DNA of 22,432 bases from a virus: the IMG/VR virus record IMGVR_UViG_3300018954_000007, positions 1 to 22,432 of that record; one strand, 5' to 3'. Shown here piece by piece: positions 1 to 22,432 of this stretch. The stretch's first letter is position 1, and each line of letters starts with the position of its first letter. Both the position numbers and the translations under genes were made by a program. A model generated the notes under the pieces. The model was given only the letters and a program-made list of their open reading frames with translations. It was not told the DNA's origin and searched no databases.

Positions 1-67
1 ACTCCGCGGCGCCGGGCGCCTCCTCCGCGCGCGTCGCCCCCGACGCGGGCGCCTCCTCCCCCTCCCA
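1..67 (-). repeat. Diverged duplicate of the 3' end of the 1632-2195 gene
   Basis: Bases 2-67 align without gaps to 1635-1700, the C-terminal coding end of the 1632-2195 gene, with about 55 of 66 identical positions by hand count. Read on the minus strand it encodes EEAPASGATRAEEAPGAAE, against EDAPASGARRADEAPDAAE in the intact gene. The first base fits a TGA that would lie across the window edge. No start codon is seen for this copy. The 61-1630 segment, including the membrane-protein gene, therefore sits between two direct repeats. Confidence 0.6.
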
Positions 68-99
68 AGGCTGCCCCGCGGACGCGGGCCCGCCGGCCC

Positions 100-1302
100 T
101 CAGCCGCCTGGCTTCGACCCCGATGCCTGCTCCACGATGCGCACCATGTCCAGCCCAGGCGCCCCTGCCTCACCCGGCCGCACGTACCCCGTATCCCCCG
201 CCTGGAAGATCGCGTTCCCAGCCGCGAGCAGCAGCGCCTCCCGCGTCTGGGCGTTCGTCGTGGCGTTGGCGAAGGCCCGGAACGTCTTCAGGCAGTTCGC
301 CCGGTGCTCGTTGAGCGCGTAGGCGTGCATCCGGGCGTTGTAGTTACGCACCAGCGCCACTACGATCGCAGTCAAGAACGACAGGCCCAGCGCCTTGGCC
401 AGCAGCACCGGCCAGATCCTCGCCAGTTCGATGGCCGGGTTCATCACGTCCCGTTGCGTCTGGAAGTACGTGAGGACGAGGGCGACGCCAGCAGCCAGAG
501 CGAACACCCCCGCGGCTACGAGCCACCCTAGCGCCGCCTCCTTGCTTTCCTGTGCAGCCTTCTCGAAGATCTCGGCGAACTTCGCCGCGCCGCCCATGCC
601 GGCAGCCTCGCGGATCGACTTCAGGACTTCGTCAGCCTCTCTGCTCTTGGCCTGTAGCGCGTCAAGCGCCTCGTCCCGCTTCGCCTCAAGCGCCTTGGCG
701 GTCGTTATCAGTGAGCCTGCGTCGAGCTGCGCCTTCAGAACCGCTTCCTTTACCCGCTCATTCAAGTCCTGCACGGCTTGGCTGACACTCTCAGTGCCAG
801 CTTTCGTTATCTCCACGAGGACCTCGCTTACCAGTTTGTTCGCTTCGGCCGTCTTCGGTTCGAGACGCGCATTAATCGTCTCGTCTACCCGCTTCGCCTC
901 TCGCAACGCTTCCGCTGACTGTTCCAGCGCGATGTGCAGCTTAAGTGCGAAGCCGTAGCTCTTCTCGAAGCCGTCTCGGAGCCCGCGGGCCCGTTGCTGT
1001 ATTTCTTCGCGAAAGCGTGGGATGTCGGTGGCGTGCACGGCCGAGAACGATGTGATTTGACGAACCACCTCGGCCGTTTGTTCCACGTAGTCGCTGAAGG
1101 CTCGCTGTCTTTCCGGGGCGAGGCGCGAAAAGAACTCTGGAAAATCGTCCAGCCAAACCATCAGTCGTGTCAGATCGTACAGTAGGTCGCCGATCTCGTG
1201 GAACGTGACCTCTTTCCCCTCGCGGCTGATGTCAGCCGGCGTCACAACCTTGAGGCGGTCGAGGCTTTTTCGCAGCGGTTCGGGGAGCGACGGCTTCTCC
1301 AT
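100..1302 (-). CDS. Coiled-coil protein with two C-terminal membrane helices, unknown function
   Basis: About 400 aa. The N-terminal two thirds is charged and helical with long Ala/Glu/Lys/Arg heptad-like stretches (roughly residues 100-255), so a coiled coil is likely. Two hydrophobic helices follow at about 260-282 and 300-321. The short loop between them and a conserved-looking C-terminal segment (NCLKTFRAFANATT... then AIFQAGDTGY) suggest both ends lie on the same side of the membrane. I recall that C-terminal segment style from assorted small bacterial and phage membrane proteins, but I can assign no function. The ATG at 1302 is preceded by AGGTGA at 10 nt; a GTG at 1308 is the alternative. 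It is the last gene of the minus-strand left block and is separated from the gene upstream by about 330 bp, so it may be a separately acquired accessory gene. A membrane-associated exclusion or defence role is possible but unsupported. Confidence 0.8.
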   Translation of the reverse strand: MEKPSLPEPLRKSLDRLKVVTPADISREGKEVTFHEIGDLLYDLTRLMVWLDDFPEFFSRLAPERQRAFSDYVEQTAEVVRQITSFSAVHATDIPRFREEIQQRARGLRDGFEKSYGFALKLHIALEQSAEALREAKRVDETINARLEPKTAEANKLVSEVLVEITKAGTESVSQAVQDLNERVKEAVLKAQLDAGSLITTAKALEAKRDEALDALQAKSREADEVLKSIREAAGMGGAAKFAEIFEKAAQESKEAALGWLVAAGVFALAAGVALVLTYFQTQRDVMNPAIELARIWPVLLAKALGLSFLTAIVVALVRNYNARMHAYALNEHRANCLKTFRAFANATTNAQTREALLLAAGNAIFQAGDTGYVRPGEAGAPGLDMVRIVEQASGSKPGG

Positions 1303-1631
1303 ACCCACGGCATCACCTGGCTTGTTGCGACGTCCTCGGAGTGCGCCCTCGCCTACTTCGCCCCGCGCGTCGCACCTGGGGCACCTCCGCCGTGGCCGGC
1401 GCTCCAGCCGCGCGTTGGCGCCACGGTGGGCGGCGTGTCATGGAGCAGGTTGAAGAACGTCGTCGGCATGGTCGGGAGAATACCGCCCGCCCGGCGGCCT
1501 GGCAGCCCCGATCCGTGGGACGGGGTCAGCCTGCCGCAGGGGGCGAGGTCTGGAAGAGCGGGACGGCCGGGGCGCATCGGGCTGCAGGGCCGCCCTGCGT
1601 GCGCGCCACCGTGGCGCGCACGTGGCCGCCC
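1303..1631. other. Intergenic gap between the membrane protein and the upstream phage gene
   Basis: I see no convincing gene here. A minus-strand frame from about 1470 down to 1353 (MPTTFFNLLHDTPPTVAP...) is open but short, has no clear ribosome site and becomes Gly/Ala-rich. The only strong signal is the palindrome at 1598-1622, just after the stop codon of the 1632-2195 gene. Confidence 0.5.
1598..1622 (-). terminator. Near-perfect palindrome downstream of the 1632-2195 gene
   Basis: GTGCGCGCCAC (1599-1609), one base, then GTGGCGCGCAC (1611-1621): 11 perfect base pairs, 12 with C1598-G1622. It begins about 10 bp after the stop codon of the minus-strand gene. The arms are all GC-rich, the loop is too small for a normal hairpin apex and no T-run follows. 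It may be a terminator or mRNA-end structure, or a dimeric protein-binding site. Confidence 0.4.
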
Positions 1632-2195
1632 TCACTCGGCGGCGTCGGGCGCCTCGTCCGCGCGCCGAGCTCCCGACGCGGGGGCGTCCTCCCCGTCCCG
1701 CGCTGGCTCCGCCAGCGCCTCGTCGATCGCCTCGAACACCGGGGCGAGCCGCGCCGCCGCCCGGTAGGCCTGGTACCGCGCCGACCAGCCCCGCAGCTCC
1801 CGCAGCGCGTTCCCCACCACCTGCGCCGCGAGCGTCTCCGACGCGAACACCTGCTCCGCAGGCCGGTACCCCCGGCTCTCGTCCTGGGTCACCACGTGGA
1901 ACGCCCGGGTCTCGATCGGCGCCTCCTCGGTCTGGACCACGATCCGGATCGACCGGATCAGGAACCGGGCGCGCTCCAGCCGGTGCGCCTCCGCCGCCTT
2001 CGCGTCGTCCCACTCGAAGTAGCCGTGCACCGGGCTCGCCGGATCCCGCGCCTCCTCGAGCAGGTCCTTCGCCCTCGCCGCGCCCCGCTCCGCCGAGAGC
2101 CGCTCCACCGTCTCGCCGATGACCGCTGCGTCCTCGTCGCGCAGCCGCGAGCCCGGCGCCGCGGTGTACCTCTTCGCCCCCGCCCCGCCGCTCAC
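1632..2195 (-). CDS. Conserved-type phage protein of unknown function
   Basis: About 187 aa from a GTG at 2195 that overlaps the TGA of the upstream gene (GTGA), so the two are probably translationally coupled. The core contains SPVHGYFEWDDAKAAEAHRL followed by an Arg-rich helix (ERARFLIRSIRI) and VVTQDESRGYRPAEQV. I recall this 'H.YFEWDD..AAE..R...AR.LIRSI' pattern from uncharacterised proteins in many phages, often close to recombination or replication genes. The C-terminus is an Ala/Glu/Asp-rich disordered tail, and that part is duplicated at the left window edge. Function unknown; pairing with the upstream gene suggests a joint role in phage DNA metabolism (inference). An upstream in-frame start at 2255 is unlikely because it would lie deep inside the preceding gene. 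Confidence 0.8.
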   Translation of the reverse strand: MSGGAGAKRYTAAPGSRLRDEDAAVIGETVERLSAERGAARAKDLLEEARDPASPVHGYFEWDDAKAAEAHRLERARFLIRSIRIVVQTEEAPIETRAFHVVTQDESRGYRPAEQVFASETLAAQVVGNALRELRGWSARYQAYRAAARLAPVFEAIDEALAEPARDGEDAPASGARRADEAPDAAE

Positions 2196-2818
2196 GCCAG
2201 ATCCCCCTCGGCCACGTCGAAGCGGCCGTGCTGCCCGTCCCGCTCCGGCCTCCACTCGCAGATGCCGACCGCGAATCCCGCGAGCTTGATCAGGTGCAGC
2301 ACCTGCGCGGCCGACAGCACCTGCGAGTTGAACTCGATCGGCAGGTCCACCGACCAGCCGAAATACTCCGGCCGATAACGCAGATCCGCGGTCCCCATGC
2401 CGATCCTGACCATGTCCTCGCGCATGACGACGCGCTCGTAGTTGAGCGGCAGCCGATCGCCGACGACGAAGATCGCGCCCCGGAGGACCGTCATCTTGAG
2501 GTCATCCGCGAAGCGCGCAGCCGACACGATCGCGCTCTTGAACGCTATTGCCGGAACGCAGTGCTGGTCCTTCTCGTCGATGTAGCGGGCAGCGAGGTAC
2601 TCGGCCTCCGGGTTTCGCGCCTCCTTCGCGGTCCGCGCCTTCTTCTCCTGCTTCTCCTTCATCTCGCGCTTGGCCTTCTCGGACCATGCGTGGGTGATCA
2701 GCGTGCTCGTGCCGACGACCTTGACCATCGTCCGCACCACCCTGATCGGCGGCAGCTGCACCAACTCCACGCCCTTCCCCTTACCATTCGTCTCCGCAGT
2801 AGCACTCGTCGTCGCCAT
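2192..2818 (-). CDS. Phage early protein, possibly Cas7/RAMP-like or ssDNA-binding
   Basis: 208 aa. The ATG at 2818 has AGGAG at about 9-10 nt upstream. Visible pattern: an N-terminal beta strand leading to TLITHAWSEKAKREMKEKQE, a Lys/Ala/Glu linker, ARNPEAEYLAARY, then VPAIAFKSAIVSAAR, a middle segment VVMREDMVRIGMGTADLRYR, and a C-terminal GFAVGICEWRPERDGQHG. I recall this set of motifs from widespread uncharacterised phage proteins. The overall layout, with a Gly-rich C-terminal 'G(I/V)GEWRPE..G..G.F', resembles RAMP/Cas7-type folds, but that is inference from memory and needs a profile search. It is followed with a 4-bp overlap by the 1632-2195 gene. Its presumed 5' leader contains the pentanucleotide repeat tract, with a promoter at 3379-3407. 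Confidence 0.85.
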   Translation of the reverse strand: MATTSATAETNGKGKGVELVQLPPIRVVRTMVKVVGTSTLITHAWSEKAKREMKEKQEKKARTAKEARNPEAEYLAARYIDEKDQHCVPAIAFKSAIVSAARFADDLKMTVLRGAIFVVGDRLPLNYERVVMREDMVRIGMGTADLRYRPEYFGWSVDLPIEFNSQVLSAAQVLHLIKLAGFAVGICEWRPERDGQHGRFDVAEGDLA

Positions 2819-2865
2819 TGCTTTCTCGCTCCTGTCCGTCGGTTGCTAAGCCATTCAAGAAAAGA

Positions 2866-3242
2866 CCGCGCCTTGCCTCACCCTGCCTGCCATGCCTCGC
2901 CGGGCCCAGCCAATCCATGCCGCTCCACGCCATGCCCCGCCACACCAGGCCCTGCCTAGCCTGCCCCGCCTTGCGATGCGTCGCCACGCCGCGTCCCGCC
3001 ACGCCTTGCCCCGCCTGCCTCGCCAAGCCCATCCTATCCCTGCCGCGCCCCGCCGCGCCGGTCCGCGCCCGGCCATGCCTGCCGCGCCACGCCGTACCGC
3101 GCCAGGCCGTGCCATACCGCGCCTCGCCCCACCGGGCCTTGCCTCGCCACGCCTGCCTCGCCATACCGGGCCAGGCCAAGCCTCACCATGCCATGCCCAG
3201 CCTGCCACGCCGAGCCAGGCCAGGCCTGCCACGCCGTTGCTA
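2866..3242. repeat. Degenerate pentanucleotide tandem repeat (GCCNN on plus, NNGGC on minus)
   Basis: About 375 bp made of roughly 75 five-base units in which GCC is largely fixed and the other two bases vary freely (for example GCCAT, GCCTC, GCCGG, GCCCA, GCCAA). Occasional 2- or 4-base indels shift the phase. Because 5 is not a multiple of 3, all reading frames cycle through the same pentad, giving long Trp/Arg/Gly/Ala/His-rich open frames (WRG, ARHG, AWPG types) on the minus strand and Pro/Ala/His/Arg-rich ones on plus. The tract is bounded by normal sequence on both sides and lies upstream of the 2192-2818 gene. Its role is unknown. Possibilities are a recombination or replication site, an RNA leader element, or an expanding slippage tract. 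Confidence 0.85.
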
Positions 3243-3277
3243 TGGCTATGCGGCCTGCGCCGCACTCGTGTGCGGGC

Positions 3278-3322
3278 GTGGCGCGCCCTCCGCTCCCGCA
3301 CGCAGGAACGGGGGCGCGCCAC
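3278..3322. promoter_or_regulatory. Inverted repeat at the head of the pentanucleotide tract
   Basis: GTGGCGCGCCC at 3278-3288 is perfectly complementary to GGGCGCGCCAC at 3312-3322, with a 23-nt loop. It lies between the minus-strand promoter (3379-3407) and the repeat tract, so it would be at the 5' end of the transcript. It could be an RNA stem-loop or a protein-binding site. It shares GTGGCGCGC with the palindrome at 1599-1621. Confidence 0.4.
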
Positions 3323-3378
3323 ATCCGCCGCTATCGTCTCCCCTCCGGTGCGCACCGCGCCGCCCCGTCGACGATCTA

Positions 3379-3407
3379 GTTCTAAGCCACCGAAGAATAT
3401 TCGTCAA
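3379..3407 (-). promoter_or_regulatory. Sigma70-like promoter upstream of the repeat tract
   Basis: On the minus strand TTGACG (complement of 3402-3407) is followed after 17 bp by TAGAAC (complement of 3379-3384), matching the consensus at 5 of 6 and 4 of 6 positions. It sits in the most AT-rich stretch of this region (about 3380-3420), just after the stop of the five-gene operon. The expected start near 3372 would give the 2192-2818 gene a leader of about 550 nt that contains the repeats. Confidence 0.5.
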
Positions 3408-3477
3408 CCAAATTTTACTTGGCAGCCGTCAGGCCGCCTCAGCGCGAGGAGCCGCAGCCCTCCGGTGTCGAGCAGCC

Positions 3478-3663
3478 TCACGCGGAGCCCCCGGACACGA
3501 TGCGCAGCGCGAGGAGGCGGAGCGAGGCGTCGGGGCAGCGGGAGAGCGTGAGGCGCACGGCGTAGACCGCACAGGCGATGTGCGGGCCCGCCTCAAGCGC
3601 CGCGGTCGCGATCAAGTCGGCCACGACCGTCATGGGGTCGCCGGAAGTGATCCAGGGGCTCAC
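3478..3663 (-). CDS. Small protein of unknown function, last of a five-gene overlapping operon
   Basis: 61 aa from a GTG at 3663 that overlaps the TGA of the upstream gene (GTGA). Sequence features: a hydrophobic central helix VVADLIATAALEAGPHIACAV and a second segment with two Leu-rich stretches. The hydrophobicity is moderate, so a helical bundle or a weak membrane association is possible. I recognise no motif. Longer frames starting further upstream would run inside the neighbouring gene and look like shadows. The reading frame is supported mainly by the repeated 4-bp overlap pattern of this cluster. Confidence 0.5.
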   Translation of the reverse strand: MSPWITSGDPMTVVADLIATAALEAGPHIACAVYAVRLTLSRCPDASLRLLALRIVSGGSA

Positions 3664-3926
3664 GCCGCTGCCCCCTCGCCCCGCAGGCGGTTCGCGTGGA
3701 TGGCGCGGGCCGTGTCCACCACGAACTGCGCGTCCGGCTCGCCATCGACGAGCAGCCCGCGCCAGCGGCCCACGAAGTCGATGAAGTCCTCGGGGACGTC
3801 GGGCGCGAGCGCCGCGGCCGCAGCGCGGAGCACCGGCCAGCCGGTGCCCTGCTCGAGCCGCCAGTCGTCCGGGCGGCGCCGCGCTCGCGCAGGCGCGCGC
3901 CTCGTGCGCTTCCTGGTGGCGCTCAT
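3660..3926 (-). CDS. Small basic-then-acidic protein, unknown function
   Basis: 88 aa. The ATG at 3926 overlaps the upstream stop codon (ATGA). The N-terminus is strongly basic (TRKRTRRAPARARRR), and the rest is acidic and aromatic (APDVPEDFIDFVGRWRGLL, then DAQFVVDTARAIHANRL). This charge split suggests an N-terminal nucleic-acid-contacting tail on a small folded domain (inference). No family is recognised. It is part of the operon 4856-3478 and overlaps the following gene by 4 bp. Confidence 0.6.
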   Translation of the reverse strand: MSATRKRTRRAPARARRRPDDWRLEQGTGWPVLRAAAAALAPDVPEDFIDFVGRWRGLLVDGEPDAQFVVDTARAIHANRLRGEGAAA

Positions 3927-4342
3927 CTTGACTCGCTCCCATCGTTCGCCGCAGGCCCGCCGCCGCACCTGCCGCAGACCGCGCGGTGCTGCTCCAGGTC
4001 GCAGGCCGCGCCGGCCACGAGGACCTCGAACTTCGCCTTCTGCTTCGCGTCGAGGAACGAGCGCATCGCGCGCTGGTGCTCCGCGGCGACGCTGTGCCGG
4101 ACGGCGAACCGTGCGCCGACGTTACAGCCGCCGGGGAGGGGCGCAGCGAGGGCGTCCTCCAAGAGGTCGCGCGCCTCCTCCAGCTCCCACGTGAAGAGGG
4201 GCTGCGCCCCGTGTTCGTCGCACGACCGGCTCAACACCCAGAAGGCGAGCGCGAGCGTGCGGCGATCGACGAGCACCTTGTCGCCGCCATGCGCCTGCTC
4301 GCCCGCGAGGGCGCCGCCCGCCTCGATGTCCGCGCGGCTCAT
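3923..4342 (-). CDS. Unknown phage-region protein with a possible C-terminal zinc site
   Basis: 139 aa from the ATG at 4342, which overlaps the upstream TGA (ATGA). Mostly helical: VDRRTLALAFWVLSRSCDE, then FTWELEEARDLLEDALAAP, then EHQRAMRSFLDAKQKAKFE. The C-terminal segment contains C-x5-H-x3-C-x2-C (from CDLEQH to CGRCG), which could bind a zinc ion. The TWELEEARDLLEDAL helix is reminiscent of small uncharacterised phage proteins, but I cannot name a family. A longer frame starting at 4687 runs through two upstream genes and is rejected as the true start. Confidence 0.65.
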   Translation of the reverse strand: MSRADIEAGGALAGEQAHGGDKVLVDRRTLALAFWVLSRSCDEHGAQPLFTWELEEARDLLEDALAAPLPGGCNVGARFAVRHSVAAEHQRAMRSFLDAKQKAKFEVLVAGAACDLEQHRAVCGRCGGGPAANDGSESR

Positions 4343-4542
4343 GACGCCCTCCGCAGGGTCTGGAGACCGCGGCCCTCGGGCGCCGCCGGCCGGATGGCGA
4401 GCAGCGCCTCGCGGGTCTCCGCGGCTGCGGCGCGGATCCGCCGCTCGAGCTCGGCGCGGTCCTCCGGCGCGACACTGGCGAGCTGCCGGCGCAGCTCCGT
4501 CTCGCGGACGAAGGCCGCCTCGTACGCCTCTCGCGGCGTCAC
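4339..4542 (-). CDS. Small helical protein, unknown function
   Basis: 67 aa from a GTG at 4542 that overlaps the upstream TGA (GTGA). The sequence is almost entirely amphipathic helix (YEAAFVRETELRRQLASV, then DRAELERRIRAAAAETREAL), consistent with a short coiled coil or helical hairpin that dimerises. No enzyme motif is visible. It sits second in the five-gene overlapping operon; the 4-bp overlaps on both sides suggest fixed stoichiometry with its neighbours (inference). Confidence 0.6.
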   Translation of the reverse strand: MTPREAYEAAFVRETELRRQLASVAPEDRAELERRIRAAAAETREALLAIRPAAPEGRGLQTLRRAS

Positions 4543-4856
4543 GATCGCACCCCCAGGAGCACAAGGGCCTGGCCGCGGGCCACGGTGCGGCTCCGGATGG
4601 CCGCGCGCTCCAGCGCGGCGCGGGCATCGGCGAGGCGCTCCTCCTCGCTACCCGCGCCAGCGACGGCGCAGGTGATCTGCAGGGCACCGCGGTGCCGGCG
4701 CAGCACGAAGGTGATCCCCTTCGCGGGATCGGCGTAGCCCCCGGCGATCAGCCGGTAGGGCGCGAGCGCCGCGCTGACGCGCTCCGTGAGCGAGGGCGAC
4801 GAGAGGGCAGACCTGGTCTGGTTGCCCATGGCGGGCAACTGCGATACGAGCAGCAT
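4539..4856 (-). CDS. First gene of the small-gene operon, unknown function
   Basis: 105 aa from the ATG at 4856, which has a GAGG about 10 nt upstream. In-frame upstream starts exist as far as 5003, but they would begin before the predicted promoter and add an Arg-rich stretch, so I prefer 4856. The protein has an N-terminal helix (SLTERVSAALAPYRLIAGGY), a possible beta segment (GITFVLRRHRGALQITCAVA) and a C-terminal helix (EERLADARAALERAAI). No family recognised. It is divergent from the ribbon-helix-helix-like gene at 5024, which may control it. Confidence 0.6.
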   Translation of the reverse strand: MLLVSQLPAMGNQTRSALSSPSLTERVSAALAPYRLIAGGYADPAKGITFVLRRHRGALQITCAVAGAGSEEERLADARAALERAAIRSRTVARGQALVLLGVRS

Positions 4857-4962
4857 GTCGGGACCTCGTTCGGTGAGGTTTCGGCCACGCGGTCCGGAGC
4901 GCGCCAACGCTCGCGGGCCGCACCTGTTTGGGCGCCTCCGAAGCGCCCGTGGAACACTGCTC

Positions 4963-4990
4963 ATCTTAGACCCGTTGTCGTTCTTGTCCA
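4963..4990 (-). promoter_or_regulatory. Sigma70-like promoter of the 4856-3478 operon
   Basis: On the minus strand TGGACA (complement of 4985-4990) and TAAGAT (complement of 4963-4968) are 16 bp apart, matching 5 of 6 and 4 of 6 consensus bases. This predicts a start near 4956 and a leader of about 100 nt before the ATG at 4856. It lies in the divergent gap shared with the regulator gene at 5024. Confidence 0.45.
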
Positions 4991-5016
4991 CCAAAAACAA
5001 CATGGTGGCGAACGGG
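4971..5016. promoter_or_regulatory. Nested inverted repeat, candidate operator in the divergent gap
   Basis: CCCGTT (4971-4976) pairs with AACGGG (5011-5016). Inside it, CCACC (4988-4992) pairs with GGTGG (5004-5008). The dyad overlaps the -35 side of the minus-strand promoter and ends just before the start of the divergent ribbon-helix-helix-like gene. A dimeric repressor could thus control both directions (inference). Confidence 0.35.
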
Positions 5017-5023
5017 CCTGTGA

Positions 5024-5485
5024 ATGTTTAGGGTTCCCCGGGTGGGACGACCCAGGTTGGAGCCCGGCGCTGGCCGGGGCGAACGCGTCAGCGCCCGACT
5101 CAACGAAGCGGAGAATCAGGTTTTTTTGGGGCTGCGGCGTAGGTTAGGCGGCGAGATCTCGGCGTCGGAGAGCGACGCTGTGCGCCTGGCGATCCGGGAA
5201 GCCTGCGAGCGTCGAGGCCTCCCCTGGCCCGTCGCGGCGGAGATCGACGAGGGGCCTACCCCCAGCCATCCCCCCGCCGGGGAAGCGGCGCCGAGCAGTT
5301 CTGTGCCGGGCGCGGGCCCGGCCGCCAGGGGCGGCTCTTCAAACGCAGGCCCCGCCGGCAGGGTCGGCGTCTCATCGAGCCCTGCACGGCCTCCGACCAT
5401 GTCTGGCGACATCCACAGGCAACGGTCTGGACCAACACAGGGAACTACGACGCGCGGCGACGGGAGCGCGAAGCGGGGAAAGTAG
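5024..5485 (+). CDS. Ribbon-helix-helix-like (Arc/CopG-type) regulator with disordered tail
   Basis: 153 aa. Residues about 20-65 carry a ribbon-helix-helix pattern: a basic beta strand (GERVSARLN), helix A (EAENQVFLGLRRRLG), a turn (GEISASES) and helix B (ESDAVRLAIREACERRG). The rest is a Pro/Ser/Gly-rich tail without visible structure. Members of this superfamily bind operator DNA as dimers, usually repressing their own promoter. The gene is divergent from the minus-strand small-gene operon, and a nested inverted repeat lies in the gap, which fits a regulatory switch. The start could be the ATG at 5024, the GTG at 5042 or the TTG at 5057; none has a strong ribosome site and the DNA-binding core begins after all three. 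Confidence 0.65.
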   Translation: MFRVPRVGRPRLEPGAGRGERVSARLNEAENQVFLGLRRRLGGEISASESDAVRLAIREACERRGLPWPVAAEIDEGPTPSHPPAGEAAPSSSVPGAGPAARGGSSNAGPAGRVGVSSSPARPPTMSGDIHRQRSGPTQGTTTRGDGSAKRGK

Positions 5486-5534
5486 CAGAAGGCGGCGCTG
5501 CCAGACCGGCGGTGGACGGCCCCACCTCGCCAGC

Positions 5535-6278
5535 ATGGACGCCCGGCCGGGTCGCTGCGTACCCTGCGGCACCATGGACAGGGGCGGTGGGCGGGACAGC
5601 GACGACGCGCGCGTGATCATCAACTCGGGGCCGCCGCCAGGTGGCTCTCGTGACGTCGAAGGGGCGCGCGTCCTCATCAACACCGGGTCACCACCACCAC
5701 AGCGCCGGCCGATCACCAACGAGGCTCGCGTGGTGATCGGGCGACCTGACCGACATGAGGCCGAAGCGGCCTCGCTACAACGTCAGTCTGGCGTGCACGC
5801 ATCCGGGCAGAGCATCAACCGACGTCGCATCGTAAGCAGTTTCTGGGGGAAGTTCGTCTTCTGGACCATCGCGGTGCCCGGCATAATTGTCGGCTGGATA
5901 GGATGGGGCGCCTACCGCGACATCAAAGAGAAGGACGTCCGAGAACAGCAACTCAAGTCGCATTATAATGCCGTGGTGCTCGCCGCGTTGGCGCGCATCG
6001 ACCGGCGAATCACGGAACATCCTCCCGAAACGCTCGCCGACGCCGAAAGAATCATCGGTCACCAGGGCTGGTGCGGTCGGTTCAAAGCTTTCAACCAATA
6101 CCCTACTGCGACATGGAGTTTTAGATCTGAGATCCCACTCGGCGACACCAGGGTGTGGCCAAACCCTGGTGAGTATGGAGACGGCGAAGCCGTCCGCGCT
6201 AGTGTCGAGTCCTGCGACCCATCGGCGAAGGTCCGGTCAGTGGACGTAGGGAAGCCGGAGCACATCCGGCGGCCCTGA
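5535..6278 (+). CDS. Single-pass membrane protein with three N-terminal repeats, unknown function
   Basis: Up to 247 aa. The N-terminal region holds three copies of a short repeat: DDARVIINSG, VEGARVLINTG and TNEARVVIGRP, separated by Pro/Gly-rich linkers. One hydrophobic helix follows (FVFWTIAVPGIIVGWIGWG, about residues 108-128), and a polar C-terminal domain of about 120 aa contains two Cys residues (GWCGRF and ESCDPS) that could form a disulphide if exported. An internal ATG at 5574 is the alternative start; neither has a good ribosome site. Codon use is less GC-rich than in the tail genes, which fits separate acquisition. It lies between the regulator and the lipoprotein on the plus strand. 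Function unknown. Confidence 0.7.
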   Translation: MDARPGRCVPCGTMDRGGGRDSDDARVIINSGPPPGGSRDVEGARVLINTGSPPPQRRPITNEARVVIGRPDRHEAEAASLQRQSGVHASGQSINRRRIVSSFWGKFVFWTIAVPGIIVGWIGWGAYRDIKEKDVREQQLKSHYNAVVLAALARIDRRITEHPPETLADAERIIGHQGWCGRFKAFNQYPTATWSFRSEIPLGDTRVWPNPGEYGDGEAVRASVESCDPSAKVRSVDVGKPEHIRRP

Positions 6279-6322
6279 AGCTCCCGCTGGACCCAGGCCG
6301 GCCGCCGCGCTAGCAGGGGACC

Positions 6323-6823
6323 ATGCGGCGGGTGGTGGCGGTCGTGCTGGCGTTGGTGGGGAGCGTGGTGGCGGCGAGCGCGTGCTCCGGTGACGGGAGC
6401 GCGGAGTGCGTGCCCGGGAGGCAAGAGCAGTGCGCCTGCCCCGGGGGCGCCGACGGCGTCCAGACCTGCGCCGACGACGGCCAGAGCTTCGGCACGTGCG
6501 ACTGCGGCGGAACCGGAGCCGGTTCAGGGGCCGGGGGCGGGAGCGGCGGCGCAGGGGGCGGGACCACCTGCGACTGCGCCGACGGCTTCTTCTGCAACGG
6601 CGAGGAGTCGTGCGGAGCCGATGGCGAGTGCGTGGCCGGCACACCGCCCGACCTCGACGATAACAACCTCTGCACCGACGACTACTGCTCCAACGATAAC
6701 GGAGGAGAGATCCTTCACGCCCCCGTTGATGTGGACGACGGTGACCCATGTACGATCGACGACTGCGATCCTACGAGCGGGCCGTTCCACCTTCCGATGC
6801 AGGACTGCGCGAAGCTGCCCTAA
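6323..6823 (+). CDS. Secreted Cys-rich lipoprotein, myxobacterial type
   Basis: 166 aa. Residues 1-20 form a lipoprotein signal (RR, then VVAVVLALVGSVVAA) with Cys21 in the lipobox-like ASAC. A Gly/Ala-rich linker (about residues 65-82) is followed by a Cys-rich domain with CDCADGFFCNGEESC, CGADGECV, NNLCTDDYC and DPCTIDDCDP. This Cys/Asp pattern resembles repeats of secreted proteins abundant in Myxococcota and is my main clue to the host. AGGGG sits 3-5 nt before the ATG. The protein would be lipid-anchored in the envelope. Its stop codon directly abuts that of the convergent fibre gene. It is not a phage structural protein; it is probably an accessory (moron) gene or marks the edge of a host segment. 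Confidence 0.8.
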   Translation: MRRVVAVVLALVGSVVAASACSGDGSAECVPGRQEQCACPGGADGVQTCADDGQSFGTCDCGGTGAGSGAGGGSGGAGGGTTCDCADGFFCNGEESCGADGECVAGTPPDLDDNNLCTDDYCSNDNGGEILHAPVDVDDGDPCTIDDCDPTSGPFHLPMQDCAKLP

Positions 6824-7873
6824 CTACAATCGAAGCTCGCTGACGCTGAGCGTTGCCACAGCGTCGAAGATCTCCATCGACGCGCCTCCAGCTTCGTACG
6901 GGTGTAGGACCTTCACGCCGTACCTGTACGAGCGGTCGATGACTTCGTGGGCGTTGCACGTGATCGTTGTTGCGGTCGGCGTAATGTTGGCCCAATCAGG
7001 GATGCTGTGCGCGTCCGTGGTTGAGTTGGACATTTGCTCCAGCGGTGCATGCCCCCGCCACCTCACAAGGTAGTAGGTCGGCCTGTTAAGCGCGTTCGTG
7101 CCAGCGATGCCGCGAGTGGTGATCTGCACGGTCTGCAGGGTCGCGCCGTCGGGCAGGTCCTCGAGTTCCAGGAGGGTGTAATCACCGGCGGCCGTCGCGG
7201 CTGCGGTGACGACCCTGTCACCGCCGGTGAAGCTGTCGTTGTGAGCCTTCCACGCCTTGGCTACACCTGCAGCCCCGCTCGTTGAGGCGATCGAGAGGCT
7301 CCTGCGGTGCACCGTCCGCGCGGGGGAGAGCTTCGGGTAGTTGCTGGCGCCGCGCCACGTCCCTGCGCCGTAGACGTCGAGCGCACCGGGGGTGGCGCCG
7401 CCCTGGACCGAGAGCACCCCTCCCGGGTCGATGCGCAGCACGGCGGCGTTCGCGATCTGGAGGGTGCTTCCCGCGAGGCAGGCGAAGTCGCCGCTGCTCC
7501 GAGCGAAGCCGCCTGCGGCGATCTGGAGGAGGCCACCATCCTTGACGATGACCCTGCCGTTCACGCTGATCTCGGCGGCCGGCGGCGTGTCTCCGGGGCC
7601 GGCGCTGTCCACCTGGAGGGTGCCCCCAGCCTCGAGGTTCAGGAAGCCGCCTTCGGCGATGTCCAGCTGCAGGCATTCGTGTGCCTCGAAGGTGCCGGTG
7701 ACGCGGAGGCCCTCGCCGCCGACGTAGACCGGCGCGCTCGGCGCATGGACGCTGCCTTCGGCGAAGTTCGGGACCTTGGTGCGCATGCTGTCGAGGGCCT
7801 CGAACTCGGCGGCGTCGACGACGCTGCCGATGACCCAGGTTCCCTGCGGCCGGATCCGCTGGATGTTGGACAT
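6824..7873 (-). CDS. Putative tail fibre or spike protein with beta-repeats
   Basis: 349 aa from the ATG at 7873. The middle part has successive short beta-strand repeats of the kind seen in right-handed beta-solenoids: GGFLNLEAGGTLQVDSAG, then EISVNGRVIVKDGGLLQIAA, then LAGSTLQIANAAVLRIDPGG and VLSVQGG. A globular C-terminal region of about 170 aa follows and is somewhat lower in GC. Its position at the end of the tail operon, after the gp48-like gene, is where Mu encodes its fibre, so a receptor-binding fibre or spike is the best guess. No fibre assembly chaperone follows; the next gene is convergent with zero spacing. A longer frame running to 8362 overlaps the upstream gene and is not the true start. 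Confidence 0.65.
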   Translation of the reverse strand: MSNIQRIRPQGTWVIGSVVDAAEFEALDSMRTKVPNFAEGSVHAPSAPVYVGGEGLRVTGTFEAHECLQLDIAEGGFLNLEAGGTLQVDSAGPGDTPPAAEISVNGRVIVKDGGLLQIAAGGFARSSGDFACLAGSTLQIANAAVLRIDPGGVLSVQGGATPGALDVYGAGTWRGASNYPKLSPARTVHRRSLSIASTSGAAGVAKAWKAHNDSFTGGDRVVTAAATAAGDYTLLELEDLPDGATLQTVQITTRGIAGTNALNRPTYYLVRWRGHAPLEQMSNSTTDAHSIPDWANITPTATTITCNAHEVIDRSYRYGVKVLHPYEAGGASMEIFDAVATLSVSELRL

Positions 7874-7917
7874 GACGGTGCTCGCTTTTTTTTCTCGTGC
7901 TGGGGAGGTGGTGAGGG

Positions 7918-8310
7918 TCAGGAGGGGGCGAAGGGGCCGCTGATGGGCGTGTCGATGCCGGCGAGCATCGCGAGCCCGGTGCAGGCGGCGGCGCTGATGA
8001 CGACGGCGCGCGAGGTGCTCTGGGCCGCGGCGATGGCGTCGGCGCGCGCGACGTCGCCACTCTCGCCGTCGTCGGCCTCGACGGCGATGGCGACGAGGGT
8101 CGCGGCGGGGTCGACTTGGGGGGTAAAGTCGGCGGGGGTGTAGCGGCGCCATGGGGCGACGTGGGCGAGGCGGTTGAGGCCGACGCGGACGGCTGCGGTG
8201 TAGGTGTAGGCGAGGTCGGCGCTGGGGACGGTGGCCTGGATGAGGGGGAGGACGGTGGCGGCGCGGGCGGAGGCGGCGGCGCCGACGTAGGCGCTCACGG
8301 TGGTGGACAT
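7918..8310 (-). CDS. Small tail-region protein of unknown function
   Basis: 130 aa from the ATG at 8310, with GGAG 8 nt upstream. Ala-rich and helical at the N-terminus (AYVGAAASARAATVLPLIQA) and C-terminus. The centre carries WRRYTPADFTPQVDPAATLV. It lies between the gp48-like protein and the fibre, so it may be a small baseplate or fibre-attachment protein. No family recognised. It is separated from the upstream gene by 238 bp containing a strong hairpin. Confidence 0.6.
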   Translation of the reverse strand: MSTTVSAYVGAAASARAATVLPLIQATVPSADLAYTYTAAVRVGLNRLAHVAPWRRYTPADFTPQVDPAATLVAIAVEADDGESGDVARADAIAAAQSTSRAVVISAAACTGLAMLAGIDTPISGPFAPS

Positions 8311-8456
8311 GCGGTGGCTCCGGTGGTGATGGTGGTGGGCGAGGCGGCAGCGGGGTCGCCACCGCGGCGCTCGTCGAGCTCGAGCGGCCCGAGGAAGCCG
8401 GGGCCCCCGAGCGGGGTCCCCTGGCGCGCCACCGCGGCGGGAGGCTCGCGATGTGC

Positions 8457-8503
8457 AGTGGTCTCCCGGCCAGCGACGATGGCCGGGAGATGAGGCTACC
8501 ACT
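8457..8503. terminator. Strong hairpin between the gp48-like gene and the fibre genes
   Basis: TCTCCCGGCCA (8462-8472), a 7-base loop, then TGGCCGGGAGA (8480-8490): a perfect 11-bp stem. AGTGG (8457-8461) and CCACT (8499-8503) extend it after an 8-base bulge. It starts about 45 bp downstream of the stop of the minus-strand gene 8549-9550. No T-run follows, so it may act as an attenuator, an mRNA-end stabiliser or a Rho-assisted terminator, lowering expression of the two fibre-side genes. No small gene is visible in the rest of 8311-8548. Confidence 0.55.
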
Positions 8504-8548
8504 GCCGCGGTTCTTGGGCTCGGTGGACTTCTCGGGGGCCTTCTCGCG

Positions 8549-9550
8549 TCAGATCGCCACCGTCCCCATCGGCGTGATGCCGAGCCTCCCCTCCCCCACG
8601 CGGAACGGCCCGGCGACGCCAGGCGCGCTCTCGGCCGCAATGTCCCAGGTGCTCACGCCGCGCGCGAGGCGGCTCATCAGCTCGTTCACCTTCCGGCGCG
8701 TCTCGGGGTCGGCGGCGGCGCTCGCGGTGAGCACCACCAGGCTGTGCCGCTTCGTGCTGGTCCAGTAGGGGTACGGCGCCGTCGTGAGCACCGCGCCGGC
8801 CTGGTGGGGCTTGGTGAAGGTGGCGGTGAACCTGATCTGGTAGTCGTCGATCTCGCTGAAGATGACGACCCGGGCCGCCTCAACGGTCACGACCTCGGCG
8901 AGGGCGTCGTTCTCGGGCTCGACGAGGACGCGATCGCCGACAGCGAGCACCTCGGCGCCGGTCGCGGTGGGTTTCGGGTCGAGGACGTCGGAGTACGCCA
9001 CCTCCTGCGGGGCGCCGAGCCCGGTGGCGATCACCTGCTCGAGGCGGCAGAGCTTCCGGGCGACCTCGGGCGGCTGGAGCAGCATGGGCTGGTCGCCGAG
9101 GTTCGCGGGGTAGAGGGCCGCCTCGGAGGCAGGGGTCGGGCGGTAGGCGACGAAGTCGTCCCCGAGCAGCTCCCGGAGGGCGTTCTCGACGTTGGTCTGG
9201 CTGGCCCCGGCCGGGAGGAGCATCCGGGCGGCGAGGGCGCCCCGGCGCTCGCCCAGCGTCTCCCCGGGGCGGGGGATGAGCCCGTGCTCGCGCTCCTGCA
9301 CCGGGAGCAGGTCCCAGGCGTGCCGGGCGAACTGCTGGTTGCCGGCGGCGAGGAGCGCGTACCGGGCGCGCGCAAGGCCCATCGCCTGCGCGTACAGGCG
9401 CGCCTCCTGCCGGGGGTTGAGCTGGCCCTTCCCGTCGCGGTAGGCGTCGCCCTGGCTCGCGACGAGCGCCTTGTAGATCTGCTCCGCGTGCGAGGGCTGG
9501 CTCGACAGCGTGAGCATGCCGCAGGGGCTAAAGCGCGAGAGTTTGGGCAT
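8549..9550 (-). CDS. Baseplate protein, Mu gp48/YmfQ-like by position
   Basis: 333 aa. The ATG at 9550 shares a base with the TGA of the upstream gene (TGATG), so translation is coupled. The middle segment LLPVQEREHGLIPRPGETLG followed by ERRGALAARMLLPAGASQTN resembles the region of gp48/YmfQ-family tail proteins that describes graded ordering of short helices ('LPD.....LS..ERR..V.ARW...GG'). The C-terminal third is beta-rich. In Mu, gp48 follows gp47 and caps the baseplate; here one unknown gene separates them. The family assignment rests on position and loose similarity. The length exceeds the about 200 aa usual for the family because of the extra C-terminal beta region. Confidence 0.6.
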   Translation of the reverse strand: MPKLSRFSPCGMLTLSSQPSHAEQIYKALVASQGDAYRDGKGQLNPRQEARLYAQAMGLARARYALLAAGNQQFARHAWDLLPVQEREHGLIPRPGETLGERRGALAARMLLPAGASQTNVENALRELLGDDFVAYRPTPASEAALYPANLGDQPMLLQPPEVARKLCRLEQVIATGLGAPQEVAYSDVLDPKPTATGAEVLAVGDRVLVEPENDALAEVVTVEAARVVIFSEIDDYQIRFTATFTKPHQAGAVLTTAPYPYWTSTKRHSLVVLTASAAADPETRRKVNELMSRLARGVSTWDIAAESAPGVAGPFRVGEGRLGITPMGTVAI

Positions 9551-10044
9551 CAGCGCCGCACCACGGTGAAGGCGAGGTCGTAGGCGCCGGCGGAGCGGTA
9601 GGTCCGCACGCGCACGCCGTTCGCCACCGCCGTCACCGTCGCCCCCACCATCTCGCCGATGTCCTGGTTGATGCTCACCTCGGGGCGGGTGACCTCGGGC
9701 GGGAAGGTGTTGGCCGGCCAGGTGATGGTGGTGTCCCCCGTGCCGTTGTCGGTCACCGTGAAGTCGCCGAGCGCGACGCTCGAGCGCGGCGAGCTCGCGA
9801 CCACGACAGCCGGCGCGCCGCCGGCGAACTCCACCGAGAGGATGAGGCTCGGCACGACCTTCCCGAAGGCCGCCACCTGCATCGCCCACTGGTTGAGCTC
9901 GGCGGCGTAGGGCATGGTCGCCGGGTCGGGCGGGAAGACGGCGTCGTCCTCATGCGTGGCCCCGCCGACGTCCTCGAGCGAGGGCCTGCGGGGGCCGCCG
10001 TCCGCGGCGGCGAGATCCCAGGTGAGCGTGTCGGGTGCGGTCAT
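9550..10044 (-). CDS. Tail/baseplate-associated protein of unknown function
   Basis: 164 aa from the ATG at 10044, with GAGG 5 nt upstream. The N-terminus is polar, with a Trp-containing helix (YAAELNQWAMQVAAFGKVVP). The remainder is beta-rich: SLILSVEFAGGAPAVVVAS, then DFTVTDNGTGDTTITWPANT, then NGVRVRTYRSAGAYDLAFTV. It resembles a small structural beta-sandwich. It lies between baseplate J and the gp48-like protein, where Mu has no gene, so it is probably a baseplate or fibre-linking component. No family named. Coupled to the downstream gene by TGATG. Confidence 0.65.
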   Translation of the reverse strand: MTAPDTLTWDLAAADGGPRRPSLEDVGGATHEDDAVFPPDPATMPYAAELNQWAMQVAAFGKVVPSLILSVEFAGGAPAVVVASSPRSSVALGDFTVTDNGTGDTTITWPANTFPPEVTRPEVSINQDIGEMVGATVTAVANGVRVRTYRSAGAYDLAFTVVRR

Positions 10045-10065
10045 GAGGGCCTCAGGGTTTCCAGC

Positions 10066-10118
10066 TCAGCGGTCGTGATCTTCGGGCTTGAGATCGCGGT
10101 GCACCACGGCGCCAGCCG
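10066..10118 (-). other. Gap with a short protein-kinase catalytic-loop-like scrap
   Basis: The 74-bp gap between baseplate J and the next gene reads, in one minus-strand frame, AGAVVHRDLKPEDHDR then stop. VVHRDLKPE is the Hanks-type Ser/Thr kinase catalytic loop signature (HRDLKPEN). No other kinase motif is present and this frame only continues into the J gene as a shadow. It is either a tiny relic of a recombined kinase gene or coincidence. Confidence 0.3.
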
Positions 10119-11621
10119 CTACTGCGGCTGGATAGCGAGGTCGCTGAGCTCGAGGAGGTACGCGAGCACCCCGGGTGTGCCGACGGTCGCGACGTGGGGC
10201 ACCGTCGGCTCGGCGAGGGTGGCGTCGGAGATCGCGGACAGGTCGAACACGCGGTTGAGGACCCGGTTCGTGATCGCGTACGGCCACACGTTCTGCCCCT
10301 CCGGCTGCCGGCGCTGCCGGCGCCCGGGGTCGTGGAACGTCGCCAGCTGCTCGCCCGCGCCGAGGCCGTCGAAGTGAGCAATGACAGGCGCGGCGGCAAG
10401 GTCCAGGCTGTCGCTCCAGGGCGAGGCGAGCTGGCCCGCGACGGGCACGTAGCTGGTGTCGCTCGCGTTGTTCGTGGTCGTGGCCGTGATACCCCAGCGG
10501 GTCTCGCCGCCAGATACGCTCTTCGTCACCGCGCCGATGCGCTTCCGGACGAACTTCCCCGTCGCCGGGTTGTAGAAGGCGATGGTCTGGCCGACCTGCG
10601 CATCGGGCGGACTCGACGCGGTGGTGTAGAGTCGGAACGACGTCGCCGTGGGCGATGGCGCCGCCGCCACCTTCACCGCGGGGCTCGCGTACGCGGGCCA
10701 GGGGGGGGAGTCGAGCCACCCCGCGGCCGACTTGGCCCAGGTCACCCGGAGCACGACAGACACGGCCTGCCCGAGGAGCTGGCAGAGGAAGATGCCGTCG
10801 TCGCCGGGGAACTGCGCCTTGAGGTTCGCCTCGACCAGCGCGAGCTGGGCCGCGTTGGGGCGGCGGGCAGCGCCCGGGCGCGCAGGGCGCAGCGTGAAGG
10901 CGATCCCCGTGGTGCCCGCCCCCTTGATCGCCGGGTACGTGAAGACCTGCTGGATGCCGATCCCGGGCGTCCTGCGGACCGCCTCCTGGTAGGCCGCGTC
11001 GTTGCCGCTCGCTGGCGGGTTCGCCCGCCGCTCCTGGATGCTCGCCCGGTACTCGGGGTCGTCTTGGCGGTCGCGCCCGCCCGTGAGGCCGCTGCGGTCG
11101 CTCTGCTCGAAGACGAGCGCCGTCGGGCCAATGCCCACCGGGGGCGACGTCCACTCCATTACCTCGCCCGGCGCGAGGTTTGTCGCTGGGCCGGTGTCAA
11201 TGCCGATGATCGGCACCTGCTCCCCGTCCTGGTACGTCTTACCGACCGTGCACTTGAAGCGGAGCCTCGTCTTCTTGTGCCTGATCTCGACGTTCTCTGC
11301 GATGAAGCCGCCGCCGGCGCTCGCGCTGACCGTCACGAAGCCGCTGCCGCCGGTCGCGTCCCCACGCTGCACACCAGCGGCCGCGCCGCGCTTCTCAAGC
11401 CATTCTCCCGCGCTGTTCTCGTCGGTCGTGCCGTTGGCGATGACGACAGCGTCGTAGTGCAGGACCACGAGCTGGTCCGCGAGCGTCGAGGCGTCCTTGT
11501 ACGGCTGCGTCCCGGGCCCGGTCTCCGCGTCTGGATCGCGCAGGCGGTAGTCACGCAGGTACTTGTCGCGGATCTGGTCGCGCGTGTACGTGCGGAGGGT
11601 GCCGGGAAGTTCGGTGGGCAT
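10119..11621 (-). CDS. Baseplate J-like protein (Mu gp47 type)
   Basis: 500 aa from the ATG at 11621 (TGATG with the upstream stop). The N-terminus TYTRDQIRDKYLRDYRLR matches the opening helix of baseplate J-like proteins. The hallmark central segment GGRDRQDDPEYRASIQERRA, then NPPASGNDAAYQEAVRRTPG and IGIQQVFTYP, is clearly present: 'GG.D.E.D..YR.R......P...G....Y...A...PGV....V'. These proteins form the wedges around the baseplate hub in contractile tails. The C-terminal 200 aa is beta-rich and specific to this element. The position between gp46-like and gp48-like genes agrees with Mu. The stop is TAG at 10119-10121. Confidence 0.9.
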   Translation of the reverse strand: MPTELPGTLRTYTRDQIRDKYLRDYRLRDPDAETGPGTQPYKDASTLADQLVVLHYDAVVIANGTTDENSAGEWLEKRGAAAGVQRGDATGGSGFVTVSASAGGGFIAENVEIRHKKTRLRFKCTVGKTYQDGEQVPIIGIDTGPATNLAPGEVMEWTSPPVGIGPTALVFEQSDRSGLTGGRDRQDDPEYRASIQERRANPPASGNDAAYQEAVRRTPGIGIQQVFTYPAIKGAGTTGIAFTLRPARPGAARRPNAAQLALVEANLKAQFPGDDGIFLCQLLGQAVSVVLRVTWAKSAAGWLDSPPWPAYASPAVKVAAAPSPTATSFRLYTTASSPPDAQVGQTIAFYNPATGKFVRKRIGAVTKSVSGGETRWGITATTTNNASDTSYVPVAGQLASPWSDSLDLAAAPVIAHFDGLGAGEQLATFHDPGRRQRRQPEGQNVWPYAITNRVLNRVFDLSAISDATLAEPTVPHVATVGTPGVLAYLLELSDLAIQPQ

Positions 11622-12076
11622 CAGGACGCCAGGCGGAGCTGCCGGGCCTCGGAGCCGGGCAGGAGCAGGTTCTTGTAGGTGACGACCACGACCAGGCGCC
11701 CGCGGACGGCGGTGTCGACCTGGACCGACAGGAGCTCGATCTCGCGGTCGCGCAGTGGTTGGGCGAGCGCGACGCGCACGGCGTCCTCAGCCGCGGCCGC
11801 AAGGCGGGCGCGCGGGAGGCGGGTGAGGCGCCGGAAACGATTGCCGAAGTCAGCGACGGGCCCGAGTTCCCACTGGGCGATGCAGAGCGCGAGCGCGACC
11901 TTCTGGTCGACGAAGTGGACGGTCTTGTACTGGCCCTTCTCGTCCAGCGCCCAACCACCCGTCGCCGCGTCGTAGAGCATGGCGCCCGGGGGGCGCTGGC
12001 GCTGGGGCGCAGATGGCGCCGCGACAGGATCCTGGCCTGCCGGCCCCGCTCCGGCCGGGAACGCGCCGGCTCCCAT
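11621..12076 (-). CDS. Baseplate protein, Mu gp46 / gpW-gp25-like
   Basis: 151 aa from the ATG at 12076, coupled to the upstream gene by TGATG. An N-terminal Ala/Pro/Gln-rich stretch of about 40 aa precedes the conserved part: a short acidic beta-hairpin (MLYDAATGGWALDEKGQY), a long helix region (VALALCIAQWELG, then FRRLTRLPRARLAAAAEDAV) and a C-terminal sheet (EIELLSVQVDTAVRGRLVVV). This is the layout of gp46/gp25-type wedge proteins, which join J-like protein and the hub. The 40-aa N-terminal extension is not expected in Mu gp46. The gene lies directly before baseplate J, as in Mu. Confidence 0.7.
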   Translation of the reverse strand: MGAGAFPAGAGPAGQDPVAAPSAPQRQRPPGAMLYDAATGGWALDEKGQYKTVHFVDQKVALALCIAQWELGPVADFGNRFRRLTRLPRARLAAAAEDAVRVALAQPLRDREIELLSVQVDTAVRGRLVVVVTYKNLLLPGSEARQLRLAS

Positions 12077-12417
12077 CAGGCGCCCTCCGCGAGCGGGCAC
12101 GGGGGCGATGGCGCGGCCGGGATGGTCGGCGCGCCAGGCGGCGCCGGCACGGGCAGCGCGACGTTGGGGCTCGGCACGGGCGGCACCGCGAAGCCGGCGG
12201 GGACAGGAGGCAGAGGCGGCGCGCTCATGGTGGGGGCTCCGGGGATGGGGGGCACGGGGACGGCGAGCGACGGCGACGGCACCGGCGGCGCGGGGAACCC
12301 CGCCGGGACGGGCGGCAGAGGCGGCGCGGCGAGCGTCGGGGCGCCCGGCGCCGCCGGCACGGGCAGCGCAACGCCCGGCGGCGCGACGTCGGGGAAGCCG
12401 CAGGGATTGCCGCTCAT
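12076..12417 (-). CDS. Proline-rich 35-residue repeat protein in the baseplate cluster
   Basis: 113 aa from the ATG at 12417 (ATGA overlap with the upstream stop). After MSGNPCGFPDVAPPG it consists of 2.7 tandem repeats of 35 residues. The repeat core is GAPTLAAPPLPPVPAGFP, then PPVPSPS, and it recurs with few changes. It is nearly all Pro, Ala, Val, Leu and Gly, with no signal peptide and no charged surface until the very end. I recall short Pro-rich proteins at this place, next to the spike gene, in some Mu-like phages, but know no function. It might be a polyproline rod or spike-associated linker (inference). The minus-strand overlaps on both sides and its place between spike and gp46 argue that it is a real gene and not a repeat artefact. 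Confidence 0.7.
   Translation of the reverse strand: MSGNPCGFPDVAPPGVALPVPAAPGAPTLAAPPLPPVPAGFPAPPVPSPSLAVPVPPIPGAPTMSAPPLPPVPAGFAVPPVPSPNVALPVPAPPGAPTIPAAPSPPCPLAEGA
12094..12372 (-). repeat. 105-bp in-frame tandem repeat in the Pro-rich gene
   Basis: Residues 16-50, 51-85 and 86-108 of the Pro-rich protein are successive copies of the same 35-aa unit, the last one truncated. The corresponding DNA units are 105 bp and still similar, for example the shared blocks encoding APPLPPVPAGF. Copy number may vary between relatives by slippage or recombination. Confidence 0.75.
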
Positions 12418-13151
12418 GCGCCCTTGGTGTTCACCGTCGCCACGCTCGGGGGGAGCGGCGGGATGGTGATTCCAGCGGGCGCGCACGCGGCCTGCACCGC
12501 CGTCACCCAGGCCAGGAGCTCCGCTGCCTTCGCCAGGGGCGCCGCCGCGTCGCCACCCATCACGACGCCCGCCTGGATGCGCAGGGTACCGCTGTTGATG
12601 ATCGCCTCGTCGTCGGTGAGCGAGATGCTCACCGTGTTGGTGCGGTTCCGGAGCTGCACGACGCCGTCGCCGTCGAGGGTGATCCCGTGCCCCTTGCCGT
12701 GCTGGAGCTGGATCGAGACCATCTCCGGATCGCGCGCGTCGATGGCGATCGTGGACGCGGTCGAGCCGCTCGGCACGTACACCTGCCAGGTGCCGTCGTC
12801 CCCGTCGAAGAGCTCGAAGCTCACCTTGCCGTCGGCGCGGTGGGCGTAGACCATTGCCCCGCCCTTCTTCACCTCGGGCAGGAGCGGCGCGACGCGCGGG
12901 TCGTTCAGGTGGAGTGCGTGCCCCTGGTTGCCCTCGAAGCCGTAGAGCACCGTCGCCCCGAGGGTCGGCGTCCCGTCGGGGTCAACGTCGGGATCCCGCG
13001 GGCGCCCGATGAACCCGCACGGGTGGTACGCCTCCATCGCGGGCGCGCCGGTCTCCTCGGCACCGTAGAGGTCGAGCTGGACCTCGTAGAAGCCGTCCTC
13101 CGTGCGGAGGGTGTAGGTCGCGACGCCGAGATCCCATTCCATGCTCGTCAT
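12414..13151 (-). CDS. Baseplate assembly/spike protein, Mu gp45 (gpV)-like
   Basis: 245 aa from the ATG at 13151; in-frame starts at 13142, 13208 and 13235 are alternatives and no ribosome site decides. The N-terminal half holds an OB-fold-like region (VQLDLYGAEETGAPAMEAYH, then TLGATVLYGFEGNQGHALHL and PRVAPLLPEVKKGGAMVYAH). A repetitive beta region follows (MVSIQLQHGKGHGITLDGDG, VVQLRNRTNTVSISLTDDEA, IINSGTLRIQAG), typical of the triple-stranded helix of gp45/gpV membrane-piercing spikes. The C-terminus ends in a Pro-rich helix. The apical HxH iron motif of P2 gpV is not seen. It is the first gene after a plus-strand insertion that splits the operon. Confidence 0.8.
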   Translation of the reverse strand: MTSMEWDLGVATYTLRTEDGFYEVQLDLYGAEETGAPAMEAYHPCGFIGRPRDPDVDPDGTPTLGATVLYGFEGNQGHALHLNDPRVAPLLPEVKKGGAMVYAHRADGKVSFELFDGDDGTWQVYVPSGSTASTIAIDARDPEMVSIQLQHGKGHGITLDGDGVVQLRNRTNTVSISLTDDEAIINSGTLRIQAGVVMGGDAAAPLAKAAELLAWVTAVQAACAPAGITIPPLPPSVATVNTKGA

Positions 13152-13669
13152 AGATGGCTCTTGTGTCTGATTCCGGCAGAACCGCCCTGACGACCCGGTC
13201 TGCAACATTTCGCCGACCCAGCCCGCCTCCTCCAACGCGATCGATGTGCTTTGAGACGACCTCGGCCGCGCGCAAATTGAGGCACCTCCTGATGGCAGGT
13301 CCCGCCGGCATCACACATAAACGCCCGGAGCCAGAAGTCCTGGACGGGACCGCATAGGCCCAGTGCGAACTCCATCCCCCGCCACCCCCCAGCTCCAGCA
13401 CCCCCTTCCGGAACCCCTGGGCAATCCATCAGGTCGGCATAATGCTGGAGAGGTCGCGTGGTCACACGAGTGGCCTGGACCTCGCAAGCCCACCAGCCTA
13501 GAGAGGAGTGAAACCCAAGTGAACGGCCTCGGCACTACAACGGCAGAGGCGGATGCTTGAATTGGACGCAGGCTACCACAACAGACCACCTCGACACGGC
13601 CACCCCAGGGCCTCATGCTGACTGCACTCGGGTCAGTGAGGCGAGCAACGCGCAATCGTTGGAGGACAT
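13152..13669. other. Gene-poor 518-bp stretch upstream of the Cys-rich plus-strand gene
   Basis: Open frames here (for example minus 13465 to 13148, which begins with a GTG) lack the strong third-position GC bias of the real genes and lack ribosome sites. GC content is visibly lower than in the tail genes. The region presumably holds the promoter of the plus-strand gene at 13670 and of the gp45-like gene, but I find no consensus-like pair that I trust. Confidence 0.5.
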
Positions 13670-14158
13670 GTGAATAAGCTACAAACCCTCGCATTCATCG
13701 GCACCGCGCTCTGCATCTCTGGGTATTCCTCCCTCTCGGAAGCTAAAAAGCACTGCTGGTGCGAGGCCAGGGCTGGCTGCTCCGGGGCCGTCCTCAAGGA
13801 CTATGGTTCCGTGGATGAGTACAGAGAGCTCGAGTCCGGCAAGCAACGCAAGTGCGCAGAAGCGTGCGCTCGCACTGCATCGGGAGACGATGATGGCGTA
13901 CACGCGTCGGCAGCGGCCTACTGCGAGCAACTTGGGCCTGGCACCTTCGCGATTGAGGCGTACAGCGTCGTGGGCGCCAGAGACTCCAGAAACAACACCT
14001 GCGACCCAGATCACCACTACGGCGTCCTCACCTGCTCATACGCTTGCTCATGTCCGGCCGGATATACTCTGCAGGGCGACAAGTGCTATGGCACTTGCGA
14101 CGGCTACACCGTAGTCGGCGACGCTTCATGTCACCATGACGCCAGCTGGTCTGATTAG
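13670..14158 (+). CDS. Secreted Cys-rich protein, accessory gene inside the tail operon
   Basis: 162 aa from a GTG at 13670, with GGAGGA 3 nt upstream; the overlapping ATG at 13668 runs into TGA at once. Residues 1-25 form a Sec signal peptide (MNKLQTLAFIGTALCISGYS, cleavage after SEA likely). The mature part contains 13 Cys: HCWCEARAGC, then RKCAEACA, YCEQLG, NNTCDPDHHYG, LTCSYACSCPAGYTLQGDKC, YGTCDGY. The segment from CSCPAGYTLQGDKC on resembles an EGF-like tail. It is transcribed against the surrounding tail operon and has lower GC, so it is a moron-like insertion. The product is extracytoplasmic and probably not part of the virion. Its function is unknown. Confidence 0.75.
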   Translation: MNKLQTLAFIGTALCISGYSSLSEAKKHCWCEARAGCSGAVLKDYGSVDEYRELESGKQRKCAEACARTASGDDDGVHASAAAYCEQLGPGTFAIEAYSVVGARDSRNNTCDPDHHYGVLTCSYACSCPAGYTLQGDKCYGTCDGYTVVGDASCHHDASWSD

Positions 14159-14178
14159 CCTTCCCTGCGCCCATCGAC

Positions 14179-14197
14179 GGCGTCATTGAGGGACGCC
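14179..14197. terminator. Small hairpin between convergent genes
   Basis: GGCGTC (14179-14184) and GACGCC (14192-14197) form a 6-bp stem with a 7-base loop, 20 bp after the stop of the plus-strand Cys-rich gene and before the convergent stop of the gpP-like gene. There is no T-run, so it is a weak terminator candidate. Confidence 0.25.
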
Positions 14198-14235
14198 ACC
14201 CGCGGCGGTTCTGAGGCGCCGCGGCGCGCCGCTGG

Positions 14236-15408
14236 TTACTCGTCCTCGCCACCGAACAAGAGGTCGGCAGGCCTCATCAGGTTCACCGTCGTCACGGTGG
14301 GCGCCCGGCTGAACTCGACGCTCTCCACCCAGAAGACGCCGCGAATGCCCAGCTCGTCGTCGATGACCTCGACGGTGGTGTCCACGGTCCAGACGACCTT
14401 CTTCGTGCCGTCGAGGCTCGGCACGGTGTGCCCGCTCAGCCGGTAGCTGAGGTTCCAGCCCGCCCGGCGCGCCTCGGCAATCTTCCGGCGTGCGAGCGCC
14501 TCCGCCTGCGCCGCCGTCGCGACGTGCGCGTCCCGGAGCACGAGGGGGCGCGCCGGGAAGCCGTAGCCCGCCATCTCCTCGTCGCGGAAGGTCGCTGACG
14601 TCTTCTGGCGCCCGGCCTTCCGCCCGCCGCCGCGCCCGTAGACCAGGGCGCTGTCGTACCGGGGCGAGGTCGCGTTCCGGTAGCGGTACGAGAGGACGTT
14701 CACCTCGTTGCGGTTCTGGCCCCTCCGCCGCACGATCCGGGCGGTCGGGGGCTGGTCCGCGTTGGGGCTCGTGAGGATGAACTTCCCGTCCGCGCCCGCG
14801 AAGAGGAACAAGCCGGCCCGGTCGAGCTGCTTCCGGACGAAGGCGTACCAGCGCTCGCCGACCTTCGCCTGGATGGGCCTCGCCTTCGCTGCGCCCGTGG
14901 GTGTCCCCAGGGGGTCCAGCGGGGACTTGCTCTGGCGCACCGCGGCGCCGGCCTGCTGGCTGCGGTTCCGCTCGTTTGTGAGCTCGAGGACGTAGGGGCG
15001 CTGGAGCACCTGCGCCAGAACCGTCCGCACGAGGTCCGCGTAGGTGGAGTTCGTGAAGCTCCGATCGGCCGTCACGCATGCGTCGAGGAGGGGCGCGAGC
15101 GCGTCGCGCCCGGTGAGGGTCACCGTCGCGCCCGAGGCGCTCCCCTCCACCTCGATGTCATCCACCTGCCCGGTCTGCTGCAGGACGTCGCCGATGAAGA
15201 GCTGGTACGGCGTGCCCGGCGGGTACTTCGCGATCAGGTCGGCGACCACGTCCCCCCAGCCGAGGCGGAGCGACCACGACGCCGGCTGCGTGAGGAAGGA
15301 TTGCCGCACCGTGTAGTTTTCGATGATGCGCGCGTCGTCGCCGCCGAGGGTGATCCGCACCCGGTCGTCGATCTTCCCGAGCTCGTCGCTGAAGTAGCTA
15401 GCGGGCAT
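14236..15408 (-). CDS. Tail/baseplate hub protein, Mu gpP (gp44)-like
   Basis: 390 aa from the ATG at 15408. Visible pattern: an N-terminal beta domain (VRITLGGDDARIIENYTVRQ, then SFLTQPASWSLRLG), a central domain with GASGATVTLTGRDA-type sequence (VTLTGRDALAPLLDACV), a helical part (STYADLVRTVLAQVLQRPYV) and a C-terminal beta domain ending in NLMRPADLLFGGEDE. 'V.G.D....L.DC.V' after an N-terminal sheet is typical of gpP/gpD-type hub proteins that sit at the top of the spike and below the tail tube. It follows the gpN-like gene, as in Mu, separated here by a 41-aa membrane peptide gene. The Arg/Gly-rich loop GRGGGRKAGRQK is likely an element-specific insertion. Confidence 0.85.
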   Translation of the reverse strand: MPASYFSDELGKIDDRVRITLGGDDARIIENYTVRQSFLTQPASWSLRLGWGDVVADLIAKYPPGTPYQLFIGDVLQQTGQVDDIEVEGSASGATVTLTGRDALAPLLDACVTADRSFTNSTYADLVRTVLAQVLQRPYVLELTNERNRSQQAGAAVRQSKSPLDPLGTPTGAAKARPIQAKVGERWYAFVRKQLDRAGLFLFAGADGKFILTSPNADQPPTARIVRRRGQNRNEVNVLSYRYRNATSPRYDSALVYGRGGGRKAGRQKTSATFRDEEMAGYGFPARPLVLRDAHVATAAQAEALARRKIAEARRAGWNLSYRLSGHTVPSLDGTKKVVWTVDTTVEVIDDELGIRGVFWVESVEFSRAPTVTTVNLMRPADLLFGGEDE

Positions 15409-15416
15409 GGTGGCAG

Positions 15417-15542
15417 CTACCTACGCCTCCGACGACGCCACGGCGCCGAGCGCCATAGGTAGACGAGAACGCACACACCGATCGCGTCGTACGCGAGAAT
15501 GCACCACATATAGGCACGTAGCGCCTCATCGAAGGTGCTCAT
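15417..15542 (-). CDS. 41-aa membrane peptide with an Arg-rich C-terminus
   Basis: ATG at 15542, stop TAG at 15417-15419; GGAG lies 8-9 nt upstream of the ATG. The product is MSTFDEALRAYMW followed by a hydrophobic stretch CILAYDAIGVCVLVYLW, then RSAPWRRRRRR. One helix with a positive C-terminal tail predicts an N-out or loosely inserted inner-membrane peptide. It lies 24 bp after the gpN-like gene and 8 bp before the gpP-like gene, in the same direction. Mu has no gene here. It could be a lysis-timing or exclusion peptide or a minor tail component, but only the membrane topology can be read from the sequence. Confidence 0.6.
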   Translation of the reverse strand: MSTFDEALRAYMWCILAYDAIGVCVLVYLWRSAPWRRRRRR

Positions 15543-15565
15543 CAGGCTCTCCGTGTTGCTGCTGG

Positions 15566-16511
15566 TCAGGCCGCGCGCGCGTCAGGCCGGTAGAGCCGCA
15601 GCAGGGTTCCCCTGGGGATGGCGAATGGGTCCCGGAGCGGGTTGAGCTGGAGGACTTGAACCGCCCGGCTGGTGGTCCCGTAGACGGCGCGGGAGACGTC
15701 GGTGACGCTCATGAGGGGCAGCGGGGTCTCGTAGTGGATGAGCTGCCGGCGCCGCCGCGCGAGGTCGCGCCGCCGCTCGTCCGCCGCCGACCACACCTCG
15801 TGGGTGGCCTCCCGGAGCGGCTCGTTCCGCGGCTGGGCGAGCGTCCGCGTCCCCACGAGCTGCTCGCAGAGGCCGACGAGCCGGTCCGCCTTGGCCGCGG
15901 AGACGTCGCCGGCGAGCTCCACCTGGTCGCGCATCGCGAGCACGTCGTTCACCGCGTCGCCTATGGCCGTGAAGAGGTCCTTCACCTGCGCCTCGTCCCC
16001 TTGGGGCGGCACGACGCCGGCGGCGAGGTCCTGCTCGTGGACCTGCTGGATCAGCACGAGCTGCTGGTGAACCTCCCCGAGCCGGTCGGGGCCCGGGTTC
16101 ACGAGCTTCTCAACGAGGTAGGCGTTCGCCTGGTCCTCGCGGAAGACGAGCTCCACGTCCACGCCCGACCGGCGGCGCGCCGTGGCGGTCTCCGTCCAGG
16201 TGACCGCGTACGCTGGGATGGTGCCCACGGTCGGGACCACGAGATCCTCGGTCGTCTGGATCTCGAAGTATCTGCGCAGGTCGTCCAAGCGCTTCGGCCA
16301 AAGCTCGGCGCCGTACCGGCGAAATGTATTGTGAAAGAGGGCCTTCACGCGGATCTCGTACAGCTTCCGGCCGAGCTTCTCCGGCGCGCCGCCGTCCGCG
16401 TGCGGGTACTCGTGAATATGCTCACGAATTCCACCGCTGATCGTGACTTCCGTAATGGGGAACTCGATCGACGCGAAGCTCGCGCGCTGGAGTGTGTCGA
16501 AGGCGGGCATT
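15566..16511 (-). CDS. Mu gpN-like tail/DNA circularisation family protein
   Basis: 314 aa from the ATG at 16511; an in-frame TTG at 16519 is the alternative. The N-terminal domain carries the family pattern: FASIEFPITEVTISGGIREH, then IHEYPHADGGAPEKLGRKLY and EIRVKALFHN. 'EFP..D.P.VED.G......V.A.' followed by the beta-alpha repeat is typical of the DNA circularisation N-terminal domain family, which includes Mu gpN, a tail/baseplate protein. The C-terminal half is helical with a motif near GTTSRAVQVLQLNPLRDPFA and IPRGTLLRLY that resembles LysM-like end segments of baseplate proteins. It lies after the tape measure, as in Mu, but with a 317-bp interruption. Confidence 0.85.
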
Positions 16512-16602
16512 GGATCCAACGACGATCAGGGAAACACGGGCAAATCCGCGGTCGCTAGCCAAGCGTTTGCAAGCGGCGTTCCCCGTGCGCATGTTGGTGC
16601 CC

Positions 16603-16802
16603 ATGAATGAACAAGCACTTTCCACCCGGGACGCCTACGACATCTGTATCTCCGAGATACGCAATCTGAAAGAGTACACCGCCGCACAGCAGGCGCTCGC
16701 CCATGCGCAGCGCTCCGATCTGCCGTCGGTCAGTGCGCCGGAGGAGATGTTCAAGGCTCTGCGTCGGGGGAGATCACCTTCGGCACGCCGCCACCGCTCT
16801 GA
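16603..16802 (+). pseudogene. Small plus-strand gene with an apparent frameshift at a G5 run
   Basis: From the ATG at 16603 the frame reads MNEQALSTRDAYDICISEIR, NLKEYTAAQQALAHAQRSDL, PSVSAPEEMFKALRR and then runs into an Arg-rich shadow of the tape-measure gene. One base offset at GGGGG (16766-16770) gives a sensible end: GEITFGTPPPL then TGA at 16800-16802, giving a 66-aa protein. So there is either a one-base deletion (broken gene), a sequencing error or slippage at the G-run. No strong ribosome site is seen. Mostly helical and lower in GC than its surroundings. It lies on the opposite strand between tape measure and the gpN-like gene and is probably an accessory insertion. The rest of 16512-16828 holds nothing I recognise. 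Confidence 0.4.
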
Positions 16803-16828
16803 GGCACCGCGCCCCCGGGGCTGCGCCT

Positions 16829-19150
16829 TCAGAACCTCCGGCCAGGGCCGCCGCGGATCTCGCCGTCCATGCCCATCACGGGCACGTTCGGCTGCGGCGG
16901 GCCCGCGGCTGGCGGGTTCACGACCTCCACCTTCAGCACCCCGCCCAGCATCTTCGCGATCTGCGCGTCGCGCTGCTTCAGCTCTTCGCGCATCTCTCCC
17001 AGCCGTGACGCCTCGTGCGCGCGAGCCGTTGAGGCGTCGAAGCTGGTGCCGACGGCGCCGCCGGTCACGTAGTTCGCGATGCCGCTGAAGTACGCGCCGG
17101 CTTGAGCCGTGGTTGATGTGTCGTAGGACGCGGCACCCTTCACGCGCTCTGCGAGCGCGTCGCGCTTGTCCATCATCTCCCGCAGCAGAGCCGCGTCGAA
17201 CCCCCCGGCCTTGTCCATCTTGGCGGTCAGGGCCAACCGTTCGTTCGTCAGCGAGATGATGTTGCCCTCGGCTTTGTCCTTCGCCTCGGTGCTCAGGACG
17301 TTGTCGATGACGAGCCTGCCCACCTCGTAGATCGTCACCGCCGCCGCCGTGACCGCCACCGCCGCGCCGGCCGCGCCGAGAGCGGCGCCAGCCTTCCCAC
17401 CCGGGGAGCCGACGACGCCGGAACCCGAAAGCGCCCCGGCCGGGCCACCGCTCTTCACGAAGGCAGCGCGGATGGCGCTCTCGATGCCGGCGCGCATCGT
17501 AGCCTCGCCTGCCGCGCGCATGACGGCCACGCCAGCCGCCGCGAAGATCGCCCGGAGTGGGTTCTCCGCCGCCCACGTGCCGAGCTTCGCTAGCCCGTCC
17601 ACCGCGTCCAGCGCAGCCGGAGCCAGCTTTTCCAACTGCGGAAGGAACGAGCGGAACGTGGTCATGATCCGCTCCCCGACTTGGTTGTTGAAGTCCTGCG
17701 CCTTCGCGGCCGTGGTGCTGGTCGCGCCCTTGAAGTTTTCGAGGAGCTGCCCCTCTCCCATTGCGACCTTCGCGAAGCGCGCGAACTGCGCATTCACTGC
17801 AGCCACCCCTGCCTCATTCGCGGCTTGCTTGCTCCCACCACCCTTGAGCACCGATGCCCGCTCATTCCTGAATATCGTCGCGAACCCCTCGACCGCGCGG
17901 GCGCCCTGCACGTTCGCCCACATTTTTTTGAACTCCTCCGGATTGCCCTCGCTCGACTTCAAGCTATCGATGATGATCCGCTGGATGCTGTGCATCAGAC
18001 CCGTTTCAGGATCGATCACCTCGACGCCATGGGCCTTGAACTCCCCGAGGCGTGCGGGGGTCTTGAGGGTCGAGACCATCGAGCTGATGGATGTGGCGGC
18101 GGCCGTCGGGGACACGCTGCCACCCATCTTTCGGCTCATCTGGATAATCGCGCCCATCTGGCCCATGTTGGCTTTGATGTCGCCCTCAAAGGCGCCGGCT
18201 GCCGCCGCGAGCTTAGCCCCCTGCGAAGCGAGATCCTTGAACTCGACGGCGCCGATCTTCGTCTGACCGGCAAGCGCGCGGATCACGCCCTTGATAGCTT
18301 CGGCCTTGTTCTCGACACCCTCCATCTGCTGCGCCATCTCGCCTGCGGTGCCCGCGAGGTCGCTGAATGTGGTGTCCGTGGCGCGCGCCGCGAACGCCAT
18401 ATCGCGCATGAGGTCGCGTCCCAGTTGAAGATCTCCAACGATGCCAGTGAACTTCTCCAAGCCGCCCATCACGTCGCTGGGGTCCATCTTCGCGAACGCC
18501 GCGATGGCGCGCGTCTCCGCCTCCAGCGTCTTCGGATCCTGGCGGACGTTGTTGGCCGTCGGCTTTTCCCCTGGCGCCAGCATCGACGGGTCCATGAAGC
18601 CAGCATTCGAGAGAGCGACGGACCGCTTCTCCAGGTCGATGCCCTTGGCGATGTGACCCCCGATGTCGAGGTCTACGCCGGCCCCCTTGGCGACGTCACG
18701 CGCGACCGCTGTGGCGCCCCGCCCCAGGTTGTTGAAGTGGTGCACGGCCCGGTAGCTGGTGCGGCGACCGAAGCTCTCCTGGTCACGTGCCTGACGCTGG
18801 GCGGCGCGAGCCTCCTCGCGCTCGTAGCGCTCCCGGATCCTGAGGACGTGGTCCCGGGCACGGGCGCGCTGCTGGGCAGCGCGCTCCTCGTCGCGTGCCT
18901 GCTGGTCGAGCGCCTTCTTGTTGATGACGACGGTCGCCTCGGCGGCGCGCTTCGCCTGGCGGATCTGCTCGTCGGCGGAGCGCTTGGCGTGGGCGGGCGC
19001 GTCTCGATAGACGCTTCCGGCTGCCTTCGCGGCCTTCCCCAGCTCGGCCTCGATCTGCTGGCGCGCGCGGCGCGCCGACTCGGCCAGCGGGCGGAAGAGG
19101 CCTGCGACGTTGGCGTCGAGCGCGGCGCCTACGCGGATGCGAAGCTGCAT
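16829..19150 (-). CDS. Tail tape measure protein
   Basis: 773 aa from the ATG at 19150. The N-terminal 140 aa is a charged coiled coil (RQQIEAELGKAAKAAGSVYR, ARDHVLRIRERYEREEARAA). A central domain contains KEFTGI/GAVEFKDLASQGAKLA-type segments common to phage tape measure cores (QTKIGAVEFKDLASQGAKLA, MGQMGAIIQMSRKMGGSVSP). Two hydrophobic Ala/Gly-rich stretches follow (AIFAAAGVAVMRAAGEATMR and GAAGAAVAVTAAAVTIYEVG). The C-terminus is helical and ends in a Pro-rich tail. The protein sets tail length; by the usual 0.15 nm per residue rule 773 aa corresponds to about 115 nm. It lies downstream of the chaperone, as expected. Stop TGA at 16829-16831. Confidence 0.9.
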   Translation of the reverse strand: MQLRIRVGAALDANVAGLFRPLAESARRARQQIEAELGKAAKAAGSVYRDAPAHAKRSADEQIRQAKRAAEATVVINKKALDQQARDEERAAQQRARARDHVLRIRERYEREEARAAQRQARDQESFGRRTSYRAVHHFNNLGRGATAVARDVAKGAGVDLDIGGHIAKGIDLEKRSVALSNAGFMDPSMLAPGEKPTANNVRQDPKTLEAETRAIAAFAKMDPSDVMGGLEKFTGIVGDLQLGRDLMRDMAFAARATDTTFSDLAGTAGEMAQQMEGVENKAEAIKGVIRALAGQTKIGAVEFKDLASQGAKLAAAAGAFEGDIKANMGQMGAIIQMSRKMGGSVSPTAAATSISSMVSTLKTPARLGEFKAHGVEVIDPETGLMHSIQRIIIDSLKSSEGNPEEFKKMWANVQGARAVEGFATIFRNERASVLKGGGSKQAANEAGVAAVNAQFARFAKVAMGEGQLLENFKGATSTTAAKAQDFNNQVGERIMTTFRSFLPQLEKLAPAALDAVDGLAKLGTWAAENPLRAIFAAAGVAVMRAAGEATMRAGIESAIRAAFVKSGGPAGALSGSGVVGSPGGKAGAALGAAGAAVAVTAAAVTIYEVGRLVIDNVLSTEAKDKAEGNIISLTNERLALTAKMDKAGGFDAALLREMMDKRDALAERVKGAASYDTSTTAQAGAYFSGIANYVTGGAVGTSFDASTARAHEASRLGEMREELKQRDAQIAKMLGGVLKVEVVNPPAAGPPQPNVPVMGMDGEIRGGPGRRF

Positions 19151-19280
19151 GGTCTATTCTGCGAGCCCGTGCTTAGCGGGCGCAGTTCTCGCGCATGATG
19201 TTGCGGGGAGTGGTTGTACGTGGTCGGCTGGACGTGCGCACGCTCCGGAAGAGCGCGGAGGGAGCCGACGTAGATCTGGG

Positions 19281-19598
19281 TCAGCCAGGCGTGCTGTCGC
19301 TTCCTGTTGGAGGGGGCAGCGCGTAGTTGTAGACGATGTAGCCGTTGGCGTGGACTTCGCAGCTCGTCACGGCGATGGCGCTCGGGTGTTTGTCCGCGCA
19401 ATGCATAACCGCTCGGCCCCATTCAGCACCCGAGCAGGGTCTGCCAGCTTCGGCCAGTGCGGAAGCCGCAATTGCAGCATTCTCGTCGCTTGGCACTACA
19501 TCAGCGTGCTCGCTCACTTCGTCGTCCATTGCCAGACAGCCGAAGGCGGCGACCCCGAGCAACGCGGCGCAACCCGCAGCAATGATATTCAACTTCAT
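19281..19598 (-). CDS. Small lipoprotein, accessory gene between chaperone and tape measure
   Basis: 105 aa from the ATG at 19598, with GGAGG 7-8 nt upstream. The signal MKLNIIAAGCAALLGVAAFG ends at Cys21 (lipobox AFGC, so position -3 is Ala and -2 the unusual Phe), suggesting a lipid-anchored protein. The mature part is acidic (MDDEVSEHADVVPSDE) and contains three Cys (RPCSGAEWG, VMHCADKH, TSCEVHANG). It is transcribed with the tail operon but lies in a lower-GC island (19151-19748) with non-coding flanks of 130 and 150 bp. This resembles a moron. I do not recognise a family. A role in envelope modification of the lysogen is possible but not shown. Confidence 0.75.
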   Translation of the reverse strand: MKLNIIAAGCAALLGVAAFGCLAMDDEVSEHADVVPSDENAAIAASALAEAGRPCSGAEWGRAVMHCADKHPSAIAVTSCEVHANGYIVYNYALPPPTGSDSTPG

Positions 19599-19748
19599 GC
19601 TTGAGCCTCCTCAGCCGGACGACAGCGCGACCCGGCTGGAGCTACATGCGACGTTCGGTGCGCCCACGCAACCCTGCCAGATTGCGTATGGTTAAGTCGC
19701 TATTTGCGGTTTAGACAGGCGGTACGTTTAACAGAACGGTCGCCGCGC

Positions 19749-20366
19749 TCAGCCCTGCTCCCCCGCCGCGCCCTCACCCTCCGCGCCGCGCGCGAGGGCC
19801 TCGCCGAGGCGCTCCAGCACGACAGCGAGCAGCCGGCGGGTGCCGCGCTGCTCGGCGGGGCTCATCTGCCCCCAGGGTGCGCCCTGCTGGAGAAGGGCGG
19901 CGAGGTCGGCGACCTCGTCGTCGGTGGCCGGCTTGTAGAGCGGGCTCATCTCCAGCTCGAGCATCTCGATCTCGTGCGCGAGCATCTTCACCCCCTCGGT
20001 GGAGAGGGCGATGCGCACGGTGTCCTCGGCCATCTGGAACCACGGCTCGCGGACGTCGTGTGGCTGGCAGGTGGCGCGGGCGATGAGCCACCGGAGGAGG
20101 GCGTCGTTGAAGCAGTCGACGGCGTTCTCCACGTCGTCCGCCGAGGGGTGCATCTGCGCCGCGTACTTGGCGGCCTCGGCCCGGGCGACCTGCTTGTCGT
20201 GGTCGGGCACGAGGCGAAGGCCGATCTGGACGGGCTCCTGGGGGCGCTCAAGCCAGTCGGACGCGAACGCCTCCGGGGGCACGTCGATCACCCGGGGCGC
20301 GAGCCAGCGCGCCTCGTCCGCGCCCGCGCCGGCCGCCGGCTTCGAGATCTGGCTAAAGGTGCTCAT
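19749..20366 (-). CDS. Tail-region protein of unknown function, after the chaperone
   Basis: 205 aa from the ATG at 20366, which overlaps the TGA of the chaperone's zero frame (ATGA) and lies 6 bp after the TAG of its -1 frame. Helical, with Trp/Met-rich segments (DWLERPQEPVQIGLRLVPDH, ADDVENAVDCFNDALLRWLI, VREPWFQMAEDTVRIAL) and an acidic Ala/Glu/Gly-rich C-terminal tail. Its place between chaperone and tape measure is where other phages encode a second chaperone or tape-measure-associated protein, so it might coat the tape measure (inference). No specific family recognised. Confidence 0.7.
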   Translation of the reverse strand: MSTFSQISKPAAGAGADEARWLAPRVIDVPPEAFASDWLERPQEPVQIGLRLVPDHDKQVARAEAAKYAAQMHPSADDVENAVDCFNDALLRWLIARATCQPHDVREPWFQMAEDTVRIALSTEGVKMLAHEIEMLELEMSPLYKPATDDEVADLAALLQQGAPWGQMSPAEQRGTRRLLAVVLERLGEALARGAEGEGAAGEQG

Positions 20367-20962
20367 CCGCCACTACTCGCTGTCGGCGCCCTGCTTGGCG
20401 AGCCGGTCGAATTCGGCGCGAAGTCCGAGGAAAAGAGCGATTTGAGCTCGGGTGAGGCGAGCGCCAGCCTGGCCGTAGAACGAAGAAGGATCCACTGCAA
20501 GCCGGGCCGCAATCGCACGAAAGGGCGCTCATCCTCGCTGGTCGCCACCTCGACGAGGTGCTGCAGGACCTCCTCCCCGCTGAGCTTCAGCTTCCGCGGG
20601 GAGCACTGGTCCTGCCAGACCTCCTGGGCTGCGAGCAGGTAGGCGATGGTGTCGCGGTTGAGTCCCTGGACCTGCGCGAGGCCCCCGTCGAAAAAGGGGG
20701 CCGGCGCGTCCTCGGGGCTGTCCTTGTCGATGCAGGCGCGCAGGAGGGTGTGGAGCGCGCGCCCGCGCTCGTACTGCGGGTCCCCTTCCCTCGCCTCGCC
20801 GCCGTGCTTTTTGGCGAACTCCGCGGCCGCCTCGTCGATGGCGGTGTCGTCGCCGTCGTCGAGCACGCGCACGTCGAGCTCGCAGACCTGGCCGGAAGGC
20901 AGCGGCAACTCGACGCGGTGCCGGGCGAAGCGGCCGAGGGCGATCTGGCTGAACTTGGCCAT
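20363..20962 (-). CDS. Tail assembly chaperone (Mu gp41 / lambda gpG-like), zero frame
   Basis: 199 aa zero-frame product from the ATG at 20962. The first 148 residues look like a genuine protein: LPSGQVCELDVRVLDDGDDT, AIDEAAAEFAKKHGG, QYERGRALHTLLRACIDKDS, VQGLNRDTIAYLLAAQEVWQ, KLSGEEVLQHLVEVATSEDE. It lies between tail tube and tape measure, the place of the chaperone in contractile and non-contractile phages. At codons 147-148 (Pro-Phe) the sequence is C CCT TTC, a perfect -1 slippery heptamer. After it, the zero frame reads a Ser/Pro/Arg-rich sequence, while the -1 frame reads a well-formed helical protein end (see 20373-20528). A -1 frameshift as in lambda gpG/gpGT would give a 196-aa product. 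The ATG has no clear ribosome site; it follows the tube stop by 3 bp. Confidence 0.8.
   Translation of the reverse strand: MAKFSQIALGRFARHRVELPLPSGQVCELDVRVLDDGDDTAIDEAAAEFAKKHGGEAREGDPQYERGRALHTLLRACIDKDSPEDAPAPFFDGGLAQVQGLNRDTIAYLLAAQEVWQDQCSPRKLKLSGEEVLQHLVEVATSEDERPFVRLRPGLQWILLRSTARLALASPELKSLFSSDFAPNSTGSPSRAPTASSGG
20373..20528 (-). other. -1 frame extension of the tail assembly chaperone
   Basis: In the -1 frame a TGA at 20529-20531 is followed by an open stretch to TAG at 20373-20375. Past the slip site it encodes RAIAARLAVDPSSFYGQAG, then ARLTRAQIALFLGLRAEFDR and LAKQGADSE. This has a normal amino-acid balance and regular amphipathic helices, unlike the zero-frame sequence at the same place. 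Its stop ends 6 bp before the ATG of the next gene. Joined at codon 148 it makes a 196-aa fusion protein. Confidence 0.65.
20519..20525 (-). promoter_or_regulatory. Slippery heptamer CCCTTTC for -1 frameshifting
   Basis: On the minus strand the zero-frame codons CCT-TTC are preceded by C, giving X-XXY-YYZ = C-CCT-TTC. After slippage the two tRNAs re-pair with CCC and TTT. An internal Shine-Dalgarno-like GAGGA lies 7 nt upstream of the heptamer, close to the distance known to stimulate -1 shifts. I see no strong stem immediately downstream. Confidence 0.6.
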
Positions 20963-20965
20963 GGG

Positions 20966-21340
20966 TCAGAGGACGTCGGGCTTGCCGCCCTCGAAGGTGA
21001 ACTGCCCAGTGCAGGAGCCGTTCTTCGTGTCCCAGTTGTAGGAGCGCGAGGTCATGCGCCCGTCGAACTGCTCGTAGCCCCCGTCCACCGGGATCCCGAC
21101 GGTGCAGTACTCCTTGTTGAGGATGATGCGCTTCAGCTCGAGCTCGTGTCCCTTCACGGGGGTGATGGTGTTCGCTTGAACGCGGCAGGTGTCGGCGCCG
21201 TCCGAATGCCCCATGTAGCCCTCGGTGGCGATCTGCATCTCGTCGTTCGAGTTGTGCTCGTACGAGCCGCCGCTGACCTCGGCAATCTTCCGGCTGTTCA
21301 CGTACAGCGGCAGCGCCCTGATGATCTTGCCCTTCGCCAC
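20966..21340 (-). CDS. Tail tube protein (Mu gpM-like)
   Basis: 124 aa from a GTG at 21340, with GAGGT about 6-8 nt upstream. Beta-rich throughout: GKIIRALPLYVNSRKIAEVS, GGSYEHNSNDEMQIATEGYM, GHSDGADTCRV, then KGHELELKRIILNKEYCTVG, QFDGRMTSRSYNWDTKNGSC, TGQFTFEGGKPDVL. Size and the 'DGRMTSRSYNWDT..G...G.F.F.GGKP' ending fit the Mu gpM tail tube family, whose rings stack to form the inner tail tube through which DNA passes. It follows the sheath gene directly, the classic contractile-tail order. Ends 3 bp before the chaperone start. Confidence 0.88.
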   Translation of the reverse strand: MAKGKIIRALPLYVNSRKIAEVSGGSYEHNSNDEMQIATEGYMGHSDGADTCRVQANTITPVKGHELELKRIILNKEYCTVGIPVDGGYEQFDGRMTSRSYNWDTKNGSCTGQFTFEGGKPDVL

Positions 21341-21348
21341 GATCTACC

Positions 21349-22432
21349 TCACGCCTGCTGGCGCACCGAGACGCCGATTTGGTGCTGGTTCGGGGCCGGG
21401 ACCACCGGCACGATGCTCATGATGCGCTTCGCGGCCCGGTTGTATTCGGCAACCACCGGGTTCTCGTCCACCTCGATCAGGATGGGCGGCGAGGCGCTCT
21501 CCTGGTCCTTGAGGTACTTCGTCGCCCGCTGCGCCCAGCGCGTCGGCGTCGCCACCCCGGCCGGGCGGTCCTTCTGGCCCTCGGCGGGGTCATCGGCGAC
21601 GCGCGGGTTGTTCTTCTTGAACTCGCTCGTCCAGATGAGCCGGAGCCCGTCGCGCACGTAATCGGGGACCACGGCGTAGCTCGTATCGAGGGTGCCGTAG
21701 TCGGGGTCCGACCCGTTGAGGCAGCGCGTGGTGATCGACATGACCACCACGACGCGGCCATCGGCCGTGGTCGTGAGTGGCGTGACGCCGTTGTCGAGCG
21801 CGCTGCTCTGGGTGCTCGCCTTCGGCCAGTCCGCCACGAAGGCCTGCGGGGCGATGCCGAGGAGCTGCACGTCGTCGTAGGCCGCGTCGGGGTCGTCCTG
21901 CTCCGTGATGGTGCGCAGCGCCGCGAGCGATGCGGCGATCTCGCTCGGGTGGCTCTCGCTGTTCAGGAGCCAGGCGTTCTGAAAGCGCTGGTAGTTGAGA
22001 GTCGTGGTGCTGAGCGACTGCGAAGCCGAGAGCGCACCGTGGCCAGCGACGACATAGTGCTCCATGCGCCCTTCGAGCGGGCCCGCCTTCACGAGGCTGT
22101 GGCTCTTCCAGCGTGCGAGGTTCGTCGCGTCGTTCTGCGCGATCGCGATCCGGTGATACCAGCCAGGGAGCAGCACCGAGAGGAGCGTGGTCACGTCCTC
22201 GGTCCCTGCGCCGCTCGCGAACTTCACGCCCCCGCCGGTCACCGTGGAGCCGCCAGCGATGGCCGAGCTGATGCCCGAGGCCAGGCGCGTGGTGACCTGG
22301 TGCAGGATGTAGTCGTTGCCTCGGATCCCGGGGCTCTTGACCGTGAGGGTCACGACGTTGCTGCCGCCGCCGCCCACGGAGGCGGTGACCGGCAGCCGTG
22401 GGCGCGAGTTGATCGCGGCCGCGATGTCCGTG
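21349..22432 (-). CDS. Contractile tail sheath protein (Mu gpL-like), N-terminus outside the window
   Basis: About 360 C-terminal residues are visible; the frame is open to the right edge (TDIAAAINSRPRLPVTASVG), so the gene starts outside. The middle contains VLLPGWYHRIAIAQNDATNL and LEGRMEHYVVAGHGALSASQ, then NYQRFQNAWLLNSESHPSEI. The C-terminal domain carries VVVVMSITTRCLNGSDPDYG, LDTSYAVVPDYVRDGLRLIW, and RVADDPAEGQKDRPAGVATP. These match the style of Mu gpL sheath proteins: a substrate-like 'I......' domain followed by the conserved C-terminal domain that forms the inner sheath mesh. It is followed by the tube gene. An internal GTG near 22377 is not the true start. Confidence 0.88.
   Translation of the reverse strand, partial: TDIAAAINSRPRLPVTASVGGGGSNVVTLTVKSPGIRGNDYILHQVTTRLASGISSAIAGGSTVTGGGVKFASGAGTEDVTTLLSVLLPGWYHRIAIAQNDATNLARWKSHSLVKAGPLEGRMEHYVVAGHGALSASQSLSTTTLNYQRFQNAWLLNSESHPSEIAASLAALRTITEQDDPDAAYDDVQLLGIAPQAFVADWPKASTQSSALDNGVTPLTTTADGRVVVVMSITTRCLNGSDPDYGTLDTSYAVVPDYVRDGLRLIWTSEFKKNNPRVADDPAEGQKDRPAGVATPTRWAQRATKYLKDQESASPPILIEVDENPVVAEYNRAAKRIMSIVPVVPAPNQHQIGVSVRQQA

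Follow-up and report, generated by a model that had tools for sequence, protein, structure and literature searches.

A degenerate pentanucleotide tract beside a vipr gene in a viral contig is very probably a VIPR guide-RNA array, possibly punctuated by a four-base unit

The virus record IMGVR_UViG_3300018954_000007 of IMG/VR (22,432 bp, analyzed over its whole length and called the window here) carries on its minus strand a degenerate five-base tract. Very probably this tract is an array of guide RNAs (vrRNAs) belonging to a VIPR system of a phage, with the gene at 2192-2818 encoding its Vipr protein. VIPR (Viral Interference Programmable Repeat) was described in 2026, and the main text of the preprint (PMC13142463) presents it as phage-borne Vipr proteins with vrRNAs of 9-16 YNNGG repeats, in seven types, in which the NN pairs of the vrRNA recognize DNA with one skipped base and rival phages are repressed. 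In that text, type II is found in Escherichia phage SUSP1 and in a Pseudomonas fulva prophage (PMC13142463; PDB 36pp). The observations made here are those of the array itself, its sense orientation, the homology and predicted fold of Vipr, the co-occurrence of array and gene, the guide-length spacing of GGCA units, and the gain and loss of cassettes.

The tract is a degenerate array with a period of five

As a preliminary description of this DNA had claimed, the tract at 2866-3242 has a genuine period of five. Its self-match at lag 5 was 0.591, against 0.353 ± 0.022 (maximum 0.433) in 2000 dinucleotide shuffles, and 39 GCC-GCC pairs at a spacing of five were counted, against 3.1 ± 1.7 (maximum 10) in dinucleotide shuffles; no other 200-base stretch of the window came near this GCC signal. 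A dynamic-programming parse resolved 76 units at 2863-3235, 69 of five bases and seven of four, in agreement with the roughly 75 units counted earlier. Read on the minus strand, the units follow the pattern GGYNN: the triplet is GGC in 60 units, GGT in eight, GGA in five and another in three, so that GGY is held by 68 of the 76 units and eight depart from it. The two bases that follow had been described as varying almost freely, and they do, 15 of the 16 dinucleotides being present in the array. We annotated 2863-3235 (minus strand) as a putative vrRNA array on the basis of the parse, the periodicity relative to the shuffles and the orientation shared with homologous loci, and its direction of transcription was taken as 3235 to 2863.

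The NN positions have a G+C content of 51%, versus 60% at codon positions 1-2 and 93% at codon position 3 of the flanking genes; this is weakly consistent with guides that skip the wobble base, and a uniform NN would likewise give 50%. The 3′ flank between the array and the vipr start (2819-2862, minus strand) may, from its sequence, hold a tail and a ribosome binding site, AGGAG. No conserved 3′ tail or shared structure was recognized across the array loci, whose 3′ flanks differ, and no Rfam family matched the window or 11 array loci. Just ahead of the 5′ end of the array, as read on its sense strand, there is at about 3278-3322 a perfect-looking, GC-rich inverted repeat (GTGGCGCGCCC ... GGGCGCGCCAC), possibly a terminator or an RNA handle. 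Elsewhere in the window, a tandem repeat occupies 12125-12380 (105-bp unit, about 2.4 copies, 80% G+C), and the ORF product of 6323-6823 matches Dicty_CTDC repeats (E = 3.8e-10), which is unusual in a phage contig.

The adjoining gene encodes a Vipr protein

The array is intergenic and lies on the sense strand of the vipr gene (2192-2818, minus strand), which sits 46 bp downstream of it. The tract had been placed next to phage early genes; what adjoins it is one specific family, Vipr. When the ORFs near arrays were clustered, one family, at a median distance of 46 bp, was found in 90 loci among the matches listed, and it includes the window gene, so that GCCNN arrays beside homologues of this gene do occur elsewhere. 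The gene encodes a 208-aa protein that was annotated as having a RAMP fold from its profile match to 36pp, its predicted fold and its assignment to PHROG phrog_4652, a family of unknown function that is matched by 58 of 59 aligned family members. When compared with the PDB, a profile of 59 relatives matched the SUSP1 Vipr protein 36pp with E = 3.5e-38, the next match being Csm5 at 0.34. The predicted structure of the window Vipr (AlphaFold, pLDDT 92.4) is nearest to Csm3/Cas7 subunits (Foldseek, E = 8e-6, probability 1.0), and VIA-align against Csm3 gave Z 11.8 with an rmsd of 3.5 Å over 153 residues; on this model, the protein is predicted to be a CRISPR RAMP closest to Csm3/Cas7. In addition, a C-terminal glycine motif, AGxxxGxGxxRP...GRF, which resembles the RAMP G-loop, is conserved in the family (G181, G185 and G187 nearly invariant, R190 and G198 invariant); a glycine-rich loop close to the C-terminus is a trait of VIPR. 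A search of IMG/VR with the window Vipr as a single protein and an alignment search were both unsuccessful, because the family is too divergent.

Degenerate arrays co-occur with Vipr and change faster than their flanks

The pattern of nine exact GCCNN units was found in at least 120 stretches of IMG/VR, in contigs of 39-76% G+C. In 3002 units among the matches listed all 16 NN occur and neighboring units are almost independent: successive units had the same NN with a frequency of 0.098, versus 0.072 expected, and their mutual information was 0.099 bits, of which about 0.06 is estimated small-sample bias. A similar pattern in bacterial genomes retrieved mostly uniform slippage repeats, 113 of the 120 genome loci falling in the low-diversity class, and from these sequences the degenerate kind appears to be mainly viral. 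Uniform GCCNN microsatellites (e.g., GCCGA, GCCTT, GCCGT; loci L122-L241) are widespread in bacterial genomes.

Vipr HMM matches were present in 85 of the 116 degenerate-array loci among the matches listed versus one of the 113 uniform genome loci (Fisher p = 5e-35), which bears out the earlier claim that the tract belongs with the gene at 2192-2818; the locus set was collected through arrays, and 85/116 is thus the share of arrays with Vipr and not of Vipr genes with arrays. The 31 degenerate-array loci without a Vipr match (among the matches listed), L056 and L118 included, may carry more divergent Vipr types, or the gene may lie beyond the fetched stretch or be truncated. On the Vipr-sense strand, GGCNN was read in 147 of 149 array neighborhoods of vipr and a second family (among the matches listed), and this consistency points to RNA as the active molecule. 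A structured leader RNA was among the earlier proposals, and its RNA part stands; a guide function had not been guessed.

Two pairs of loci, L072/L105 and L109/L113, have scrambled NN and arrays of different length, with GCC kept and with array-touching flanks that are 96-100% identical in stretches, as had been supposed for a GCC spacing under selection with two free bases; the L020 and L030 arrays differ in one small cluster. Because NN is scrambled where the flanks are nearly identical, these comparisons indicate that turnover of the putative guides outpaces mutation in the DNA around them. They also bear on the possibility that the tract is a decayed microsatellite, i.e., slippage copies of one pentanucleotide that were later point-mutated. 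Simple GCCNN microsatellites do exist, as the low-diversity genome loci attest, but all but one of the uniform arrays come without Vipr, successive units of the degenerate arrays are nearly independent, nearly every NN is represented in the window array, and even phages whose flanks are nearly identical keep GCC and are saturated with changes at NN. The probability of such a decayed repeat is, in our judgment, close to nil, and the near independence of the units and the tie of degenerate arrays to Vipr uphold the earlier remark that simple slippage does not explain the tract.

Four-base units divide the arrays into segments of guide length

The few indels that had been noted in the tract do exist, as seven odd-length units, but they are not random: all seven four-base units of the window array are GGCA on the minus strand, and they divide it into 4, 9, 14, 12, 10, 14 and 5 units. 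As read from the sequence, each GGCA-bounded segment would represent about one guide. In the parse, with every feature on the minus strand, the first GGCA (3227-3230) is followed by segment S1 (3207-3226), a partial guide of four units (CT CT TC GT), and the second (3203-3206) by putative guide S2 (3158-3202), of nine units (TG AT AT GA TT CT CC AT GA). The third (3154-3157) opens S3 (3084-3153), with 14 units (GT GA AA CC GG GA GC AT AC CT GC AC GT GC), and the fourth (3080-3083) S4 (3020-3079), with 12 units (AT CG GC CC GC GG GC AG TA TG TT GA). After the fifth (3016-3019) comes S5 (2966-3015), with ten units (GG AA GT GG GC GT GA AT AA GG), three of which are not GGY, after the sixth (2962-2965) comes S6 (2892-2961), with 14 units (TA AG CT GT GG AT GT GC AT TT TG CC GA AT), and after the seventh (2888-2891) comes S7 (2863-2887), whose five units run into the 3′ flank. 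With four and five units, S1 and S7 are below the 9-16 repeats of characterized vrRNAs.

Among the loci in the matches listed, odd-length units recur inside one array and are locus-specific. In the arrays among those matches, A is the last base in 178 of the 198 four-base units, and GGCA is found in most loci; other punctuation comprises GGCT (nine times in L115), GGCACCGCA (six times in L025), GGCATCGCA in L098, GGCTACCTCAG in L074 and GGTTCNN in L104. The internal segments between four-base units, 150 among the matches listed, hold 7-16 repeats in 81% of cases, whereas random cuts give 37% of segments with 7-16 units (maximum 49% in 1000 trials). Of 37 arrays, 13 have GGCA immediately ahead of their first unit. 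From the guide-length spacing of the segments and from the gain and loss of cassettes that end at GGCA (see below), we infer that GGCA is a guide border; it may act as a processing site, or as a protein stop or join.

Mycobacterium and Gordonia phages carry related loci

All nine Mycobacterium and Gordonia phages chosen by Vipr similarity carry an array. The Vipr proteins of the Mycobacterium (Cheoctovirus) and Gordonia phages are 37-41% identical to that of the window, and are accompanied by a GGCA-punctuated array and a phrog_15946 gene; the array lies before vipr in the Mycobacterium phages, as in the window, and after it in the Gordonia phages Ecliptus, ODay and Pipp. A comparison of copy number between strains had been suggested, and it is whole cassettes, ending exactly at GGCA, that differ among the Cheoctovirus arrays: Donkeykong has two more than Brocalys and Clifton, and Saal has one more than ByChance. 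One cassette that is present or absent between close relatives measures 59 bases (11 units plus GGCA). Saal/ByChance (L249, L250) and Donkeykong/Brocalys also share one guide with one or two NN changes, AT TC AT GC TT [TG/AG] AT TG GC [TA/GA] AT, whose conservation suggests a long-lived target.

The VIPR loci of these phages are annotated only as hypothetical proteins, and the Donkeykong array lies inside one of them, gp48 (L245, 2534-2920); Clifton gp44 (L248, 253-441), ByChance gp39 (L250, 313-471) and Gorge gp53 (L251, 303-467) are hypothetical proteins that probably also overlap arrays. The Trp-Arg-Gly-Ala frames that the preliminary description mentioned for other phages do exist, as translated arrays. 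It had also been considered that the tract is a coding repeat, i.e., that it encodes a repeat protein rich in Trp, Arg, Gly and Ala, of the kind that some phage annotations contain, and both the annotation of gp48 across its array and the open frames that span the tracts, such as a 166-aa ORF at 2855-3355 of the window, speak for it. At a period of five, however, the reading frame itself carries no information: only NN = TA yields a stop, so that open frames are expected on both strands. Moreover, the arrays lie mainly between co-directional genes, the seven four-base units of the window array shift the frame, the presence or absence of a 59-base cassette breaks any frame, and the annotations of other phages that carry the same array lack such a gene. 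A tblastn search of phages with the translated array found nothing. We regard a coding repeat as extremely improbable, and the mycobacteriophage hypothetical proteins over arrays are probably translated guide RNA and not genes.

A candidate accessory gene accompanies the punctuated arrays

The phrog_15946 gene of the window (1632-2255, minus strand; start codon uncertain) probably encodes a VIPR accessory protein (vap candidate), as judged from its co-occurrence with vipr and the array. Among the matches listed, the family adjoins vipr or an array in 23 loci, and it is present in 22 of 33 GGCA-punctuated loci versus 8 of 86 other array loci (p = 8e-10). The gene comes after vipr in Donkeykong, Ecliptus and Pipp (HMM E = 1e-39 to 1e-41). 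In Gorge, a single annotated gene, gp54 (L251, 504-1721), covers both vipr and the phrog_15946 gene, and is either a fusion or a frameshift relative to the sister phages. Foldseek gave no convincing match for the predicted phrog_15946 fold. The tblastn matches of the family in annotated phages were in Mycobacterium, Gordonia and one cyanophage record, with none in Escherichia; because annotated homologues are absent from Escherichia phages, the window system is probably not of the SUSP1 type.

Target searches gave matches at chance level

The guides that were searched yielded no natural target, and their matches were at chance level. Decoded guides, with skips of 0-3 bases, gave no excess of matches in 1.07 Mb of viral loci or in ten actinophage genomes. 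In IMG/VR, the S3 core pattern had two matches, in which only 1/10 and 3/10 of the units beyond the core fit, and the S4, S5 and S6 core patterns had none. The S2 core pattern matched five copies of one lineage in IMG/VR, and these were taken as chance because the single lineage is AT-rich (G+C 35-38%) and the matches are out of codon phase. A conserved mycobacteriophage guide had no match in IMG/VR, and neither this guide nor another one from Donkeykong/Brocalys was matched, with up to two mismatches, in about 400 genomes of a family centered on a Nocardia genome. IMG/VR and the searched genomes need not hold the target phage, and for this reason the null result neither supports nor refutes targeting.

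The same null result would suit a tract without a guide function that offers an oligomeric protein a platform to bind, as DNA or as RNA. TRAP, which this possibility resembles, binds (G/U)AGNN repeats, and the arrays likewise have a triplet with a two-base spacer, are strand-specific and lie beside one protein family. Neutral spacers, however, should change at the same rate as the flanks, but NN is scrambled beside nearly identical ones; the segments are of guide length and are gained or lost as cassettes, and homologous systems have been found experimentally to be RNA-guided, as the main text of the preprint relates (PMC13142463). We consider such a platform very unlikely.

Discussion

For a VIPR array in the window, the following mechanism can be proposed, in which RNA binding, the 1-nt skip and repression are carried over by homology from experiments on other VIPR types, as given in the main text of the preprint (PMC13142463). 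The minus-strand transcript would carry (GGYNN)n, and Vipr, a single-domain RAMP, would coat it, each subunit covering five bases, holding on to GGY and displaying NN. Double-stranded DNA would be recognized by several such pairs acting jointly, with one base skipped between pairs (NNxNNx), and the bound complex would repress a gene of a competing phage or prophage. Several guides would stand in one continuous array, separated by GGCA; in this proposal NN is hypervariable because new guides take over when targets change, and GGY is held by the protein.

More tentatively, and at somewhat less than even confidence, we suggest that such loci form a VIPR subtype in which many guides stand in one continuous array, a four-base mark (GGCA; elsewhere GGCT, GGCACCGCA, GGCTACCTCAG and others) sets the guide borders, and whole guides are gained, lost or swapped along the mark. 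This subtype would occur widely among phage contigs and also in Mycobacterium and Gordonia phages. If this is true, the punctuated subtype has a minimal grammar of guide memory that uses no CRISPR repeats and is tied to an accessory protein of its own (phrog_15946). VIPR has been proposed to be the ancestor of the CRISPR RAMPs and to serve as a weapon that phages use against each other. The window locus, together with about a hundred related contigs and the named mycobacteriophages, suggests that arrays with several guides are common and that guide turnover proceeds by cassettes with the flanks static, so that guide acquisition, the missing step from VIPR to CRISPR, would become testable in phages grown on the laboratory host M. 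smegmatis. It would also account for a class of annotated phage hypothetical proteins as translated guide arrays.

The VIPR system itself is already known (2026); the punctuated array and the accessory family may be new. With the SUSP1 and P. fulva systems, the window locus shares a homologous Vipr, GGY/NN repeats with hypervariable NN, a phage genome, an array beside vipr on its sense strand and an extra small gene beside vipr. It differs in having one continuous array of about 5-7 putative guides split by GGCA, whereas those systems have separate vrRNAs of about 100 nt with an invariable, structured tail, and in its accessory candidate, phrog_15946, whose tblastn matches in annotated phages include none from Escherichia. 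The main text of PMC13142463 makes no mention of GGCA, Mycobacterium or actinobacteria; it refers in passing, without giving a sequence, to "staggered arrays with overlapping vrRNAs", which are possibly the same architecture, with several guides per array. Of the traits of Class 1 CRISPR-Cas, identical direct repeats with unique spacers are absent from the array, whose units are five-base and degenerate, and no other cas genes were recognized among the scanned ORFs of the window. The window system shares with the Class 1 RAMPs (Csm3/Cas7) the predicted protein fold and, in the mechanism proposed, an RNA read by a periodic protein coat, but its period is five and not six, and it has one protein domain.

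Follow-up and report, generated by a model that had tools for sequence, protein, structure and literature searches.

In a Mu-type phage with a contractile tail, the gene of a tail assembly chaperone very probably gives two isoforms through a programmed -1 frameshift at C_CCU_UUC; the ending of the non-shifted form is apparently selected too, and in one related lineage gene duplication seems to have split the two endings. The frameshift itself belongs to a known kind, the G/GT-type frameshifting of tail chaperones. The evidence comes from the phage locus, from the same locus in related viral contigs, and from a comparison with the systems already described.

Tail module and chaperone genes of the window

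The window analysed here is the whole stretch of 22,432 b of the IMG/VR virus record IMGVR_UViG_3300018954_000007. It carries a Mu-type, contractile tail module with the chaperone locus on the minus strand, and the gene order is sheath, tube-like gene, chaperone, P0002, a small ORF, a probable tape measure gene, a baseplate hub gene (phrog_177 match) and a gene with a weak match to Mu Gp48. The tail sheath gene (21349..22431, minus strand) matched phrog_165 with an E-value of 1.1e-37, and its 5' end lies outside the window. The tail tube-like protein, assigned by position, is encoded directly upstream of the chaperone (20966..21340, minus strand) and is conserved among relatives in the same place after the sheath. 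The chaperone gene in its zero frame occupies 20363..20962 on the minus strand, from ATG at 20962 to TGA at 20365-20363, and encodes 199 aa. Downstream, past P0002, there is the gene of a probable tape measure protein of 773 aa (16829..19150, minus strand), which was named by position and length only and gave no family match. The same order of tube, chaperone and tape measure was found in L002, L012 and L018, where tube and tape measure were likewise assigned by position.

P0002 is separated from the probable tape measure gene by a small ORF of 105 aa (19281..19598, minus strand). This ORF has a lipoprotein-like start and no family matches, and it is possibly a moron. In L002, L004 and L012 the tape-measure-like gene follows directly after the chaperones, without this intervening ORF.

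The shared chaperone domain comprises residues 1-146 of the 199 aa product. An AlphaFold2 model of the chaperone, built on 7 aligned sequences, had a pLDDT of 76.5, and among solved structures it matched best with 2ob9, the tail assembly chaperone of HK97 (Z 9.1, rmsd 4.0, 102 aligned), followed by YqbN 3klu (Z 7.5); the next match had Z 4.2. In a Foldseek search of viral models, too, the top hit (E 6.9e-4) was a tail assembly chaperone. At the level of families, PHROG 508 (tail assembly chaperone) matched one of 11 family members (E 0.0015), and the Pfam search of the chaperone family gave no family match. The predicted fold, together with the position between tube and tape measure, supports the gene at 20962..20363 as that of a tail assembly chaperone, as a sequence-only reading of this DNA had named it.

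P0002 (205 aa; 19749..20366, minus strand), whose start overlaps the zero-frame stop of the chaperone gene (ATGA), is related to the shared chaperone domain as a diverged paralogue. Comparison of the two with hhalign gave E-values of 4.2e-7 and 1.5e-6, against 0.91 for the tube as control. The near-identical starts, MAKFSQI in P0002 (20366-20346) and MSTFSQI in the chaperone (20962-20942), both on the minus strand, are in keeping with paralogy. Against viral structures P0002 gave no more than weak matches. The window codes for two paralogous chaperone genes in tandem, which would give three chaperone forms if the frameshift operates.

Slip site and the two overlapping endings

The slippery heptamer C-CCT-TTC lies in -1 phase at 20519..20525 on the minus strand, and the zero-frame codons at this CCCTTTC (20525-20519) are CCT TTC. 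The nearest upstream stop of the -1 frame in the window is one codon ahead of the heptamer, which means that this frame becomes open right at the slip site. It codes for a tail of 50 aa, PFRAIAARLAVD...ADSE, and ends with TAG at 20375-20373 (20373..20525, minus strand); the putative frameshift product has 196 aa. The zero frame continues for 51 codons past the heptamer to a TGA which overlaps the next ATG (20366-20364, ATGA), and its tail of 53 aa (PFVRLRPGLQW...ASSGG; 20363..20524, minus strand) overlaps the -1 tail. The sequence-only reading had described a perfect X-XXY-YYZ heptamer where the zero frame ceases to look like protein and the -1 frame begins to, a zero frame open for 51 codons to the overlapping TGA, and products of 199 and 196 aa with different C-termini; all of this agrees with the exact coordinates on the minus strand.

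Scans of viral contigs with the chaperone, P0002 and sheath as anchors yielded 11 distinct relatives with a readable locus. L016, which does not differ from L015 at the locus, and L014 and L017, whose DNA ends before the slip site, were left out before counting, and L003, L005, L007-L011 and L019-L024 are repeats of contigs already counted. The site CCCTTT[C/T], in -1 phase and with the same Pro-Phe codons as in the window, was found in 10 of the 11 relatives; L012 and L034 have CCCTTTT instead of CCCTTTC. The -1 tail is also conserved, with a length of 47-57 aa across the frameshift loci and the consensus PFRxxAARFAxELxAYFGQPVxELTRAQxALWLGLR. Among 8157 reference codons, taken from the sheath, P0002 and the shared-domain sequence of 11 loci with the window included, there was no in-frame CCCTTT, in-frame XXXYYY heptamers occurred 12 times, and CCT made up 6.2% of the Pro codons. 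We regard the in-phase CCCTTTC of the chaperone gene as more than chance. The sequence-only reading had proposed a programmed -1 frameshift and had pointed to conservation of the slip site as a check on it, and both the site and the -1 tail are indeed kept in these 10 relatives.

In each of the 11 frameshift loci, which are the window and these 10 relatives, the zero frame stays open for 41-85 codons counted from the site, or 39-83 codons past the heptamer. The products are 191-231 aa in the zero frame versus 194-215 aa in the -1 frame, and the pattern of a short G and a longer GT, which is usual and not strictly defining, was not found across the 11 loci. Near-equal products, noted before as unusual in the window, are thus seen family-wide, but the long zero-frame tail taken alone has a precedent in SPP1 gp17.5, whose zero tail is likewise longer than the usual pattern. 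Mean column identity was 31% for the zero-frame tail versus 52% for the -1 tail. In the structural model the zero-frame product is helical to residue 177 and disordered beyond. The zero-frame tail of L012 has an extra acidic stretch of about 35 codons beyond the -1 stop (6043-6152).

No convincing conserved RNA stem was found downstream of the site: 70-nt folds in 7 loci had z from -1.58 to +0.73, and RNAalifold gave 9 weak consensus pairs. A downstream RNA stimulator of the shift was therefore not supported by either approach. Tetramers like a Shine-Dalgarno (SD) motif occur at most 22 nt upstream of the site in 10 of 11 loci; their distance varies and they are partly forced by coding. The -1 tail was compared with the T parts of known phages, and its scores were not above shuffles for lambda (120 of 400 shuffles as good), P2 (228/400) and Bxb1 (234/400), and marginal for HK97 (15/400). 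Homology of the -1 tail with P2 E' was not supported, with no match by hhalign and a P2 score not above shuffles. Searches of isolate phages, plasmids and genome contigs found no relatives. Isolate phages gave distant matches of the sheath only; the nearest was MW202476, in which tblastn detected no chaperone-like stretch and whose 266 aa protein had an hhalign E-value of 0.019 and a probability of 2.4.

GC3 of the -1 tail was 0.40-0.70 at the 11 loci versus 0.79-0.95 in the reference genes of the same loci, and resampling in 7 loci gave 0 of 20000 draws as low as the -1 tail in any locus. We then kept the -1 proteins fixed and shuffled the synonymous codons (2000 shuffles), with near pairs reduced to 9 lineages for the pair score (L002 and L015 left out). 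The similarity of the zero-frame peptides among the 9 lineages had z of 8.1 (within-sequence usage) and 6.1 (pooled usage), and none of the 2000 shuffles was as similar. The 24 control windows in non-overlapping genes reached z of at most 2.38 and 0.76, and they matter because the shuffles ignore relatedness. An earlier version with 7 loci gave z of 5.2/3.7 for the far set, where 29 controls ranged from -2.5 to 2.4, and 4.85/5.5 for the tail in near pairs, where one sheath control was up to 3.5/3.2. Direct codon identity between pairs in the tail was modestly above expectation.

Openness of the zero frame by itself is weak evidence. If the -1 protein is fixed and codon usage is normal, a single locus has a chance of 0.31-0.77 of staying open over 40 codons; multiplied over the 11 frameshift loci, all of which are open for 40 codons or more, the chances come to 0.0018-0.005 when relatedness is ignored. 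The zero frame of L012 goes on for 35 codons past the -1 stop, with a coding-like GC of 0.86/0.54/0.83, and its stop overlaps the start of the next gene (GTGA). The GC3 drop, the similarity beyond the reshuffles and the L012 extension together argue that the overlap stretch is dual-coded, and it looks as if both frames are constrained as protein.

Duplicated chaperone genes in one lineage and the rival explanations

The remaining readable relative, L004 (IMGVR_UViG_3300037510_000353), has the gene order sheath, tube, P0002-like gene, chaperone copy a, chaperone copy b and tape-measure-like start, and so there are three chaperone-type genes in a row. Copy a (2357-2935) ends with PFLELSPGLLWSVLRALGGYVLA..., a tail of zero-frame type. 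Copy b (2935-3522) reads ...CPFLAYAARMSSDLQSYYGRPVCELTKAQIALFMGLRAEY... in plain frame, which is a tail of -1 type. The tail of copy a was matched as well by 0 of 500 shuffles against the zero-frame profile and by 276 of 500 against the -1 profile; it resembles the zero-frame tails significantly, though to a modest degree, with at most 12/40 identities. The tail of copy b scored 90.8 against the -1 profile versus 13.0 for shuffled sequences (0/500 as good), and 333/500 shuffles were as good against the zero profile. CCCTTT is absent from both copies. GC3 of the two copy tails was 0.87 and 0.88, and that of the rest of the genes 0.89 and 0.84.

In the shared-domain tree, copies a and b group with the window, L002 and L006, with support of 80/98 for the group and not for the order inside it. 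Because all other lineages frameshift, a frameshifting ancestor that later duplicated would be the simpler history for L004. Duplication seems to have replaced the frameshift in this lineage, which argues that both C-termini are used. The sequence-only reading had named an uninterrupted -1 tail, or a shared zero-frame tail, in homologues as signs against a programmed shift. Such tails were found in L004 only, where they belong to separate duplicated genes, so the proposed shift in the window is not contradicted.

From these results we consider it likely that the shift chooses between two dedicated, overprinted C-terminal modules of equal length, and that in one lineage duplication took the place of recoding: copy a has the zero-frame ending, copy b has the -1 ending, the slip site is lost and codon usage is normal again. 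If true, L004 is a natural experiment in resolving an overprinting conflict, and the non-shifted chaperone ending would itself be required.

Several other explanations were weighed against this one. The frameshift might be real and the zero-frame tail a passenger, open by chance in GC-rich DNA, and this would match the single-locus chances of openness given above and the weak conservation of the zero-frame tail. But GC3 is depressed in 11 of 11 loci, the zero-frame similarity exceeds both reshuffles and controls, L012 has an extension in the zero frame only, and L004 copy a keeps a tail of zero type as a plain gene, so we regard a mere passenger as improbable. It is still less probable that stimulation of the shift by a conserved RNA element or by pausing codons, and not selection on the zero-frame protein, accounts for the odd third positions of the -1 tail. 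The signal covers about 40 codons and is visible at the peptide level, no consistent fold was seen downstream of the site, and copy a, which lacks the slip site and uses codons normally, keeps the zero-type peptide; on the other side, -1 shifts often require stimulators, and high conservation is seen at some nucleotides around the LTRAQ codons.

The zero-frame stop overlaps the next start, or is at most 3 nt from it, in the window, L002, L006, L012, L015 and L018, as would be expected if the zero frame were open solely to bring terminating ribosomes to the next gene start, with a peptide that has no role. Such translational coupling could well act together with the main explanation. As the sole reason it is hardly probable, because the reshuffle test gave a signal at the peptide level, the zero-type tail is kept in L004 copy a, and in L013 and L034 the zero stop lies 35 and 44 nt ahead of the -1 stop. 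The sequence-only reading had offered a base insertion error as its alternative, that is, a single continuous gene split by one inserted base or by a sequencing error. The window is a single metagenomic contig and its -1 tail is protein-like, which would suit an error of this kind, but the same break, heptamer and two frames are present in 10 of the 11 readable relatives, all from other contigs, and this alternative is rejected.

Proposed mechanism and comparison with known systems

For two isoforms with separately selected endings we propose the following mechanism, in which the slippage of ribosomes, the re-pairing of tRNAs and the isoform ratio are steps that we infer. Most ribosomes would presumably remain in frame and make the 199 aa isoform, whose ending is a short helical segment followed by a disordered tail rich in Ser and Thr. 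Some would slip back one base, with tRNA-Pro moving from CCU to CCC and tRNA-Phe from UUC to UUU, and make the 196 aa isoform with a different and better conserved tail of 50 aa. By analogy with lambda gpG/gpGT, the shared domain may form a coat on the tape measure protein, and the -1 tail may recruit tube subunits; both roles are carried over from lambda. The zero-frame ending would be a product apparently selected and encoded in the same roughly 40 codons as the -1 tail. In L004, duplication would have given each ending its own gene, with the slip site absent.

In the usual description, tail chaperone frameshifting yields two forms, one short and one long, at a set ratio. In the window family each form apparently has its own selected ending, and the L004 arrangement separates control of the ratio from isoform identity. 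The two L004 copies are a ready pair of single-isoform genes for testing the role of each ending and the need for a ratio. Rarely can dual coding, its footprint in codon usage and its release upon duplication be compared, as here, in a single gene family. In the open-access literature, searched with limited scope, we found no report of duplication replacing tail-chaperone frameshifting, nor a description of isoforms of near-equal length whose overlapping tails both show evidence of selection.

The overlap of zero and -1 frames in known phages, taken as an upper bound from the last upstream -1 stop (for TM4 by annotation only), is at most 20 codons in lambda, 11 in P2, 16 in HK97, 49 in Bxb1 and 14 in TM4. 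Lambda gpG/gpGT (NC_001416) resembles the window in the shared N-terminal chaperone domain, the -1 slip, the alternative C-terminal tail and the gene position between tube and tape measure, as given in the relevant passages of PMC5009743; however, its -1 product is much longer and its zero frame ends 5 codons past GGA AAG. P2 gpE/gpE+E' is similar in its contractile tail, its order of sheath, tube, chaperone and tape measure, its -1 slip and its -1 extension of about 57 aa, but in P2 the zero-frame stop comes 20 nt past the shift site and the -1 tails have no detectable sequence similarity. The HK97 chaperone (2ob9) also uses a -1 frameshift and is the best structure match of the shared domain, whereas its frameshift product is about 224 versus 128 aa by coordinates and there is no match at the sequence level. 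The Mu gp41 region has its chaperone in the same place, and Mu-type sheath, hub and Gp48-like matches are found in the window, but Mu uses a -2 shift, according to the same passages of PMC5009743, and Mu gp41 has no sequence similarity with the window chaperone.

For SPP1 the comparison is by published description. In the part of PMC6316719 that deals with these proteins, gp17.5 has 173 aa, of which the first 112 are common to gp17.5*. A putative -1 shift and a zero-frame product reaching about 61 residues past the shared 112 are like the window, but the frameshift product is far longer, at 297 aa, and that part mentions neither selection on the zero tail nor duplication. By this account SPP1 gp17.5 comes nearest as a precedent for a zero-frame tail of such length, and a long tail in itself is not unique. 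The portion of PMC4493119 on TP901-1 describes that the loss of either chaperone form, or their forced fusion, gave no infectious phage, which fits a need for both forms. Compared with lambda, HK97 and P2, the window family differs in that its zero-frame ending is apparently selected in its own right.
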